Shown here in pieces: positions 1 to 64,000 of a DNA stretch of 64,000 nucleotides (position 1 is the first letter of the stretch; each line of letters begins with the position of its first letter). Below the pieces are notes generated by a model, which was given only the letters and a program-made list of their open reading frames with translations, was not told the origin of the DNA and searched no databases. A program made the position numbers and the translations under genes. The stretch is from an uncultured Kiritimatiellota bacterium (GTDB lineage Bacteria; Verrucomicrobiota; Kiritimatiellia; RFP12; DVOR01), in assembly GCA_944391055.1 (NCBI GenBank), contig CALXSF010000011.1:1-64000 (forward strand), in the 5' to 3' direction.

Positions 1-74
1 ACCTCGTCTTGTGCGCACAGAGCTTTGCCTGCGAAAAGAAGAACTACAAGAAAAGCAAAAAACGTGGTTTTCAT
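1..74 (-). CDS. Secreted protein, N-terminal fragment (runs off left edge)
   Basis: Only the first 24 codons lie in the window. They encode a textbook signal peptide: a short lysine-containing n-region (MKTTFF), a hydrophobic core (AFLVVLLFAG) and an ALCAQ-type cleavage region. A purine-rich GGGGGAG ribosome site sits directly before the ATG at 74, and a good sigma70-like promoter lies upstream. The codons are AT-richer than the window average, as in the low-GC strip near 34-35 kb. It is exported, but nothing can be said about the mature protein. Confidence 0.6.
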   Translation of the reverse strand, partial: MKTTFFAFLVVLLFAGKALCAQDE

Positions 75-178
75 CTCCCCCATTTCCCTTCATTGATAAA
101 GGATTGTCTCCCCTCAAAAGGAACAATCGCCACTGCCTCAGTATGACACGGCCAACGCCGCAACCCAGATTCACCTTT

Positions 179-207
179 AGTATACCCCTTCCGCCCACGC
201 CTGTCCA
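179..207 (-). promoter_or_regulatory. Promoter for the left-edge secreted gene
   Basis: On the minus strand TGGACA (207-202) and TATACT (184-179) are separated by 17 bases. The predicted start near 172 leaves a leader of about 98 bases before the ATG at 74. It lies just past the mfd stop codon, so this gene has its own start signal. Confidence 0.5.
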
Positions 208-224
208 CCACAATCCGCGCTGGC

Positions 225-3200
225 TCACGGCTGGGCGGGGAGGTCGCCGATCTGGCGTTCGAGCCAGCCGAGGAGGGCGTCCGGGGGGAGGTCGGGGACG
301 GGGCGGGCGCGCCACGCGCGCAGGGGGGCGTGGTTGAGGGTGGCGTAGAGGGTGAGGCGGCCTTCGGACACCTCGACCTTGGCGAGGCGGCGGGCGGCGG
401 CGAGGATGCGGAGCGCGGCGAGGCGGAGGGCGCGTTCGGCGGCGGGGGGCGGGGGGCCGTAGCGGTCGGCGAGCTCGGCGCGGAGGGCGGCGATCTCCTG
501 GGGGGCGGCGGCCTCGGCAAGGCGGCGGTAGAGGTTCATGCGCTGGGCGTCGTCCTCCACGTAATCATAGGGGATGGCGGCGGCGCGGGGGCCGTCGGCG
601 CCGGGGGAGGGGTCGAGGAAGTCGAGCGCCAGCTCCACGTCGACCAACGTGGGGGGCGCCTCGCCTTTGAGGCGGGCGACGGTGCGGCGGAGGAGCTGGC
701 AGTAGAGGCCAAAGCCGATGGCGGCGATGTGGCCGCTCTGGGCGGCGCCCAGGAGGTTGCCGGAGCCGCGGATCTCCAGGTCGCGCAGGGCGATGGCGTA
801 GCCCGCGCCGAGGCCGCTGTGGCGCTTGAGGGCCTGGAGGCGCTTGCGGGCGTCACCGTCGATCACGCCCTCGGGGGGGAGGAGCAGGTAGGCGAAGCCC
901 TTCTGGGAGGAGCGGCCGACGCGCCCGCGGAGTTGGTAGAGCTCCGCCAGGCCGAAGCGGTCGGCGCGGTCGACGAGGATGGTGTTGGCGCGGGGGATGT
1001 CGATGCCGCTCTCGACGATGGTGGTGCAGAGCAGCAGGTCGGCCTGCCCTTGGGCGAAGGCGCGCATGGCCCGGGCCAGGGCGTCGGCGGGCATCTGGCC
1101 GTGGGCGACGAGGACGCGGGCCTCGGGGACGATGCGGCGGAGGCGGTCGTGGACGCGCCCGATGGTGCGGACGCGGTTGTAAAGGTAGAAGACCTGGCCG
1201 CCGCGGGCGAGCTCCTGGCGGATGGCGGCGGCGACGGCGCGGTCGTCGTCGGGCCGGAGGATCGTCTCGACGGCGACGCGGTTGCTGGGCGGGGTGCGCA
1301 GGAGCGAGAGGTCGCGCGCGCCGGTGAGGGAGAGATAGAGCGTGCGGGGGATGGGGGTGGCGCTCATGGTGAGCACGTCGACCAAGGCCCGGAGGCGCTT
1401 GAGGCGCTCCTTGTGGGCCACGCCGAAGCGCTGCTCCTCGTCCACGATCAGCAGGCCGAGATCCCGGAAGCGGACGTTCTCGGCCAGGAGGGCGTGCGTG
1501 CCGATGAGGACATCCACCTCGCCGCGCTCCGCGGCCGCGCGGGTGGCGGCGCGCTCGGCGGGCGTGCGGAAGCGGGAGAGCGCCTCGACGCGCACGGGGA
1601 AGGGCGCCATCCGCGCGCGGAAGGTGGCGAAGTGCTGCTCGGCCAAGACGGTGGTGGGGGCCAGGAGCGCCACCTGCTTGTGGTTGGCCACGGCCACGAA
1701 GGCCGCGCGCATGGCCACCTCGGTCTTGCCGTAGCCGGCGTCGCCGCAAAGCAGGCGGTCCATCGCCATGGGGGCGGCCATGTCGCGCTTGACCTCGGCG
1801 ATGACGCGCGTCTGGTCGGGCGTCTCCTGCCACGGGAAGAGCGCCTCGAACTCGGCGATCCACGGGCTGGAAAGGTCGAAGGCGAAGCCGGGGGTGACGC
1901 GCCGCCGGGCCTGGGTCTCGAGCAGGCCGGCGGCGAGGTCCTCGATGCCGCGCCGCGCGGCCTCCCGCTCCCCGCGCCACCGCTTGCCGTCGAGCGCGTG
2001 CAGCTTGACGCGCCGGCTGTCCGGCCCGATGTAGCGCGACAGGAGGTGCGCGTGGGTGGTGGGCACGTGGAGGCGCGCGCCGCCGGCGTATTCGAGGGTG
2101 AAGACCTCGGTGCGGCGGCCGTCGACCAAGATCTCGTTGAGCCCCAGGAAGCGGCCGATGCCGTGCTCGAGGTGGACGACCAGCTCGCCGGGCTCCACGT
2201 CGAAGGCATACTCCAGGCGCTGGCCGGCCACGGGGCGCGCGGCGCGGGCGGGCGGGCGCCAGGCGCGGGCCGTGGGGTAAAGGTCGCCCTGCGCGGCGAC
2301 CGTCAGGCGGAGGTTCTCCAGCACGAAGCCCTGGCTCAGCGGCGCGCCGAGCAGCGCCACCTTCGTGTCCGGCGGCAGCTCGTGGGCCAGCAGCTCGCGC
2401 GCGGCGGCGCTCTCCACGCAGACCACGGCCGTGTGGCCGCGCCGGCGCGCCTCCTCGTCGAGCGTTTGGAGCAGCCGGCGGCGGGCGGCGGCGGGGAGGT
2501 CGCCGGGCGCGGCGGCCCCGGCCGCCATCCCCGGCAGGGCGCGCGCCGCCAGCGCCACCGAGGGCAGCCCCTCGCGCAGCGGCTCGCCCGCCCAGCAGAC
2601 GCGCCCCTGGAAGCGCGCCAGCCGCGCGGCCAGCCAATCGGCGTTGGCGCCCTTGCCGACGGGGCGGAGCTGGGCGAGGGCGGCGAGGACGGCGGGCGCG
2701 TCGAGCACCAGCGCGGCGCAGTCCTCCAGCCTCGGCAGCAGTTGGGCGGTCCGCAGCTTGGCCGAGGGGGCGGGCGGGAGCGTGGCCTCCGTGAGTTTGG
2801 CGACGGAGCACTGGGTGGCGGGGTCGAAGGCGCGCAGGCCGTCCACCGTGTCGCCGAAGAACTCGGCGCGGACAGGCCGCGCGGCGCCGGCGGGCCAGAC
2901 GTCGAGGATGCCCCCGCGCAGGGCGAAGGTCATCGGGTCGGCCACCAGCTCCTCGCGCACGTAGCCCAGCGCCGTGAGCGCCCCGGCCAGGCCGTCGAAG
3001 GGCAGCTCGGCGCCCAGGCGCAGCGTCAGGCTCGCCGCCTCCAGCGCCTCGGGGTCGGGCACGGGCTGGAGCAGGGCGTGCGCCGAGGCGACGATGAGGC
3101 ACGGCCCCCGCGCGCCGAGGATGGCCCGCACCTGCGCCACGCGCTCGCCGGTGAGCAGCGCCGCCTCGTCGTCCGCCGGCGCCAGGGGCAGGACGGGCAG

Positions 3201-3416
3201 CGCGGGCAGGAGCAGCGCGGCGTCCGAGGCCGCCCGCTCGGCCGCCTCGGGCGAGGGGGCGATGAGCAGGGCGCGCCCGCCCTCGCCCAGCAGCGCGGCC
3301 GTCGCCGCCGCCACCGGCGTGGGCAGGTCTCCCACGGCGAAGGCCCGCGCGCGCCGCGGCAGGATGCCCGCCAGCAGGCGCCGCAGCCGCGGCACGATCT
3401 CGTCCAAACGCTTCAT
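225..3416 (-). CDS. mfd: Transcription-repair coupling factor Mfd
   Basis: Mfd is a DNA translocase that removes RNA polymerase stalled at lesions and recruits UvrA. At 1063 residues it is close to the usual length of about 1150. A degenerate UvrB-like N-terminal region is followed by a CarD/RID-like RNA polymerase-binding segment near residues 405-425 (VVHLEHGIGRFLGL). The RecG-like helicase domains carry Walker A GDAGYGKTE near 557, the DEEQRFGV Walker B near 660, the SATPIPRT motif and the QLRGRVGR motif VI. The start at 3416 was chosen because protein similarity begins there (MKRLDEIVPRL) and because the open frame upstream is only the antisense of metY. The minus-strand extended -10 box at 3428-3423 puts the predicted +1 on the A of this ATG, and no Shine-Dalgarno is present, so the mRNA is probably leaderless. 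Confidence 0.96.
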   Translation of the reverse strand: MKRLDEIVPRLRRLLAGILPRRARAFAVGDLPTPVAAATAALLGEGGRALLIAPSPEAAERAASDAALLLPALPVLPLAPADDEAALLTGERVAQVRAILGARGPCLIVASAHALLQPVPDPEALEAASLTLRLGAELPFDGLAGALTALGYVREELVADPMTFALRGGILDVWPAGAARPVRAEFFGDTVDGLRAFDPATQCSVAKLTEATLPPAPSAKLRTAQLLPRLEDCAALVLDAPAVLAALAQLRPVGKGANADWLAARLARFQGRVCWAGEPLREGLPSVALAARALPGMAAGAAAPGDLPAAARRRLLQTLDEEARRRGHTAVVCVESAAARELLAHELPPDTKVALLGAPLSQGFVLENLRLTVAAQGDLYPTARAWRPPARAARPVAGQRLEYAFDVEPGELVVHLEHGIGRFLGLNEILVDGRRTEVFTLEYAGGARLHVPTTHAHLLSRYIGPDSRRVKLHALDGKRWRGEREAARRGIEDLAAGLLETQARRRVTPGFAFDLSSPWIAEFEALFPWQETPDQTRVIAEVKRDMAAPMAMDRLLCGDAGYGKTEVAMRAAFVAVANHKQVALLAPTTVLAEQHFATFRARMAPFPVRVEALSRFRTPAERAATRAAAERGEVDVLIGTHALLAENVRFRDLGLLIVDEEQRFGVAHKERLKRLRALVDVLTMSATPIPRTLYLSLTGARDLSLLRTPPSNRVAVETILRPDDDRAVAAAIRQELARGGQVFYLYNRVRTIGRVHDRLRRIVPEARVLVAHGQMPADALARAMRAFAQGQADLLLCTTIVESGIDIPRANTILVDRADRFGLAELYQLRGRVGRSSQKGFAYLLLPPEGVIDGDARKRLQALKRHSGLGAGYAIALRDLEIRGSGNLLGAAQSGHIAAIGFGLYCQLLRRTVARLKGEAPPTLVDVELALDFLDPSPGADGPRAAAIPYDYVEDDAQRMNLYRRLAEAAAPQEIAALRAELADRYGPPPPAAERALRLAALRILAAARRLAKVEVSEGRLTLYATLNHAPLRAWRARPVPDLPPDALLGWLERQIGDLPAQP

Positions 3417-3422
3417 GGCTCT

Positions 3423-3461
3423 AGCATAGCACAACGCGGGGCGCGGGGGTTGTGCTACAAT
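3423..3461. promoter_or_regulatory. Face-to-face extended -10 promoters of mfd and metY
   Basis: A perfect 9-bp inverted repeat, TAGCACAAC (3427-3435) and GTTGTGCTA (3449-3457), consists of two opposed extended -10 elements. The minus-strand hexamer TATGCT (3428-3423) serves mfd with +1 at 3416. The plus-strand TACAAT (3456-3461) serves metY with +1 near 3468. Each -10 would overlap the -35 region of the other, so the two promoters should exclude each other. Confidence 0.6.
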
Positions 3462-3521
3462 GTGCGCATTTGGGGCGCCGCGGAGGCGGGCCCCGGCACG
3501 ACAACGAAAGGAGATCACGGA

Positions 3522-4799
3522 ATGAAGTTCGAGACCAAATGCGTGCAGGCCGGGTGGGACCCGAAGAACGGCGAGGCGCGCGTCCCGCCGATCTACCAGA
3601 GCACGACGTTCAAGTTCGACTCGGCCCAGCACGTGGCCGACCTCTTCGACCTCAAGGTGGGCGGCCACTTCTACACCCGCCTCAGCAACCCGACGCTCGA
3701 CTGCGTGGAGCAGCGCATCGCGGCCCTCGAGGGCGGCGTGGGCGCCATGCTCACCAGCGCCGGGCAGGCGGCGAGCATGATCTCCCTGCTCACGCTCGCG
3801 CACGCGGGCGACCACATCGTCTCCAGCTCGGAGATCTACGGCGGCACGGTCAACCTCTTCGGCGTGACGCTCGAGAAGCTGGGCATCGCCTTCACCTGGG
3901 TCCACCCCGACGCCTCCGACGAGGAGATTGAGGCGGCCATCCGCCCCAACACCAAGGCCATCTTCGGCGAGACGCTCGCCAACCCCGCGCTCTCGGTCCT
4001 CGACGTCGAGCGCTGGGCCAAGGTGGCGCACCGCAACGGCCTGCCCCTGATCCTCGACAACACCTTCCCCACGCCCTACCTCTGCCGGCCCTTCGAGTGG
4101 GGCGCGGACGTCGTGGTCCACGCCAGCACCAAGTACCTCGACGGCCACGCGGTGAGCCTCGGCGGCATCATCGTCGACAGCGGCAACTTCGACTGGGCCG
4201 CCTCCGGGCGCTTCCCCGACTTCACCGAGCCCGACCCCTCCTACCACGGCCTCGTCTACACCCAGGCCTTCGGCAGGATGGCCTACATCGTCAAGGCCCG
4301 CGCCCAGCTGATGCGCGACATGGGCGCCCAGGCGGCCCCCTTCAACGCCTTCCTCCTCAACCTCGGCATGGAGACCCTGCCCCTGCGCATGGCCCGCCAC
4401 AGCGAGAACGCCCTCCGGGTGGCCCAGTGGCTCGCCGACAACCCCCGCGTCCGCAACGTCCGCTACCCCGGGCTCAAGGGCGACCGCTACCACGCCCTCG
4501 CGCAGAAGTACCTGCCGCAGGGCGCCTCGGGCGTCGTCACCTTCGAGGTCGAAGGCTCCCGCGCCGACACCCAGCGCCTCATGGACGCGTTCAAGCTCGC
4601 GAAGATCGTCGTGCACGTGGCCGACGCGCGCACCTGCGTGCTCCACCCCGCCAGCATGACCCACCGCCAGCTCACCGACGAGCAGCTCGTCGCCGCCGGC
4701 ATCTCGCCCACCACCGTCCGCTTCTCCTGCGGCATCGAGCACATCGACGACATCCTCGAGGACCTCGACCAGGCCTTCGCCAAGGCCCTCCCCCGCTGA
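3522..4799 (+). CDS. metY: O-acetylhomoserine sulfhydrylase-type PLP enzyme
   Basis: This 425-residue protein belongs to the Cys/Met-metabolism PLP family and is most like O-acetylhomoserine sulfhydrylase, which makes homocysteine from O-acetylhomoserine and sulfide. The opening (TKCVQAGWDPKNGEARVPPIYQSTTF), the PLP-phosphate region and the lysine in HASTKYLDGH (about residue 204), followed by GGIIVDSGNFDW, are typical of MetY rather than of cystathionine synthase or lyase. A GAAAGGAG ribosome site precedes the ATG at 3522; the open frame upstream of it is antisense to mfd. A leader of about 54 bases contains a small GC hairpin (about 3473-3495) but is too short for a full SAM riboswitch. Substrate choice among acyl-homoserines cannot be read from sequence alone. 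Confidence 0.9.
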   Translation: MKFETKCVQAGWDPKNGEARVPPIYQSTTFKFDSAQHVADLFDLKVGGHFYTRLSNPTLDCVEQRIAALEGGVGAMLTSAGQAASMISLLTLAHAGDHIVSSSEIYGGTVNLFGVTLEKLGIAFTWVHPDASDEEIEAAIRPNTKAIFGETLANPALSVLDVERWAKVAHRNGLPLILDNTFPTPYLCRPFEWGADVVVHASTKYLDGHAVSLGGIIVDSGNFDWAASGRFPDFTEPDPSYHGLVYTQAFGRMAYIVKARAQLMRDMGAQAAPFNAFLLNLGMETLPLRMARHSENALRVAQWLADNPRVRNVRYPGLKGDRYHALAQKYLPQGASGVVTFEVEGSRADTQRLMDAFKLAKIVVHVADARTCVLHPASMTHRQLTDEQLVAAGISPTTVRFSCGIEHIDDILEDLDQAFAKALPR

Positions 4800-4842
4800 C
4801 CGGCGCCGCGCGGCGCGGCGGAACGAACCGAAGGGACACCCC

Positions 4843-5541
4843 ATGAACGACCCTCACAACCGTCGCCGCCGCGCCGCGCGGGCCCGCGCCTGCGCGCTCG
4901 CCCTCGGCCTCCTCGCCGCCGGCTGCGCCGCGGGCCCCAACCTGCGCGCGCTGAACCCCGGCGAGGCGAAGATCGACGTCTACCCCGACGGCGCCGTCCG
5001 CGTCCTCGGCGAGCCCGTGGCGATGGGCGAGCTCTCCGACATCGTGGCGCGCTCCTCCACCGCCCCGGCCGACACCATCCTCGTGCGGCTCCACGGCGAC
5101 CCCGACAGCCCCGCCTTCCAGGAGCTGCGCAAGTACGTCACCGACCAGATGATCCGCGCCGGGCACTACAAGTTCCGCTTCTTCTCCACCCCCCAGGCCT
5201 CCGTCACCACCTACGACCCCCGCACCGGCAAGGCCGAGACCGCCGTCGCCGACCTGCCCGTCCGCCAGCTCTCCGGCCGCGAGCTCGAGGGCGAGGCCGC
5301 GCGCATGGCCGCCGACTACGACGCCTACCAGGCCGGCACCTACGTCTCCGAGGCCGCCAACCGCCAGCCCGGGAAGGTCTCGCAGGGCCGCCCGGACGCC
5401 CTGGCCATCGACCCCAAGGCCCTCGACGTCAAGACCCTCCCCGGGCAGGCCAAGGAGGCCGCCAAGCCGCTCGACGACGAGGCCTCGCTCCGTGCCCGCT
5501 ACCTGCGCCAGCAGCGCCAGCTCCGAGGGGGGCGGCGGTGA
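4843..5541 (+). CDS. Lipoprotein with an ExbD/TolR-like segment
   Basis: A 232-residue protein with an arginine-rich n-region, a hydrophobic core and lipobox LAAGC, so it is predicted to be a lipoprotein. Residues about 40-125 (an IDVYPDGAVRVLGEPV segment, then VRLHGDPDSPAFQELRKYV, then IRAGHYKFRF) resemble by eye the periplasmic fold of ExbD/TolR: a beta strand with a dG turn, then a D-containing loop, then 'lr.aG..ki'. The C-terminal third is charged and probably flexible. Its stop codon overlaps the GTG of murE (GTGA), so the two are translationally coupled. No ExbB partner is nearby. The ExbD likeness is an inference; otherwise it is an unrecognised lipoprotein. Confidence 0.75.
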   Translation: MNDPHNRRRRAARARACALALGLLAAGCAAGPNLRALNPGEAKIDVYPDGAVRVLGEPVAMGELSDIVARSSTAPADTILVRLHGDPDSPAFQELRKYVTDQMIRAGHYKFRFFSTPQASVTTYDPRTGKAETAVADLPVRQLSGRELEGEAARMAADYDAYQAGTYVSEAANRQPGKVSQGRPDALAIDPKALDVKTLPGQAKEAAKPLDDEASLRARYLRQQRQLRGGRR

Positions 5542-6884
5542 GCGGGCCTTGGGCCGATGTCGTCTGCGACTCCCGCCGCGTCACCCCCGGCGCGCTCTTC
5601 GTCGCCATCCCCGGCACCCACGACGACGGCGCGCGCCACATCGCCGAGGCCCGCGCCCGGGGCGCCGCCGCCGTCATGGGCGCCTGCGAGGGCTGCGACA
5701 TCCGCGTGGGGGATCCCCGCGCCGCCTTCGCGCAGGCCTGCGCCGACCACTTCGGCCATCCCTCCGAGAAGCTCCTCCTCTGCGGGATCACCGGCACCAA
5801 CGGCAAGACCACCACCGCCTGGCTCCTGCGCGACATCCTCGCCCAGGCGGGCCTCAACCCCGGCCTTCTCACCACCGTCGCCCAGCAGTGGCCCGGGCAC
5901 GACGCCCCCGCCGACCGCACCACCCCGGACGCCCGCGCCCTCCAGGCCGCCCTCGCCGACATGGCCCGGGTCGGCTGCCGCGCCGCCGTCATGGAGGTCT
6001 CCAGCCACGCCATCCACCAGGCCCGCGTCGGCGCCACCCGCTTCGCCCTCACCGCCTTCACCAACCTCACCCAGGACCACCTCGACTACCACGGGACGAT
6101 GGAGGCCTATTTCGCCGCCAAGGCCCGCCTCTTCCTCGACCACCCCGAGGCCCCCGCCGTCATCAACGCCGACGACCCCTACGGCCGGCGACTCCTCGGC
6201 CTCCTCAAGGGCCGCCCCAACCTCTTCCCCTACGCCCCCTCGTCAATCCCGGCCGCCTTCGACGCCTCGGGCATCCGCGCCGAGCTCACCCTCGGGGGCC
6301 GCCGCGTCGCCTTCAGGACGGCCCTTTGCGGCCGCTTCAACCTCGCCAACATCCTCTGCGCCGCCACCGCCGCCACCGCCCTCGGCGTCCGCCCGGAGCC
6401 CATCCTCTGCGCCCTCGCCGCGGCCAGGCCCAAGTGGGGCCGCCTCGAGCCCGCCGCCCCCGGCGTCTTCGTCGACTACGCCCACACCGACGACGCGCTC
6501 GCCAACGTCCTGGCCGCGCTCCGCCCCCTCACGCGGGGCCGCCTGCTCTGCCTCTTCGGCTGCGGCGGCGACCGCGACCGCGCCAAGCGCCCCAAGATGG
6601 CCGCCGCCGTCGACCGCGCCGCCGACCTCGCCATCGTCACCTCCGACAATCCCCGCACCGAGGATCCCGCCGCCATCATCGCCGACATCCTCCCCGGCTT
6701 CTCCCGCCTCGCCCCCCTCGTCGAGCCCGACCGCCGCGCCGCCATCCGCCGCGCCCTCGCCCTCATGCGCCCCGGCGACGTCCTCCTCGTCGCCGGCAAG
6801 GGCCACGAGACCTACCAGGAGATCGGCGGCCGCCGCACCCACTTCTCCGACGCCGAGGAGATCCGCGCCGCCCTGCGCCCCTGA
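5538..6884 (+). CDS. murE: UDP-MurNAc-tripeptide ligase MurE
   Basis: MurE adds the third amino acid to UDP-MurNAc-L-Ala-D-Glu during peptidoglycan precursor synthesis in the cytoplasm. At 448 residues it is slightly short, because the N-terminal uridine-binding domain is trimmed (CDSRRVTPGALFVAIPG near the start). The ATP loop GTNGKTTT lies near residue 85, a candidate carbamylated lysine lies in YFAAKARLF, the central VDYAHTDDALAN motif is intact, and DNPR near residue 370 is the signature for meso-diaminopimelate. The GTG start at 5538 overlaps the preceding stop as GTGA. It stands apart from any mur/fts cluster and is followed by a hairpin terminator. Confidence 0.95.
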   Translation: MSGPWADVVCDSRRVTPGALFVAIPGTHDDGARHIAEARARGAAAVMGACEGCDIRVGDPRAAFAQACADHFGHPSEKLLLCGITGTNGKTTTAWLLRDILAQAGLNPGLLTTVAQQWPGHDAPADRTTPDARALQAALADMARVGCRAAVMEVSSHAIHQARVGATRFALTAFTNLTQDHLDYHGTMEAYFAAKARLFLDHPEAPAVINADDPYGRRLLGLLKGRPNLFPYAPSSIPAAFDASGIRAELTLGGRRVAFRTALCGRFNLANILCAATAATALGVRPEPILCALAAARPKWGRLEPAAPGVFVDYAHTDDALANVLAALRPLTRGRLLCLFGCGGDRDRAKRPKMAAAVDRAADLAIVTSDNPRTEDPAAIIADILPGFSRLAPLVEPDRRAAIRRALALMRPGDVLLVAGKGHETYQEIGGRRTHFSDAEEIRAALRP

Positions 6885-6901
6885 CCGCCCCCAAAGACAG
6901 A

Positions 6902-6933
6902 CGCGCCCCCGCCGAGGCAAGGCGGGGGGCGCG
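6902..6933. terminator. GC hairpin between convergent murE and lipoprotein gene
   Basis: CGCGCCCCCGCC (6902-6913) pairs with the arm at 6921-6933 with a single bulge and a 7-base loop. There is no clear T-run. It lies between two convergent genes, so it could serve both strands. Confidence 0.45.
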
Positions 6934-6953
6934 CACGCGGTTGGCCGTGGGGG

Positions 6954-7391
6954 TCAGTCGTTGCCCTCGCCGGAGGTCTGGCGGAGGGAGCGGAGCGCGC
7001 CACGGATGGCCTCGCCGCGGGCGGCGGGGTCGTCCTTCTTCTTCTCCCACTCGGCCTTGGCGGCGTCGAGGCGCGTCTTGGCGTCGTCGACCGTCTCCTC
7101 GACGGCCTCCTTGACCTCCTCGACCTTCTGCTGGGCCTGGGCCTTGGCGGCCTCGGCCTGTTCCTTGGCCTGGCGGAGGGCCTCCTCGGCCTGCTGCTTG
7201 GCCTGCTCGGCGGCGGCCTCGGCCTTGGCCTTGAGCTGCTCGGCGGTCTCCTTGGCCTGCTGCTTGGTCTGCTCGAAGCTGATGGAGGCCTGGGGCGCGG
7301 CGTCGGCCTGCGCGTCGGGCGCGGCGTCGTCGCAGCCGACGGCGGCGAAGGCGGCGGCAAGGGTGAGGGGAAGCAAGGTGCGCAGGGTCAT
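6954..7391 (-). CDS. Small coiled-coil lipoprotein
   Basis: A 145-residue protein with a signal peptide and lipobox AAVGC. Residues about 40-120 are almost wholly Ala/Glu/Lys/Gln in heptad-like runs (AKAEAAAEQAKQQAEEA), predicting one long alpha-helix or coiled coil, much like apolipoprotein- or LEA-like envelope lipoproteins. An AAAGGAG site precedes the ATG at 7391. It is the last gene of a minus-strand run beginning with the membrane protein at 9319. A structural envelope role (spacer or peptidoglycan/outer-membrane tether) is plausible but inferred; no catalytic motif is visible. Confidence 0.75.
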   Translation of the reverse strand: MTLRTLLPLTLAAAFAAVGCDDAAPDAQADAAPQASISFEQTKQQAKETAEQLKAKAEAAAEQAKQQAEEALRQAKEQAEAAKAQAQQKVEEVKEAVEETVDDAKTRLDAAKAEWEKKKDDPAARGEAIRGALRSLRQTSGEGND

Positions 7392-7410
7392 GACGAAGGC
7401 TCCTTTCGGG

Positions 7411-7710
7411 TCAGGGTTGGGGGGATTCGGGGAAAAGCTGGTCGAGGATCCGCTCGGCGGGGGTGGCGGCGGCCTTGGACTGGTTGCACGCGAAACAGGC
7501 GGGGACGACGTTGCCCTTGGTGGAGGTGCCCCCCCGGGCGACGGGGATGAGGTGATCCATCGTCAGCTGCCCGGGCGGGAAGCGCTTGTGGCAATAGTGG
7601 CACTCGCCCTTGGCCAGCTGCGCCCGCCACCAATCCGAGGCGCGGAGCGCGCGGGCGCGTTCGCGCTCGCGGCGGATATGGGCCTGGGAGGCGGGTTCGT
7701 ACCAGCTCAT
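7411..7710 (-). CDS. Small HNH endonuclease
   Basis: This 99-residue protein is an HNH (McrA/5-methylcytosine-restriction-like) nuclease. A zinc-type pair CHYCHKRF is followed by MDHLIPVARGG, then a NVVPACFACNQSK segment. Together these give the four cysteines, the catalytic His in DH, and the N residue of the HNH fold. The N-terminal 40 residues are basic and helical. Its ATG (7710) overlaps the stop of the acyltransferase gene as ATGA, so it is translationally coupled to a lipid-A-type enzyme, an odd partnership. Possible roles are DNA repair or restriction of incoming DNA; nothing nearby decides. Confidence 0.85.
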   Translation of the reverse strand: MSWYEPASQAHIRRERERARALRASDWWRAQLAKGECHYCHKRFPPGQLTMDHLIPVARGGTSTKGNVVPACFACNQSKAAATPAERILDQLFPESPQP

Positions 7711-8627
7711 CGCTCGGGGACCTCGGGGACGGGGATGCCGCGGAAGCGGCGGTGCAACCACAGATATTGCTCGGGGGCCATGCGGATGACGGCCTCCAAG
7801 CGGCGGATGAGCTCGGCGGTGAGCGTGCGGACCGCCGCGTCGTGCGGCTGCCCGTCGGCGGGGGCGACGATGGGGTCGCCGATGGCCACCATCTTGTAAC
7901 GGAGGGTGCCGGTGCGCAGGAACCCGCCCACGAGAAGCGGCGCGCCGGTGCGCAGATGCAGGCGCGCGGGCGAGGTGTAGACAGGGACGGTGTGCCCGAA
8001 GAAGGGGACGGGCGCGCCGGAGGAGCAGAATTGGTCGAAGAGGATGGTCAGGGCGGCCCGCCGCTCCCGCCAGCGGCGCATCGCCTCCCCGGTGAAGCCG
8101 TGGCGCTTGGGGATGATCGTGGCCCCGCCGCGAAAGTTGTGGCGCTCGAGGAAGCGCTGGACGAACGGGTTGTCCATCAGCCGCGCGACGGCGAACATCG
8201 GCCGGGCGCTGGTGATGGCGGTGATGCCGGCCTCCCAGGAGCCCAGGTGCCCCGTGGCGAGGATGACCGGGCCGGAGGGCTCGAAGAGGAGCCGCCGGGC
8301 CTCGGGCGTCATCTCCAACGTCACGTAGTCGCGCCAATTCTCCCGGGTGATGACGTGGGAGACGCGCAGCGCCTCGCAGACGTGCCCGACGAAGTGCCCC
8401 ACCGAGTCCCGCGCGATGCGGTAGGCCTCCCGGCGCGTTCGCGCCAGCCCCGCGACGAGCACGTTGTCGACGGCCACCCGCGCCCGCCGCACGCGCCGGA
8501 AGAGGGCGAAGAGCCCCGCCCCGACCCCCCAGCCGATGCGGTAGGCCCACCGCGCCGGCACGAGGCGATAGAGCCGCCACAGCCCCGCGATCAGCAGAAA
8601 CTCAACGTAGTAGACGGCGTTCCTCAT
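7707..8627 (-). CDS. LpxL/HtrB-type lipid acyltransferase
   Basis: A 306-residue inner-membrane enzyme of the lysophospholipid/lipid A acyltransferase family, which transfers a secondary fatty acyl chain to lipid A precursors. An N-terminal hydrophobic segment (VEFLLIAGLWRLYRLV) anchors it. The catalytic HX4E motif is HLGSWE, followed later by ILFDQFCSSGAPVPFFGHTV, a block matching the acceptor-binding region of the family. The ATG at 8627 is preceded by the 2-TM gene 8 bases upstream, and the stop overlaps the HNH start. Its presence supports a lipopolysaccharide-bearing outer membrane. Whether it is LpxL- or LpxM-like cannot be told. Confidence 0.88.
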   Translation of the reverse strand: MRNAVYYVEFLLIAGLWRLYRLVPARWAYRIGWGVGAGLFALFRRVRRARVAVDNVLVAGLARTRREAYRIARDSVGHFVGHVCEALRVSHVITRENWRDYVTLEMTPEARRLLFEPSGPVILATGHLGSWEAGITAITSARPMFAVARLMDNPFVQRFLERHNFRGGATIIPKRHGFTGEAMRRWRERRAALTILFDQFCSSGAPVPFFGHTVPVYTSPARLHLRTGAPLLVGGFLRTGTLRYKMVAIGDPIVAPADGQPHDAAVRTLTAELIRRLEAVIRMAPEQYLWLHRRFRGIPVPEVPER

Positions 8628-8635
8628 GGCGCGGG

Positions 8636-9319
8636 TCACACGGTCTTGGGGGCGGACGCCAGGAGGCGCTCGGCCATCGGGCGGACGCCGGCGTGGTGCC
8701 AGGCGTCGAGCGTGACGGCGCCGCCCTCGAAGCGCAGGCGCAGGATGCCGCGCTTGGCCCACTGCGAATCGTCCACCCCCCGGAGCGCGGCAAGCGGGAA
8801 GCGGCGGGCCCTGCCGAAGCGCGAGACGGTCAGCGCCTCGCCGTCCAGCGCGAGCGCCGTCCCCCACCGCCACGCCACCAGCCCCGCGAGGGCCAGCGCG
8901 GCGAGGAGGCCGATGGCGGCGCTCACGAACTGCGCGCGGATGTCCTCCTCGGAATGGGGGGGCGTCAGCATCGCCGCCCGGGTGGCCTCCACGTCGTTCA
9001 TGCGCGGGTCCCCGGCGGAGACCCAGGAGTTGAAGGTGTCGGAAAGCTTGGCGGGCGGCTCCATCCCCGCCGCGCGGAAGGCCTCGGTCAGCGGCGCCAC
9101 GCCGGTCTTGGCGGTGTTCACCCAATCGGCGGCGGGGATCTTCTCGGCCGCCGTGCGCGCGGCCAGGCGCTCGGCCACGGGGGCCGTCCGGGCGTTCTCG
9201 CGCGGGTAGCCGATCTTCCCGTCGTAGACGAACCACCCGGCGAAGGCCACGAACAGCAGCGCCACGCCCAGAAAGCGCGCCGCGTATTCCCGATTGATCG
9301 TTGTCCTCAACGTTTCCAT
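8636..9319 (-). CDS. Two-TM membrane protein with PH-like C-terminal segment
   Basis: This 227-residue protein has a membrane helix at about 14-34 (FLGVALLFVAFAGWFVY), a soluble loop of about 90 residues that is presumably periplasmic, a second helix at about 130-150, and a cytoplasmic tail whose alternating strands (ALALDGEALTVSRFGRARRF, then RLRFEGGAVTLD) resemble a bacterial PH domain. I do not recognise the family. The start is the ATG at 9319; the minus-strand extended -10 TATAGT at 9332-9327 predicts +1 at 9320, so the message looks leaderless. It heads the run LpxL-HNH-coiled-coil lipoprotein. Confidence 0.75.
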   Translation of the reverse strand: METLRTTINREYAARFLGVALLFVAFAGWFVYDGKIGYPRENARTAPVAERLAARTAAEKIPAADWVNTAKTGVAPLTEAFRAAGMEPPAKLSDTFNSWVSAGDPRMNDVEATRAAMLTPPHSEEDIRAQFVSAAIGLLAALALAGLVAWRWGTALALDGEALTVSRFGRARRFPLAALRGVDDSQWAKRGILRLRFEGGAVTLDAWHHAGVRPMAERLLASAPKTV

Positions 9320-9326
9320 GCCGCTA

Positions 9327-9332
9327 ACTATA
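9327..9332 (-). promoter_or_regulatory. Extended -10 box, leaderless start of the 2-TM gene
   Basis: TTGGTATAGT on the minus strand supplies TGG plus TATAGT; predicted +1 is 9320, next to the ATG at 9319. Confidence 0.5.
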
Positions 9333-9440
9333 CCAAAATCCAACGCCCGGGGCGGGCCCGCCCCCGGAGATTGCGCACCCGTAATCCCCCGGCCATCCGG
9401 CGGCAAGGTCGGCCCCGCGCCCGCCGCCCGCGCGCTGTGG

Positions 9441-9446
9441 TATAAT
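9441..9446 (+). promoter_or_regulatory. guaA -10 box, leaderless start
   Basis: TGTGGTATAAT contains a perfect TATAAT whose predicted +1 (9453) is exactly the A of the guaA ATG. There is no ribosome site between box and start. Confidence 0.65.
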
Positions 9447-9452
9447 GCGGGC

Positions 9453-11000
9453 ATGGAAAGACAGGAAGAAATTGTGGTGCTGGACTTCGGCTCCCAGTAC
9501 AGCCAGTTGATCGCCCGGCGCATCCGCGAATGCCACGTCTACAGCCAGGTGCTCCCCTTCACGACCCCCCCCGAGCGCCTGCGCGCGATCGCCCCCAAAG
9601 GCATCATCCTTTCCGGCGGGCCGTGCAGCGTCTACGAGGCGGGCGCGCCGCGCGTCGACCCCGCGCTCTTCGGCCTCGGCGTCCCCGTCCTGGGCATCTG
9701 CTACGGGATGCAGCTGATGGTGCAGACGCTCGGCGGGCGCGTCGGCCCCGGGACGGCCCGCGAGTACGGCCGCGCCGAGCTGCGTGTGGCCGACCCCGCG
9801 AGCCCGCTCTTCGCCGGCATCCCCGAACGCTCCGTCATGTGGATGAGCCACGGCGACAAGGTGCTCGCCACGCCCCCCGGCACCCGGACCCTCGCCGTGA
9901 CGGACAACACCGAGCACGCCGCCGTGCAGATCGGCGACGCCCCGCTCTTCGGCATCCAATTCCACCCCGAGGTCGTCCACTCCGAGCACGGCGCCGCGCT
10001 CCTGCGCAACTTCTGCCACGCCGTCTGCGGCTGCCGCGGCACCTGGTCGATGGCCGGCTTCATCGAGACGCAGACCGCCGCCATCCGCGAGACCGTCGGC
10101 GGGCGCCACGTCATCCTCGGCCTCTCCGGCGGCGTGGACAGCTCCGTCGCCGCGGCCCTCATCCACCGCGCCATCGGCCGCCAGCTCACCTGCATCTTCG
10201 TGGACAACGGCCTCCTGCGCAAAAACGAGGCCGCCCGCGTCCGCAAGCTCTTCGCCGACAACTTCGCGATGGACCTGCGCTTCATCGACGCCTCCGACAC
10301 CTTCCTCGCCAAGCTCGCCAACGTCTCCGAGCCCGAGGCCAAGCGCAAGATCATCGGCCACACCTTCATCGACGTCTTCGCCGACGCCGCCCGCTCCATC
10401 CCCGACGCCACCTTCCTCGCCCAGGGCACCACCTACCCCGACGTCATCGAATCCGTCCCCATCAACGGCAACCCCGCCGCCATGATCAAGAGCCACCACA
10501 ACGTCGGTGGCCTCCCGCCGGATCTGAAGTTCACCCTCCTCGAGCCCCTCTCCCGGCTCTTCAAGGACGAGGTCCGCGAGGTCGGCCGCCTCCTCGGCCT
10601 CCCCGAGGACGTCGTCATGCGCCAGCCCTTCCCCGGCCCCGGCCTCGGCGTCCGCTGCCTCGGCGCGCTCGACCGCGGCAAGCTCGACATCCTGCGCGAG
10701 GCCGACGACATCTTCGTCGAGGAGATCAAGGCCGCCGGGCTCTACCACAAACTCTGGCAGGCCTTCTGCGTCTTCCTCCCCGTCCGCTCCGTCGGCGTCA
10801 TGGGCGACCAGCGCACCTACGACTACGTCGTCGCCCTGCGCGCCGTCACCTCCACCGACGGCATGACCGCCGACTGGGCCGCCCTCCCCGAGCCCCTCAT
10901 CCGCCGCGTCTCCGCGCGCATCGTCAACGAGGTCCGCGGCGTCAACCGCGTCGTCCTCGACGTCACCTCCAAGCCGCCAGGCACCATCGAGTGGGAATGA
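9453..11000 (+). CDS. guaA: GMP synthase (glutamine-hydrolysing)
   Basis: GuaA converts XMP to GMP using glutamine and ATP. It is 515 residues (family about 525). The N-terminal class I amidotransferase has the nucleophile in GICYGMQLM (about residue 84) and the catalytic His/Glu in FHPEVVHSE. The ATP-pyrophosphatase domain has the PP-loop LSGGVDSS near residue 224, and the C-terminal dimerisation domain ends in KPPGTIEWE, as in nearly all GuaA proteins. The ATG at 9453 was chosen by homology (MERQEEIVVLDFGSQYSQ); the -10 box predicts +1 at the same base. A strong hairpin follows the stop. Confidence 0.97.
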   Translation: MERQEEIVVLDFGSQYSQLIARRIRECHVYSQVLPFTTPPERLRAIAPKGIILSGGPCSVYEAGAPRVDPALFGLGVPVLGICYGMQLMVQTLGGRVGPGTAREYGRAELRVADPASPLFAGIPERSVMWMSHGDKVLATPPGTRTLAVTDNTEHAAVQIGDAPLFGIQFHPEVVHSEHGAALLRNFCHAVCGCRGTWSMAGFIETQTAAIRETVGGRHVILGLSGGVDSSVAAALIHRAIGRQLTCIFVDNGLLRKNEAARVRKLFADNFAMDLRFIDASDTFLAKLANVSEPEAKRKIIGHTFIDVFADAARSIPDATFLAQGTTYPDVIESVPINGNPAAMIKSHHNVGGLPPDLKFTLLEPLSRLFKDEVREVGRLLGLPEDVVMRQPFPGPGLGVRCLGALDRGKLDILREADDIFVEEIKAAGLYHKLWQAFCVFLPVRSVGVMGDQRTYDYVVALRAVTSTDGMTADWAALPEPLIRRVSARIVNEVRGVNRVVLDVTSKPPGTIEWE

Positions 11001-11011
11001 GCGCCCGACGA

Positions 11012-11049
11012 TTGCGCAGCCTTGCACGCCAAGGCTGCGCAACGTGTTT
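11012..11049 (+). terminator. guaA terminator
   Basis: TTGCGCAGCCTTG (11012-11024) and its perfect complement (11030-11042) form a 13-bp stem with a 5-base loop, followed by a T-rich CGTGTTTT. Confidence 0.7.
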
Positions 11050-11182
11050 TGGGGCCAAAGGCGCGCAGGCCGTCGCCGGATCTGCGCAGGGCGCGTGGGA
11101 GGGCGCGGGAGACACGCATGGGCCAGGCAGCCTTTCGGGCGGCGCGGGGAGGCGGATGAAGGAGGCGGCGCCAGGCACTGGT

Positions 11183-11211
11183 TTGACGCGCGGGGACGGA
11201 TGTGATATGGT
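11183..11211 (+). promoter_or_regulatory. Promoter of the secG-rpoZ-smpB-tatA operon
   Basis: TTGACG (11183-11188) and TATGGT (11206-11211) are 17 bases apart, with an upstream TGTGA extension. Predicted +1 is about 11218, giving a leader of about 28 bases with a GGAAAAGG ribosome site before secG. Confidence 0.65.
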
Positions 11212-11245
11212 AAAGCGAACCCTTCGGAAAGGAAAAGGTTTTGCG

Positions 11246-11623
11246 ATGATGGCGATTGTGCTTGGCATTTTGTTCGTCCTTGAGGCGATTGTGGCGCTGC
11301 TGATGGTGGCGGTGGTGATGTTGCAGCCGCCCAAAGACCCCTCGGGCGGGATGGGCTCGGCCTTCGGCGGGGGCTTCGGCGAGGAGGTCTTCGGCGGGCG
11401 CACGGGCAACGTGCTCAGCCGCGCCACGGTGGTGTTGGGCGTGCTGCTGATCCTGAACACGCTGGGCATCGCCATGATCATGAGCGGCGGCGGAACCGGG
11501 ACTTCGCTGGCCGACCGCCAGGAGGCGCCCGCGCCCGCGGCGCCGGAGCCGGCGCTGCCGGCCAACAGCCCGCTTTCCGACGTGGCGCCCGCGCCGGCGC
11601 AAGGCGCGGGGCAAACCCCTTGA
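11246..11623 (+). CDS. secG: Preprotein translocase subunit SecG
   Basis: SecG is the small third subunit of the SecYEG channel. This 125-residue version has two membrane helices (MAIVLGILFVLEAIVALLM and about residues 60-80) flanking the family hallmark loop QPPKDPSGGMGSAFGGGFG. The C-terminal 40 residues are an Ala/Pro-rich tail beyond the usual length. Two in-frame ATGs occur at 11246 and 11249; the first is taken. A GGAAAAGG site lies upstream. It heads a four-gene run with rpoZ, smpB and tatA, linking secretion, transcription and ribosome rescue. Confidence 0.93.
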   Translation: MMAIVLGILFVLEAIVALLMVAVVMLQPPKDPSGGMGSAFGGGFGEEVFGGRTGNVLSRATVVLGVLLILNTLGIAMIMSGGGTGTSLADRQEAPAPAAPEPALPANSPLSDVAPAPAQGAGQTP

Positions 11624-11636
11624 ACGGAGGAGTCGC

Positions 11637-11888
11637 ATGAACCTTGAAATGCTCGAAAAGGCCCGCACGCGGGTGCCCAGCATCCCCGTGCTCGTCAACC
11701 TCGTCTCCAAGCGCACGCGCCAGCTGAACCGCGGCGAGCGCCCCTTCCTGCGGCCGATCTCGAAGTTCGAGGACAAGTCGGACATCGCGCTGCGCGAGAT
11801 CGCCGAGGGGCTCGTGGTGGCCCAGGTGGACATGGACGCCGTGGAGAAGCACATGGAGGCGCAGGCCCGCTGGGGCCGCCACCTGTGA
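11637..11888 (+). CDS. rpoZ: RNA polymerase omega subunit
   Basis: This 83-residue protein matches omega: VLVNLVSKRTRQLNRGERPFL corresponds to the conserved 'llv.aakRarqL..G' helix and DIALREIAEGLVV to the 'vALrEIaegkv' helix. Omega chaperones the beta-prime subunit. An AACGGAGGAG ribosome site precedes the ATG at 11637, 13 bases after secG. Confidence 0.88.
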   Translation: MNLEMLEKARTRVPSIPVLVNLVSKRTRQLNRGERPFLRPISKFEDKSDIALREIAEGLVVAQVDMDAVEKHMEAQARWGRHL

Positions 11889-11905
11889 GCCGGTAGGGCG
11901 CGGCC

Positions 11906-12391
11906 ATGGCCTCGGCCAAAAAAAGCGGGAAGGGATCGTCGGCCACCCTTGTGGAAAACCGCAAGGCGCGGCATGATTACGCCATCCTGGAACGTTTCGA
12001 GGCCGGCATCGAGCTCGTCGGCACCGAGGTGAAGGTGCTCCGCAACGGCGAGGGCGGCCTGCTCGGCGCGTGGTGCAAGGTGGACGAGCGCAACCAGCTC
12101 TGGCTGATGCAGGTGCGCATCCCGCCCTACGCCTTCGGTAACCGCTTCAACCACGAGTCGCTCCGCCAACGCCGCCTGCTCATGCACCGGGCCGAGATCC
12201 TGCGTCTGCGGGCGAAGGTGGAGCAAAAGGGGCTCTCGCTCATCCCGCTGCGCCTCTACCTCAGCCCCCGCGGCAAGGTGAAGGTGGAGGTGGCCCTTTG
12301 CCAGGGCAAAAACCAATACGACCGCCGCGAAACCATCAAACGCCGCGAGGCGGATCGCGCCGCCGCGCGGGCTGTCCGCGTCTATCGCTGA
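11906..12391 (+). CDS. smpB: SsrA-binding protein SmpB
   Basis: SmpB (161 residues) binds tmRNA for rescue of stalled ribosomes. Conserved blocks are all present: VENRKARHDYAILERFEAGI, GTEVKVLRNGEG, the LLMHRAEILRL segment, GLSLIPLRLYLSPRGKVKVE and the basic tail GKNQYDRRETIKRREADR. The first dozen residues are a Lys/Ser-rich extension. It follows rpoZ by 17 bases with only a weak ribosome site (GGTAGGG), suggesting read-through coupling within the operon. No ssrA gene is in the window. Confidence 0.96.
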   Translation: MASAKKSGKGSSATLVENRKARHDYAILERFEAGIELVGTEVKVLRNGEGGLLGAWCKVDERNQLWLMQVRIPPYAFGNRFNHESLRQRRLLMHRAEILRLRAKVEQKGLSLIPLRLYLSPRGKVKVEVALCQGKNQYDRRETIKRREADRAAARAVRVYR

Positions 12392-12412
12392 TCTTACGAA
12401 AGGAACCCACCC

Positions 12413-12625
12413 ATGCGTCCAGGATTGTGGCAGATTCTCATCGTCGTCCTCATCATCGCCCTCGTCTTCGGCGCCAAGAAGATCCCGGAGATCGCCCGGG
12501 CGCTCGGGCGCTCCTCCGGCGAGTTCAAGAAGGGCCTCAAGGAGGGCAACCAGGCCGCCGCCGAGAAGACCGCGGAACTGAAGAAGGAACTCTTCGACGA
12601 CGCCACCCCCGACCAGAAGGCGTGA
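12413..12625 (+). CDS. tatA: Twin-arginine translocase TatA/E subunit
   Basis: A 70-residue TatA-family protein. It has a short periplasmic N-terminus (MRPG), one transmembrane helix ([20 protein letters not shown]), the conserved hinge [14 protein letters not shown], and an amphipathic helix with FKKGLKEG. It would form the protein-conducting part of the Tat system; no tatC is present here. A GAAAGGA site precedes the ATG. A strong terminator follows, closing the secG operon. Confidence 0.9.
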
Positions 12626-12638
12626 GCGCCGCGCGCGA

Positions 12639-12670
12639 AGGGCCCCGGCCGCACGGTCGGGGCCCTTTCG
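12639..12670 (+). terminator. Terminator after tatA
   Basis: AAGGGCCCCG pairs with CGGGGCCCTT, extended inward by GCC/GGT around a small loop, and is followed by TTTCG and a TTTT a few bases on. Confidence 0.65.
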
Positions 12671-12703
12671 TCGTTTTGGGGCCTGCGGCGGCGCGCGGTG
12701 TGG

Positions 12704-12709
12704 TATACT
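12704..12709 (+). promoter_or_regulatory. -10 box of the YycJ-like gene, near-leaderless
   Basis: GTGGTATACT has TATACT at 12704-12709; predicted +1 is 12716, two bases before the ATG at 12718. Confidence 0.55.
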
Positions 12710-12717
12710 GTGCGGAC

Positions 12718-13509
12718 ATGAGAGTTTGCGTTTTGGCTTCCGGGAGCAAGGGCAACGCCACCTACGTGGAAGGGGGCGGCACGCGGGTGCTGATTGACGC
12801 GGGGCTTTCCTGCAGGGCGCTGGAGCGGCGCCTGGCGGAGGCGGGGCTCGGGGACGGGGGGCTCGACGGCATCCTCGTCACCCACGAGCACGCCGACCAC
12901 GTGGCCGGGCTGGCCCGCTTCGCCGCGCGCCACGGCCTGACCGTCTACGCCAACGAGGGCACCGCCGCGGTGGTCGAACGCCAATGCCGGCTGGGGGGGA
13001 CGCCGCCGCCGGACTTCGCGGTCTTCGAATCGCGCGTGCCCTTCGCGCTCGGCGGGCTCACCGTCACGGGCGTGCGCGTCAGCCACGACACCGCCGAGCC
13101 CGTGGCCTACACGCTGGACGACGGCGCGGCCCGCCTGGGCTACTTCACCGACCTTGGCTTCGTCTCCCGCGAGGTGGCCGCCGCCTTCGCCGGCTGCGCC
13201 GCGCTGATCCTGGAATCGAACCACGACCCGCAGATGCTCCGCGCCTCCGGCCGCCCCTTCGCCCTCGTGGCCCGCATCGCCGGCGAGTCGGGGCACCTTT
13301 CCAACGACCAGGCGTGCGAGGCCCTCGCCGCCCACTGCCCCGCCACCCTCCGCCGCCTGGTGCTGGCCCACCTCTCCGAGGAGTGCAACCAGCCCGCCGT
13401 CGCCCGCGCGCTGATGGCCCGCACCCTCCGCGGGATCGGCCGCGAGGATCTGGCCGAAAGCCTCCTCGTGGCCGGCCAGGACCGCCCCCTCCCACCCTTC
13501 GAGCTCTGA
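12718..13509 (+). CDS. YycJ/WalJ-like metallo-beta-lactamase-fold hydrolase
   Basis: A 263-residue MBL-fold protein close to the YycJ (WalJ) family: the opening MRVCVLASGSKGNATYVEG and metal ligands THEHADH, followed by SHDTAEPVAYTL and ESNHDPQML, are its landmarks. In Firmicutes such proteins have been linked to double-stranded DNA exonuclease activity and cell-wall control. The ATG at 12718 was chosen because the longer open frame crosses the tatA terminator and because the promoter box is just upstream. The gene starts a run with ade, the aminotransferase and rsmB. Confidence 0.88.
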   Translation: MRVCVLASGSKGNATYVEGGGTRVLIDAGLSCRALERRLAEAGLGDGGLDGILVTHEHADHVAGLARFAARHGLTVYANEGTAAVVERQCRLGGTPPPDFAVFESRVPFALGGLTVTGVRVSHDTAEPVAYTLDDGAARLGYFTDLGFVSREVAAAFAGCAALILESNHDPQMLRASGRPFALVARIAGESGHLSNDQACEALAAHCPATLRRLVLAHLSEECNQPAVARALMARTLRGIGREDLAESLLVAGQDRPLPPFEL

Positions 13510-13512
13510 CCC

Positions 13513-15156
13513 ATGCGAACGCCCCAATCCATCCGAACCTGCGTGGACGTGGCCCTGCGCCGGCGCCCCGCCGACGTTGTCATCCGCGGCGCGCGCCTCT
13601 TCGACCTGGCCACCGGCGAGCTCACGCACGCCGACCTCGCCCTCTGCGGCGAGCGCATCGCCGCCGTCGGCGAAGGCTACGAGGGGCGCGCCGTCGTCGA
13701 CGCCCGCGGCCTCACCGCCGTCCCCGGCTTCGTCGACGCGCACTGCCACGTCGAATCCTCCCTTCTCACCCCCTACGAATGGGAGCGGCTCGTCCTCCCC
13801 CACGGCGTCACCGCCGCTGTCTGCGACCCGCACGAGCTGGCCAACGTCGCCGGCGCGACCGCCATCGACTACTTCCGCGCCTGCGCCGCGGGGATGCTCC
13901 TGCGCCTCCAAGTCCAGATTCCCTCCTGCGTCCCCGCCCTCCCCGGCGAGGAGGCCGGCGCGGCGCTCGACGCGCGGGCGATCGCCCCCTACGCCGCCGA
14001 CGGCGCGCTCGCCGAGTTCATGAACGTGCCCGGCGTGCTCGGCGGCGACCCCGACGCCCTCGCCAAGCTCGCGGCCTTCTCCGGGCGCCCCGTCGACGGC
14101 CACGCGCCCCTCGTCTCGGGCGACGCGCTCAACGCCCTCTGCGCCGCCGGCGTCGCCAACGACCACGAGTGCTGCTCCGCCGCCGAGGCCCTTGGGAAGA
14201 TCCGCCGCGGCATGACCGTGCTCATCCGCGCCGGCAGCGTCGCCAAGAACCTCGACGCCCTCGCCCCGCTCCTCACCCTCACCCTCTGCGACCGCCTCTG
14301 CCTCTGCACCGACGACCGCGACCCCCTCGACGTCCGCGACGAGGGCCACCTCGACGCCGCCATCCGCGCCGCCATCGCGCGCGGGCTCGACCCCCTGGCC
14401 GTCTACCGCGCCGCCTGCCTCACCCCCGCCCGCGCCTTCGGCTGGCAGGGGCGCGGGCTGCTCGCGCCGGGCTTCGCCGCCGACGTCGCCCTGCTCTCCG
14501 ACCTCGCCGGGTGCCGCGTCGAGCGGGTCGTCTGCCGGGGGCGCTTGGTCGACGACGCGGCCTTCGCCGCGCGCCCCCCCGCGCCCGACGACGCCCCCTT
14601 CCGCCGTTCCGTCCGCTGCCGCCCCCTCACGCCCGGGGACTTCGCCCCCCCGCCCCGCGCCGGGGCGCGCGCCATCGCCGTGGGGGAGGGCACCCTCCTC
14701 ACCCGCGACGTCCCCGCCGAGGGCGACGGCCTCGCGCTGGGTGCGCTCGTCGAGCGCCACGGCGGCAGCGGCCGCGTCGGCAAGGCCTGGGTCGCGGGCT
14801 TCGGCCTCCGGGCCGGCGCCCTCGCCTCCACCGTGGGGCACGACTCCCACAACCTCTGCGTCGTCGGCGCCGACCCCGCGGACATGGCCGCCGCCGCCAA
14901 CGCCGTCCGCGAACAGGGCGGCGGCTTCGCCGTCGCCGCCGGGGGCGCCGTCCGCGCCTGCCTGCCGCTGCCCATCGGCGGGCTGATGGCCGACCGCCCC
15001 GCCGCCGAGGTGGCCGACGCCCTGGCGGGCCTGCGCCGCGCCGCCCGCGAGGCCACCGGCACGCCGCTGGCCAATCCCTTCCTCGCCCTCGCCTTCCTGC
15101 CGCTCCCGGTCATCCCCGAGGCCAGGCTGACGCTCGGGGGCTTCATTCACGTCTGA
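13513..15156 (+). CDS. ade: Adenine deaminase
   Basis: A 547-residue amidohydrolase matching the Ade/YicP family, which converts adenine to hypoxanthine for purine salvage. Metal ligands are in DAHCHVESSLLTPYEW, and the family-specific blocks CDPHELANVAG, EFMNVPGVLGGD, DGHAPLVSG and the late ASTVGHDSHNLCVVG are all intact. The start is the ATG at 13513, three bases after the previous stop, so the gene is surely co-transcribed with it. It is about 40 residues shorter than the E. coli enzyme. Confidence 0.94.
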   Translation: MRTPQSIRTCVDVALRRRPADVVIRGARLFDLATGELTHADLALCGERIAAVGEGYEGRAVVDARGLTAVPGFVDAHCHVESSLLTPYEWERLVLPHGVTAAVCDPHELANVAGATAIDYFRACAAGMLLRLQVQIPSCVPALPGEEAGAALDARAIAPYAADGALAEFMNVPGVLGGDPDALAKLAAFSGRPVDGHAPLVSGDALNALCAAGVANDHECCSAAEALGKIRRGMTVLIRAGSVAKNLDALAPLLTLTLCDRLCLCTDDRDPLDVRDEGHLDAAIRAAIARGLDPLAVYRAACLTPARAFGWQGRGLLAPGFAADVALLSDLAGCRVERVVCRGRLVDDAAFAARPPAPDDAPFRRSVRCRPLTPGDFAPPPRAGARAIAVGEGTLLTRDVPAEGDGLALGALVERHGGSGRVGKAWVAGFGLRAGALASTVGHDSHNLCVVGADPADMAAAANAVREQGGGFAVAAGGAVRACLPLPIGGLMADRPAAEVADALAGLRRAAREATGTPLANPFLALAFLPLPVIPEARLTLGGFIHV

Positions 15157-15166
15157 GGAGACGCCC

Positions 15167-16351
15167 ATGCAGCGACTCATCGCCCAAGACATCGCCGAGG
15201 CCATGGCCAACGCCTCGTGGATCCGCCGGATGTTCGAGGCCGGCAACGAGCTCCGCAAGAGCCGCGGCCCGGAAAACGTCTTCGACTTCTCCCTCGGCAA
15301 CCCCGACGTCCCCCCGCCCGCCAAGGCCCGCGACGTCCTCCGCGCCTTGGCCGACGACGCGGTGCGCCCCTGCGGCCTGGGCTACATGCCCAACGCCGGG
15401 CTCCCCGCCTTCCGCGACGCCCTCGCCGCCAAACTCGCGCGCGAGCAGGGCGTCCCCCTCGCCGGGGGCCACGTCATCGCCACCGTCGGCGCCGCCGGCG
15501 CGCTCGTCGCCTTCTTCCGCGCCACGCTCGAGCGCGGCGACGAGGTGCTGGTCCCCGCCCCCTACTTCGTGGAATACGGCTTCTACTGCGGCCACTTCGG
15601 CGGCACGCTCCGCCCCGTGCCCATGCGGGGGCCCGACTTCGCGCTCGACCCCGAGGCCCTCCTGGCGCAGGTCACCGACCGCACCCGCGCCATCCTCATC
15701 AACTCCCCCAACAACCCCACCGGCGCCATCTACGGCGACGACGCCCTCCGCGCCTTGGCCGACGGCGTGAACCGCCTCAACGCCGGGCGCGCGCGTCCCC
15801 TTTGGCTGCTCTCCGACGAGCCCTACCGCGTCTTCGCCTTCGACGGCGCCGCCGTCCCGCCCATCCTCTGCCTCAGCCCGTGGGCCGTCGTCCTCGGCTC
15901 CTTCTCCAAGAGCCTTTCCCTCGCCGGCGAGCGCATCGGCTACGTGGCCGTCAACCCCGCCCTCCCCGACGTCGGGACGCTTCTGGCCGCCCTCACCCTC
16001 ACCAACCGGACCCTCGGCTACGTCAACGCCCCCATCCTCGGCCAGCGCCTCGCCCTCGCGCTCCTCGACGAACAAGTCGACCTCGCCCTCTACGATGCCC
16101 GCCGCAAGGCGATGGCCGCCCTGCTCGCCGAGGCCGGGCTCCGCTTCGCCATGCCCAAGGGCGCCTTCTACTTCTTCCCGGAAGCGCCCGGCGGCGACGA
16201 CGTCGCCTTCTGCCAGCGGCTGCTGGGGCAGGGCGTCATCGCCGTCCCCGGGCGCGGCTTCGGCATGGCCGGGCACATCCGCCTGTGCAGCGCCGTGCCG
16301 ATGGAGACCATCCGCCGCGCCGCCCCCGCCCTCAAGGCCGCCTGCCGATGA
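15167..16351 (+). CDS. Class I/II PLP aminotransferase
   Basis: A 394-residue fold-type I aminotransferase. The motifs are INSPNNPTGAIY, SDEPYRVFAF (PLP-binding Asp and Tyr) and GSFSKSLSLAGERIGY, where the lysine of FSKS forms the Schiff base; an arginine near the end (GHIRLCSA) fits carboxylate binding. It is closest in style to aspartate or broad-range amino-acid aminotransferases; the substrate is not predictable. A GAGGAG site precedes the ATG. Its stop overlaps the rsmB start (ATGA). Confidence 0.88.
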   Translation: MQRLIAQDIAEAMANASWIRRMFEAGNELRKSRGPENVFDFSLGNPDVPPPAKARDVLRALADDAVRPCGLGYMPNAGLPAFRDALAAKLAREQGVPLAGGHVIATVGAAGALVAFFRATLERGDEVLVPAPYFVEYGFYCGHFGGTLRPVPMRGPDFALDPEALLAQVTDRTRAILINSPNNPTGAIYGDDALRALADGVNRLNAGRARPLWLLSDEPYRVFAFDGAAVPPILCLSPWAVVLGSFSKSLSLAGERIGYVAVNPALPDVGTLLAALTLTNRTLGYVNAPILGQRLALALLDEQVDLALYDARRKAMAALLAEAGLRFAMPKGAFYFFPEAPGGDDVAFCQRLLGQGVIAVPGRGFGMAGHIRLCSAVPMETIRRAAPALKAACR

Positions 16352-17562
16352 ACGCCCGCCGCGACGCCATCTTCGCCCTGGCCCTCTGGATGGCCCGGGG
16401 CGACCACCCCACCCAGGCGCTCCCGCCCGGCCCGGGGCACGCCTTCGCCCTTGAGCTCGTCGGCGCCGCCCTCCGCCACAAGGCCGCGCTGGAATGGGCG
16501 CTGGGGCGCTGCTGCCGCGCGCTCCCGGGGGGCGAGCTGCGCGCCGCCCTCCTCGTCGGCGCCGCCCAGCTCCTGGCCCTGCCCGGCGTGCCCGACCACG
16601 CGGCCCTCGCCGAGACCGTCGAGGCCGCCAAACCCATCGGCAAGCGCGCGGCGGGGTTCGTCAACGCCGTCCTCCGCCGCCTCCAACGCGAGCGCGAGAC
16701 GCTCTTGGCCGACCTGGCGCGCCAGCCCGAGCACGTCCGCCTCAACCTCCCCCGCCCGCTTTGGACCCGTTGGCGCGCCCACTTCGGCGAGCCCCGCGCC
16801 CGTGCCCTCGCCGAGGCCCTCGCCGCGCCCCCGCGCGTCGCCGTCCGCCCCCTCCCCCCCTTCCCCCCGCCGCCCGGCTGCGAGCCGCACCCCGACGACC
16901 CCGAGGGCACGTGGCTCGTCCCCAGGGGCGTCCGCGTGGACGCGCTGGAAGGCTTCGCCGAGGGCCGTTTCGTGGCGCAGGACGCCGCCACCCGCCACGC
17001 CGTCGACCTCCTTGACCCCCGCCCCGGGCTGCGCGTCCTCGACGCCTGCGCCGCCCCCGGCGGCAAGACCGCCCAGATCGCCGCCCGCCTCGCCCCTTGG
17101 CCCGAGGGCACCCACCTGGTGGCCAACGAGCCCGACCCCGCGCGCGCCGAACGCCTCCGCGACACCCTCCGCCGCTGCGGCTTCCTGGGGCGGGCCGAGG
17201 TGACCGCCCTCGACGCGGCGACCCTGCCGGGCGAGTGGCGCTTCGACCGCATCCTCCTCGACGCCCCCTGCTCGAACACCGGCGTCCTCGGCCGCCGCCC
17301 CGACGCCCGCTGGGCGTGGTCGCCCGCCCGGCTCGAACGCGCCCGCCGCCTCCAGGCCGCCCTGCTCGCCGCCGTCGCCCCCCTCCTCGCCCCGGGCGGC
17401 GTCCTGGTCTACGCCACCTGTTCCGTCGAGCCCGAGGAGAACGAGGGCCAGGTCGCGGACTTCCTCCGCGCCCATCCCGGCTGGCGGCAGACGGAAAGCC
17501 GCCTCGAACTCCCCACCGCCCTCCACGACGGCGCCTTCGCCGCCGCCCTCCGACGCGACTGA
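16348..17562 (+). CDS. rsmB: RsmB-type 16S rRNA m5C methyltransferase
   Basis: A 404-residue RNA cytosine-5 methyltransferase of the RsmB/Sun family. Residues about 1-130 form a NusB-like RNA-binding domain (AALLVGAAQLLALPGVPDHA, KPIGKRAAGFVNAVLRR). The Rossmann methyltransferase has the SAM motif DACAAPGGKT and the two cysteines of the mechanism, in DAPCSNTG (about 304) and YATCSVEPEENE (about 355). It overlaps the aminotransferase stop as ATGA. The C-terminus is trimmed compared with E. coli (429 residues). Confidence 0.93.
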   Translation: MNARRDAIFALALWMARGDHPTQALPPGPGHAFALELVGAALRHKAALEWALGRCCRALPGGELRAALLVGAAQLLALPGVPDHAALAETVEAAKPIGKRAAGFVNAVLRRLQRERETLLADLARQPEHVRLNLPRPLWTRWRAHFGEPRARALAEALAAPPRVAVRPLPPFPPPPGCEPHPDDPEGTWLVPRGVRVDALEGFAEGRFVAQDAATRHAVDLLDPRPGLRVLDACAAPGGKTAQIAARLAPWPEGTHLVANEPDPARAERLRDTLRRCGFLGRAEVTALDAATLPGEWRFDRILLDAPCSNTGVLGRRPDARWAWSPARLERARRLQAALLAAVAPLLAPGGVLVYATCSVEPEENEGQVADFLRAHPGWRQTESRLELPTALHDGAFAAALRRD

Positions 17563-17610
17563 CGCCCGCCCGGCGCACCCTTTCCCCCAACCCTCAAGCA
17601 AGGAGAAGAA

Positions 17611-18843
17611 ATGACCATCACCAAAACCCTCGCGTTCGTCTTGGCGTTGGCGCCGTTGCTGGCGCTCGCCGCCCCCAAGAACATCATCGTCATGGTACCC
17701 GACGGCACCGGCATGGCCACGCTCACCGTGGCGCGGCAGGTGAAGGGCGCGCCCCTGACCCTCGACCGCGCCATCTACGGCGCGGTGCAGACGGCGTCGG
17801 CCTCGTCGTCCATCACCGACTCCGCGGCCGCGGCCACGGCCATGTCCTGCGGCGCGCGCACGACCAACGGCGCCGTCGCGATGGACACCGAGCGGCGCCC
17901 GCTCAAGACCTTCGGCGAATGGGCCAAGGAGAACGGCAAGGCCGTCGGCATCGTCACCACCGACACCATCGTCGGCGCCACCCCCTCCGCCTTCTCCGTC
18001 CACGCCGCCTCGCGCCATGACGCCGACACCCTCATCGAGGGGCAGATCGGCTCCGGCTTCGAGGTCTTCCTCGGCGGCGGCCGCAAACACCTCACCCCCG
18101 AGCGCGCCGAGTGGCTGCGGGCGCGCGGCTACGCCCTGCCCGCCGACGCCGCCGGGCTCCGCGAGGCCAAGGGCAAGCTCTTCGGCCTATTCGCCGACGA
18201 CACGCTCACCGCCATGGTCGAGCGCCGCTCCGGCAAGCCCTGCGACGAGCCCACCCTCCCCGAGATGGCCGGCAAGGCCCTGGAGATCCTCTCCCAGGAC
18301 CCCGACGGCTTCTTCCTCCTCATCGAGGGCGCGCAGGTCGACCACGGCGCGCACGTCCACGACCTTCCGTGGTCGGTCTACGAGCTGCTGACCTTCGACG
18401 ACACCGTCGCCCAAGTCCTCGCCTTCGCCGAGAAGCACCCCGACACCGTCGTCCTCATCGCCCCCGACCACGAGACCGGCGGCCTCACCCTCAGCATCCC
18501 CGAGCCCAAGCCCGGCGCCCGCGCGGAGGTCATCCGCTCCACCACCTCCAAGCGCGGCAAGGGCGTCAACTCCAAGGACTGGTTCGTCCGCTACACCACC
18601 GGCGGGCACACCGGCGTTGACGTCTTCCTCGCCGGCAACGACCGCGACGTCCGCCCCTTCCTCAACAGCGACTTCCCCAAGGCCCTCGCCGGCCGCGAGC
18701 CCGAGCGCCTCCCCGAGCTCCAGGGCAAGACCCTCCAAGAGGGCGGCGCCGTCTGGCTCGAGACCCCCGACGGCAAGCGCCTGCGCGCCAACCGCGACGC
18801 CGTCTACGTCAAAGAGACCGGCAAGTGGTACGCCCGCCCCTGA
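17611..18843 (+). CDS. Secreted alkaline phosphatase
   Basis: A 410-residue PhoA-family alkaline phosphatase with a signal peptide (MTITKTLAFVLALAPLLALAA). The metal-binding start (IVMVPDGTG), the nucleophile serine in ITDSAAAATAMSCG (about residue 70), the EGAQVDHGAHVHD metal site and the APDHETGG motif are all present. It would release phosphate from organic esters outside the cytoplasm. An AAGGAGAAG ribosome site precedes the ATG. No Pho box was recognised. A shared bidirectional hairpin separates it from the convergent permease gene. Confidence 0.93.
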   Translation: MTITKTLAFVLALAPLLALAAPKNIIVMVPDGTGMATLTVARQVKGAPLTLDRAIYGAVQTASASSSITDSAAAATAMSCGARTTNGAVAMDTERRPLKTFGEWAKENGKAVGIVTTDTIVGATPSAFSVHAASRHDADTLIEGQIGSGFEVFLGGGRKHLTPERAEWLRARGYALPADAAGLREAKGKLFGLFADDTLTAMVERRSGKPCDEPTLPEMAGKALEILSQDPDGFFLLIEGAQVDHGAHVHDLPWSVYELLTFDDTVAQVLAFAEKHPDTVVLIAPDHETGGLTLSIPEPKPGARAEVIRSTTSKRGKGVNSKDWFVRYTTGGHTGVDVFLAGNDRDVRPFLNSDFPKALAGREPERLPELQGKTLQEGGAVWLETPDGKRLRANRDAVYVKETGKWYARP

Positions 18844-18867
18844 CGCCCCCGCCATCCCCATCGCCCC

Positions 18868-18902
18868 AAGGGCCCCGCGCGTCCCGCGACGCCGGGGCCC
18901 TT
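18868..18902. terminator. Bidirectional hairpin between phosphatase and permease genes
   Basis: AAGGGCCCCG (18868-18877) and CGGGGCCCTT (18893-18902) form a 10-bp stem. It carries A/T ends on both strands and lies between convergent stops. Confidence 0.6.
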
Positions 18903-18916
18903 CCCGTGCCGGCCGC

Positions 18917-19825
18917 TCACGCGTGGGCGAAGGAGCAGCACGCGATGCCGGCGGCCACCAGCAGCGCGGCCACCGCGCGGCGCACCCACATCCCCACCGG
19001 CACGCGCACCTCCCCGCGCACCCAGCCCGTCCGGGAAAGCGCCACGCCGATCCCCACGGAGAACGGCCCGCGCAGGGCGCTCAGCACGTTGCCGTAGACC
19101 GGCCCGACCGCGCCGAAGCACATGAAGAGCGCCACCTGCGACGTGTACCAACAGGCGCAGAACGGCACGCTGGCCCACAGCAGGCGCCCGCGGAAGCCCT
19201 CCCGCGCGATCACCCCCCAGCAGACCGCCCCCAACGCGGCGTAGAGCGCGCAGAGGGCGAAGAGCGAGGCCCGCAGCACGGCGCCGAACCCCGCCCCGCC
19301 GCCGAGCGCGGCGCGCACGAGGTGCGTCTCGAGCAAATCGCACGCGCAGTAAAGCGCCACCGTCCCGAAGGTCGCGGCCAAGGCGCGCACGGTCATCCGC
19401 CGCCCGCCCGTCCAATTGAAAAGCACCGCGCCGCCGAGGGTCAGCGCCACGCCGCACCACATGAGCGCGCCGTAATCCGCCCCCTGGAAGCACAGCGCGA
19501 AGAGCGCCAGCAGCGGCACCTTCAGCCCCAGCAGCGACACCAGCTTGCTCGACTCGATGAGCCGCTGCCCCAAAAAGAAACATCCCTGCCCGCCCAGGAA
19601 CAGCGCCACCCACACCGGCGCCAGCCACGCCAGCAACCCCCACCGGAACGTCCCCGGCCAGAGCGCGGGCAGGGCCAGCAGGCAAAAGACCCCCATCAGC
19701 GCCTGGGAGTAAAAGAGCAGCCACCCGGCGCTGTGGTGGCGCTGCAAGTAACGCGCGCTGAAGGCGTAGGAGACCGACTGCGCGAAGGCGCTGAACAGGC
19801 CGGAAAACAAACCGAGAAGCAACAT
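18917..19825 (-). CDS. EamA/DMT-type transporter
   Basis: A 302-residue, very hydrophobic protein with about ten predicted membrane helices arranged as two similar halves, typical of the drug/metabolite transporter (EamA) family. Landmarks are SARYLQRHHSAGWLLFYSQ in the first half and the end of each half (ALTLGGAVLFNWTGG; a GPVYGNVLSALRGPFSV segment). The substrate is unknown. A good minus-strand promoter precedes it, with a leader of about 26 bases. It is monocistronic. Confidence 0.78.
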   Translation of the reverse strand: MLLLGLFSGLFSAFAQSVSYAFSARYLQRHHSAGWLLFYSQALMGVFCLLALPALWPGTFRWGLLAWLAPVWVALFLGGQGCFFLGQRLIESSKLVSLLGLKVPLLALFALCFQGADYGALMWCGVALTLGGAVLFNWTGGRRMTVRALAATFGTVALYCACDLLETHLVRAALGGGAGFGAVLRASLFALCALYAALGAVCWGVIAREGFRGRLLWASVPFCACWYTSQVALFMCFGAVGPVYGNVLSALRGPFSVGIGVALSRTGWVRGEVRVPVGMWVRRAVAALLVAAGIACCSFAHA

Positions 19826-19857
19826 GGCAAGGCGTCCTCTCCGAAAAAACGCGCCAC

Positions 19858-19886
19858 ATTATACGCCGACCCCGTGCCCCTGCCAA
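19858..19886 (-). promoter_or_regulatory. Promoter of the EamA transporter gene
   Basis: On the minus strand TTGGCA (19886-19881) and a perfect TATAAT (19863-19858) are 17 bases apart; predicted +1 is about 19851. Confidence 0.65.
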
Positions 19887-19915
19887 GGGGGCGCGGGGCC
19901 GTCCGCGGGTTTGGC

Positions 19916-21889
19916 TCAGGGCGAAACCATCAGCCCATGGAGGCGCACGGCGTCGCGCCCGCCCTCGGCGCGCACCCGGAAGCGGATGGCGTGCGCGCCC
20001 GGCGCCAGGCCGTCGGCCAGCACGTAGGGCCACGGCATGTGGATGTGGCCGCTCCACGGCGTGCGCGTCTCCAGCCGCGTCCACGGGCCGCCGTCCAGCG
20101 ACCACTCCAAGGGCGCGGAGTCGGGGCCGCAGACCAACAGCGCCCCGACCGTCCGCCCCTCGAAGTCGAAGGCCCACGCGGCGCCCTCGCCCTCCGCGCA
20201 CAGCAGGGGGCAGCCCACGAAGAGGCGGCGCGTCTCCGCCGGCGGGTCGGGGCGCCACGCGGGGTCGACCCGCGCCTGACGGAGGTCGCGGGCCTTCGCC
20301 GGCGGGAGCAGGTCGCCGCCGGCCCAGCAATCGGCGCGCAGGGGCGCGGGGAGGGGGCGCGGCGCGGCGGCGGAGGCGTCCGAGGCGGCGTCGAGCAGGC
20401 GGCGGACGGCGTTGTAGTAGAGGCGCTGGCCGAAGGGTGAGGGGTGGAGGTCGCGGAAATCCCGCGCCCAGTCGAACTGCCCGGCGGCCAGGCGGTCGGC
20501 CACCTCGCGCGCCAGGTTGACCTGCGCCACGCCGTAGTGCGCGGCGACGCGGGCCTGGCGGGCCACGACGGCGGGCTCGCGCCCGGCCCGGTAATCGGCC
20601 GTGTGGCGGGGCTCGGCGAAGTGCAGGCAGACGACCCCGGCCTCGGGGTTCGCCTGGAGGACGCCGCGGAGGACGCCCTCGTAGGCGCGCTCGGTCTCCT
20701 CGGGGCGCTGGCCGTTGTGCAGGTCGTTCACCGCGGCCTCGAAGAAGAGGAGGTCGATCGGCCCGCTGGCCTGCGACCGCCAGCGGAAGGCGTGGCTGAG
20801 GCTGCCGAGCGAGGCCACCCCCACGTTGTCGAAGGTGAAGTCCGTGCCGGGGAAGCGCCGCCGCAGGCTTTCGGCCACCAAGTTCTGCCAGCCGGGGTTC
20901 TGCGTGATGGAGCCGCCGAGGAAGACGACCCGCGCGCGCCCTTGGCGGCGGATGCGGTCGAGCACGGGGCGAAGCGCGGCGGCGTCGGAGGACCAGGCGG
21001 CCATGACCTCCGGGGAAAGGTCGGGGAGGGGGGCGTGGGCCTCGATGAAGTCCGCGGTCTTCTCCACGGCGTCGAGGGGGAAGTGGTGGCCGCGCAGGGA
21101 ATAGGGGCCTTTGTTGACGTGGATGGCCATCTCGCCGCCGGCGGCGCGGAAGCGTTCGGCGAAGGGCTCGGTGTTGTGGCGCGGGGGCACCACCGCGTCC
21201 TCCGGGCCGATGGTGTGCCAGATGGGGAGGTGGGCGCGGGCGAGCTTCTCGGCCAGGTGGAGGCCCGTGCCGCGCCAAGCCTCGGCCTCGGCGTCGGACG
21301 TGAAGCCGTAGACCTGCTTGAGGCGCGCCCAGTCGGCCTCGGAACGCTCGCCGCGGCCGTCCTTGCCCTCCGGCCAGGTGGTGAAGTCCATCACGGGGGT
21401 GTCGCCGTAGATCGAGGCGACGCGCTCGGGCCAGCGGTCGGCGAAGGCGTAGATGAAGAGCCCGCCGCGGCTGCACCCGTAGAGCGACACGCGCGGGTTC
21501 AGGCCGTAGAGGCGCGTGACGAGGGCGTAGAAGGCGTCCCAAAGGCGCATGGCCCGCGGCGAACCGTAGAGGTTGGCGGTGTCGATGTGGGCGGTGTGGA
21601 AGCCGCGTTTGAGGAGGACGAGGTCGATCTCGTCGTGGTAGCCGGGGAAGCGCGCGCGCCAGACCCACGGCTTGCCCGGGGCAGGCGTCTTGGGGAAGGT
21701 GACCCAGGCCGCGTGCCCCTCGAGCGTGAAGGAGACGCGGCGGTAGCCGTGCCACGTGCCCTCCCGCAACCCGCTTGCCTTGGCCGCGGCGTCCGCGAGG
21801 GGGGCTTCGGGCGTGGCCTCGGCCGCGAGGGGCGCAGCCAAACCCAAAAACAGGAGGCCCGCCAGGGCCAAGCGCAATCCGTGTCGCAT
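19916..21889 (-). CDS. Secreted two-domain esterase (alpha/beta hydrolase + SGNH hydrolase)
   Basis: A 657-residue exported protein. A signal peptide (MRHGLRLALAGLLFLGLAAPLAAE) is followed by an alpha/beta-hydrolase domain (about 40-300) with the nucleophile elbow GCSRGG near residue 140 and a likely catalytic His in RGHHFPL. Then comes an SGNH domain (about 310-490) with block I GGSIT (about 324), an Asn in AAVNDLHNG and the Asp-His pair in DLHPSPFG (about 480). The tail (about 500-657) is a beta-rich module. Two complete hydrolase active sites in one chain suggest deacetylation or ester cleavage of plant or host glycans. The start at 21889 has an AAGGAAGGA site and lies after the predicted +1 (21908), which excludes the upstream ATG at 21913. 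Confidence 0.82.
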   Translation of the reverse strand: MRHGLRLALAGLLFLGLAAPLAAEATPEAPLADAAAKASGLREGTWHGYRRVSFTLEGHAAWVTFPKTPAPGKPWVWRARFPGYHDEIDLVLLKRGFHTAHIDTANLYGSPRAMRLWDAFYALVTRLYGLNPRVSLYGCSRGGLFIYAFADRWPERVASIYGDTPVMDFTTWPEGKDGRGERSEADWARLKQVYGFTSDAEAEAWRGTGLHLAEKLARAHLPIWHTIGPEDAVVPPRHNTEPFAERFRAAGGEMAIHVNKGPYSLRGHHFPLDAVEKTADFIEAHAPLPDLSPEVMAAWSSDAAALRPVLDRIRRQGRARVVFLGGSITQNPGWQNLVAESLRRRFPGTDFTFDNVGVASLGSLSHAFRWRSQASGPIDLLFFEAAVNDLHNGQRPEETERAYEGVLRGVLQANPEAGVVCLHFAEPRHTADYRAGREPAVVARQARVAAHYGVAQVNLAREVADRLAAGQFDWARDFRDLHPSPFGQRLYYNAVRRLLDAASDASAAAPRPLPAPLRADCWAGGDLLPPAKARDLRQARVDPAWRPDPPAETRRLFVGCPLLCAEGEGAAWAFDFEGRTVGALLVCGPDSAPLEWSLDGGPWTRLETRTPWSGHIHMPWPYVLADGLAPGAHAIRFRVRAEGGRDAVRLHGLMVSP

Positions 21890-21914
21890 TGTTCGTCCTT
21901 CCTTTCTTGGCATT

Positions 21915-21920
21915 AGTGTA
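21915..21920 (-). promoter_or_regulatory. -10 box of the two-domain esterase gene
   Basis: TTGTTACACT gives TGT plus TACACT on the minus strand; predicted +1 is 21908 with a 19-base leader carrying the ribosome site. Confidence 0.45.
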
Positions 21921-21992
21921 ACAAGCGGATAAGACGGCGGGGCGGCGTCGGCGGACGCGGCGCCCGTTGCGTACACAGGTAGGCAGGGAGGG

Positions 21993-23252
21993 TCAGTCGG
22001 CGGCGCGGCGGAGGCTCTCGGCGGCGCGGCGGGCGTCGGCGAGGATGGCCGCCTCGTCCGCGACGCGCCGGCCGCGCATGAGCACGCGCCCCGCGCAGAG
22101 CACGGTGTCCACGCACGCGGAGTCGGCGGCGTAGACGAAGTTCGCGTCCGGGTCGCCCCCGCCCGCGAAGGCCGGGTTCTCCAGATCCACGAGGATGCAG
22201 TCGGCCTCCGCGCCCGGGACGATGCGCCCGGCCTCGGGGAAGCCGAGCGCGGCGGCGCCCACCTCCGTCGCGGCGCGGTCCAGGTCGGCGAAGCGCAGGG
22301 CGTCGGGCGAACCGGCGCCGAGTTTGGCGGAGAGCGCGGCGGCCTTGGCCTCGGCGATCATCGAGAGGCCGTTGTTCGAGGCCGCGCCGTCGGTGCCCAC
22401 CGCGACGCGCACGCCGGCGGCGGCGGCGCGGGCCCAGGGGAAGACACCGCTGGCGAGCTTTTGGTTGGACTGCGGACAGTGGGCGACGACGCACCCCCGC
22501 TCGGCGATGAGGGCCAGATCCGCGTCGTCCACATGGCAGCAATGCGCCAGCACCGTGCCGGGCCGCAGCAGCCCACAGGCGTCGAGGTAGGCGATGGGGC
22601 TGCCGAAGCCGAAACGCTCCCGGGCGATGGCCGCCTCGGCGGCGGTCTCGGCGGCGTGGGTATGGATGGGCAGGCCGGTCTCCGCCGCCCGCGCAGCCAC
22701 GCGGCGGAGCAGCTCGGGCGTGGTGGTGTAGAGCGCGTGCGGGGCCAGGGAGAGGCCGATCGTCGGCGGCAACCCGTCGCGGAGCGCCCAGGCGGCCGCG
22801 TTCTCGATGTGGTCGCTCACCTGATCCATGAACATCAGCCCGACGCGGGCGCGCACGCCCATCTCCGCCGCCGCGCGGATGACGGCCGGCTGGTGGAAGT
22901 ACATGTCGTTGAAGCCCACGCAGCCGCTCCGCAGCCCCTCCAGGATGGCCAGCCGCGTGCCCGCGTAGACGGCCTCCGCGGTCAGCCGGGCCTCGCGCGG
23001 CCAAACCACCCGCCTCAGCCAATCCATCAGCGCGCAATCGTCGTCGACGCCCCGCAGCAAGGTCATCGCCTGATGGGTGTGCGCGTTGTAGAAAGGCGGC
23101 CGCAGCAGGAAGCGCGCCCCGTCGATCCGCTCCCGCGCCGCCGCGCCCGCCAGCGTCCCCGCCGGCTCCACCGCCGCGAAGCGCGTCCCGCGCACCGCCA
23201 CATCCACGCGCCGCCCACGCAGCAGCGCCCCGTCGATCGCCAAATCGAACAT
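21993..23252 (-). CDS. MtaD/SsnA-type amidohydrolase (MTA/SAH deaminase-like)
   Basis: A 419-residue amidohydrolase of the MtaD/TrzA/SsnA group. Zn ligands are in the NAHTH motif and in HTHAAET, and the signature GTDGAASNNGLSM with the final metal Asp is complete. Characterised relatives deaminate S-adenosylhomocysteine, methylthioadenosine or related adenosines to the inosine form. The ATG at 23252 is used; an in-frame GTG directly before it is possible. It sits 17 bases downstream of an AdoHcyase-like gene, which suggests that the pair acts on adenosyl compounds. Guanine deaminase or chlorohydrolase activity cannot be excluded. Confidence 0.82.
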   Translation of the reverse strand: MFDLAIDGALLRGRRVDVAVRGTRFAAVEPAGTLAGAAARERIDGARFLLRPPFYNAHTHQAMTLLRGVDDDCALMDWLRRVVWPREARLTAEAVYAGTRLAILEGLRSGCVGFNDMYFHQPAVIRAAAEMGVRARVGLMFMDQVSDHIENAAAWALRDGLPPTIGLSLAPHALYTTTPELLRRVAARAAETGLPIHTHAAETAAEAAIARERFGFGSPIAYLDACGLLRPGTVLAHCCHVDDADLALIAERGCVVAHCPQSNQKLASGVFPWARAAAAGVRVAVGTDGAASNNGLSMIAEAKAAALSAKLGAGSPDALRFADLDRAATEVGAAALGFPEAGRIVPGAEADCILVDLENPAFAGGGDPDANFVYAADSACVDTVLCAGRVLMRGRRVADEAAILADARRAAESLRRAAD

Positions 23253-23269
23253 CACGGCCTCCCTTCCCT

Positions 23270-24301
23270 CTATTCCTGCGCGGCCTCGAAGGCCTCCAAC
23301 TCCGCCAGCAGCGCCCCCGGCAGCGCCGCAAGGATCGCCGCCTCGTCCGCCGCCGCGGGCACGTTCGGCCCCGGCGCCAACGCCCCCTGCGCCAAGCGAA
23401 GGGCCGCCAGATTGTGCAGTGCGAAGGTCGGGTCGATGTACCGCATCCGCGTCGGCTCCCCCAAGGCGAAGTTCAGCGGCGCCTTGGCGTTCAGCACCCG
23501 GGCGGCGGGCACGCCAGGGCCGAACTCATCCTCCACCCCCATGTTCGCCAGGACGGCCTGGCCGGCGAGCAGATCGGCGGCATACGGCGCCGCCGCGCCC
23601 CGGACGCCCGTGGCCGTCACCACCACGTCGGCCCGGCGCAGCAGCGCCCCCGGGGCCTCCGCCCGCTCCGCCCCGCGCGGCGGACGCGCCCCCGAGGGGT
23701 CCACGACGAAGCAGCGCGCGCCCTCCCGCGCCAGACGGAACAGGATGCCACGCCCCACCTTGCCGCAGCCGAAGACCACCGCCACGCGCCCCCGCAGCTC
23801 CCCCACCCCGAAATGCCGCAGCCCCCGCACCAGCCCGTCGCCCGTGCCCAGCGCCGTCTCGAAAAGCTTCACCCGCCCCGCGTCCGTCAGCGCCACGGGC
23901 TTGGCGCACCCCGCGTAGCGCGCGGCGCCCGAGCGCGTCAGCTCGGCGTAACCCAAGCGCGCCGACACGTCCGCGAAGGCCCCCGCGCAATCCAGCACCA
24001 CATCAAACCCCCGCGCCAAGCGCGCCGCGTCGGGCACGCGCAGGCCGAACGCCCCCAGCCGCGCGGCCACCGCCGGGTCGTGCGGCATGGCGCGCCCGTA
24101 GCCCACCCACACCTCCGCCCCCGTCGCCAGCAGGCAGGCGTGCTTGAGCAGCGTGTTGCGGAAGAGCGGCGTGGCGTCCAGCACCGTCAGCCCCGCCAAG
24201 GGACGCGCCGACGCGCGCCCCCACGCCGCGCGCTGCCGCGTCAGCGCCGGCCGCTCGCCCTCGGGGTAGACCCCGCCAAAGACCGCGAATGCGTCGTCCA
24301 T
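23270..24301 (-). CDS. Divergent S-adenosylhomocysteine hydrolase-like protein
   Basis: A 343-residue protein (family about 430) that looks like a shortened AdoHcyase. The NAD-binding Rossmann core is clear (GRVAVVFGCGKVGRG, about 165-185; VVTATG) and NMGVEDEFGPGV aligns with the family's NIGHFDNEIDV block. The substrate domain is cut down and, by rough alignment, the catalytic Lys/Asp/Asn stretch of AdoHcyase is replaced in LTDAGRVKLFETALG. The ATG at 24301 is exactly the predicted +1 of the TATAAT box at 24313-24308, so the mRNA should be leaderless. With the downstream MtaD-like deaminase it may use a deaminated substrate such as S-inosylhomocysteine, or be a dehydrogenase-type relative. 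Confidence 0.7.
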   Translation of the reverse strand: MDDAFAVFGGVYPEGERPALTRQRAAWGRASARPLAGLTVLDATPLFRNTLLKHACLLATGAEVWVGYGRAMPHDPAVAARLGAFGLRVPDAARLARGFDVVLDCAGAFADVSARLGYAELTRSGAARYAGCAKPVALTDAGRVKLFETALGTGDGLVRGLRHFGVGELRGRVAVVFGCGKVGRGILFRLAREGARCFVVDPSGARPPRGAERAEAPGALLRRADVVVTATGVRGAAAPYAADLLAGQAVLANMGVEDEFGPGVPAARVLNAKAPLNFALGEPTRMRYIDPTFALHNLAALRLAQGALAPGPNVPAAADEAAILAALPGALLAELEAFEAAQE

Positions 24302-24307
24302 GCCGCC

Positions 24308-24316
24308 ATTATAGCA
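24308..24316 (-). promoter_or_regulatory. -10 box of the AdoHcyase-like operon, leaderless start
   Basis: The minus strand reads GTGCTATAAT; predicted +1 is 24301, the A of the start codon. Confidence 0.6.
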
Positions 24317-24318
24317 CG

Positions 24319-26583
24319 TCAGCGGCCCCGGGGCGGCGCGCCGAGGCGCAGGTAAAGCACGGCGCCGAGGATGAGCAGCGCGCCGACGGGCAGGGCCGCG
24401 GCGACGCGCCAGACCAGCGCCGTCCCCGCCAGGTCGGCGAGGAAGACCTTCAGCACCGTCGCGGCGAAGAGCCCGAGCCCCGCCAGCCGCGCCGGCCGGC
24501 TACCCCGCCACAGCCCGGCGGCCATGAGCCCCAGCGCGTAGAGCGCCCAGGCCACGCTGACGGCCACGCCCGCCGCCTCCCCCGGCCAAAGCCCGCCGAG
24601 GTCATGGGCGAAGCGCGTCAGCGCCACCCCGAAGACGACCCCCGCCACGGCCCGCGTGGCGGCCCGCCCCGGCGCCCACAGCCCCAACGCCCAAAGATGG
24701 GCCGCCAACACCACGACTGCCGCCGGGAGGCCCGGCCAGTCCCACCACGAATCCGGCCCGAGCGCCAGCATGAGGCCGACCGCCGCCATCCCGAGCGTCG
24801 CCGCGAACGTCACCACGAAGGCGGCCCGGCGCAGCCACGGCACCGTCGGGCGCAGCGCCAGCGGCACGAACGCGCAGAGCGCGGCGACGGCGGCGAAGGC
24901 AACGAGGCACGCGACGTCATCCGGCATCACGCACTGCCAGACGATCAGCGGCACATAGGGCAGCGCGAGCGCCCAGGCCAGCAGCGCCGCCCCCTGCCCG
25001 CGCCACGCGCCGGAAGGCGTCACGCGGAGATGGGCGTGGAGCCCCACCAGCGCCGTCCCCGCCAGGCAAAGCCCCGAGCGCGTCAGCGCCTCCACGCCCG
25101 AGAACCCCACCCCACGCCCCAACGCCACGGCCAACGCCGCGAAGAGCGCGAAGAGCCCCAGGCATTGGCCCAAGTCGACGAGCGCCCGCTCGCGCACCCG
25201 CAGCCCCAGCTCCGTCGCCGCCACGGCCAGCAGGCACCACGCCAGCGCCGTCTCCGCCACCCCCAGCGCGAAGGTCACGCCCAGCGCCGCGTCCACCAGC
25301 GCCATCAGCGTCCCGCACCACGTCGGCCCGCGCGCGCCCAGCCGCCGGGCGGCCCACGCCAGCGCGCCATGCGCCGCGAGGAGCGCCGCGGCCATCCCCG
25401 CCCCCGCGGCGTCCGGCGCGTCCGAGGCGAAGACCGCCCCCCAGAAGGCCGCGAGGTTCGCCACCTGCGCCGCGAAGAGCAGCCACGTGGCCCGCCCCTC
25501 CCGCCGCGCCAAGACCGCCGCGCCGTAGGCCACGGCCAAAAGATGGAGGATCAGGAACCACGCCTGCGAGCCCGCGCCCCACGGCGCGAGAAGCGTCACC
25601 ACCCACGCCAAGGCGAAGCCCAGCACCGCCAGCGCGTCCCACCGCCGCCACAGCGCGCCCGCGCCCACGCAGACGGCCAGCAGGCCCAGATAACCGTAGA
25701 GCATCGGCAGATTGGCCGTCTCCGCGCGCAGCAGCACGGGCGTGAGCATCCCGCCCACCGTCGCCAAGGCCGCCACCGAGGGTAGGCGCCGCCCCAGCGC
25801 GAAAAGCCCGCACCCCACCGTCAGCAGCGCCATCCCCGCGAAGCCCGCCGCCGCCGACACCAGGCCGAACATCGCGGAGGCGGCGTAGAAGGCGAAGTAG
25901 AGCGCCACCGTGCCGACGCCCGCCAACCCCTCGCCCACCAGCCGATAGCGCGTGCGCAGGAGCGCCGCGCCCCCGGCCACGAGCGCCGCCCCGGCCAGCG
26001 CCGTCAGCGCGCACCGTCCCCACGGCCCCAACACCCCCCGCGCGACGGCCCACCGCACGAAGAAGGAAAGCCCCGCCAGCACCGTCAGCACGCCCACCCG
26101 GATCAGCCAATGCGCCGCCAGGGCCGTCTCGCGCGGCGTGCCCGGCGCGGGCGCGAAACGCCCCCGCACCGACAGCCACTCCCACGCCACCGCCGTCAGG
26201 CGCCCCAGCCACGCCGCCAACGGCGACGGCTCCGGCTCCGGACGCGGAGGGGGCGGGGGCGACGGGGGCGACGGGGGTGGGGGCGTCACGATCGGGCGCG
26301 GGCGCGGAGGAGGCGGTGGCGTCACGATCGGGCGCGGGCGCGGAGGAGGCGGTGGAGGCGGCGCCGCGGGCGCGGGCCGGGGCGGCGGGGGCGCCTCCGC
26401 CGCGGGGGCGCGCCGCGCGAGACGTTCCTTGCGCGCCGCGGACAATTCCCCGCGCAGCGCGGCGAGTTCCTCGCGCAGCGCCCGCTCCACGTCAGTGAGC
26501 CTGATGACGATGAACGGCAGCGCAAGCAGCCCGATGCCGATCCCGACAAGCACCAACAAAAGCAGCAACACAAGCAACGCCAT
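24319..26583 (-). CDS. DUF2339-type polytopic membrane protein
   Basis: A 754-residue protein. An N-terminal membrane helix (LLVLLLLLVLVGIGIGLLALPF) is followed by a short coiled coil (about 30-55), a proline-rich linker (about 60-120) containing a 12-residue tandem repeat, and then about twenty hydrophobic helices. The block GGMLTPVLLRAETANLPMLYGYLGLL is the best match to the DUF2339 family. The function of that family is unknown to me. The start at 26583 is supported by a GGAGGGA site and by a promoter box 36 bases upstream. It is transcribed alone. Confidence 0.75.
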   Translation of the reverse strand: MALLVLLLLLVLVGIGIGLLALPFIVIRLTDVERALREELAALRGELSAARKERLARRAPAAEAPPPPRPAPAAPPPPPPPRPRPIVTPPPPPRPRPIVTPPPPSPPSPPPPPRPEPEPSPLAAWLGRLTAVAWEWLSVRGRFAPAPGTPRETALAAHWLIRVGVLTVLAGLSFFVRWAVARGVLGPWGRCALTALAGAALVAGGAALLRTRYRLVGEGLAGVGTVALYFAFYAASAMFGLVSAAAGFAGMALLTVGCGLFALGRRLPSVAALATVGGMLTPVLLRAETANLPMLYGYLGLLAVCVGAGALWRRWDALAVLGFALAWVVTLLAPWGAGSQAWFLILHLLAVAYGAAVLARREGRATWLLFAAQVANLAAFWGAVFASDAPDAAGAGMAAALLAAHGALAWAARRLGARGPTWCGTLMALVDAALGVTFALGVAETALAWCLLAVAATELGLRVRERALVDLGQCLGLFALFAALAVALGRGVGFSGVEALTRSGLCLAGTALVGLHAHLRVTPSGAWRGQGAALLAWALALPYVPLIVWQCVMPDDVACLVAFAAVAALCAFVPLALRPTVPWLRRAAFVVTFAATLGMAAVGLMLALGPDSWWDWPGLPAAVVVLAAHLWALGLWAPGRAATRAVAGVVFGVALTRFAHDLGGLWPGEAAGVAVSVAWALYALGLMAAGLWRGSRPARLAGLGLFAATVLKVFLADLAGTALVWRVAAALPVGALLILGAVLYLRLGAPPRGR
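26283..26354. repeat. 36-bp tandem repeat inside the DUF2339 gene
   Basis: Two head-to-tail copies (26283-26318 and 26319-26354) appear identical and encode a 12-residue Pro/Arg unit containing RPRPIVT in the linker. Being a multiple of three, copy-number change would keep the frame. Confidence 0.8.
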
Positions 26584-26618
26584 GACGCAATCCCTCCGGG
26601 GTTCCCAATGACATCCCC

Positions 26619-26624
26619 AGTCTA
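26619..26624 (-). promoter_or_regulatory. -10 box of the DUF2339 gene
   Basis: TGTGGTAGACT on the minus strand; predicted +1 is 26612, giving a 28-base leader with a ribosome site. Confidence 0.5.
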
Positions 26625-26692
26625 CCACATCCCGCACACGCAAGCAAAACGCCCCGCCGGGAGGCGGGGCGCGGGGAGGCCGGGCGGGCGGC

Positions 26693-27184
26693 TCAGAGGG
26701 CGGCCCGGAGCTGTTCGGCCCAGGCGGCGAGGCGCCCGGGGGTCTGCTCGGCCTCGTTGGTGTCGTCGAGGGCCAAGCCGACGAAGCGGCCGTCGCGGAC
26801 GGCGAGGGAGTCCTTGGCGGCGTAGCCGTCGGCGGGGACTTGGCCGACGAGGGTGGCGCCGCGCTCGACGGCCTTGTCGGCGAGGATGCCGAGGGCGTTG
26901 GCGAAGGTGTCGGCGAACCCGACGGAGTCGCCCGTGCCGAAGACGGCGACCTTGCGGCCGGTGAGGTCGACGGCGTCGAGGAGGGCGATGCCGGAGGCCC
27001 AGTCGTCCTGAAGCTCGCCGTAGCCCCAGGTGGAGCTGCCGAGGAGGAGGAGGTCGGCCTCGAAGCTGCCGGCGTCGGCGGCGGCGACGGGGATGGCCTC
27101 GGCGCCGAGGAGGGCGGCGAGCTGTTGGGCGGCGGCCTCGGTCGCGCCGGTGGTGCTGCCGTAGACGATTTTGACGGTTGCCAT
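26693..27184 (-). CDS. Short-chain flavodoxin
   Basis: A 163-residue flavodoxin. The FMN phosphate loop YGSTTGATEAAAQQLA follows strand 1, the isoalloxazine loops are in SSTWGYGELQDDW and GTGDSVGFADTF, and the C-terminal half has VGLALDDTNE. It carries single electrons in place of ferredoxin, usually under iron shortage. An AAAGGAG site precedes the ATG at 27184, which comes 3 bases after the stop of the DUF3793 gene, so the pair is one operon. Confidence 0.94.
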   Translation of the reverse strand: MATVKIVYGSTTGATEAAAQQLAALLGAEAIPVAAADAGSFEADLLLLGSSTWGYGELQDDWASGIALLDAVDLTGRKVAVFGTGDSVGFADTFANALGILADKAVERGATLVGQVPADGYAAKDSLAVRDGRFVGLALDDTNEAEQTPGRLAAWAEQLRAAL

Positions 27185-27187
27185 GTG

Positions 27188-27823
27188 TCAGGCTCCTTTC
27201 ATGATGTGTTGGGAAAGTTGCGGGAAGGGGAAGGCGGCGATGCGGCGGAAGCGCTCGGTGGGCTCGGCGACGGCGGCGCAGACCCCGGCGGCCCAAAGCT
27301 CCAGCCGCCGGTGGAAGCGCATGAGGCGGCGGGAGGGCCCCTCGGCGCCGAAGACGCGCCAGCGGTCGCCCGCGCGGGTGGTCTCGGGGGCGGCGCCAAG
27401 GAAGCCGGCGACGTCCTTGTGCGGGTAGCCAACGAAGAGGCCGACCTCGTGGGCGGGGCCGCGGCGCCAGCGGCGGGCGAGCTCCGCGAGGAGCGGGTCA
27501 AGCCCGCGCCCGACGGGCCAGCCACGGGCGCGGAGCAGCTCGGCCGCCTCGGGCCGGGCGAGGGCCTCGGCGAGGCGGGCGGGATGGAAGAAGAGGGCGA
27601 GCGCGCCCTCGCCCTCCTCCGAAAGGATGCGGTAGGGCAGGGCCAGCTGGGCGAAGACGGCGCGGACCTTGCCGCAGCCGTCGGGGCCTTGGCGGCCGCA
27701 GAGGGGCACGCGCAGCAGTTCGGCGGGCTTGGCGCCGCAGCGGACGGCCGCGGTCTTCATGGTGAGGAACGCGAGGGTCTCCTCGCGATGACGGCTGCAA
27801 ATCTCGCTCCAGACGTCCAACAT
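27188..27823 (-). CDS. DUF3793 family protein
   Basis: A 211-residue protein resembling DUF3793, small proteins found beside flavodoxin and iron genes in anaerobes. The family hallmark HEVGLFVGYPHKDVAGFLG and the following WRVFG...RFHRRLELW block are clear; the N-terminal part has cysteines in the AAVRCGAKPAELLRVPLCG stretch. The ATG at 27823 is used; a TTG three codons upstream is an alternative. The biochemical role is unknown. Its upstream region holds an AT-rich palindrome and a hairpin-forming leader, consistent with metal or redox control of the DUF3793-flavodoxin operon. Confidence 0.8.
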   Translation of the reverse strand: MLDVWSEICSRHREETLAFLTMKTAAVRCGAKPAELLRVPLCGRQGPDGCGKVRAVFAQLALPYRILSEEGEGALALFFHPARLAEALARPEAAELLRARGWPVGRGLDPLLAELARRWRRGPAHEVGLFVGYPHKDVAGFLGAAPETTRAGDRWRVFGAEGPSRRLMRFHRRLELWAAGVCAAVAEPTERFRRIAAFPFPQLSQHIMKGA

Positions 27824-27886
27824 TCTTAGCAATCCCTAATGCTTCTTCCCAAGAAAAGCGGAAGGACGACCCTTCCGTCGCTGCCA

Positions 27887-27937
27887 ATGATAGCAAAAGG
27901 CGGAAGCAAAGGGGAAGAGGAAATTAGTAATTACTAA
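27887..27937 (-). promoter_or_regulatory. Promoter and AT-rich palindrome upstream of DUF3793-flavodoxin
   Basis: The minus strand has TTTTGCTATCAT (-10 TATCAT, 27892-27887; +1 about 27880). A perfect 14-bp palindrome, TTAGTAATTACTAA (27924-27937), lies about 45-58 bases before +1. The leader contains a GGAAGG/CCTTCC dyad. The palindrome is conspicuous in this GC-rich DNA and is a candidate repressor or activator site. Confidence 0.5.
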
Positions 27938-27951
27938 GAAATCGCCCCGCC

Positions 27952-28827
27952 TCAGCGGTTGGGGGAGGCGATGGCGGGGTCCAGGAGCTGGACGGCCATG
28001 TGGCTGTCGCGGCCGCGGTTCGGAGCGGCGTAGCGCCAGAGAATGGTCTTGTTGGGGGCGATCTCGAAGGCGCCGACGTCGCCTTTGCCGTAGGCGTAGC
28101 AGCCGACGACGAGGTTGCCGTTGGGGAGGAGGTGGAGGCCGGTCATGTTGCGGATGGGGAGCCCGGAGCGCGCGCCGACGAACTCCCAGAGCAGCCTGTG
28201 GTCGGGCGACCAGAGCTGGATGCGGTCGAGGGAGGCGACGTAGAGGTTGCCGGCGGGGTCGGGCACGGCGGCGAAGGCGAGGCCGGGGACCTTCTGGCTC
28301 CACTTCTTGGCGAGGTCGGGGCCGTAGAGCTCGACGATGCCGGCGCCGGAGCGGCAGACGAGGGTGTCGCCGTTGGGGAGGCGGCGCACCATGCGGAGGG
28401 TCTGGTGGCGGTTGGCCTTGTTGAGGGGCACCTGGATGACGTTGAGCCGCTCGCCCTTGGGGGTGAGCTCGAAGACGCGCCCGGTGCTGTTCTCGCCGAT
28501 GAGGGTGTTGCCGTTGGGGAGGCGCTGGCAGGAGTAGACGCCGCCGCCGGTCTTGTCCTCCGAGACGTATTGCCAGACGCGCCGGCCGGAGGCGTCGGCC
28601 TCCCAGGCGGAGCCGTCGGCGGCGAGGATGTGGCCGTTGGGGAGGAGCCAGCCGTCGTTGTTGTTGCCGCCGCGCCAGGTCTGGGCGGTCTTGCCGTCGG
28701 GGGTGACGCGGGCATAGTAGCCGGCGCCGGCCAAAAAGAGGTCGTGCGCGGGGCGGCCGCCGGAGAACTGCGCCCACGCGGGGGCGGCCAGCAGGCAAAG
28801 GGCGGGGAGAAGGCAGAACGGTCTCAT
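27952..28827 (-). CDS. Exported beta-propeller protein (PQQ-like repeats)
   Basis: A 291-residue protein with a signal peptide (MRPFCLLPALCLLAAPAWAQ). At least four LPNGxxL blades (LLPNGHILAADG, RLPNGNTLIGE, RLPNGDTLVC, LLPNGNLVVG) spaced about 45-50 residues apart predict a beta-propeller of the PQQ/arylsulfotransferase-like type. No catalytic residue set is evident, so a binding or scaffold role is as likely as an enzyme. A GAAAGGAAT site precedes the ATG at 28827. It is the last gene of the HAD-membrane protein-propeller operon. Confidence 0.8.
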   Translation of the reverse strand: MRPFCLLPALCLLAAPAWAQFSGGRPAHDLFLAGAGYYARVTPDGKTAQTWRGGNNNDGWLLPNGHILAADGSAWEADASGRRVWQYVSEDKTGGGVYSCQRLPNGNTLIGENSTGRVFELTPKGERLNVIQVPLNKANRHQTLRMVRRLPNGDTLVCRSGAGIVELYGPDLAKKWSQKVPGLAFAAVPDPAGNLYVASLDRIQLWSPDHRLLWEFVGARSGLPIRNMTGLHLLPNGNLVVGCYAYGKGDVGAFEIAPNKTILWRYAAPNRGRDSHMAVQLLDPAIASPNR

Positions 28828-28843
28828 GGCATTCCTTTCGCGA

Positions 28844-30652
28844 TCAGGGGACGAACGAGGCATAGAACCAATACGTGCCGCGGAAGCGCCGGAGGAAGGC
28901 CTCGTCCCCAGGGTCCGCCTTCGGCGCCACGCGCAGGAAATCCTGGAAGGCCTGCGGCACGCCCGGCGAGAAGAGGTCGGCCGTCAGCCGGGGCTGCTTC
29001 TCGGGCGGCAGGGTCGAGGCCGCCGAGAGCAACGCCTGCTGGAAGGCGCGCGGCAGGGGACGCTGCGGCCAGACGCGGCAGATCACCGCGAAGTTCTCGT
29101 TGAAGGGGTTGATGTCCTTGCGCAGGAGCGACGCGCAGAGATAGAGCGCCACCATCTCGCGGTTGCCGTTCTGGAGCACGGCGTAGCGGTTGTAGATGCC
29201 CGGCTCCAGGCGCTTGTCGCCCTCGAAGGTCGGGCCGCCGGGGTCGACGCACAGGCGCGCGTGCAGCTCCGCCACGCGGCGCAGCTCCGCGTCGGGCTGG
29301 GCCTTCCCGTCGGCCACCGCCAGGAGCCACGCCGCCTCCCGGCCATGGAAAGGCGTCCGCGCCAACTGGCGGGCGTAGCGGCGCGCCAAATCGTTCTCGC
29401 CGGTCACCAAGGCCACGCGCGCCAGCAACGCGAGCTTGTCGGGCGACCACCCGCGGTTCACCACCGCCTCGTAGCACCACCGCCGCGCCATCTGCACGAT
29501 GCCGTAACTGTAAAGCAGCCGCCAGCCATCCAGGCTCATCGTCTCGATCGTGCTGGTCTCGTGCGACACCCGCCACGGATAATCGAAGAGCCGCTCCTCC
29601 AACTGCCCCGCGCGCCACAGCGCATGGATCGTCTGCGCCGCCAGCATCCGGTGGCTCGCCGCCCGCTCCGGCGACAGCGACAGCACCCGCCCCGTCTCCC
29701 CGCGCACCAACGCCCGCTCGCACCGCAGCAGATCCAACAGCGGGTGCGGCGCGTCCGCCCCGAACCCGACCGCCGCCGCGAAGACCGCCGCGGGCGCCCA
29801 CGCCGCCAAGCGCAGCCGCGCCAGACGCCGCGGCAGGCGCAACGGCCACTGCGCGGCCGCCGCCAACGCCCAAACCCCCGCCGCCGTCGCGTTCCACACC
29901 GACGCCCCCTGCTCGTTCAGGAAAGGCGCGTTCGCCAGCAACAGCGGCCCCCAGGCCGGATCCGACGCGCCCGCCGCCCTCCAAAGCACCGGCCACGCCG
30001 CCGCCACCGCCGCCAACGCGCCCCGCGCCCACCACCGCACCCCCGGCGCCGCCGCGCCCAACAGCGCCCCCATCAGCGCCGGCGACCCGCACGCCGGGTA
30101 CAGCGCCGCCGCCAAGACCGCCCCCCACGCCCCCCAACGCCGCGCCGCGCCCGCCACCGCCAAGGCCGCCCCCCACCCCAGCAGCCACACCCACGGGAAG
30201 GCCGCGTCCACGAAGATCCACACGCTCACCCCGCAATACGCCACCGCCCACGCCGTCGCCGCCCAAGGGAGCCCCGCCCCCCACGCCGGCAGCCGCCCCC
30301 ACGCCCGCGCCAACGCCGTCACCCCAGCCCCCAACGCCGCGAAGGCCAGCCACCCCAGCCAAGGCACCGCCCACAACGCCCCCAGCCACGACGCGCACCA
30401 ATGCAGCGCGCCCCCCGGCAAAGGCCGGGCGGCCTCCTCCGCGAACCCCGCCCAATCGGCCAGCGACAGGCACCGCCACCCCAATTTGCACAGCAGCGGC
30501 CACACCGCCGCCGAGACCGCCAGCGCCAACGCCGCCAGCGACCACGGCGCCAACCGCGCCAGCGCCCCCCACCCCCTCCACGGCGCGCGCGCCGCCGGGG
30601 CCGCGGCGGGCGCGCCCTGCGTCTTCGGCGAGCGTGCGCGGCGGCGGCTCAT
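28844..30652 (-). CDS. Large membrane protein, possibly DUF6057-like
   Basis: A 602-residue protein. The first half has about ten Ala/Trp-rich membrane helices after a basic N-terminus (MSRRRARSPKTQ). The second half is soluble, helical and TPR-like, with the distinctive block HETSTIETMSLDGWRLLYSY and later FNENFAVICRVWPQ. I believe this resembles DUF6057 proteins of Bacteroidota-type genomes, but this is from memory. Its ATG overlaps the HAD stop (ATGA) and its stop lies 16 bases before the propeller gene. It could be an envelope assembly or polysaccharide-related protein; no catalytic motif is visible. Confidence 0.65.
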   Translation of the reverse strand: MSRRRARSPKTQGAPAAAPAARAPWRGWGALARLAPWSLAALALAVSAAVWPLLCKLGWRCLSLADWAGFAEEAARPLPGGALHWCASWLGALWAVPWLGWLAFAALGAGVTALARAWGRLPAWGAGLPWAATAWAVAYCGVSVWIFVDAAFPWVWLLGWGAALAVAGAARRWGAWGAVLAAALYPACGSPALMGALLGAAAPGVRWWARGALAAVAAAWPVLWRAAGASDPAWGPLLLANAPFLNEQGASVWNATAAGVWALAAAAQWPLRLPRRLARLRLAAWAPAAVFAAAVGFGADAPHPLLDLLRCERALVRGETGRVLSLSPERAASHRMLAAQTIHALWRAGQLEERLFDYPWRVSHETSTIETMSLDGWRLLYSYGIVQMARRWCYEAVVNRGWSPDKLALLARVALVTGENDLARRYARQLARTPFHGREAAWLLAVADGKAQPDAELRRVAELHARLCVDPGGPTFEGDKRLEPGIYNRYAVLQNGNREMVALYLCASLLRKDINPFNENFAVICRVWPQRPLPRAFQQALLSAASTLPPEKQPRLTADLFSPGVPQAFQDFLRVAPKADPGDEAFLRRFRGTYWFYASFVP

Positions 30653-31260
30653 CGGCACGCTTCCAGATCCGCCCGCGCCGCCGCCACCGACGTGAAACGC
30701 GCGGCCTGCCAGCCGCACGCCCGCGCCGCGTCCACGTTCGCCTGCGTGTCGTCCAGGAAGAAGAGCCGCCCGGGCGGCAGGCCCAGGCGCGCGGCCATCA
30801 GCGCGTAGATCGCCGGGTCCGGCTTCACCATCCGCTCCAGGCCCGAGACCACCTCCGCGTCCGCCAGCGCCCGGAAGGCCCCCGCGCAGCGGTCGAACCA
30901 CGGCAGGAAGGCGCTGGGCATATTCGTCAGGATGCCGATCCGGAAGCCCTCGGCCTTCAGCTCCCGCGCCCACGCCAAAGTCTCCGGGTTCGGCACCGCC
31001 CAGGAATCGAAGTCAAGCCGCCCCAAAGTCTCCGCCAGGCCGGGCGCGAGCGTCTCGCCCCGCTCCGCCGCGATCAGGCGGTAGAGCGCCTCCACCGAGA
31101 TGTCGTCCGCGTCCATCCGCCGGCGATGGCGCGCCCAGCCGGCCAGGACGTCCTCGCGCGTCCAGCCCGTCAACCGCCCCACCTCCGGGAAGAAGCGCGC
31201 GTCCTGCGCCCGCGAGATCACCCCGCCGAAGTCAAAGACAATGCCGTCGATTCGTTTCAT
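30649..31260 (-). CDS. HAD-family phosphatase
   Basis: A 203-residue HAD hydrolase. Motif I is FDFGGVISR, motif II is LTNMP, motif III the lysine in MVKPDPAIY, and motif IV FFLDDTQANVDAA. The cap is the small helical type seen in YihX-like sugar-phosphate phosphatases. The start ATG at 31260 equals the predicted +1 of the TAGACT box at 31272-31267, so it is probably leaderless. It heads an operon with the membrane protein (ATGA overlap) and the propeller protein. Confidence 0.88.
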   Translation of the reverse strand: MKRIDGIVFDFGGVISRAQDARFFPEVGRLTGWTREDVLAGWARHRRRMDADDISVEALYRLIAAERGETLAPGLAETLGRLDFDSWAVPNPETLAWARELKAEGFRIGILTNMPSAFLPWFDRCAGAFRALADAEVVSGLERMVKPDPAIYALMAARLGLPPGRLFFLDDTQANVDAARACGWQAARFTSVAAARADLEACR

Positions 31261-31266
31261 GCCGCT

Positions 31267-31277
31267 AGTCTAGCACA
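31267..31277 (-). promoter_or_regulatory. Extended -10 box of the HAD operon, leaderless start
   Basis: The minus strand reads TGTGCTAGACT (31277-31267); predicted +1 is 31260, the A of the ATG. Confidence 0.55.
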
Positions 31278-31279
31278 TT

Positions 31280-31311
31280 CCCCGCCGCCCCGCGCCGGGC
31301 GCGCGGCGGGG
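31280..31311 (-). terminator. GC hairpin after the S9 peptidase gene
   Basis: CCCCGCCGC (31280-31288) pairs with GCGGCGGGG (31303-31311). It ends 2 bases from the peptidase stop codon and lies just upstream of the HAD promoter box. It lacks a T-run. Confidence 0.4.
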
Positions 31312-31312
31312 C

Positions 31313-33427
31313 TCAGGGCGCGGCGGCGGCGCGCTCCGGCCACGGGGGCGGGGTCTGGCCGAGGAGGGCGCGGACGAAGAAGTCCTTCATCTTGCGCTCG
31401 ACGAAGGGGCCGGAGATGGCGTGGCCGGTGTTGGGGAGGAAGAGCTGCTCGAAGTCCTTGCCGGCCTGGATGAGGGCGTGGGCCACCTGGAGGGAGGTGG
31501 CGGGGTCGACGTTGTCGTCGTCCTCGCCGTTGATGAGGAAGAGCCTGCCCTTGAGGCGGTGGGCGTTGGCGACGTTGGAGTTCTCGGCGTACCAGGGGCC
31601 GAGGGGCCAGCCCATGAACTGCTCGTTCCACCACAGCTTGTCCACGCGGTTGTCGTGGCAGCCGCAGAGGGCGATGGCGGCCTTGTAGAAGTCGTTGTGC
31701 CAGAGGAGCGCGGCCATGGCGTTCTGGCCGCCGGCGGACCATCCGAAGATCCCCACGCGCGAGAGGTCGAGCCACGGGCGCTCCTTGGCGGCGGCCTTCA
31801 TCCAGAGGATGCGGTCGGGGAAGCCGGCGTCGCGGAGGTTGCGCCAGCAGACGTCGTGGAAGGCCTTGGAGCGGCCGGCGGTGCCCATGCCGTCGATCTT
31901 CACCACCACGAAGCCGAGCGCGGCGAAGATGTCGGAGAAGTAATCGACGGGCAGGAAGGCGGCGGGGAAGCGGTAGCCGTGGGGGCCGGCGTAGATCTGC
32001 TCGAGGACGGGGTACTTCCGCGCGGGGTCGAAGTTCGGCGGCAGGCGGAGGACGCCCCAGATGTCGGTCTCGCCGTCGCGCCCCTTGGCATGGAAGACCT
32101 GGGGCATCTGCCAGCCGGAGGCCTGGAGGTCGGCCACGTCCTGCCGCTGCAGCTCGGCGACGACCGCGCCGTCGGCCCCGCGCCGCAGGAGGGCGACGTT
32201 CGGGCGGTCGGCGCGCGAGGCGTTGTCCACGAAGACGGCCCCGTCGGGCGAGAAGGCCACGTCATGGTGGGCGTCCTCGGGCGTCAGGTCGCGCCAGCCC
32301 GAGCCGTCGAGCGCGGCGACGCAGAGATGGAGCTGATAGGGGCACTCCCCGGGGTTGACGCCGCCGGCGGTGAACCAGACCCTGCCCGACGCCTCGTCCA
32401 CGCGCACGATTTCATGGACCACGAAGCGGCCCTGCGTCAGCGGCACGGCCCGCCCGTCGTCCCAGAAGCGCCACAGCTGCCGCCAGCCGGTGCGCTCGCT
32501 CACCCACAGCGTCGAGCGGCCGTCGGCCAGGTCGCGCCGCTGGCGGAGGGTGTAGGGCACGAAGGTCTCGGCGCGCTCCTCCACGCGCGCCCGGCGCACG
32601 CCGTCGGCAAAGACCTCCCAGACGGCGAAGGCGCCGAAGCCGCGTTGCGTCCATTCGAAGGTGAAGGCCTTGGAATCCGGCCGCCACGCCGGCGCCGAGA
32701 GGAACCACTGCGTCTCCAGCCCCGTGAGGTCCAGCGGGATGGGGCGGCGGTTGGGGATGTCGATCAGCGCCGGCAGCCGCACCGTCACCGCGTCCCCGGG
32801 CCGCGCGTAATCCACCTGGCGCTCCCTCGGGCGCACGGAGCCCTCGGGCGCGGAGGTGCGCAGCGCCAGGCGCGGCTCCGCCGCCGGGCGCACGCGGTTC
32901 GCCGCCACCCGCGTGCCGTCGGGCGACCAGCGGACGGAGGCGGCCTCGTAGGGAACCGCCGGGTTCCCGTCATAGGTCAGCTGGGCCGCCGCCGGCGCGT
33001 CCTTGCGCGTCTCCTCCAGCCACAGGTTGCCGTCGCGCACGGAGAGACGCAGGCGGCCGTCCGGCGAGAGCAGGTTGTCCGGCCGCGCGGCCTCCTTTTT
33101 CTCCTCGGGCTTGGCCAGCAGCGCGTCGGCCAGCGCGGGGGCGTCGGCCCGGGCCGCCTCGGCCAAGGCCTTTTTGTCCTTGGCCTCCCACATCCGCCCA
33201 TCCGCCGCGCGCACCAGGCGCAGGCGCTCCCCCTCGCGCGTCGCCGTCCGATGCCAGAACCCGAGGCCGCCGCACAGCCACTGCGGCTTGACCGGCCCCA
33301 GATAGGTCTGCTTCCACCAATCCATGACCTTGCCCGAGCGCGCGTAATCCTCCGCCGTCGGCGCGATCTGCGCCCACGCCCCCGCGGCGGCGCACGCCAC
33401 CGCCAACATCAAAACCGCAATCCTCAT
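31313..33427 (-). CDS. Exported S9 (DPP IV-like) serine peptidase
   Basis: A 704-residue prolyl-oligopeptidase-family protein with a signal peptide (MRIAVLMLAVACAAAGAWAQ). Residues about 90-430 form the WD40-like DPP IV beta-propeller (RLSVRDGNLWL, SPDGTRVAANRV, DVAFSPDGAVFVD). The alpha/beta-hydrolase domain has the nucleophile in GWSAGGQNA (about 564), the Asp in NGEDDDNVDP (about 637) and the His in TGHAISG (about 667). It would trim peptides outside the cytoplasm. A promoter-like TGTTACTGT (33454-33449 hexamer) and an AAAGGAG site lie upstream of the ATG at 33427. Confidence 0.92.
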   Translation of the reverse strand: MRIAVLMLAVACAAAGAWAQIAPTAEDYARSGKVMDWWKQTYLGPVKPQWLCGGLGFWHRTATREGERLRLVRAADGRMWEAKDKKALAEAARADAPALADALLAKPEEKKEAARPDNLLSPDGRLRLSVRDGNLWLEETRKDAPAAAQLTYDGNPAVPYEAASVRWSPDGTRVAANRVRPAAEPRLALRTSAPEGSVRPRERQVDYARPGDAVTVRLPALIDIPNRRPIPLDLTGLETQWFLSAPAWRPDSKAFTFEWTQRGFGAFAVWEVFADGVRRARVEERAETFVPYTLRQRRDLADGRSTLWVSERTGWRQLWRFWDDGRAVPLTQGRFVVHEIVRVDEASGRVWFTAGGVNPGECPYQLHLCVAALDGSGWRDLTPEDAHHDVAFSPDGAVFVDNASRADRPNVALLRRGADGAVVAELQRQDVADLQASGWQMPQVFHAKGRDGETDIWGVLRLPPNFDPARKYPVLEQIYAGPHGYRFPAAFLPVDYFSDIFAALGFVVVKIDGMGTAGRSKAFHDVCWRNLRDAGFPDRILWMKAAAKERPWLDLSRVGIFGWSAGGQNAMAALLWHNDFYKAAIALCGCHDNRVDKLWWNEQFMGWPLGPWYAENSNVANAHRLKGRLFLINGEDDDNVDPATSLQVAHALIQAGKDFEQLFLPNTGHAISGPFVERKMKDFFVRALLGQTPPPWPERAAAAP

Positions 33428-33688
33428 CGCGAACTCCTTTCATCCTCCACAGTAACACCCGCCGCCCGCCCCGCCAAGCGCCATCCCGGCCTCTCCCCCG
33501 CCTGCCGCCTGCCGTATGCAGCGCGCCGCGCCCCGCGGCGGGAGGCCGGCCGGGGTCGCCTGTGCCCCGCGCCGCGCCCCCGGCGCCAAGGACGGCAAAA
33601 GACGAGGCTTGGCAACGCCTTGCGCCCGGAAGAACGCCCGGGCGGCGGGGCGGCGGCGAACTTTTTTCGCCCAACGCGAAAAAATCGC
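33428..33688. other. Intergenic stretch between S9 peptidase gene and tRNA-Ala promoter
   Basis: No convincing gene was seen. It holds the peptidase promoter on the minus strand (about 33449-33454), a GC-rich region, and a 9-bp inverted repeat TTTTTTCGC (33662-33670) / GCGAAAAAA (33676-33684) immediately upstream of the tRNA promoter. The A-tract of the repeat may act as an UP-element. Confidence 0.5.
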
Positions 33689-33718
33689 TTGCGTTCGGCG
33701 CACGGCATGTGCTATCTT
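33689..33718 (+). promoter_or_regulatory. tRNA-Ala promoter
   Basis: An A6 tract (33679-33684) precedes TTGCGT (33689-33694), an 18-base spacer and ATGTGCTATCTT (hexamer 33713-33718). The mature tRNA begins 18 bases after the hexamer, the same distance as for tRNA-Leu at 53626. Confidence 0.7.
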
Positions 33719-33735
33719 ATGTGCATTCCTTTCAC

Positions 33736-33811
33736 GGGGGTATAGCTCAGTTGGTAGAGCGTTTGAATGGCATTCAAAAGGTCAGGAGTTCGACTCTCCT
33801 TACCTCCACCA
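33736..33811 (+). tRNA. tRNA-Ala (anticodon GGC)
   Basis: A 76-base cloverleaf. The acceptor is GGGGGTA/TACCTCC with the alanine identity pair G3:U70. The D-arm is GCTCAGTTGGTAGAGC, the anticodon stem TTTGA/TCAAA has loop ATGGCAT (anticodon GGC, codon GCC), and the T-arm contains GTTCGACTC. CCA is encoded. Confidence 0.97.
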
Positions 33812-33831
33812 TAAAAAAGGAAGACCGGACG

Positions 33832-33857
33832 AAGCGACGCGCGAGCGCCGCTTTTTT
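33832..33857 (+). terminator. tRNA-Ala terminator
   Basis: AAGCG...CGCTT with an inner CGC/GCG stem is followed by a T6 run. Confidence 0.65.
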
Positions 33858-34037
33858 CGTGCCGCCGCGCCGCCTTGGGCGGCGGGCCCCATAATCTGGC
33901 AACCGAAACGTGCGCCAAAAGGAGGGCAAGCGGAGGGGTGCTGTGTCATTGGCAGGTACACAGAAGGGAGGGAGCGACGCCTCAACTTTCGCTTCGGCGC
34001 ACAGAACTATGACCCATCACGCCCCGGACAACCCCGC

Positions 34038-34067
34038 TTGACACGTGGTGCACCCGGGGGCTATACT
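34038..34067 (+). promoter_or_regulatory. Promoter of the decayed secreted-protein gene
   Basis: Perfect TTGACA (34038-34043), 18 bases, then TATACT (34062-34067). Predicted +1 is 34074, which is the G of a GTG codon opening a signal peptide. Confidence 0.6.
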
Positions 34068-34073
34068 GGCCCC

Positions 34074-34554
34074 GTGACTGGGAAAGGGCAAGGTCGGACG
34101 TTTTTTCGTTATGCGGTGGCGTGCGCGCTCGCGGCGTTGACGTGCGGCGCGTCGGCTTTCAACGTGGAGGGGGCTTTCTCGGTGGCCGAGGCGACGGAGG
34201 CAGACTCCGCACGCGCCCCGTATTCCTGCGCAATCCCGCGCTTATCCTTGGCGACGACGCCTCCGCATCCGCGCTCGCCGAGACCATCTTCTCGCCTATG
34301 CAATCCCCGAGCGCTCCAAACCCACCGGAAAAACCAAATTGCCTGCGCTTCTAAATGACCGCCAGACGAATTGTCAGACTAAGTATGTTCATCCAAGATC
34401 CAATTTTATCTGGGCAAGAACAGAACAACCTTTCGTCAATCGTTGGTTACATTCGGATATCAAAGATGTAGCCTTCCCATTTACGCGTCCTCTTTATCGG
34501 ACAATCATTGAACAAGGCGTGTTGAAATGGAACGGATGGCAATCATCGGAATGA
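34074..34554 (+). pseudogene. Secreted protein gene broken by two frameshifts
   Basis: The predicted leaderless GTG at 34074 opens a signal peptide (RTFFRYAVACALAALTCGASA). The reading then makes sense only by changing frame twice: near 34218-34223, where one more C would join ...ADSARAP to VFLRNPALILGDDASA, and near 34286, where one more C would join ALAETIF to LAYAIPERSKPTGK. The last part (TKYVHPRSNFIWARTEQPF to WNGWQSSE) is intact and AT-richer than the first. The reconstructed chain is about 160 residues of unknown function. The frame changes are seen directly; that they reflect gene decay rather than sequencing error is inference. Confidence 0.55.
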
Positions 34555-35439
34555 GCTTTCTTTTTTGCGGATGGCTTTGTGCGCAGGGCGGGCCTTCGCC
34601 AATCCTGAAGGATTTGCTTGAGCATGGCGGCATCGCGACCTTTGAACTGACAGTAAAGGATGACCAAGGGAAACCGGTGGAAGGCGCAGAGGCAAATGCG
34701 GGATTTTGGGACCCAGTCCGCGTGAGCAATTTGACCACAGGGGAGACAGACTCGAAGGGTTATGTGAAACTCTCCGAGAGATCGTGGATGGATGGAGGCG
34801 TGACCATCAAAAAAGATGGGTATTATGAATCATACGTGAACGAAACCTTTGCGGCACCTGACAAGGCCCCCCGGTTGGTTTGAGCGGCGACGTTGGCGGC
34901 CTGTCGTACGTGAGGTAACCTTACAGAAAAAGCGGAACCCAATCCCAATGTATGCGTATTTCATGGTGTCGTTGCCGTTCCCGAAGGGGCAGCGCCGCGC
35001 GGGGTTTGACTTGAAGAAGTGCGACTGGATGCCACCTTTTGGCGCAGGCGAACAGTTGGACATGCTCGTATCCATCACAACGCGAGAGAAGCGAAACGGA
35101 AAAGATGAGTGGCGTGAAGCCGAAACACTTACATTTCATTTCCCGAATCCAGGGGACGGGATTCAACTGCATGAAAAAGTTTCTTCCCTGTTCCCGACAA
35201 CACATCACGTGAATAGTCAACAATCTTTTTTGCAGACAATGACATTCTCCACGGTGAACGCACGATACATGGTTGACGAAAAACACTATCTTACATTCGT
35301 GGAAATGATTGATGATTCGTATCTTGAACTTCAGGCCGTCTACTTCAACCCGACACCAAATGACACCAATCTGGAGTTTGACCCGGATCAGAATCTGGTT
35401 TCGCGGGAGGAGTTGCGGCGCAAGAAGCGGTGGCCGTGA
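34527..35439 (+). pseudogene. Secreted protein with regulatory-like beta domain, one frameshift
   Basis: ATG at 34527 opens a signal peptide (MERMAIIGMSFLFCGWLCAQ) and a beta-sandwich like carboxypeptidase-regulatory/bacterial Ig modules (FELTVKDDQGKPVEGAEA, then TDSKGYVKLS, then KDGYYESYV). The frame ends at 34883. Homologous-looking sequence continues at once in the +1 frame (GWFERRRWRPVVREVTLQ, KKRNPIPMYAYFMVSLPFPKG) to 35439. The switch is at a C6 run (34866-34871); five Cs would restore one protein of about 304 residues. Its start overlaps the previous decayed gene. The DNA is much AT-richer than its surroundings. It could be phase-variable, a pseudogene, or a sequence error. Confidence 0.6.
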
Positions 35440-35477
35440 TGGGGATGGCTTGGGCAAGCGAAGGAAAGGAGTCGGCG

Positions 35478-35621
35478 ATGCGGCGGATGGCGCGGACGGT
35501 TTTGGCTGCTGTGGGGATGGCGTGGGGCGCGGGCGCGTGGGGGGCGTTGGCGCCGCGCCCCCGGTGCGTTGGCGGGGAAGACGATCGCGTGGGCGTTCCT
35601 CATCTTCTGGGAGTTTGAGTG
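35478..35621 (+). pseudogene. Truncated secreted-protein gene remnant
   Basis: A good AAAGGAG site stands before an ATG at 35478 that encodes a signal peptide (MRRMARTVLAAVGMAWGAGA). The mature part loses sense within about 10 residues. In another frame the same DNA reads GKTIAWAFLIFWEFE before a stop near 35621, suggesting a further frameshift. It is the third damaged export gene in a row after tRNA-Ala. Confidence 0.4.
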
Positions 35622-35766
35622 AGCGTGCCCGGTTGCGGCCGCGGTTCGGGTGCGGCCGTCAGCCGCGCCATCCCTGACGGCGCCCCGTGCGACGGTTTTG
35701 GCGTGGCCGTTCTCCCGGGCACGTGTGCGGTTTCCGGGGGAGGAAGCGCGCAATCACGAATTGTGC

Positions 35767-35772
35767 TATACT
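35767..35772 (+). promoter_or_regulatory. Extended -10 box of the radical SAM gene
   Basis: TTGTGCTATACT; predicted +1 is 35779, three bases before the ATG. Confidence 0.6.
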
Positions 35773-35781
35773 CATGCGCTT

Positions 35782-36696
35782 ATGAACCCGTTGGAGCAAT
35801 GTGAGCTTTGCCCCCGCCGGTGCGGCGTCGACCGTCTGCACGGGCAGTTTGGGTATTGCCGGGGCGGCGCGCGGGTGCGGATGTTCCGCTGGGGGCCGCA
35901 TTTCGGCGAGGAGCCGCCGGTCTCCGGGACGCGGGGGAGCGGGACGCTCTTCTTCTCGCATTGCACGATGCGGTGCGTCTATTGCCAGAACGGCCGCTGG
36001 AGCAACGGCGGCGCGGGCGAGGATCTCTCGGTGGGGGAGCTGGCGGCGCGGATGCGCACGTTGGCGGAGAAGGGGTGCCACAACTGGAACCTGGTCTCGC
36101 CCACGCCGTGGCTGCCGCAGATCGCCGAGGCGGCGGGGATGTTGGCGGCGGAGGGGGTGCGCCTGCCCTTCGTCTACAACACCTCGGGCTACGAGCGCAC
36201 GGAGACGCTGGAGGCCTACGCGGGGCTAGCGGACGTGGCGCTGGCCGACCTGCGCTATGCGCGCGAGGCGAGCGCGCGGGAGGGGAGCGGCACGCCGGAT
36301 TACGTGCCGGCGGCGCGCGCGGCCATCCGTTGGCTCTGGGGGCGCCTGGGGCCGCTGACGCTCGACGGGGAGGGCATCGCGCGGCGGGGGCTGATCGTGC
36401 GCGTGCTGGCGTTGCCGGGGCGGGTGGAGGAGGCGGCCGAAAGCCTCGTCTGGCTGCGCGAGACGTTGGGCGCGGGGGTGGCCGTGAGTGTGATGGCGCA
36501 GTACAACCCCGTGGGCCCGGCGCGGGCGATGGCGGGGTGGGACCGGCGGCTGACGCCGGAGGAGTACGCGCCCTTGGCGGATTTGGCGGCGGATCTGGGC
36601 TTCGAGCAGGGCTGGGTGCAGCCGTGCGAGGCGGAAACGGCCGAGCGCATGCTGGGCGACGACATGGCCGCCGGCTACGGCGAGGTGCGCGGATAA
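35782..36696 (+). CDS. PflX-like radical SAM protein
   Basis: A 304-residue radical SAM enzyme. The 4Fe-4S motif CTMRCVYC (CX3CX2C) lies at about residue 61, after a Cys-rich N-terminus (CELCPRRCGVDR) typical of the PflX/COG1313 group annotated as putative pyruvate formate-lyase activators. The NWNLVSPTPWLPQI and VYNTSGYE segments support this group. No pyruvate formate-lyase is nearby, so the target is unknown. The near-leaderless start at 35782 is supported by the promoter box; the open frame upstream has no features. Confidence 0.88.
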   Translation: MNPLEQCELCPRRCGVDRLHGQFGYCRGGARVRMFRWGPHFGEEPPVSGTRGSGTLFFSHCTMRCVYCQNGRWSNGGAGEDLSVGELAARMRTLAEKGCHNWNLVSPTPWLPQIAEAAGMLAAEGVRLPFVYNTSGYERTETLEAYAGLADVALADLRYAREASAREGSGTPDYVPAARAAIRWLWGRLGPLTLDGEGIARRGLIVRVLALPGRVEEAAESLVWLRETLGAGVAVSVMAQYNPVGPARAMAGWDRRLTPEEYAPLADLAADLGFEQGWVQPCEAETAERMLGDDMAAGYGEVRG

Positions 36697-36754
36697 GCGG
36701 ATTTTTTCGGACAGTGAACGACCTTACAACATCCCTTCAGAAAGGAAGCGAGAC

Positions 36755-37510
36755 ATGAGCGGACACAGTAAATGGGCGACCATCAAGCACGCCAAGGGCG
36801 CGGCCGACGCCAAGCGCGGCAAGATGTTCAGCCGCCTGGCCAAGGAGATCATGCTGGTGGCCAAGAGCGGCGGCGACCCCAACACCAACCCTTCCCTGCG
36901 CAACCTCATCGCCAAGGCCAAGGGCATCAACATGCCCAAGGACAACATCGACCGCGCCATCAAGAAGGGCACGGGCGAGCTCCAGGCCGAGGCGCTCGAG
37001 GAGATCACCTACGAGGGTTACGTCGGCACCGTCGGGCTCGTGGTGCAGGTGCTCACCGACAACAAGAACCGTGCGGCGGCCGAGATCCGCAACATCTTCA
37101 AGAAGAACAACTCCGAGCTCGGGCAGTCCGGCTCCGTCACCCGCAACTTCGAGCGCAAGGGGCAGATCCTCCTCCCCAAGGGCAACCTTGAGGAAGACGA
37201 GATCATGATGCTGGCCCTGGACGCCGGCGCCGACGACGTGAACGCCGACGAGGAAGGCTTCGAGATCCTCACCGCGCCCGGCGCCTTCGCCGCCGTCTGC
37301 GACGCGCTCAACAAGGCCGGCGTCGAGACCTCCGAGGCCGAGGTCAAGCTCATCCCCATGGCCACCACCCCCGTGACCGACCTCAACCAGGCCAAGGCCC
37401 TCAACCGCTTCATCGCGGCCCTCGAGGACAACGAGGACGTCCAGAACGTCTTCACCACCGCCGACTTCTCCGACGAGGTCGAGGCCGCCCTCGCCGCCGA
37501 GGAGGAGTGA
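36755..37510 (+). CDS. yebC: YebC/PmpR family protein
   Basis: A 251-residue YebC-family protein, known in bacteria as a transcription factor or, more recently, a translation factor acting at proline stretches. The opening MSGHSKWATIKHAKGAADAKRGKMFSRL, the KDNIDRAIKKGTGE block and the acidic C-terminal domain (DAGADDVNADEEGFEI) are canonical. A GAAAGGAAG site precedes the ATG. It lies just upstream of the yajC promoter region. A translation role would fit a proteome as Pro-rich as this one. Confidence 0.95.
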   Translation: MSGHSKWATIKHAKGAADAKRGKMFSRLAKEIMLVAKSGGDPNTNPSLRNLIAKAKGINMPKDNIDRAIKKGTGELQAEALEEITYEGYVGTVGLVVQVLTDNKNRAAAEIRNIFKKNNSELGQSGSVTRNFERKGQILLPKGNLEEDEIMMLALDAGADDVNADEEGFEILTAPGAFAAVCDALNKAGVETSEAEVKLIPMATTPVTDLNQAKALNRFIAALEDNEDVQNVFTTADFSDEVEAALAAEEE

Positions 37511-37568
37511 GGCCCGGCAGGGGCGCGTCCGGCGGGGCGGCGGAAGGCCGCGCCCGCCGAATGCGCTT

Positions 37569-37626
37569 CCCTTTTCGGACGGAAAAGGGTATACTGTCGC
37601 ACTGAGTTTTCCTTCCCGCGGGAAGG
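37569..37626 (+). promoter_or_regulatory. Promoter with dyads upstream of yajC-secDF
   Basis: -10 TATACT (37590-37595) is abutted by an inverted repeat CCCTTTTC (37569-37576) / GAAAAGGG (37582-37589) that covers the spacer and -35 area. A perfect 16-bp palindrome, CCTTCCCGCGGGAAGG (37611-37626), lies in the predicted leader (+1 about 37602). Both could be operators; the second could instead be a leader hairpin. Confidence 0.5.
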
Positions 37627-37646
37627 CACGAGCACAAGGAACGGAC

Positions 37647-38036
37647 ATGAAGTTGATAGCACAGGCCGCGCCGGCCGCGCAGACCACGGCGGCCACGACC
37701 ACCACGACGACGGAACCCGCCCCCGCGGCGGCCGAGGGCACGCCCCCCCCGCAGGGCGGCATGGGAAGCACGCTGATCTTCATCGTGCTGCTCTTCGGCA
37801 TCTTCTACTTCATGATGATCCGCCCGCAGCAGCGCAAGGAAAAGGAACGCCAGAAGATGATCGCCGAGCTCCGCGCCGGGCGGAAGGTCTCCTTCGCCGG
37901 CGGCCTCATCGGCACCATCAAGGAAGCCCGGGAGCAGACCTTCCTCATCGAGCTGTGCCCCGGGACGACGGTGGAGGTGGCGCGCGGTGCCGTGGCGGCG
38001 GCCATCGAAGAGCCCGCCGCCGAAGGGACGAAGTGA
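37647..38036 (+). CDS. yajC: Preprotein translocase subunit YajC
   Basis: A 129-residue YajC, accessory to SecDF. It has a Thr/Ala/Pro-rich N-terminal extension of about 45 residues, one membrane helix (STLIFIVLLFGIFYFMMI), the invariant RPQQRKEKER motif and a small beta domain (GRKVSFAGGLIGTIKEA). The ATG at 37647 has only a weak AAGGAAC ribosome site. secDF follows after 30 bases in the usual yajC-secD order. Confidence 0.92.
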   Translation: MKLIAQAAPAAQTTAATTTTTTEPAPAAAEGTPPPQGGMGSTLIFIVLLFGIFYFMMIRPQQRKEKERQKMIAELRAGRKVSFAGGLIGTIKEAREQTFLIELCPGTTVEVARGAVAAAIEEPAAEGTK

Positions 38037-38066
38037 TTTCGACGCAGACAGACAGCGGAGCGGACG

Positions 38067-40709
38067 ATGCTGAACTTTAAGGACTTGGACACGCCCAGCC
38101 TCATCAAATGGGCGATTTTGGCCGTCTTGGCGGCCTTCTCGTGCTATGTCACCTTCCCGGCCAAGGAAAAGGTGCGCCTCGGGCTGGACCTTCAGGGCGG
38201 CACCAGCTTCACCGTGCAGATCGACGAGGCGAAGCTGACCGAGGACCTCAAGGCCCAGGGCTTCGCCGCCGCCGGCGTCACCCCCGAGACGGCCACCCCC
38301 GAGCAGATCGCCCAGATCGAAAGCAAGGCCAAGGCCGACGCCCAGGCCGCGATGACCGACGCCGACGACCTCACCCTCGAGGTGCTCCGCAAGCGCATCG
38401 ACGCCATCGGCACCAACGAGCCCATCATCGCCAAGGCCAACGGCCACCGCATCCTCATCCAGATCCCCGGCGCCGACGCCGCCAAGGCCCGCGCCGCCGA
38501 GGAGAGCGTCAAATCCGCCGCCTTCCTCGCCTTCCGCCTCGTCCACCGCGACAACGACAGCCTCTCCCGCGCGGTGCTCGACTCCAACCGCACGCCCGCG
38601 GGCTTCGTGCGCAGCAACTGCGACGGGCGCGACTGCTTCGTCCGCGGCGACGACTACGCCGCGCTCTCGGCCGAGCCCGACTTCATGGTGAAGCTGGGCC
38701 GCTTCGCCGCCCCCTCCGCCCTCTATGAGTGCGTGATGGAGGAGATTGGGCGCGACCCCGCCGGGCGCGTGGCCTACGTGCCCTGCTTCGTCTCGCGCAG
38801 CCAGAGCACCACCGTCAGCGGCTCCACCGTCACCCGCGCCACCCCGAACCGCAACACGATGACCGGCAAGACGGTCGTCGACGTCGAGTTCGACAGCGAG
38901 GGCGCCAGGGCCTTCGCCCGCATCACCGGCAACTACGTAGGCCGCCAGCTCGCCATCATCCTCGACGACGTGGTGCGTTCCGCCCCCGTCCTCCGCTCCG
39001 AGATCACCGACGGCCGCTGCGAGATCTCCGGCAACTTCGACTGGAAGAGCGCCACCGAGCTCGCCGGCGTGCTGAACGCCGGCGCCCTCAAGGCCCCCAT
39101 CCGCATCATCGAGACCCGCTCCGTCTCCCCCAGCCTGGGCCAGGAGGCCATCTCCAAGGGCGCGCTCGCCAGCGCCATCGGCGTGGTGGCGGTCTTCGCC
39201 TTCATGATCTTCTACTACCTCTTCTGCGGCATCATCGCCGACGTGGCCCTTCTCCTCAACGTCATCCTCTGGCCCGCCGGCATGATCATCGCCAGCGGCA
39301 TCATGAGCGTCTTCATCACCGACGGCACCGGCTCCACCTCCCTTGGGCAGCTGCCGGTGCTCACCCTCCCGGGCATCGCCGGCCTGGTCCTCTCCGTCGG
39401 CATGGCGGTGGACGCCAACGTGCTCATCTTCGAGCGGATGCGCGAGGAGTTCCGCCTGGGCAAGACCGCCAAGGCCGCCGTGGCCGCGGGCTACGAGCGC
39501 GCCTTCCTGGCCATCTTCGACTCCAACCTCACCACCCTCATCACCGGCGTCATCCTCTTCATCTTCGGCTCCGGCCCCATCCGCGGCTTCGCCGTCACCC
39601 TCTGCGGCGGCATCATCATCTCGATGTTCACCGCGCTGGTCGTCACCCGCCTCATCTTCAACCTCATCGTCCAGGACACCACCAAGCCCTACAAGATGCT
39701 CCAGTGGGTGCCCGAGACCATCAACTTCGACTTCCTCCGGTGGGCAAAGCCCCTTGCCCTCGCCGCCCTCGCCGTCATCGTCGTCACCGTCGGGCTCTTC
39801 CTCTTCCGCGCCACGAAGAACCCCTCCAGCGTCATGGCGGTGGACTTCACCGGCGGCCTCTCCCTGCTCTATGAGGCCACCCTCAAGTCCGACGGCTCGA
39901 ACGTCGCCCTCGACCCCGACCAGGTCCGCGCCATCGTCGACGGCATCGAAGGCATCTCCGACCCCACCGTCCAGAACGCCACCGCCGAGAACGGCAAGAT
40001 CCAGACCCTCGTCAAGACCGCCGTCACCGAGGTCAAGGGCAAGGACGGCCAGACGATCGCCTCCGAGGAGGCCATCCGCCGCGCCATCGACGAGGCCACC
40101 CCCGACTACAACGTCGTCATGGTCAGCCGCGACCAGGTCGGCTCCCAGATCGGCTCCGAGCTCAAGCGCGACGCCGTCTGGTCCATCGCCCTCTCCCTCA
40201 TCATGATCATCGCCTACGTCTCCTTCCGCTTCCAGTTCGGCTTCGCCCTCGGCGGCGTCGTCGCCCTGGCGCACGACGCGCTGATCACCCTGGGCGTCTA
40301 CACCCTCTGCGGCAACCAGGTCAGCCTCACCACCGTCGCCGCGCTCCTCACCATCGTCGGCTACTCCATCAACGACACCATCGTGGCCTACGACCGCGTG
40401 CGCGAAATCATGGCCCGCGAGCCCGACCTCGACTTCCCCACCGCCATCCGCAAGGGCCTCAACCAGACCCTCAGCCGCACCCTCCTCACCACCCTCTCCA
40501 CCCTCATGCCCGTGGCCGCGCTCTACTTCTTCGGCGGCGCCGCCATGCACGACTTCGCCTTCGCGCTCTTCGTGGGCATGGTGGCCGGCACCTACTCCAC
40601 GCTCTTCATCGCCCCCTTGGTGACGGTGGCGTGGTACCGCGGCAAGCGCCCCCTCACCGCCGAGCAGCGCGCCGCCGCCCGCGCCGCCAAGCTCGCCGCC
40701 AAGCCCTGA
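38067..40709 (+). CDS. secDF: Fused protein-export membrane protein SecDF
   Basis: An 880-residue fusion of SecD and SecF, the proton-driven pair that pulls proteins out of SecYEG. The SecD half has TM1 (about 12-30), the periplasmic P1 domain beginning [17 protein letters not shown], the [16 protein letters not shown] block and the membrane core with [13 protein letters not shown]. The SecF half begins near residue 550 ([14 protein letters not shown]), has [12 protein letters not shown] and the core [15 protein letters not shown]. Fused SecDF occurs in several phyla. The stop codon is only 6 bases before tRNA-Ser. Confidence 0.96.
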
Positions 40710-40715
40710 GCCCAA

Positions 40716-40803
40716 GGAGGGGTGGCAGAGCGGTCGAATGCGGCGGTCTTGAAAACCGTTGAGCCGCGAGGCTCCGGGGGTTCGAATCCCTCCCCCTCCG
40801 CCA
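40716..40803 (+). tRNA. tRNA-Ser (anticodon UGA)
   Basis: An 88-base class II tRNA. Acceptor GGAGGGG/CCCCTCC, anticodon stem GCGGT/ACCGT with loop CTTGAAA (anticodon TGA, codon UCA), a long variable arm (GAGCCGCGAGGCTC), T-arm around GTTCGAATC, and encoded CCA. It starts 6 bases after the secDF stop with no promoter of its own visible. Confidence 0.97.
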
Positions 40804-40810
40804 CAAACCA

Positions 40811-40839
40811 AAGCCCCCGGCGCCGCCGGGGGCTTTTTT
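40811..40839 (+). terminator. Terminator after tRNA-Ser
   Basis: AAGCCCCCGGC (40811-40821) pairs with its full complement (40825-40835) around a 3-base loop and runs into T6. It would end the yajC-secDF-tRNA transcript. Confidence 0.85.
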
Positions 40840-40880
40840 CGCGCCCCGGCCCGACCGGGGTCGGCGGGCGCAAAAAGATG

Positions 40881-40910
40881 TTGACTTCCAGGGGCCGGGT
40901 GTGCTATCTT
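40881..40910 (+). promoter_or_regulatory. tRNA-like promoter of candidate ncRNA
   Basis: An A5 tract (40872-40876) precedes TTGACT (40881-40886), an 18-base spacer and GTGTGCTATCTT (hexamer 40905-40910). The build is like that of the tRNA-Ala promoter, which has the same -10. Predicted +1 is about 40917. Confidence 0.65.
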
Positions 40911-40916
40911 TCAAGG

Positions 40917-41055
40917 CGGTCAATGCGGGACTACTCCACCCCACCACCACCCGCATTGGCCCTGGGCCGGAGGCCCTCCGTCAGGTATGCCGATTCCTTC
41001 CCCCACCCGAATCGGGCAGATTAGACCACGGAGGATTCCCTCCGGCCCCCTTTTT
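40917..41055 (+). ncRNA. Candidate structured ncRNA, about 139 nt
   Basis: A complete transcription unit with no plausible ORF. Hairpin I has a 12-bp stem with one G-U pair (40918-40929 with 40950-40961) and a 20-base loop containing no G (ACTACTCC then CACC repeats). Hairpin II is a long rod: 10 bp (GGGCCGGAGG 40964-40973 with 41039-41048), then CCTCCGT/ACGGAGG (40975-40981 with 41028-41034), then an apical stem (40988-40996 with 41009-41018) capped by a 12-base C-rich loop, ending in T5 (41051-41055). hrpA has its own promoter 19 bases further on, so this is not simply its leader. It lacks the SRP GGAA tetraloop region. 6S RNA or an unknown small RNA are the alternatives. Confidence 0.6.
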
Positions 41056-41073
41056 CGCCCTCCGCGCACGTGC

Positions 41074-41079
41074 TATAAT
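41074..41079 (+). promoter_or_regulatory. hrpA -10 box, leaderless start
   Basis: CGTGCTATAAT; predicted +1 is 41086, one base before the ATG at 41087, with no ribosome site. Confidence 0.6.
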
Positions 41080-41086
41080 CCCGCCC

Positions 41087-44000
41087 ATGACCGCCCGCCT
41101 CTCCATCCCGCCCGAACTGCCGATCGCCGCCCATGCGCAGGCGCTCCTCGCCTCCCTGCGCGACAACCCCGTCACCATCGTCTGCGGCGACACCGGCAGC
41201 GGCAAGACCACCCAGCTGCCGAAGCTCGCCCACCTGGCCCGCCCCGGCGCGCGCGGGCTCATCGGCGTCACCCAGCCCCGGCGCCTGGCCGCCGTGGCGA
41301 TGGCGCGGCGCCTGGCCGAGGAGGTGGGCTCGCCCCTCGGGGGGCTGGTGGGCTATCAGCACCGCTTCGAGCGCAAAACCTCGGCGCAGACCCGCTTCAA
41401 GCTGATGACCGACGGCATCCTGCTGGCCGAGACGCGCGACGACCCGCTCTTCCGCCGCTACGCCACGCTGATCATCGACGAGGCCCACGAGCGCTCCCTC
41501 AACATCGACTTCCTCCTTGGCCTCCTGCGCCGCGCCCTGCCGCGCCGCCCCGACCTGCGCGTGGTCGTCTCCTCCGCCACCCTCGACGCGGAGCGCTTCG
41601 CGGACTTCTTCGGCGGCGCGCCCGTGATCACCATCCCCGGGCGCCTGTACCCCATCGAGACCGTCTGGCTGCCGGAGGGGGAGGACGAGGAGGACGACCT
41701 GCCGCGCCGCGTCGCCGACGCCGTCGACCTGCTGGGCCCCGAGAGCGGCGACATCCTCGTCTTCCTCCCCGGCGAGCGCGACATCCGCGAGTGCATGGCC
41801 TTCCTGGAGGGGCGGCGCCTGCCGCGCACCGAGTGCCTGCCCCTGCTGGCCAGCCTGCCGCCCGGCGAGCAGGCGCGCGCCTTCCGGCCCTCCGCCAACC
41901 GGCGCATCGTGCTGGCCACGAACGTCGCCGAGACCTCCGTCACCATCCCCGGCATCCGCGCGGTCATCGACTCCGGCCTGGCGCGCATCCGGCGCTACTC
42001 GCCCCAGCGGCACGTCCAGACCCTGCGCGTCGAGCCCATCAGCCAAGCCAGCGCCCGCCAGCGCATGGGGCGCTGCGGCCGCGTCGGCCCCGGCACGTGC
42101 GTCCGCCTCTACTCCCAGGAGGACTACGCCCGGCGCGAGGCCCACACCGCCCCCGAGATCCGGCGCACCGCCCTGGCCGGCGTCATCCTCACCATGGCCG
42201 ACCACCGCTTCGGGCGCATCGAGGACTTCCCCTTCATCGAGCCCCCCGCCGGCGCCGCCGTCCGCGAGGGCTACCGCGAGCTGCTGGAGCTCGGCGCCCT
42301 GCGCCGCGACGCCTCGGGCGAAGGCTTCGCCCTCACCGGCATCGGCCGCGCCCTCGCGGCCTTCCCGGTCGAGCCCCGCTTCGCGCGCATCCTCCTGGCC
42401 GCCGAGAGCGAGCAATGCCTCCGCGACGCCCTGACCGTCGTCGCCGCGCTCGCCTGCGACGACCCGCTCCTGCGCCCCCTCGACAAGGCCGCGCAGGCCG
42501 ACCAGCAGCACGCGCGCTTCCGCTGCCCCAACAGCGACTTCTCCGGGCGCCTCCGCCTCTGGGCCTGGTGGAACGACGCCTCCCAGGGCGTCAGCGAGAC
42601 CCAGCGCCGCCGCCGCTGCAAGGCCGCCTTCGTCAGCTACCCCAAGATGCGCGAATGGGCCAACGTCCGCGCGCAGCTCCTGGATCTCTGCGTCGAGCGC
42701 CGCCTCCATGCCGACGACGCGCGCGGGGGCGAGGCCGGGCTCCACCGCGCCCTCCTCTGCGGCCTGCTCTCCCGGATCGGCCATTACGACCGCGAGGCGC
42801 GCGACTACCGCGGCGCCTTCGCCGTCCGCTTCGCCCTCTTCCCCGGCTCCGCCCTCGCCAAGGCCGAGCGCCGCGAGCGCGGGCGCCCCGCCCCGCCCGC
42901 CCCCGCCCGGAAGCCCCGGGGCGACGTGCTCCCGGAATCCCGCGAATGGGTGCTCGCCGGCGAGCTTGTCGAGACCTCCCGCCTCTTCGGGCGCACCTGC
43001 GCCTGCATCGACCCGGCGTGGGTCGAGCCCATCGCCGGCCCCCTCTGCAAAATCCACCGCCACTCCGCCTTCTGGGATCCCGACCACGGCTTCGTCCGCG
43101 TCCACGAGGACGTCACCCTCTTCGGCCTGCCCCTCGCCAAGGGGCGGCTCCGGGATCTTTCGCGGATCGACCCCGAGGCCGCCCGCCGCTTCTTCATCGC
43201 CGACGCCCTCGCCGTCCCCGACGCCCTGCGCAACCCGCCCCCCTGGCTCCGCGCCAACTGGGAGCGCCAGCGACTCCTCGAGCAGCTCACCGCCCTGCGC
43301 CGCGACGCCCGCGACACCCTGCGCGAGGCGCTCCTGGCCTTCTACGAGGCCCGCCTGCCCCACGACGTCTGCAACGCCCCCGGCCTGCGCAAGTGCCCCC
43401 CGCTCCCGCTCGAGGGCCCCGCCTTCGACGTCGACGCCGCCAGCCTCCGCGACTTCCCCCAGACGCTCACCGTCGCCGGGCACGCCTTCCCCCTCGTCTA
43501 CCGGCACGACCCGCAGGCCCCCGACGACGGCGTCACGCTCGTCGCCGACCCCGAGCACCTGCCCCTGCTCCGGGGGTTCCACGCCGAATGGCTCGTCCCC
43601 GGCCTCCTGCCCGAGAAGGTGCTCTGGCTGCTCAACGCCCTGCCCAGCCGCGTCCGCCACGTCCTCGGCCCCCTCCCCGAGCTTCAGGCCCTCGTCCTCT
43701 CCCGCGCCAAGCCCTACGCGCGCCCCCTCTCCGAGACGCTCTTCCGCATCCTGCGCGACGAGAAGGGCGTCCGCGTCGACGAGACCCCTTGGGAGGAGGA
43801 TCGCCTCCCGGCGCACCTGCGCATGAACTTCCGCGTCGAACGCGACGGCGAGGTGCTCGGGCAAGGCCGCAACCTCGCGCCGCTCCTCGACCTCTTCGCC
43901 CCCCAAAGCGCGGCGCCCGCGCCCCCCGCCGCCGCCCTCGCCGACCCCGCGCAGGCCCGCCTCGCCCACCGGCGCGAATGCCTTGCCGGGCTCCGGGGCT

Positions 44001-44671
44001 TCCTCGGCGCCCACGCCAAGACCCTCGAGACGCTCCCCTCCGTCCCGCAGAACGTCCGCGCCTTCGCCCAGGCCGCCGCCATCGACCTGCCCCGCCTGGG
44101 CCGCGAGCTCCTCGACCGCGCCCTCGAGGCGGTCTTCCTCGACGACCTGCCGCCCGACGCGGACGCCCTCCGCGCCCGCTACGCCGCGCGCAGGCCCCGC
44201 CTCCAGAACACGCTCACCCTCCTCCGCCGCCAGACCCTCCACGTCCTCGCCGAGACCGCCCGCCTTGAGCAGGCCGCGCAAAGCGCCACCGGCGTCTACC
44301 CCGAGACGCTCGAGGACGTCCAGGACCAACTCGCCTGGCTCGTCTACGACGGCTTCGTCGCCGCCACCCCGCCCGAGTGGCTCGAACGCCTCCCCCTGCT
44401 CCTCGAAGGCGTCGCCGACCGCCTCGGGCGCGCCCGCGCCAACCCCGCCGCCGACCGCCGCAAACTCCAGACGCTCCTGCCCCTCTGGCAGCGCTGGCGC
44501 GACTTCGTCGCCCTCGCCAAGAAGCCCCGCCACGACCCCCGCGCCCTCTCCGACTACCGCTGGGCCATCGAGTCCCTGCGCCTGCTCACCTTCTGCCCCA
44601 CCCTGCCCGCGCCCACCCACCCCACCGCCAAATCCCTCGACGCCCTCTGGTCCGCCGTCCTCAATCCCTAG
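41087..44671 (+). CDS. hrpA: ATP-dependent RNA helicase HrpA
   Basis: A 1194-residue DEAH-box helicase. Walker A GDTGSGKTTQ is near residue 35, DEAHERS near 130, then SATLDAERF, the ATNVAETSVTIPGI motif V and QRMGRCGRVGPGTCVRLYS motif VI. Helicase-associated and OB-like regions follow, and a large C-terminal extension matches the DUF3418 part of HrpA. In E. coli HrpA acts on mRNA and on stalled ribosomes. The start at 41087 was chosen because MTARLSIPPELPI is where similarity begins and because the -10 box predicts transcription starting at the ATG. Confidence 0.95.
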   Translation: MTARLSIPPELPIAAHAQALLASLRDNPVTIVCGDTGSGKTTQLPKLAHLARPGARGLIGVTQPRRLAAVAMARRLAEEVGSPLGGLVGYQHRFERKTSAQTRFKLMTDGILLAETRDDPLFRRYATLIIDEAHERSLNIDFLLGLLRRALPRRPDLRVVVSSATLDAERFADFFGGAPVITIPGRLYPIETVWLPEGEDEEDDLPRRVADAVDLLGPESGDILVFLPGERDIRECMAFLEGRRLPRTECLPLLASLPPGEQARAFRPSANRRIVLATNVAETSVTIPGIRAVIDSGLARIRRYSPQRHVQTLRVEPISQASARQRMGRCGRVGPGTCVRLYSQEDYARREAHTAPEIRRTALAGVILTMADHRFGRIEDFPFIEPPAGAAVREGYRELLELGALRRDASGEGFALTGIGRALAAFPVEPRFARILLAAESEQCLRDALTVVAALACDDPLLRPLDKAAQADQQHARFRCPNSDFSGRLRLWAWWNDASQGVSETQRRRRCKAAFVSYPKMREWANVRAQLLDLCVERRLHADDARGGEAGLHRALLCGLLSRIGHYDREARDYRGAFAVRFALFPGSALAKAERRERGRPAPPAPARKPRGDVLPESREWVLAGELVETSRLFGRTCACIDPAWVEPIAGPLCKIHRHSAFWDPDHGFVRVHEDVTLFGLPLAKGRLRDLSRIDPEAARRFFIADALAVPDALRNPPPWLRANWERQRLLEQLTALRRDARDTLREALLAFYEARLPHDVCNAPGLRKCPPLPLEGPAFDVDAASLRDFPQTLTVAGHAFPLVYRHDPQAPDDGVTLVADPEHLPLLRGFHAEWLVPGLLPEKVLWLLNALPSRVRHVLGPLPELQALVLSRAKPYARPLSETLFRILRDEKGVRVDETPWEEDRLPAHLRMNFRVERDGEVLGQGRNLAPLLDLFAPQSAAPAPPAAALADPAQARLAHRRECLAGLRGFLGAHAKTLETLPSVPQNVRAFAQAAAIDLPRLGRELLDRALEAVFLDDLPPDADALRARYAARRPRLQNTLTLLRRQTLHVLAETARLEQAAQSATGVYPETLEDVQDQLAWLVYDGFVAATPPEWLERLPLLLEGVADRLGRARANPAADRRKLQTLLPLWQRWRDFVALAKKPRHDPRALSDYRWAIESLRLLTFCPTLPAPTHPTAKSLDALWSAVLNP

Positions 44672-44687
44672 ACGGCCCCGCGTGTGC

Positions 44688-44693
44688 TACACT
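44688..44693 (+). promoter_or_regulatory. -10 box of the VWA-NYN-KamA operon
   Basis: GTGTGCTACACT; predicted +1 is 44700. The 14-base leader contains GAGAGGAG, so this unit uses a Shine-Dalgarno. Confidence 0.6.
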
Positions 44694-44713
44694 ATGCGGC
44701 GAGAGGAGTGACG

Positions 44714-45757
44714 ATGATTGATTTGGCGTTCCCTTGGGCATTGGTGTTGCTGGCGCCGTGGGCTGTGGCGGCGTGGCGGGCGCTGCGCACGGCGCGCCCG
44801 CGGGGGGCGGTCTTCGCGGGGGCCTCGGCCCGGCTGGGCGGCGCGGGCGTCTCGTGGCGGGCGCGGGCGTGCCGGGCGCTGCCCTTCGTCTTCCTGGCGG
44901 GCGCGCTGGCGCTCATCGTCGGCGCCGCCGGCCCGCGGCGCGTCCTGGCGCGCGAGGTGCGCGCCTCCGACGCGCTGGCGGTCATGATGGCCGTGGACGT
45001 CTCGGGCTCCATGCGCGGGCTGGATCTCAGCGAGGGCCGGTGGGACGCCACGCGCCTGGACGTGGTCAAGCGCCTTTTCCGCGACTTCGTGGCCCGGCGC
45101 CCCGGCGACCTGATCGGCCTGGTGACCTTCGGCGGCTACGCCAGCGTCCGCGCCCCCCTCACCGCCGACCACCGCGCGCTGGGGCACACCTTGGCGGGCG
45201 TAGAGATCCCCGGCGGCGAGGACGGGCTCGACGCGCAGGGCCGCCCCGTCCCCGACGAGGAGTTGCTCACCGCCATCGGCGACGGCCTCTCCGTCGCCCT
45301 CCTCCGCCTCAAGGACGCCGAGCCCAAGACCAAGATCGTCATCCTTCTCTCCGACGGCGAAAGCAACGTCGGCGCCGTCACGCCCCTCGAGGCCGCCCGC
45401 GCCGCCAAGGCGCTCGGCGTCCGCGTCTACACCATCGGCGTCGGCTCCGACGGCCCCACCAAGATCTGGGCGCGCGACCTCCGCGGCGCCAAGGTCCTCG
45501 CCGACGTCCGCATGACCCTCGACGAGGCCACCCTCAAGGCCATCGCCGAGGAGACCGGCGGCCTCTACGCCAACGTCCGCTCCCCCGAGGCCCTCGAGGC
45601 CTTCCTCGGCCGCGTCGCCGAATTGGAGACCACCCGCGTGGAGCGCCAGGTCTACGCCCGCTTCCGCGGCGCGGCCCGCCCCTGGCTCCTCGCCGGCGGC
45701 GCCCTCTGCCTCGTGGCCGCCTGCGCCCTCACCGCCCTGCTCAGGAGACCTTTGTGA
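44714..45757 (+). CDS. BatA-like membrane protein with von Willebrand A domain
   Basis: A 347-residue protein. Two N-terminal membrane helices (about 5-20 and 50-70) are followed by a VWA domain with the metal site DVSGSM (about residue 94), a conserved Thr, and the late LLSDGESN. A final membrane helix lies at about 323-343. This is the layout of BatA/BatB proteins of the Bacteroides aerotolerance type, although no MoxR ATPase is nearby. The longer open frame upstream is ignored in favour of the ATG at 44714 behind GAGAGGAG. Its stop overlaps the next start (GTGA). Confidence 0.85.
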   Translation: MIDLAFPWALVLLAPWAVAAWRALRTARPRGAVFAGASARLGGAGVSWRARACRALPFVFLAGALALIVGAAGPRRVLAREVRASDALAVMMAVDVSGSMRGLDLSEGRWDATRLDVVKRLFRDFVARRPGDLIGLVTFGGYASVRAPLTADHRALGHTLAGVEIPGGEDGLDAQGRPVPDEELLTAIGDGLSVALLRLKDAEPKTKIVILLSDGESNVGAVTPLEAARAAKALGVRVYTIGVGSDGPTKIWARDLRGAKVLADVRMTLDEATLKAIAEETGGLYANVRSPEALEAFLGRVAELETTRVERQVYARFRGAARPWLLAGGALCLVAACALTALLRRPL

Positions 45758-47505
45758 ACGACGCCCCCGCCCCGACCCGACGCCCCCTCGCCACCGAGGC
45801 CAGCCTCCGCGCCGCCTTCGACGCCTTCCTCCAAGGCATCCCCGAGCAGACCCTCCGCCGCTTCCTCACCACCCGCGCCCTGTGCGCCAAGGGCGTCCGC
45901 CCCAACGCCCCCAAACGCGCCCTCGTCGCCCTCGCCGCCCAGACCTTCGCCCCCCGCCTCCGGACGCGCGACGGCGCCCTCGCCGCCCTGCTGGGCGACT
46001 GCGGCCACCCCCTCGCCCGCCTGACCGCCCTCCTCGAGCCCGCCGCCCTCCGCGCCTGCGCCCCCGCCCTCGCCGTCCGATTCGGCGCCGACGACCTCTT
46101 CCTCGCCCTCTTCCAAGACGCCCGCGACGACGTCCGCGCCCTCGCCCAGACCCTTTGGGACGGCGCCGACGCCGGCGACCTCCCCGACCCCGGCCGCGCC
46201 CAGACCGCGCTCGCCGACCTCTTCGGCCCGCTCATGGGCGCCGCCGACGCCCCACCCCCGCCCAACCACGCCCGGCTCGCCGAACTCCGCGCCCAAAACG
46301 AGACGTTGGAGAAGACGCTGCGCAAGGAGCGCCGCGAGGCCGCCGAGGCCGCCCAGCGCGCCGAGCGGGAGAAGAACGCCGCCTGCAAGCAGCTCCAGTT
46401 CCACATCGACGAGCGCGACCGCGTCCTCGCCGCCCTCGAGGCCAAGGCCGCGAAGGCCGGGCGCGAGCGCGAGGAACGCCTGCGCGCCGAGGTTGCCTCC
46501 CGCCTCATCACCGCCTTCCACGGCTGGCTCGCCCCCGCCATCCGCGCCGAGCGCCTCGCCCAGGCCGACCCCGCCGCGCCGATCCTTGAGCGCGTCGGCG
46601 CGGCCCTCGACGAACAGGCCCGCCTGGACCGCGCCTCCGCCTCCCGCGCCCGCCTCCGCGCCCGCCTCGGGGACGTCGAGGCCGCACTCCGCCGCGTCGA
46701 CGACGCCCTCGCCGGCGCGCAGATCCGAAGCGCCGCCCTCCTGGCCGTCCGCGACGACCTTGTCGCCCTCCGCGCCGATCTCCGCGAGACCCTCCGCGCC
46801 GAGGGCCTCCCCCCCGGCGCCAGCCTCCTCGCCGCCCAGCTACGGAGCGTCATCCAAGCCTCCCGCCAGAAGCAGCAGCCCGCCCTCGAGGATCTCCTGC
46901 GCCTCGCCTTCCGCTTCAAGCTCATCGACGCCCCCGAGGAGGCCGCCCTCCGCGAGACCCTCCGCCGCCGGCAGGCCCTTTGGGGCATCGAGGTGCCCGC
47001 CGACCCCGCCGCCCCCGAGCCCGACCCCCCCGAACCCCCCGCCCACATCGCCCCGCGCCACCCCGACCTCGCCCGGGGCCTCCGCGGCGCCGCCCCCCTT
47101 TACCTCTTCCTCGACGGCCACAACATCCTCAACGGCATCAGCCGCTACCGCACCCCCCGCGGCGAGCCCATGCCCCACGAGGCCGCGCGCAAACTCCTGG
47201 AGGGCGACGTCCGCGCCCTTCTCCAAGACCGCCCCCTCGTCTACGCCCAGCTCGTCTGGGACGGCGCCACCCGCTCCTCCTACTCCCTCGCCGAGAACGT
47301 CACCGTCCACTACTCCGGCGGCACCGGCGAGCACCGCGCCGACCACTACATCCTCGACCAGATCGAATACGCCCGCGGCCAAGGGCAGGGCCCCCTCGTC
47401 CTCGTCTCCGACGACAACGGCTTCCGCGGCCAGGCCCAACGCCTCGGTGCCGCCTGCTGCCGCCTCCACGACTTCGCCGCCTTCCTCACCAACGCCCTCC
47501 ACTGA
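45754..47505 (+). CDS. NYN-domain (YacP-like) protein with long N-terminal region
   Basis: A 583-residue protein. The C-terminal 135 residues form a NYN/PIN-like nuclease domain: LYLFLDGHNILNG (first Asp and Asn), an AQLVWDG strand, HRADHYILDQIE, and VLVSDDNGFRGQ with the paired Asp residues. In YacP/Rae1 relatives this fold cleaves mRNA on the ribosome. The rest is unusual: residues about 1-170 are helical repeats, and about 172-240 is a charged coiled coil (ETLEKTLRKERREAAEAAQR). GTG at 45754 overlaps the VWA stop, with CAGGAG upstream. An RNA-decay role is inferred. Confidence 0.8.
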   Translation: MNDAPAPTRRPLATEASLRAAFDAFLQGIPEQTLRRFLTTRALCAKGVRPNAPKRALVALAAQTFAPRLRTRDGALAALLGDCGHPLARLTALLEPAALRACAPALAVRFGADDLFLALFQDARDDVRALAQTLWDGADAGDLPDPGRAQTALADLFGPLMGAADAPPPPNHARLAELRAQNETLEKTLRKERREAAEAAQRAEREKNAACKQLQFHIDERDRVLAALEAKAAKAGREREERLRAEVASRLITAFHGWLAPAIRAERLAQADPAAPILERVGAALDEQARLDRASASRARLRARLGDVEAALRRVDDALAGAQIRSAALLAVRDDLVALRADLRETLRAEGLPPGASLLAAQLRSVIQASRQKQQPALEDLLRLAFRFKLIDAPEEAALRETLRRRQALWGIEVPADPAAPEPDPPEPPAHIAPRHPDLARGLRGAAPLYLFLDGHNILNGISRYRTPRGEPMPHEAARKLLEGDVRALLQDRPLVYAQLVWDGATRSSYSLAENVTVHYSGGTGEHRADHYILDQIEYARGQGQGPLVLVSDDNGFRGQAQRLGAACCRLHDFAAFLTNALH

Positions 47506-47514
47506 CGCCCCGCC

Positions 47515-48465
47515 ATGCCTCTCCTCCCCCCCAGGCCCCGACGCGCGGATTGGCGCTGGCAGCTGCGCCATGCCCTTTGCGCCGCCGACTTCGGCCGCGG
47601 CGAGATCCCCGGCTGGCCCTGCCGCGTCACCCCCTATTACGCCTCCCTCGCCGACCTCTCCGACCCGGACGACCCCATCGCCCGCCAGTTCCTCCCCGAC
47701 CCCCGCGAGACCCTCCCCGACCCCTTCGGCCCCGACCCCTTCGGCGAGGACGGCCCGGCCGCCCTCGCCCCCGGCATCAAGCAGCGCTTCCCCGACCGCG
47801 TCCTCGCCCAGCTCTTCCTCTCCTGCGCCGCCAACTGCCGCCACTGCACCCGCCGCGGGCTGCTCGGCCGCGCCCGCCCCGCCAGCCTCGGCGACCTGCT
47901 CGCCGCCCTGCGCGCCCGCCCCGCCGTCCGCGAGGTGCTGCTCTCCGGCGGCGACCCCCTCCTGCTTCCCGACGACGCCCTCCTCGGCTGGGTCGACGCC
48001 CTGGCCGCGCTGCCCCAGCTCGACGCCATCCGCCTCTGCACCCGCACCCTCGCCACGCTCCCCATGCGCTGGACGCTCCCGCTCGTCCGCCGCCTTGCCC
48101 GAAGCGGGCGGCTGTGGGTGCAGACGCAGTTCAACCACCCCCGCGAACTCACCCCCGAGGCCGTCGCCGCCTGCGCCCGCCTCGTCGGGCACGGCATCCC
48201 CGTCTCCAACCAAAGCGTCCTCCTGCGCGGCGTCAACGACGACCCCGCCGTCATGGCCGCCCTCTGCGCCGGGCTCCAACGCGCCCGCGTCCGCCCCTAC
48301 TACGTCTTCGTCTGCGACCCCATCGCCGGCATCGGCCACTTCCGCACCCCGCCCGAGACCGCGCCCCGCCTCCGCGAGCACCTGCTCACCCACCTCGGCG
48401 GGCTCGCCTGCCCCCGTTTCGTCGCCGACCTCCCCGGCGCGCCCCACAAGCAGGACGTCCGCTGA
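47515..48465 (+). CDS. KamA/EpmB-family radical SAM aminomutase
   Basis: A 316-residue radical SAM enzyme. The cluster motif CAANCRHC (CX3CX2C) is at about residue 106, followed by VLLSGGDPLLL, QTQFNHPRELTP, NQSVLLRGVND and YYVFVCDPIAGIGHFRTP, all hallmarks of lysine 2,3-aminomutases. The terminal PRFVADLPGAPHK fits the PLP-lysine region in shortened form. The small size matches EpmB, which beta-lysylates elongation factor P, better than catabolic KamA (about 416 residues). No efp or epmA is present. It follows the NYN gene by 9 bases. Confidence 0.87.
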   Translation: MPLLPPRPRRADWRWQLRHALCAADFGRGEIPGWPCRVTPYYASLADLSDPDDPIARQFLPDPRETLPDPFGPDPFGEDGPAALAPGIKQRFPDRVLAQLFLSCAANCRHCTRRGLLGRARPASLGDLLAALRARPAVREVLLSGGDPLLLPDDALLGWVDALAALPQLDAIRLCTRTLATLPMRWTLPLVRRLARSGRLWVQTQFNHPRELTPEAVAACARLVGHGIPVSNQSVLLRGVNDDPAVMAALCAGLQRARVRPYYVFVCDPIAGIGHFRTPPETAPRLREHLLTHLGGLACPRFVADLPGAPHKQDVR

Positions 48466-48481
48466 CCCAAACGCCCAACGA

Positions 48482-48518
48482 AAAAAGGCCCCCGCGAACA
48501 CCTCGCGGGGGCCTTTTT
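48482..48518. terminator. Strong bidirectional terminator
   Basis: A 16-bp arm pair, AAAAAGGCCCCCGCGA (48482-48497) with its complement (48503-48518), has a 5-base loop and T/A ends on both strands. It separates the convergent KamA-family and giant-protein genes. Confidence 0.9.
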
Positions 48519-48532
48519 CGTTTCGGGGTCGG

Positions 48533-51500
48533 TCAAGGCTCGGCCGGCGCCCGCACGCGCACCCGGAAGAGCGTGACGCCGGGGGCCGCCTGCCCGGTGA
48601 GCGTCACGGTGGCGGAGCCATCGGAAACGGCGGAGGCGAGCGGCTCGCCCGCGCTCCCGCCATCCTCAAGCGAGACGGGCTCCGCCGTCACGGACGCCCC
48701 CGCGGCGATGGCGACGTCGCCGTCGGGCGCGGAGACCTCGGCGGTCACGGAGAAGGCGCCGTCGGAGACGGCAAGGGCGGTGACCGTGAGGTCGTAGGCC
48801 ACGCGCAGGGCGGAGCCCTCGGCGACGACGAGCCCGTCGCCGGAAAGGCAGGCGAGGGCCTCGTTGATCTGGGCGGTGGTCATGGGCGCGCCGTTGGCCA
48901 GGCCGCTGACCTCGGAGACCTTAGCGAGGCCGGCGCGCTCGGCGGCGGCGGCGAGGAGGACCTTGGCGGCGGGGGTGAAGGTGTCGCCGCTTTCGTCGCC
49001 GGAGGCGCTTTCGGGCAGGGTCGGGCCGGTCTCGGCGGGGCCGACGACGTAGAGGCCGTCGGCGCGGGCCTCGACCTCCCAGCCCTCGACCGCGAACGCG
49101 GCGGCGGCGGGGCCTTCGCCCTCGGCCCATTGGACGAGGCGGCGGCCGGTCGGGTCATCCCCCGACGCCAACGCCACGGGGATGGCCGCGCCGTCCTCCA
49201 CGGCAAGGGCGTCGAAGACGGCGGAGCCCTCGGTGAGCGACGCGCCCGCGCAGAGGCGGATCGCGCCGGAGACGGCGCCGGCGTTGGCGTAGGCGCCGCG
49301 AACGTTGAGGGTGACGTCCGCGCCGACGGTCAGCTTGCCGCCGGCCTCGACGGAGACGAGCCCGCGCCCGAGGGCCTCGGCGTCGCCGACGACGACCGCG
49401 CTGGCGATGGCCGTGCCGCCGGTGTGGGTGGCGGCGCCGTTCACGTTGATGGCGTTGTTGGCGTCGGCGAAACGCAGGGCCAGGGTGCCCTCCGCATCGT
49501 CGGCGATGGGGCAGGCCAGGGTGTAGGCGTTGCCTTGCCCGGCGTCGAAGACGAGCAGGCCGTGGCCGGCGATGGCGCCGGTGAAGGTCGAATTGGTGCC
49601 GTAGTAGGAACCTTGGATGTGGGCGGCGTTCGCGGTGTCGCCGTCGTTCGCGATGAGGAAGGTCGGCGCGATGGGCCGAGCGCCCCATGTGTTGCCGTTG
49701 GTGAAGCGGAAGGTGGCGTTGTTGCGCAGGGTGATGGTGGCCTCCGCGTCGGTGATCGAGGCGAACGCCTCCGGGAACGAAATCAGGGTGCCGCCCTCCG
49801 CGATAAGGTCGGGGATGTCGCCGTAAGCAGAGCTAGAGGTCAAGGTCAGGGTGCCGCCGCGCACGTGGAGGGTCGGGGCGACGGAGACGTTGGCGGGCAG
49901 ACGCAACGTGCCGGCGCCGGTCTTGGCGAAGACCCCCTCGCCCTCCATGTCGGACAGGGTAACGGTCGTGTCGGCGGGGACGTCGTAGACGAGCGTGCCA
50001 CCGAGGACGACGCGCGCGGACAGGGGAAGCGTGGCGGGATCGGCGGCCAAGGTTCCTTGGACGTCCAGCAGGTCGCGCACGGCAAGGGGCGTCTCCCCCG
50101 CGAGGGTGAGGGTGGCCTCGGAGTCCTCGACGCGGAAGGTGCCGACCCACGGGATGGCGGGGTCGGTGGTCAGCGTGGCCTCCCCGTCGGCGGTGACGGA
50201 GGCGACGCTCAGCGCGTCGGTGAGGAAGGGCCACTGACCGGGGGCGATGGCCAGGCCGGCGGTGTCGCGCCAGTCGGCCTCGGCCCAGCCCACCGTGCCC
50301 GAGAGGGTGGCGGCGAAGGGCGCGGCGAAGTCGGGCGCGAGGATGTAGGCGCCATCGACGTGACGGACGGCGTAGCCCTCGGGGACGCCGGCGAAGGTGA
50401 GGCCCTCGGGAGCGGTGAGCAGGCGCAGGGCGGTCGAGCCGTCCAGCGTCACCCCGTCCTCCAGACGCAGCGTGGGGGCGCCGGAGACCGTACCCGCGAC
50501 GGTCGGCCCGCCGTCGGCGCCGACGAGCAGCGCGGCGCCCTCGGCGAAGCGCACGTCGCCGACGATGAGGCCCGCGCCGGCGAGCGTGCCGGAGACGTCC
50601 AGCCCCTCGCGGACGACGAGGAGCACGGCGCCGTCGGCCGCCTGCGGGGCGAGGGGGCCGGCGCCCAGCCAAGCATTGGGCTCCCACGCGCTCCCTTCCT
50701 CCTGGGTGTAGGCGCGCGTGTCGATGTCGGCGAAGGTCTCGCCGTCCGCGCTGGCCTGGAGGCTCCAGGCGATGGGGTTGCGGCCGTTCTGGTCGGCCAT
50801 CGCCAGTTCGTAGCCGTCGAAGACGAAGAGGTTGCCCGCGCCGGCGTCGAGGGTGATGACGCAGGAGTCGTCGTCGAGGGCGGTGGTGCCCGTGGACCAA
50901 AGCCACTTGGTGCCGAGGTCGCCGTCGAGCAGGTTGTCGTCGGAGTGGGCGTTGTTCGTGGCGGCCTGGGAGGCGAGGATGGTGGTGCCCTCGGGCCACG
51001 GCTGGCGTTCGCCGTCCAGCGTGAGGGCGATCTCGGCGAGGGCCCAGCCGTCGGAATTGGCGATTCCCTCGCCGGGCTCGACGCGCTTGGAGAGCCGCAG
51101 GCGCAGCCAACGGCTCCGGAAGGTGCCGCCGCCGCCGAGGGTCAGCGTGCCGCCCTGCTCCACGCCGACGCCCTGCGCGGCGAGCGTCCCGGCGCCCGAG
51201 AAGACGTAATCGCCCGAGACGGTGACGGCGGAGGCGCGGACGGCGTCGGGCAGCTCGACGGGCTCGGGGCCTTGGTTCGGGCCGAAGGCGACGTTGTCGC
51301 CCTCCTGGAAACCGGGCAGGCCGTCGGCCCACGTGTGGGAATCACCCTCGGGCGTGACCCAAACCTTGTCCATCGTCTCGGGCCAGACCGCGCAGAGCAT
51401 CCCGTCGGCGACCTCGAGCGTGGGGGTGGCCGTGACGTCCTTGGCGACGACTGTCAGCCCCTCGGGCACGGCCTCGGCAGGGAAGAGCGCCGCGCGGTGG

Positions 51501-53446
51501 GCGCGCGCCTCGTCGGCCATCAGCTCCAGGCGGATCGTCCCGGAGCGGACGTCGAGGGCGCGGTCGGTGAGGCGCTTCTGTCCCAAGTCCACCAACCCGC
51601 CGTCCAGCGTCAGCGTGTCGAAGGCGCCGAGGGTGGCCTGGGAGAGGTCGATGAGCCGCTCGCCGCCGGCGAGGATGAGCGCGGAGCCGCCCTCGGCGGT
51701 CGCGCCGTCGTGGGAGGGCGTGAGCGCGCAGGCGAAGGTGCCGCCGCGGAGGGTCAGCGTGGCGGCGCCGCGGACGGTGGCGTTGGGGCCGCGGCTGCCC
51801 GCGCAGACCATGCGGGGGAAGGTGACGGCAACGGGCGCGTCGATGACCACGGAGGCGTCGCCCTCCGTGACGTAAGTGTAGTTGGCGCCATTGTCTCGGG
51901 AATTGTAGGAGCCGCCCATGATCTCCTTGTCGAAGACGCCGTCCGCGTCGTCGGGGAGGACGACCTCGACCGCGCTGCTCCCCGTGAGGGTCACGGTGTA
52001 GGCATCGTCGCCGCGGTTTGCCTTGTCCCCGCCGGCCAGCCCGCCGACGACATGGAGGCCGGAGAGGTGGTCGTTGAGTTTGACCGAGGCGTCGGAGATG
52101 TCCTGGAGGGCGCGGATGCGCACGGTGGCATTGCCGGTGTGCGTGAAGCCCCGCCCGTGGCACACGACGTCACCGCCGACGATGTTGCCGCGCACCCGCG
52201 CGCCCTCGGCGATGGTGAGGAGCGTGTCGCCCGTGAGGGGGAGGCCGTCGGTGAAGCCGTCGATGCCGCCGGTGCTGCACCCCATGAGGCCGCCGACGGC
52301 GTTGTCCGCCACGGCCGTGCCGGCGAGCTCGGTGAGCAGGTTGCCGTTGATGGCGTTGGCGTGGCGGTTCTCCCAATGGTTGTCCTTGCCGCCGATGACG
52401 TCGCCGTGCGTGCCGCCGGTCACCTTCAGCCAGACGTCGCGCTCCAGCGTGGAGCCGTCGCCGTAGTCAGGGCCGTCGATGCCGTGGATGTCGAAGGCAT
52501 CAGCGCTGCCCTCGACCACGGCCACGTTGGCCGCGCGGTCCCCGAGCGTCTGGCGGGCGGCGGGGTCGCGTTCCAGGTTCACCGGTCGATCGGCCAGCAC
52601 GGGAATGGCCTGCTTCGGGGCCTCGCCCCAACCCTCCGGCACGTCGTCGAAGGCGACCGCGACGGGCGCGGGGATCATGGCCGTCGCCACCTGGGTGAGC
52701 TCCTCCTCGGAGAGGACGCGTTTCCAAATGCCGAGCGCGTCCAGCGCGCCGTTGCCGTGCACCTCGCCACTGCAGTTACCGCCGTGGCGGCTTCTCCACT
52801 GGAAGTTGCCGGAGATGAGCGCGCCCTCCACCGTGCCCGTGCCGACGGCGGCCATGGCGCCGTCCCGAAGCACCCAGAGGGTCAGCGGCGCCTCCGCCCC
52901 CGCGTCGTAGGTCAGCGCGAAGGTGTTGTAGGCGCCGTTGAGATTGCCGTTGTTTGCGGGCGGGGCGTAGACGATGCGCTCGCTGTTCGTGCCCGTGGTG
53001 ACGGCCAGCGTGCCCGCCGCGTCCGCGTTGTCCTCCGCGCTGTCGCGCCGGAAGGCGAGGCCGCCCGTGCTCGTTGTGCCGAAGGCGAAGAGGATGCCGT
53101 TCGCCGTCGAGCCGGTCTTGGCGCGGAAAACGAGGGTGAAGGCCTCGTCCTCCGCCGCAAGCACGGTCTGGTTGCCGCTGTTCCAGCCGTTGTAGGTGGC
53201 CAAATCCAACGCCTGCGAGGCGCCCACCACGCGGATGAAGGCGGGGCTACCGCCGCCGGCCGTGGTGTTGAAGGCGCCCTCGCCACGCTCGGCGGCGATG
53301 CCGTTGGCGGTGGTGTCGAAGGAGGAGTAGTAGGAGACACCCTCCCAAAGGGCGTCGTCGGGGTCAGGGGCCGCGATGCCCCCCCCTGTTAGCGCCGCCG
53401 CGGCGACGGCCAGGCACAACCTTGCGATGCGCGAATCTTCTCTCAT
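48533..53446 (-). CDS. Giant exported surface protein (LamG + beta-strand repeats + F5/8-like)
   Basis: A 1637-residue secreted protein. A signal peptide (IARLCLAVAAAALTGGGIAA) is followed by a LamG/concanavalin-like domain (about 30-230: YYSSFDTT, FTLVFRAKTG, LDALGIWKRVL). Long runs of autotransporter-like beta-helix sequence follow (SALILAGGERLIDLS, TLTLDGGLVDLG), then an F5/8 type C-like domain at about 775-935 (NNAHSDDNLLDGDLGTKWLW, WSLQASADGETFADID), and more parallel-beta repeats. The C-terminus (LFRVRVRAPAEP) shows neither an outer-membrane barrel nor a PEP-CTERM tail. It probably binds glycans at the cell surface. An AAGGAG site precedes the ATG at 53446; the promoter carries dyads. 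Confidence 0.85.
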   Translation of the reverse strand: MREDSRIARLCLAVAAAALTGGGIAAPDPDDALWEGVSYYSSFDTTANGIAAERGEGAFNTTAGGGSPAFIRVVGASQALDLATYNGWNSGNQTVLAAEDEAFTLVFRAKTGSTANGILFAFGTTSTGGLAFRRDSAEDNADAAGTLAVTTGTNSERIVYAPPANNGNLNGAYNTFALTYDAGAEAPLTLWVLRDGAMAAVGTGTVEGALISGNFQWRSRHGGNCSGEVHGNGALDALGIWKRVLSEEELTQVATAMIPAPVAVAFDDVPEGWGEAPKQAIPVLADRPVNLERDPAARQTLGDRAANVAVVEGSADAFDIHGIDGPDYGDGSTLERDVWLKVTGGTHGDVIGGKDNHWENRHANAINGNLLTELAGTAVADNAVGGLMGCSTGGIDGFTDGLPLTGDTLLTIAEGARVRGNIVGGDVVCHGRGFTHTGNATVRIRALQDISDASVKLNDHLSGLHVVGGLAGGDKANRGDDAYTVTLTGSSAVEVVLPDDADGVFDKEIMGGSYNSRDNGANYTYVTEGDASVVIDAPVAVTFPRMVCAGSRGPNATVRGAATLTLRGGTFACALTPSHDGATAEGGSALILAGGERLIDLSQATLGAFDTLTLDGGLVDLGQKRLTDRALDVRSGTIRLELMADEARAHRAALFPAEAVPEGLTVVAKDVTATPTLEVADGMLCAVWPETMDKVWVTPEGDSHTWADGLPGFQEGDNVAFGPNQGPEPVELPDAVRASAVTVSGDYVFSGAGTLAAQGVGVEQGGTLTLGGGGTFRSRWLRLRLSKRVEPGEGIANSDGWALAEIALTLDGERQPWPEGTTILASQAATNNAHSDDNLLDGDLGTKWLWSTGTTALDDDSCVITLDAGAGNLFVFDGYELAMADQNGRNPIAWSLQASADGETFADIDTRAYTQEEGSAWEPNAWLGAGPLAPQAADGAVLLVVREGLDVSGTLAGAGLIVGDVRFAEGAALLVGADGGPTVAGTVSGAPTLRLEDGVTLDGSTALRLLTAPEGLTFAGVPEGYAVRHVDGAYILAPDFAAPFAATLSGTVGWAEADWRDTAGLAIAPGQWPFLTDALSVASVTADGEATLTTDPAIPWVGTFRVEDSEATLTLAGETPLAVRDLLDVQGTLAADPATLPLSARVVLGGTLVYDVPADTTVTLSDMEGEGVFAKTGAGTLRLPANVSVAPTLHVRGGTLTLTSSSAYGDIPDLIAEGGTLISFPEAFASITDAEATITLRNNATFRFTNGNTWGARPIAPTFLIANDGDTANAAHIQGSYYGTNSTFTGAIAGHGLLVFDAGQGNAYTLACPIADDAEGTLALRFADANNAINVNGAATHTGGTAIASAVVVGDAEALGRGLVSVEAGGKLTVGADVTLNVRGAYANAGAVSGAIRLCAGASLTEGSAVFDALAVEDGAAIPVALASGDDPTGRRLVQWAEGEGPAAAAFAVEGWEVEARADGLYVVGPAETGPTLPESASGDESGDTFTPAAKVLLAAAAERAGLAKVSEVSGLANGAPMTTAQINEALACLSGDGLVVAEGSALRVAYDLTVTALAVSDGAFSVTAEVSAPDGDVAIAAGASVTAEPVSLEDGGSAGEPLASAVSDGSATVTLTGQAAPGVTLFRVRVRAPAEP

Positions 53447-53496
53447 CTCAGACTCCTTATCATTGGGGCGAAGGCACCTCAGCCCTCACCGTTGAA

Positions 53497-53530
53497 ATGA
53501 GTATAGCACTCATCCGCAACTTGTTGCAAC
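53497..53530 (-). promoter_or_regulatory. Promoter of the giant surface protein, with overlapping dyads
   Basis: On the minus strand TTGCAA (53529-53524), 18 bases, then GAGTGCTATACT (hexamer 53505-53500); +1 is about 53493 and the leader is 46 bases. ATGAGT (53497-53502) and ACTCAT (53508-53513) form a dyad across the -10, and GTTGCAAC (53523-53530) is a palindrome over the -35. Confidence 0.55.
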
Positions 53531-53579
53531 ATCCCCGCGCGGCACGCGCCCGCGGCGGGACGGGCACGCAAAAAAGTGC

Positions 53580-53608
53580 TTGCGTTCGGGGGCGGCGTGT
53601 GCTATTCT
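53580..53608 (+). promoter_or_regulatory. tRNA-Leu promoter
   Basis: A6 tract (53570-53575), then GCTTGCGTTCGG with -35 TTGCGT (53580-53585), 17 bases and GTGTGCTATTCT (hexamer 53603-53608). The A6-N2-GCTTGCGTTCGG block is identical in layout to the tRNA-Ala promoter. Confidence 0.7.
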
Positions 53609-53625
53609 ATGTCCCGTCTTTTACC

Positions 53626-53709
53626 GCTCGGGTGGTGAAATGGCATACACGCATGCTTGAGGTGCATGTGGAGAGATCCGTGGGGGTTCGAGTCCCCCCC
53701 CGAGCACCA
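53626..53709 (+). tRNA. tRNA-Leu (anticodon GAG)
   Basis: An 84-base class II tRNA. Acceptor GCTCGGG/CCCGAGC, anticodon stem CATGC/GCATG with loop TTGAGGT (anticodon GAG, codon CUC), a short variable arm (TGGAGAGATCC), T-arm around GTTCGAGTC, and encoded CCA. Confidence 0.97.
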
Positions 53710-53783
53710 TTCCGAATGACGCCAGGACGGTCCGCCGCCTTGGCGTTTTTCGTTTCGGGGGTTTTGCGCACGCGCGGGTTTGC

Positions 53784-53789
53784 TATAAT
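53784..53789 (+). promoter_or_regulatory. -10 box of the alcohol dehydrogenase gene
   Basis: GTTTGCTATAAT; predicted +1 is 53796, with a leader of about 41 bases ending in ACAAGGAG. Confidence 0.6.
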
Positions 53790-53836
53790 GGGGGCGACCG
53801 CCGGGGTTGGCCCGGCGGCAAGACAAGGAGTCTGTT

Positions 53837-55015
53837 ATGGCACGTTTCACTTTGCCCCGCGACATTTATTTCGGGCCCGGCGCGATGAAGGAGCTGGCGG
53901 CCCTCGGCAAGACGAGGAAGCACGCCTTCGTGGTCACCGGCGGGCAATCCATGCAGCGGTGCGGCGCGTTGGCGCGGCTGGACGCCATCCTCCGGGAGGC
54001 GGGGCTGGCGGTGACGCATTTCGAGGGCGTGGAGCCCGACCCGTCGGTGGAGACGGTGATGAAGGGGGCCGCGGCGATGCGCGAGGCGCAGCCGGACGTA
54101 ATCGTGGCGATCGGCGGCGGCTCGCCCATCGACGCGGCGAAGGCGATGTGGGTCTTTTACGAGTACCCGGAGAAGACCTTCGAGGACATCAAGGATCCCT
54201 TCACGATGCCGACGCTGCGCGCCAAGGCGATCTTCGTGGCCATCCCCTCGACCTCCGGCACGGCCACCGAGGTGACGGCGTTCTCGGTCATCACCGACTA
54301 TTCCACGAAGGTGAAGTATCCGCTGGCCGACTTCGAGATCACGCCCGACGTGGCGGTGGTGGACAGCGACCTGGCCGAGACCATGCCCCCGAAGCTGACG
54401 GCGCACACGGGCCTGGACGCGCTGACGCACGCCATCGAGGCCTACGTGGCGGCGCTCCGCAGCCCCTTCTCCGACCCGTTGGCGCTCAAGGCCATCCAGA
54501 TGATCGACGACGACCTGGTGGCCTCGTACAACGGCGACCTGGCGGCCCGCGGGCGGATGCACATCGCCCAGTGCCTGGCGGGGATGGCCTTCTCCAACGC
54601 GCTCCTGGGCATCACGCACTCCATCGCCCACAAGATCGGCGCGCAGTTCCATCTGCCCCACGGGCTCTGCAACGCCATCCTGCAGCCGTTCGTCATCCAG
54701 TTCAACCGCAAGGCCTGCGAGGGGCGCTACGCGGAGATCGCCCGCGCGCTGGGGCTGCCGGGCGCGACCGACGCCCAGCTGGTGAACGTGCTCATCGGCA
54801 AGATCGAGGCGCTGAACGACGAGCTCGACATCCCGCCGACCCTCGAGGCCGCCGGCGTCTCGCGCGAGGTCTTCGACGAGCACCTGGACTTCATCGCCAA
54901 GAACGCCGTGCTCGACCCCTGCACCGGCGCCAACCCCCGCAAGACCGAGGCCGAGGACATCCGCAAGATCCTCCTCGCCGCCTATGACGGCACCGCCGCC
55001 CAGATCAACTGGTAA
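53837..55015 (+). CDS. Iron-containing alcohol dehydrogenase
   Basis: A 392-residue group III dehydrogenase. The start is IYFGPGAMKEL, the nucleotide loop is AIGGGSPIDAAKAMWV, and the metal/active-site region is LTAHTGLDALTHAIEAYV followed by GITHSIAHKIGAQFHLPHGLCNA, supplying the His ligands. Such enzymes reduce acetaldehyde, butyraldehyde or 3-hydroxypropionaldehyde in fermentation; the exact substrate is unclear. An AAGGAG site fixes the ATG at 53837. The gene is monocistronic between its own promoter and a hairpin terminator. Confidence 0.92.
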   Translation: MARFTLPRDIYFGPGAMKELAALGKTRKHAFVVTGGQSMQRCGALARLDAILREAGLAVTHFEGVEPDPSVETVMKGAAAMREAQPDVIVAIGGGSPIDAAKAMWVFYEYPEKTFEDIKDPFTMPTLRAKAIFVAIPSTSGTATEVTAFSVITDYSTKVKYPLADFEITPDVAVVDSDLAETMPPKLTAHTGLDALTHAIEAYVAALRSPFSDPLALKAIQMIDDDLVASYNGDLAARGRMHIAQCLAGMAFSNALLGITHSIAHKIGAQFHLPHGLCNAILQPFVIQFNRKACEGRYAEIARALGLPGATDAQLVNVLIGKIEALNDELDIPPTLEAAGVSREVFDEHLDFIAKNAVLDPCTGANPRKTEAEDIRKILLAAYDGTAAQINW

Positions 55016-55046
55016 GGCGGGGCAGCCTCCGCGCACACGCGCTCCG

Positions 55047-55075
55047 GGCCCTTGGGCGAACGCCGCCCAGGGGCC
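55047..55075 (+). terminator. Hairpin after the alcohol dehydrogenase gene
   Basis: GGCCCTTGGGCG pairs with CGCCCAGGGGCC (one G-U) and is followed by TTCCCTTT. Confidence 0.55.
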
Positions 55076-55102
55076 TTCCCTTTGGGGTGCGCGGGCATAA
55101 GA

Positions 55103-55131
55103 AAGCCCCCGGCCTGGACGGTCGGGGGCTT
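55103..55131. terminator. Bidirectional terminator after pnp
   Basis: AAGCCCCCG and CGGGGGCTT with inner GCC/GGT pairing lie between the convergent dehydrogenase and pnp stops; TTCTTT follows on the plus strand. Confidence 0.65.
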
Positions 55132-55150
55132 CTTTGCGCCAGGGGATGGC

Positions 55151-57286
55151 TCACTGCTGGCGGGACTGGCGGTCAAGGTCGCGCATGGCCTCGCGGCGGG
55201 AGAGCTTGATGCGCCCGCGCTCGTCGATGCCGATGCACTTGACGGTCATCTTGTCGCCCACCTTGCAGACGCTCTCGACGGAGGGGATGCGGCGGTCAGA
55301 GAGCTCGGAGATGTGGCAGAGGCCGTCCTTGCCGGGGAGGATTTCGACGAAGGCGCCGAATTCCTTGATGCCGGTGACGGTGCCCTCGTAGATCTTGCCT
55401 TCCTCGGCCTCGGCGCAGATGGCCTGGACCTCGCGCTTGGCGGCCTCCATGGCCTCGGCGGAGACGGCGAAGATGGAGACGGTGCCGTCCTCGGCGATGT
55501 CGATCTGGGCGCCGGTGGCGTCGGTGATGCGGCGGATCTCCTTGCCGCCGGGGCCGATGAGGGCGCCGATCTTGTCGGTGGGGATCTGGACGGTGGCGAT
55601 GCGCGGGGCGTAGGGCGAAAGCTCGGCGCGGGGCGCGGGGATGACGGAGGCCATGTAGTCCAGGATGTGGTTGCGGCCGACGCGGGCGGCCTCGAGGGCC
55701 CCCTCGACGAGATCCCAGGTGAGGCCGCGGAGCTTGAGGTCCACCTGGAAGCCGGTGATGCCCTTGCGGGTGCCGCCGATCTTGAAGTCCATGTCGCCGC
55801 AGTGGTCCTCGGCGCCGAGGATGTCGGTGACGAGCACCTTCTTGGAGAGGTCGGGGGTGGTGAAGAGGCCCACGGAGATGCCCGCGACGGGGGCGGTGAT
55901 GGGCACGCCGGCATCCATCAGCGCCAGGCAGCCGCCGCAGATGGAGGCCATGGAGGAGGAGCCGTTGGAGCCCATGATCTCGCTCACCACGCGGATGGAA
56001 TAGGGATAGTCCGCGGGGATCACCTCGGCCAGGGAGCGCTCGGCCAAGGCGCCGTGGCCGATCTCGCGGCGGCCGGTGGTGCCGAGGCGGCCGACCTCGC
56101 CGGTGCAGTAGGGCGGGAAGTTGTAGTGGAGGATGAAGCGCTTCTGCTTGGGGCCGCCGGCGACAGAGTCGAGGTCCTGCGCGTCCTTGGAGGTGCCGAG
56201 GGTGACGGTGGCGAGGTTCTGCGTCTCGCCGCGGTTGAAGATGGCCGAGCCGTGGACGCGGGGGAGGACGCCGACCTGCGCGGCGAGGGGGCGGATCTCG
56301 TGCTGGGCGCGGCCGTCGATGCGCTTGCCGCGCTCAAGGAAGTTGGCGCGGACGGTCTCGATCTCGAGGGCGTCGAAGAGGTGGACGAACTTGACGTCGT
56401 CGATGACCCACTGGCCGTTCTCGTCCTTGCCGTACTTTTCCTGGCAGGCGGCGAGGAGCTCGTCGCGGATGGCCTTGACGGCGGCCTCGCGGTCGAGCTT
56501 GCCGGGGATGACGAGGGCGTCGGCGAGCTTGGCGCCGCCGAGGCCCCGGATGAAGGCCATCTTCTCGGGGTCCTCGGGGATGTCGGCGATCTGCTTGTCG
56601 GGCTTGCCAAGGGCGCGGCGCATCTCGATCTGCAGGTCGATGATCTTCTCCACCTCCTCGTGGGCGCGCTTCATGGCGGCGAGGAAGTCGGCCTCGGAGA
56701 TCTCCTTGGCGGAACCCTCCATCATGAGGAACTTGCCGCGGAGCCCGGCGTAGAGGAGGTCAAGGTCGGAGCGCTGGCGCTGGTCGTGGGTGGGGTTGAT
56801 GACCCACTCGCCGTCGATGCGGCCGATGCGGACGCAGCCGATGGGCCCCATGAAAGGCACCTCGGAGATGTGGAGCGCGGCGGAGGCGGCGTTGACGGCC
56901 AGGACGTCGCCGTCGAGCTGACCGTCGCAGCTCACGAGCATGGAATTGACCTGGACGTCGTTGTAATAGCCGTCCGGGAAGAGGGGGCGGATGGGGCGGT
57001 CGCACATGCGCGCGGTGAGGGTCTCCTTCTCGGAGGGGCGGGCCTCGCGCTTGAAGAAGCCGCCGGGGAAACGGCCGGCCGCGTAGAACTTCTCGCGGTA
57101 CTCGCACTGGAGCGGGAAGAAGTCGATGCCCTCGCGCGGCTTGTCGGTGCACGTGACGGCGCAGAAGACGCTGGTGTCGCCGAGGGAGACGACCACGGAG
57201 CCGGCGGCCTGACGCGCCAGGAGGCCCGTCTCGATGGTGAACTTCCGCCCGGCGATCTCCGTGGAGAATTGCTTGCTGTTTTGCAT
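55151..57286 (-). CDS. pnp: Polyribonucleotide nucleotidyltransferase (PNPase)
   Basis: A 711-residue PNPase, the phosphorolytic 3'-5' exoribonuclease of the degradosome. Two RNase PH domains are present ([15 protein letters not shown]..., and the second with [13 protein letters not shown] and [23 protein letters not shown]). Then come a KH domain ([17 protein letters not shown]) and an S1 domain ([24 protein letters not shown]). The family length is about 710. The ATG at 57286 follows a leader of about 87 bases from the box at 57385-57380, room for the leader-based autoregulation known for pnp elsewhere. Confidence 0.97.
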
Positions 57287-57379
57287 GATGGTTTCCGATG
57301 TCGCGGGTCGTGGCCGGAAAGAACGTGCGCCACCCTGTCCGCGAGCGTGATTTTCCTATTGATTCGTCTTTCCGCCCAT

Positions 57380-57390
57380 ACCATAGCACA
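57380..57390 (-). promoter_or_regulatory. pnp promoter -10 region
   Basis: The minus strand reads TTGTGCTATGGT (hexamer 57385-57380); predicted +1 is about 57373. Confidence 0.55.
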
Positions 57391-57458
57391 AAGCCCCGCG
57401 CCCCCGCAAGGCATTGGCCCGACGGCAACCTCCGCGCCCGGCCTAACACGAAAAACAC

Positions 57459-57486
57459 TTGCCTTTCGTCAGAAATCTGTTATAAT
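57459..57486 (+). promoter_or_regulatory. Promoter of the short RNA candidate
   Basis: An A5 tract (57451-57455), TTGCCT (57459-57464), 16 bases, then a perfect TATAAT (57481-57486) with TCTGT before it. Predicted +1 is about 57492-57494. Confidence 0.65.
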
Positions 57487-57491
57487 TTGCG

Positions 57492-57560
57492 ACGTTTCAG
57501 ACATTCTCCTACACACAGACACAACCCCACCCGCCACGGACATTGTCCGGGCGGGTTTTT
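57492..57560 (+). ncRNA. Candidate small RNA, about 69 nt
   Basis: A promoter followed about 40 bases later by a full intrinsic terminator. ACCCGCC (57529-57535), one bulged A, CGGAC (57537-57541), loop ATT, then GTCCG and GGCGGGT (57545-57556) and T5. Between them lies an unstructured, nearly G-free stretch containing TTCTCCT (57504-57510), complementary to Shine-Dalgarno AGGAGAA. No start codon with a ribosome site is present, and mscS has its own promoter downstream, so this is either a separate small RNA or an attenuated mscS leader. Confidence 0.5.
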
Positions 57561-57585
57561 CGTTGCGCGGGCCGGGCGCTTGCGT

Positions 57586-57591
57586 TATACT
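57586..57591 (+). promoter_or_regulatory. mscS -10 box, near-leaderless
   Basis: TTGCGTTATACT; hexamer TATACT predicts +1 at about 57598, four bases before the ATG. Confidence 0.5.
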
Positions 57592-57601
57592 GTTGGGCGT
57601 T

Positions 57602-58882
57602 ATGTGGCAAGCGACGATCGATTTCCTCATCCACGTCCAGCACCTCCTCAACGAGGTGCCCAACCCCTTCCTGCGCGTCCTGATCCGCCTGGCGCTGGTC
57701 TTCGGCGGCACCTGGCTCTCGGCGCTCGCCGTGAAATGGGGCTACAAGGGCGTGCGCAAGGCCCTGCTGACGAGCCGGCGCTTCGTGGGCATCTGGTCGA
57801 TCGTCCTCTCCTCCAAGCTCATCCCGCGGGCGCTGCAGATCGTGCCGCTGATCGTGCTGGGGGTGCTGACCGGGACGCTCTTCCCGGAGGGCCGCCCCCT
57901 GCGCGCCGGGCTGCTCATCCTCAACAAGGCCTACTTCTTCTTCATCTGCGCCAACGTCTTCGCCTCCGCCCTCAACGTCGTCTACGCCATCAGCAACTGG
58001 CGGCGCGGCGTCAGCGCCTCCCCCCAGAAAGGCGTCTTCCAGGTCCTCGCCCTGATGGGCTACCTCTTCGCCGCCGTCGCCATCGTCGCCACCCTCTCGG
58101 GGCGCGACCCCACCTACATCCTCTCGGGCATGACCGCCCTCTCGGCCGTCCTCATGCTCGTCTTCAAGGATTCCATCCTCGGCCTCACCGCCGGCGTCAC
58201 CCTCTCCAGCAACGGTATGATCCGCATCGGCGACTGGATCGAGGTGCCCGGCGCCAACGCCGACGGCGAGGTCATCGACATCGCCCTCACCACCGTCCGC
58301 GTCCAGAACTGGGACAACACCATCACCACCATCCCCGCCTACGACCTCATCGCCAAGCCCTTCAAGAACTGGCGCGGCATGAGCGACAGCGGCGGGCGCC
58401 GCATCAAGCGCGCCATCCTCATCGACCTCGACTCCGTCCGCTTCGCCGACCTCCCCAGCCTCGACCGCTGGAAGGAGATCGACCTCCTGCGCGACTACCT
58501 CGCCAAGAAGATCCACGAGGCCCGCGCCTACAACGCCGAGCATCCCTCCGCCACCGCCTCCGTCGTCAACGCCCGCAAGCTCACCAACATCGGCACCTTC
58601 CGCGCCTACTGCCTCGCCTACCTCCGCGCCAACCCCAACATCCGCCAGGACATGACCATCATCGTCCGCCAGATGGACCCCACCGACCGCGGCCTCCCCC
58701 TCGAGGTCTACTGCTTCTCCGCCAACACCGAATGGGCCGCCTACGAAGCCATCCAGAGCGACCTCTTCGACCACCTCCTCGCCATCATGCCCGAGTTTGG
58801 GCTCACCTGCTTCCAAGTCACCTCCGCCGCCGCCATGCGCCGCACCGCCGAGGCCCTCCCCCCGCCCCAGGCAAACGCCTGA
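57602..58882 (+). CDS. MscS-family mechanosensitive channel (YbdG-like)
   Basis: A 426-residue channel protein resembling E. coli YbdG. Five hydrophobic segments lie in the first 200 residues; the pore helix and beta domain follow in order (LMLVFKDSILGLTAGVTLSSNGMIRIGDWIEVP, about 180-215, then VQNWDNTITTIPAYDLI). The soluble C-terminal part includes the YbdG-type RRIKRAILIDLDSVRF block. It opens under membrane tension in osmotic downshock. The ATG at 57602 is near-leaderless by the -10 box. The large antisense and upstream reading frames here are shadows of pnp. Confidence 0.9.
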   Translation: MWQATIDFLIHVQHLLNEVPNPFLRVLIRLALVFGGTWLSALAVKWGYKGVRKALLTSRRFVGIWSIVLSSKLIPRALQIVPLIVLGVLTGTLFPEGRPLRAGLLILNKAYFFFICANVFASALNVVYAISNWRRGVSASPQKGVFQVLALMGYLFAAVAIVATLSGRDPTYILSGMTALSAVLMLVFKDSILGLTAGVTLSSNGMIRIGDWIEVPGANADGEVIDIALTTVRVQNWDNTITTIPAYDLIAKPFKNWRGMSDSGGRRIKRAILIDLDSVRFADLPSLDRWKEIDLLRDYLAKKIHEARAYNAEHPSATASVVNARKLTNIGTFRAYCLAYLRANPNIRQDMTIIVRQMDPTDRGLPLEVYCFSANTEWAAYEAIQSDLFDHLLAIMPEFGLTCFQVTSAAAMRRTAEALPPPQANA

Positions 58883-58947
58883 CCCCGCCGAACACGCGCC
58901 TCGCCTCGCCTTCCTCTGGGCGCTGCGCGGCGGCCTCCGGTGCGCGC

Positions 58948-59364
58948 TCAGCCTGGCGCGCCCGCCCCGCCGACGGCCCCCCGGTAATCCTCGCCCCACG
59001 CCTCCAGCGCCTCCAACGCCGGCACCGACGCCCGCCCCAACGGCGTGAGCGCGTAATCCGTCCGCGGAGGCAAGGTCGGGCGCACCGTCCGCGACACCAA
59101 GCCATACGCCTCCAGCGCCCGCAGGTTCTCCGTCAGCACCTTCTGCGTCAGCAAGGGACGGAACGCGGCGAGCAGCGCCGCATGGGCGCAGGCGCCCTCC
59201 CTGGCCAGGCGCAGCACGATCAGCGCCCGCCACCGCCCCCCGATCAGCCGCAGCGCCACCGCCACCGGGCACGGCGGCAGTCCCCCGCGCGAAAACCGTG
59301 AACGCAACGCGGCGGAGGCACTTTTTTGTGCCTCCTTCCCATGGGCCCTGTCATCCATTATCAT
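58948..59364 (-). CDS. HxlR-family transcriptional regulator
   Basis: A 138-residue winged-helix regulator. CPVAVALRLIGGRWRALIVLRL carries the conserved N-terminal cysteine and GGrW motif of HxlR/YodB regulators, followed by PLLTQKVLTENLRALEAYGLVSRTV (recognition helix) and the wing TDYALTPLG. Relatives sense disulfide, quinone or aldehyde stress through that cysteine. It is divergent from the metallo-hydrolase gene with only 29 bases between start codons. The minus-strand TTGTGTTAAACT (hexamer 59377-59372) predicts +1 at 59365, so the mRNA is leaderless. Confidence 0.9.
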   Translation of the reverse strand: MIMDDRAHGKEAQKSASAALRSRFSRGGLPPCPVAVALRLIGGRWRALIVLRLAREGACAHAALLAAFRPLLTQKVLTENLRALEAYGLVSRTVRPTLPPRTDYALTPLGRASVPALEALEAWGEDYRGAVGGAGAPG

Positions 59365-59371
59365 GGCGGCC

Positions 59372-59382
59372 AGTTTAACACA
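59372..59382 (-). promoter_or_regulatory. HxlR -10 box in the divergent region
   Basis: TTGTGTTAAACT on the minus strand gives TGT plus TAAACT; +1 falls one base from the ATG at 59364. A weaker plus-strand TATCAT (59359-59364) could serve the metallo-hydrolase gene. Confidence 0.45.
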
Positions 59383-59393
59383 AAGGAGCCACC

Positions 59394-60182
59394 ATGCAGT
59401 TCACCCAGATCCGCAACGCCACCGCCATCCTCACCTACGGCGGCAAACGCATCCTCATCGACCCCATGTTCGCCGAGCGCTTCGCCCTCCCCGGCCTCCC
59501 GCTCGCCGCCGACCCGACGCGCCGCAACCCGACCGTCCCGCTCCCCTGCCCGGCGGAGGCCCTCCTGCGCGTCGACGCGGCGCTCGTCACCCACCTTCAC
59601 TTCGACCACTTCGACGAGGCCGCCGCGCGCCTGCTGCCCAAGACGCTCCCCCTCTTCGCCGGCGACGCCACCGACGCGGAGGCCCTCCGCGCACTGGGCT
59701 TCGCCGACGTCCGCGCCCTCCCCGGCGAGGGCACGCTGGGATGGGAAGGGCTCCGCATCCGCCGCGCCCCCGCCCTCCACGGCCAAGGCCCCTGGATGGC
59801 CGACCTCTACGCCCGCCTCGGCGTCCGCTATGCCGCCTGCGGCGCGCTCTTCCAGGCGCCCGGCGAGCCCACCTTCTACCTTGCCGGCGACACCGTCTGG
59901 TTCCCCGGGGTGGAGGCGACGCTCCGGGCCTTCGACCCCGACGTCGTCGCGCTCAACGCCTGCTGCGCCCGCCTCACCCAAGGCGGCCCCATCATCATGG
60001 GCGCCGACGACGTGTGGCAGGTGGCGCAGGCCGCCCCCCGCGCCACCCTCGTCGCCACCCACATGGAGGCCGTCAGCCACGCCACCCTCACCCGCCGCGC
60101 CCTCCGCGCCTTCGCCGAGGACAACGGCTTCGCCGGGCGCCTCCGCATCCCCGCCGACGGCGAGACGCTCGCCCTCCCCTGA
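59394..60182 (+). CDS. UlaG-like MBL-fold metallo-hydrolase
   Basis: A 262-residue metallo-beta-lactamase-fold protein of the UlaG/beta-lactamase-superfamily_2 kind. It begins with the strand-loop TAILTYGGKRILIDPMF, has metal ligands THLHFDHFD, the central Asp in LAGDTVWFPG and a His in ATHMEAVSH. The substrate is unknown. An AAAGGAG site sets the ATG at 59394. Its start region overlaps the HxlR promoter, so the regulator likely controls it, as HxlR proteins often control a divergent neighbour. Confidence 0.87.
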   Translation: MQFTQIRNATAILTYGGKRILIDPMFAERFALPGLPLAADPTRRNPTVPLPCPAEALLRVDAALVTHLHFDHFDEAAARLLPKTLPLFAGDATDAEALRALGFADVRALPGEGTLGWEGLRIRRAPALHGQGPWMADLYARLGVRYAACGALFQAPGEPTFYLAGDTVWFPGVEATLRAFDPDVVALNACCARLTQGGPIIMGADDVWQVAQAAPRATLVATHMEAVSHATLTRRALRAFAEDNGFAGRLRIPADGETLALP

Positions 60183-60193
60183 GCCCCGCCCCC

Positions 60194-62230
60194 TCAGCGG
60201 AGGGTGGCGAGGAAGGCGCGGAGGGCGGGCAGCCCGCCCGAGGCCAGCGCGCCCACGGCGGCGGAGCCGATGACCGCGCCGTCGGCATGGCGGCCGACGG
60301 CCTCGAAGGCGGCGCGGTCGGCGATGCCGAAGCCTGCGGCGAGGGGCAGGTCGGTGACGGCGCGGAGGGCGGCCAGGCGGTCGGCCAAGTCGGCGGGGAG
60401 CGTCTTGCGCGCGCCGGTGATGCCGCGGACGGTGACGACGTAGACGAAGCCGCCGCAGCCGCGGACAAGCGCGCGGGCGCGCTCGGGCGTGGTGGCGGGG
60501 GAGACGAGCGGGATCCAGTCCAGCCCGGCGGCCTCGGCCAGCGGCCTGAGCTCGCCCTCCTCCTCGTGCGGGAGGTCGACGACGAGCAGGCCGTCGATCC
60601 CGGCCTCGGCGGCCTCCTGGCAGAGCCGCGCGGGCCCGTGGGCGAGGATGGGGTTGAGATAGGAGAAGAGGACCAGCCCGAGGGCCGGGTGCCGGGCGCG
60701 AAGGCGCCTGGCCTGGGCGAGGATCCCGGAAAGCGTGGCGCCTTGGGCGAGGGCCCGCTGCCCGGCGGCCTGGATGACAGGGCCGTCGGCGATGGGGTCG
60801 GAGAAGGGCACGCCCAGCTCGATGACGTCGGCGCCGCCCTCGGCGAGGGCCTCGAGCGCGGCCTCGCCGGAGGCGGGGTCGGGGAAGCCGCAGGTCATGT
60901 AGAGGACGCGCACGGGGCGGCCCTGGGCCTTGGCCGCGGCGAAGGCGGCGGCCAGGCGGCCGGTATGCGGGCGCGGGGCGGGCGCGGGCAGGTCGGGCCG
61001 GGGCGCGGGCGGCGGCGGGGGGGGCTCGGGGGCGTCGGCGGCGAGGGCGAAGGCATAGTCCGGGTGGCGGGCCTTCCAGTCGGCCACGTTGGCCATGTCC
61101 TTGTCGCCGCGGCCGGAGAGGCAGACGAGGAGGAGGGCGTCGCGCGGGAGGGTCGGGGCCAGGCGGATGGCCTCGGCGAGGGCGTGGGAGGATTCGAGGG
61201 CCGGGATGATGCCCTCGAAGCGGCAGAGGGCGTCGAAGGCGCGGATGGCGTGGAGGTCGTCGCAGACGGCGTAGCGGGCGCGGCCGGCGTCGGCCAGGAA
61301 GCAGTGCTCGGGGCCGACGCCGGGATAGTCCAGGCCGGCGGAGACGGAATGGGCCTCGACGACCTGCCCCTCGGCGGTCTGGAGCAGCTTGGTCTTGGCG
61401 CCGTGGAGGACGCCGACCGCGCCGCCGTTGATGCTGGCGGCGTGGCGGCCGGTGGCCAGGCCCTCGCCGCCGGCCTCGACGCCGACCAGCCGCACGGCGG
61501 CGTCATCGAGGAACCCGGCGAAGAGCCCCATGGCGTTGGAGCCGCCGCCGACGCACGCGACGGCGACGTCGGGCAGGCGGCCGAAGCGCTCCAGGCACTG
61601 CGCGCGGGCCTCGCGGCCGATGACGGCTTGGAAGGTCTTGACCATCTCGGGATAGGGCGCGGGGCCGGCGACGGTGCCGATGACGTAAAAGGTGTCCTCG
61701 GCGGTGGCGGCCCAGTCGCGGATCGCCTCGTTCATCGCGTCCTTCAGCGTGCGCGAGCCGCCCTCGACGGCGACGACCTCCGCGCCGAGCGCGCGCATCC
61801 GGTCGACGTTCGGGGCCTGGCGGGCCACGTCGAGCGCGCCCATGTAGACGCGGCAGGGCAGGCCCAGGAGCGCGGCGACGGTGGCGGTGGCCACGCCGTG
61901 CATCCCCGCGCCCGTCTCGGCGATGAGGCGGCGCTTGCCCATGCGGCGGGCGAGGAGTGCCTGCCCGAGGACGTTGTTGAGCTTGTGCGCGCCGGTGTGG
62001 CAGAGATCCTCGCGCTTGAGGAGGATGCGCGCGCCGCCGAGGGCCTCGGAGAGGCGGCGCGCCTCGTAGAGGGGCGTCGCGCGGCCGACGTAGTCGCGCA
62101 GGAGCGCCTCGCGCTCCGACTGGAAGGCGGGGTCGGCGAGGGCGGCGCGGAAGGCGGCGTCGATCTCGGCGAGGGTGGGCATGAGGGTCTCGGGCACGTA
62201 TTGCCCGCCGTAGGGTCCGATATGGGTCAT
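60194..62230 (-). CDS. trpBA: Fused tryptophan synthase, beta then alpha (TrpB-TrpA)
   Basis: One 678-residue chain carries both tryptophan synthase subunits. Residues about 1-397 are Trp[15 protein letters not shown], the PLP lysine in HTGAHKLNN (about 86), ETGAGMHG and [10 protein letters not shown] Pro-rich linker (about 398-421) leads to TrpA (about 422-678) with YMTCGFPDP, the catalytic Glu/Asp in [15 protein letters not shown] (about 473) and [12 protein letters not shown]. TrpA makes indole from indole-glycerol phosphate and TrpB joins it to serine. The order is opposite to the fungal alpha-beta fusion. The ATG at 62230 overlaps the trpF stop (ATGA); it is the last gene of the operon. 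Confidence 0.95.
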
Positions 62231-62769
62231 TGCTTTGCCTTTCTGATGAAATCCAACACTTTTTTGGGGTCTTTGAGGCCGGGGGCGGCCTCGGTGCCGC
62301 CGGCGACGTCCACGCACCAGGGGCGGACGGCCGCGACGGCGGCGGCGACGTTCTCGGGGGTGAGCCCGCCGGCGAGCACCAGGCGGCGCGTCCGGGCCAG
62401 GCGCGCCGCGCGCGCCCAATCCCCCACCCTGCCCTGGCCGGGGGCGGCGTCGAGGACGACGACGCCGCGGTGGCGCCCGGGGGCGGCGTGCCACACGGCC
62501 ACGCCCGCGCGGCGGAAGGCGCAGCCGTAGACCTGCGCCACGTCGAGCCGGCCCAGGCGGCAGGCGGCGGCGATCTCGGCGGGGGCGGCCCCGACGAAGA
62601 CGCCCACGCGCCGCAGCCGCACGGGCACGCGCGCCAATTCGGCCAAGCGCCCCGGCGGCACGAAGCGCTTGGAGCCGGGCCAAAGGACGAACCCGGCGAA
62701 GTCCGCCCCCGCCGCGTCGGCCAGGAGCAGGTCGTCGGCGTTGGTGATGCCGCAGATCTTCACCTTCAT
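62227..62769 (-). CDS. trpF: Phosphoribosylanthranilate isomerase
   Basis: A 180-residue TIM-barrel isomerase, third step of tryptophan synthesis. MKVKICGI holds the catalytic cysteine and [19 protein letters not shown] holds the catalytic Asp and phosphate loop, though the usual SSGVE reads AGGTE here. It is about 20 residues shorter than typical. It overlaps trpC upstream and trpBA downstream by ATGA. Confidence 0.93.
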
Positions 62770-63527
62770 GCCAGCAGCCCCGGGAGCAGGGTGGGATCGC
62801 GCATGAGGGCCTCGCCGACGAGGGCGCGCCGCGCGCCGGTGGCCAGGAGGTCGGCCTTGGAGCGGATGGCGCTCTCGGCGACGGCGACGCGGTCGGCCGG
62901 GATCCGCGCGAGCAGGGCGCGGACGGCGCCGAGGTCGGTGCGGAAGGTGCGCAGGTCGCGGGCGTTCACGCCGATGATGGGCAGCCCCAGGGCGACGAGC
63001 CGGTCGACCTCCGCCGCGTCGTGGGCCTCGGCCAGGACGTCGAGCCCCAACGCCCCCGCCTGCGCGGCGAGGTCGGCCAAGCGCGCGTCCTCCAGCATCG
63101 CGGCGATGAGAAGCACGGCGTCGGCGCCGGCGGCGCGGGCCTCGAAGAGCTGGTAGGCGTCGAAGACAAAGTCCTTGCGCAGAAGCGGCAGGCCGGTGGC
63201 GGCGCGGGCGGCGCGCAGGTCGGCGAGCGAACCGAGGAAGAAGCGCTCCTCGGTGAGGACGGAGCAGGCGGCGGCGCCGAGGGCCTCGTAGCGGCGGACG
63301 TTCGCGGCGGGGTCGTAGTCGGGCGCGATCAGCCCCTTGGAGGGCGAGGCCTTCTTGCTTTCGGCGATGACGCGCACGCCGGGCCGGGCGAGGGCGGCGG
63401 CGAAGCCGCGCGTGGGCGGCAGGCCGTCGCAGCGGGCGCGCAGCGCCGCCAAGGGTTCGCGGGCCTTGGCGGCGGCGAGGGCCTCGCGCTTGGCGGCGAG
63501 GATCCGGGCGAGGACGTCAGGCAGCAT
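62766..63527 (-). CDS. trpC: Indole-3-glycerol phosphate synthase
   Basis: A 253-residue TrpC. The catalytic lysine and Glu lie in [13 protein letters not shown], followed by [43 protein letters not shown] and AVAESAIRS. It makes indole-glycerol phosphate from the TrpF product. It overlaps trpD upstream by 11 bases and trpF by ATGA, so the operon is tightly packed. Confidence 0.96.
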
Positions 63528-64000
63528 GGCTGGCCTCCACGAGGGCTTGGAGCTTGGCGAGGGCGGCGCCGGAGTCGATGGCGCGCTCGGCGAGGGGGAG
63601 GGCCTCCTCGATGGAGGGCGCCAGCCCGGAGACGGCGATGGCGGCGGCGGCGTTGAGGGCGACGATGGCGCGCGCCCCGCCGCGCTCGCGCCCCCCCAGC
63701 ACGGCGCGGAGGACGGCGGCGTTCTCGGCGGGCGTGCCGCCGCGGATGCTGGCGGCGGGGAAGCGTTGGCCGAAGAGCAGCTCGGGGAAGAGCTCGCGGG
63801 TGGTCAGCCCGCCCTCGGCGTCGAGGGCCGTGACGCGGCTGGGGGTGGTGACGGTGAGCTCGTCGAGCCCGTCGTGGCCGTGGACGATGAGGGCGCGCCG
63901 GACGCCCAGGTCGCGCAGCGCCGCGCCCATGAGCTCGGTGAGCGCCGCGTCGTAGACGCCGATGACGGCGGCGGCGGGGCGCACGGGGTTGACCAGCGGC
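63517..64000 (-). CDS. trpD: Anthranilate phosphoribosyltransferase, C-terminal part (runs off right edge)
   Basis: The last 161 codons of TrpD are present. PLVNPVRPAAAVIGVYDAALTELMGAALRDLGVRRALIVHG and GLDELTVTTPSRV match the second half of the family, and the chain ends with the helical ALPLAERAIDSGAALAKLQALVE. It would transfer phosphoribose to anthranilate. No start is visible because the gene continues past 64000. The methionine often chosen at 63984 is internal. Confidence 0.94.
   Translation of the reverse strand, partial: PLVNPVRPAAAVIGVYDAALTELMGAALRDLGVRRALIVHGHDGLDELTVTTPSRVTALDAEGGLTTRELFPELLFGQRFPAASIRGGTPAENAAVLRAVLGGRERGGARAIVALNAAAAIAVSGLAPSIEEALPLAERAIDSGAALAKLQALVEASHAA

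Follow-up and report, generated by a model that had tools for sequence, protein, structure and literature searches.

The 64,000-nt window analysed here, the whole stretch of DNA taken from contig CALXSF010000011.1 of an uncultured Kiritimatiellota bacterium, contains, in this order, secDF, tRNA-Ser(TGA) and its strong terminator, then a promoter, a small RNA, and hrpA, with neighbouring genes named by reading their translations. tRNA-Ser(TGA) (40716..40803, plus strand) is the upstream neighbour and lies, with its own terminator (~40812-40839), outside the RNA gene. The promoter (40881..40910, plus strand) comprises a -35 hexamer, TTGACT (40881-40886), an 18-nt spacer, and an extended -10, TGTGC-TATCTT, with the -10 itself at 40905-40910. 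An earlier sequence-only reading of this DNA had described TTGACT and the 18 bases ahead of the RNA; both were found, together with the additional TGn extension of the -10. This was the sole promoter-like site within 501 bases; shuffles gave 0.0. Matches to TTGACN-16..18-TANNNT that also carry TGn ahead of the -10 are rare, occurring 22 times in 1.26 Mb of this genome on both strands. The same reading had also placed a separate -10 for hrpA directly after the RNA, and this box (TATAAT, 41074..41079, plus strand) is present in extended form (TGCTATAAT, 41071-41079), 7 nt before the hrpA ATG at 41087, marking hrpA as a separate transcription unit.

The small RNA spans 40917..41055 on the plus strand (~139 nt), with its 5' end placed from the position of the -10. 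At -64.9 kcal/mol, its predicted minimum free energy lies far below the -44.2 +/- 3.7 kcal/mol that dinucleotide-shuffled sequences give (z -5.60, with 0 of 200 shuffles as good), which bore out the 12-bp hairpin, 20-nt G-free loop, and three-step rod ending in T5 that had been described from the sequence. Hairpin P1 (40918..40961) has a 12-bp stem, 40918-40929 paired with 40950-40961, closed by C-rich loop 1, ACTACTCCACCCCACCACCA (40930..40949, 20 nt). The rod (40964..41048) stacks P2, P3, and P4 (10 + 10 + 7 bp) and is followed by U5. P2 (40964-40973/41039-41048) forms its base, P3 (40975-40986/41025-41034) contains a bulge at 40982-40983, and P4 (40990-40996/41009-41015) presents C-rich loop 2, CTTCCCCCACCC (40997..41008, 12 nt). 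All of these elements are on the plus strand. Both loops had been expected to stay single stranded, and each has a predicted unpaired probability of at least 0.9; their longest C runs are 4 and 5. The intrinsic terminator (41039..41055, plus strand) consists of the 3' strand of P2 and then CC-T5. A simple terminator scan over the RNA gene reported no site because, instead of a short hairpin, the base of the entire rod serves as terminator stem.

When 59 genomes, comprising this genome (G000) and its relatives, were searched at the DNA level, one true homologue was recovered, in a species of the same genus (G007). The homologue is 77% identical over window positions 40881-41055 (query positions 12-186), a block that opens exactly with the -35 hexamer and closes with the final T of the terminator, while alignment of the 150 bases on each side of this block is at about shuffle level. 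Third codon positions in the two genomes are 65% (hrpA) to 76% (secDF) identical. The G007 promoter has the same hexamers at the same 18-nt spacing, with 25/30 positions identical.

Automatic MAFFT alignment misplaced the stems, and the two copies were instead aligned by hand, N-padded, and each row checked against the source DNA. This alignment was placed by eye in knowledge of the structure and leans towards it, and the fold derives from one of the two sequences; within these limits, all 76 scorable pairing cells across the two copies were standard. The paired arms, where the sequence-only reading had proposed a search for compensatory changes, differ on both sides at 8 of 39 pairs, and all pairs are kept in G007; this covariation comes from only two sequences. 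Seven of the double changes are in P3 (7 of its 10 pairs) and one is in P1 (GC to CG), which also has a one-sided change; P2 and P4 are invariant. When the 3' partners were slid by 1-3 columns as a control, 33-49% of cells paired and 0-2 both-sides changes were seen. Seven double changes in a ten-pair helix point to selection on pairing and would be hard to explain otherwise. The best conserved unpaired parts are the two loops: the 13-nt core of loop 1, CTCCACCCCACCA, is identical at 13/13 positions, and loop 2 at 10/11, with one base change and one length change giving CTACCCCCACC in G007.

No described family accounts for this sequence. In a scan of the window with Rfam 15 at its thresholds, only tRNAs reached threshold; with relaxed cutoffs, the RNA and its homologue drew only matches far below gathering scores, at chance level. 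The description of the element as an undescribed structured RNA therefore stands, with no Rfam match above chance, compensatory changes, and exact ends at promoter and terminator. We are highly confident that it is a real RNA gene.

On balance, we favour a clade-specific, trans-acting sRNA that would use its two C-rich loops to pair with G-rich mRNA sites, by analogy with the actinobacterial 6C/B11 RNAs but without belonging to 6C. We infer that a sigma-70-type extended -10 promoter of its own drives synthesis of a ~139-nt transcript, which would end at the terminator formed by the base of the long rod. The rigid stems would present the two C-rich loops as single strands, and these may pair in trans with G-rich stretches of particular mRNAs, probably without Hfq, lowering the translation or stability of the mRNAs bound. 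The pairing mechanism, which is borrowed from 6C/B11, is the uncertain part of this explanation.

C-rich UCCC loops that pair with mRNA start regions are also found in the staphylococcal Rsa sRNAs. The present RNA resembles these in its C-rich single-stranded loops but differs in that no sequence or model similarity to them was found and a preference for start regions is absent here. In actinobacterial 6C/B11, which has two C-rich loops, either loop alone represses a reporter by pairing with the ribosome-binding site (PMC10470900), and a chaperone screen found none to be needed (PMC8628891). The likeness lies in two hairpins with C-rich loops, a stand-alone gene, and a host without known Hfq (PMC10470900, PMC4046766, PMC8628891); loop pairing with G-rich mRNA sites would be a further likeness, predicted for the present RNA by analogy only. 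6C RNA has two stem-loops, typically with six or more consecutive C per loop (PMC4046766), whereas the loops here, CCACCCCACC and CCCCCACC, have runs of only 4 and 5 in place of at least 6. In addition, the second hairpin here caps a long three-step rod, which doubles as the terminator, and the host belongs to another phylum. The 6C covariance model gave no match at E<=10 for the RNA or its homologue. Because the model is unmatched and the C runs are too short, the RNA is not filed as 6C on present sequence evidence. Acido-Lenti-1 RNA (RF01687), known from Lentisphaerae and Acidobacteria (PMC2864571), is likewise a structured RNA from the same phylum but was not reported by the Rfam scans of the RNA and its homologue.

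The sequence-only reading had likened the loops to those of small RNAs that bind Shine-Dalgarno sites. A Shine-Dalgarno-like motif was present in both genomes at 136 of 287 conserved start regions, about half, so such sites exist for the loops to bind. Because the genome is GC-rich, initial gene calls landed in antisense frames; they were redone with HrpA, SecDF, YajC, and VWA gene seeds and then orthologues. With these home-made calls, which covered about half of each genome and could miss a handful of specific targets, pairing of either loop with start regions was no better than that of shuffled loops of matched composition, in G000 or G007 singly. Across 272 orthologous start-region pairs, loop 1 gave 10 at -12 kcal/mol or better compared to 8.8 +/- 4.5 for shuffled loops, and loop 2 gave 5 compared to 8.4 +/- 3.8. 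These results therefore do not support binding of Shine-Dalgarno sites as a general rule, and with it a broad anti-Shine-Dalgarno action; the loops may instead pair with a small number of specific mRNAs or bind a protein. We discarded an 11-nt perfect match to loop 2 lying upstream of a G007 gene, as it overlaps a likely -10 box and is probably outside the mRNA. The complement of loop 1 at one mismatch was ~1.7-fold (G000) and 1.9-fold (G007) commoner than a reversed control, an excess that we did not take as evidence: the three exact matches outside the RNA gene were all in G007, and none was at a start codon.

Hfq (PF17209) was not detected in any of 17 genomes of the genus, while five control genomes were positive. 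More tentatively, we propose that this is a new sRNA family of an uncultured clade that may have converged on the two-C-rich-loop plan of 6C/B11 and may regulate in trans without a chaperone, its lineage having no detectable Hfq. With no described sRNA matched and no Hfq detected in the genus, a bounded, structure-conserved gene offers a handle on RNA regulation there, and the RNA bears on whether regulators with C-rich loops have evolved repeatedly. If the gene is real but the mechanism is wrong, it would be one more lineage-specific sRNA, which is a common kind.

The strongest alternative, unlikely but deserving some weight, is that the RNA is a protein-binding decoy whose C-rich loops titrate a single-strand-binding regulator (for example, a cold-shock or KH-type protein), much as sponge RNAs with GGA loops titrate CsrA. 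Such a decoy would suit two similar, rigidly presented loops that keep their sequence while P3 drifts and that show no preference for start regions. However, the two loops have only short C-rich motifs in common, GGA loops for CsrA are absent, and no candidate binding protein was identified.

Much less probable is a divergent SRP or 6S RNA, the housekeeping RNAs of the lineage. None of the Rfam models for 6S, small SRP, and large SRP RNA has a match in this genome, which leaves these RNAs unaccounted for. However, 15 of the 17 species in the genus have no detected copy of the present RNA, and these include its five nearest relatives, at 87-95% completeness. The RNA and its homologue do not match the SRP models (RF00169, RF01854), and the SRP domain IV loop (CAGG ... 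GGAA ... AGCAG) is absent, with CAGG not kept in G007, in agreement with the earlier observation that the conserved SRP loop is missing. The 6S model (RF00013) is also unmatched, and both the large central bubble and the wide conservation of 6S are absent. The Rfam comparison proposed for these two families thus returned no match. Because models and motif are unmatched and the RNA was not found in most of the genus, it appears to be neither SRP nor 6S RNA. As a separate observation, RF00169 had no match in the G000 and G007 genomes, RF01854 none in 17 genomes, and RF00013 none in this genome; the SRP and 6S RNAs of the genus have either diverged or slipped past the first-look filter.

R1, a covariance model of the two copies, scored 157 bits here and 135.7 bits in G007, both sequences being in the model. 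Among 17 genomes of the genus it found these copies, one in each species, and no detectable copy in the 15 others, which shows that the genus as a whole does not depend on the RNA. With the stricter filters used for the larger searches, no true copy beyond the two was found in 145 genomes of the order or 288 genomes of the class. One weak match (27.8 bits, G020) was rejected because it reads as a coding gene and has no rod. A pattern for the loop pair, run over GTDB contigs, had its only true match in G007; matches in Peptococcaceae CEB3, Sandaracinobacteroides, and an alphaproteobacterial MAG were rejected as background or for having no model score. Loop 2, searched loosely across the genus, matched no more often than its reversed control. 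In a HrpA+SecDF tree, the two carriers are sisters (support 0.71) and adjoin a clade of five species, their nearest relatives, in which the RNA was not found. Since the carriers are sisters, one origin is enough: a single gain in their common ancestor would explain the distribution, as would a copy that the other clade has lost or that has diverged strongly there.

An RNA of a selfish or mobile element, such as a plasmid or phage antisense RNA or an insertion passenger, would account for the narrow distribution and the differing positions in the two species, but is improbable. The loop-pair pattern had no match in IMG/VR, and phage and plasmid records contained no match to the RNA. No adjoining mobile gene was seen, the gene is single copy, and the distribution fits descent in sister species.

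We regard a cis-acting leader or attenuator of hrpA as very improbable. The RNA lies just upstream of hrpA here, and its description as an element between tRNA-Ser and hrpA is true of this genome, but the position is incidental: the G007 gene is flanked instead by heavy-metal ATPase-like and glycosidase-like genes (by reading), away from hrpA. Several relatives have a -10-like box a few bases before the hrpA ATG with no RNA adjoining it, and elsewhere in the genus the order secDF, tRNA-Ser, terminator persists where the RNA is lacking. Given the other neighbours in G007 and the -10 that hrpA has of its own in relatives, the RNA is very probably a stand-alone gene and not an hrpA leader. It has its own promoter and terminator, is non-coding, is conserved in structure, and is positioned independently of its neighbours, which fits a stand-alone intergenic bacterial sRNA gene from which a discrete transcript is predicted. 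Least probable of all is a small peptide gene of 33 codons, from the first ATG in the P1 stem to a TAG in the internal loop: this genome has one such open frame, but in G007 it stops after 11 codons, indels are not multiples of three, and the kept features are base pairs and not codons, so that a conserved peptide is, on comparison of the two copies, already refuted.

The neighbouring genes gave three further observations. The block from secDF through tRNA-Ser(TGA) to its terminator (window 38067-40839) is kept across most of the genus, and the sequence after the terminator differs in each species. Within secDF, ARAGORN called a tRNA-Asp on the minus strand (39881-39976), which is probably false because the Rfam scan does not report a tRNA there. 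At the start of hrpA (window 41071-41089), the close spacing between the extended -10 and the ATG is alike in several relatives, and hrpA mRNA is therefore probably leaderless in the genus.
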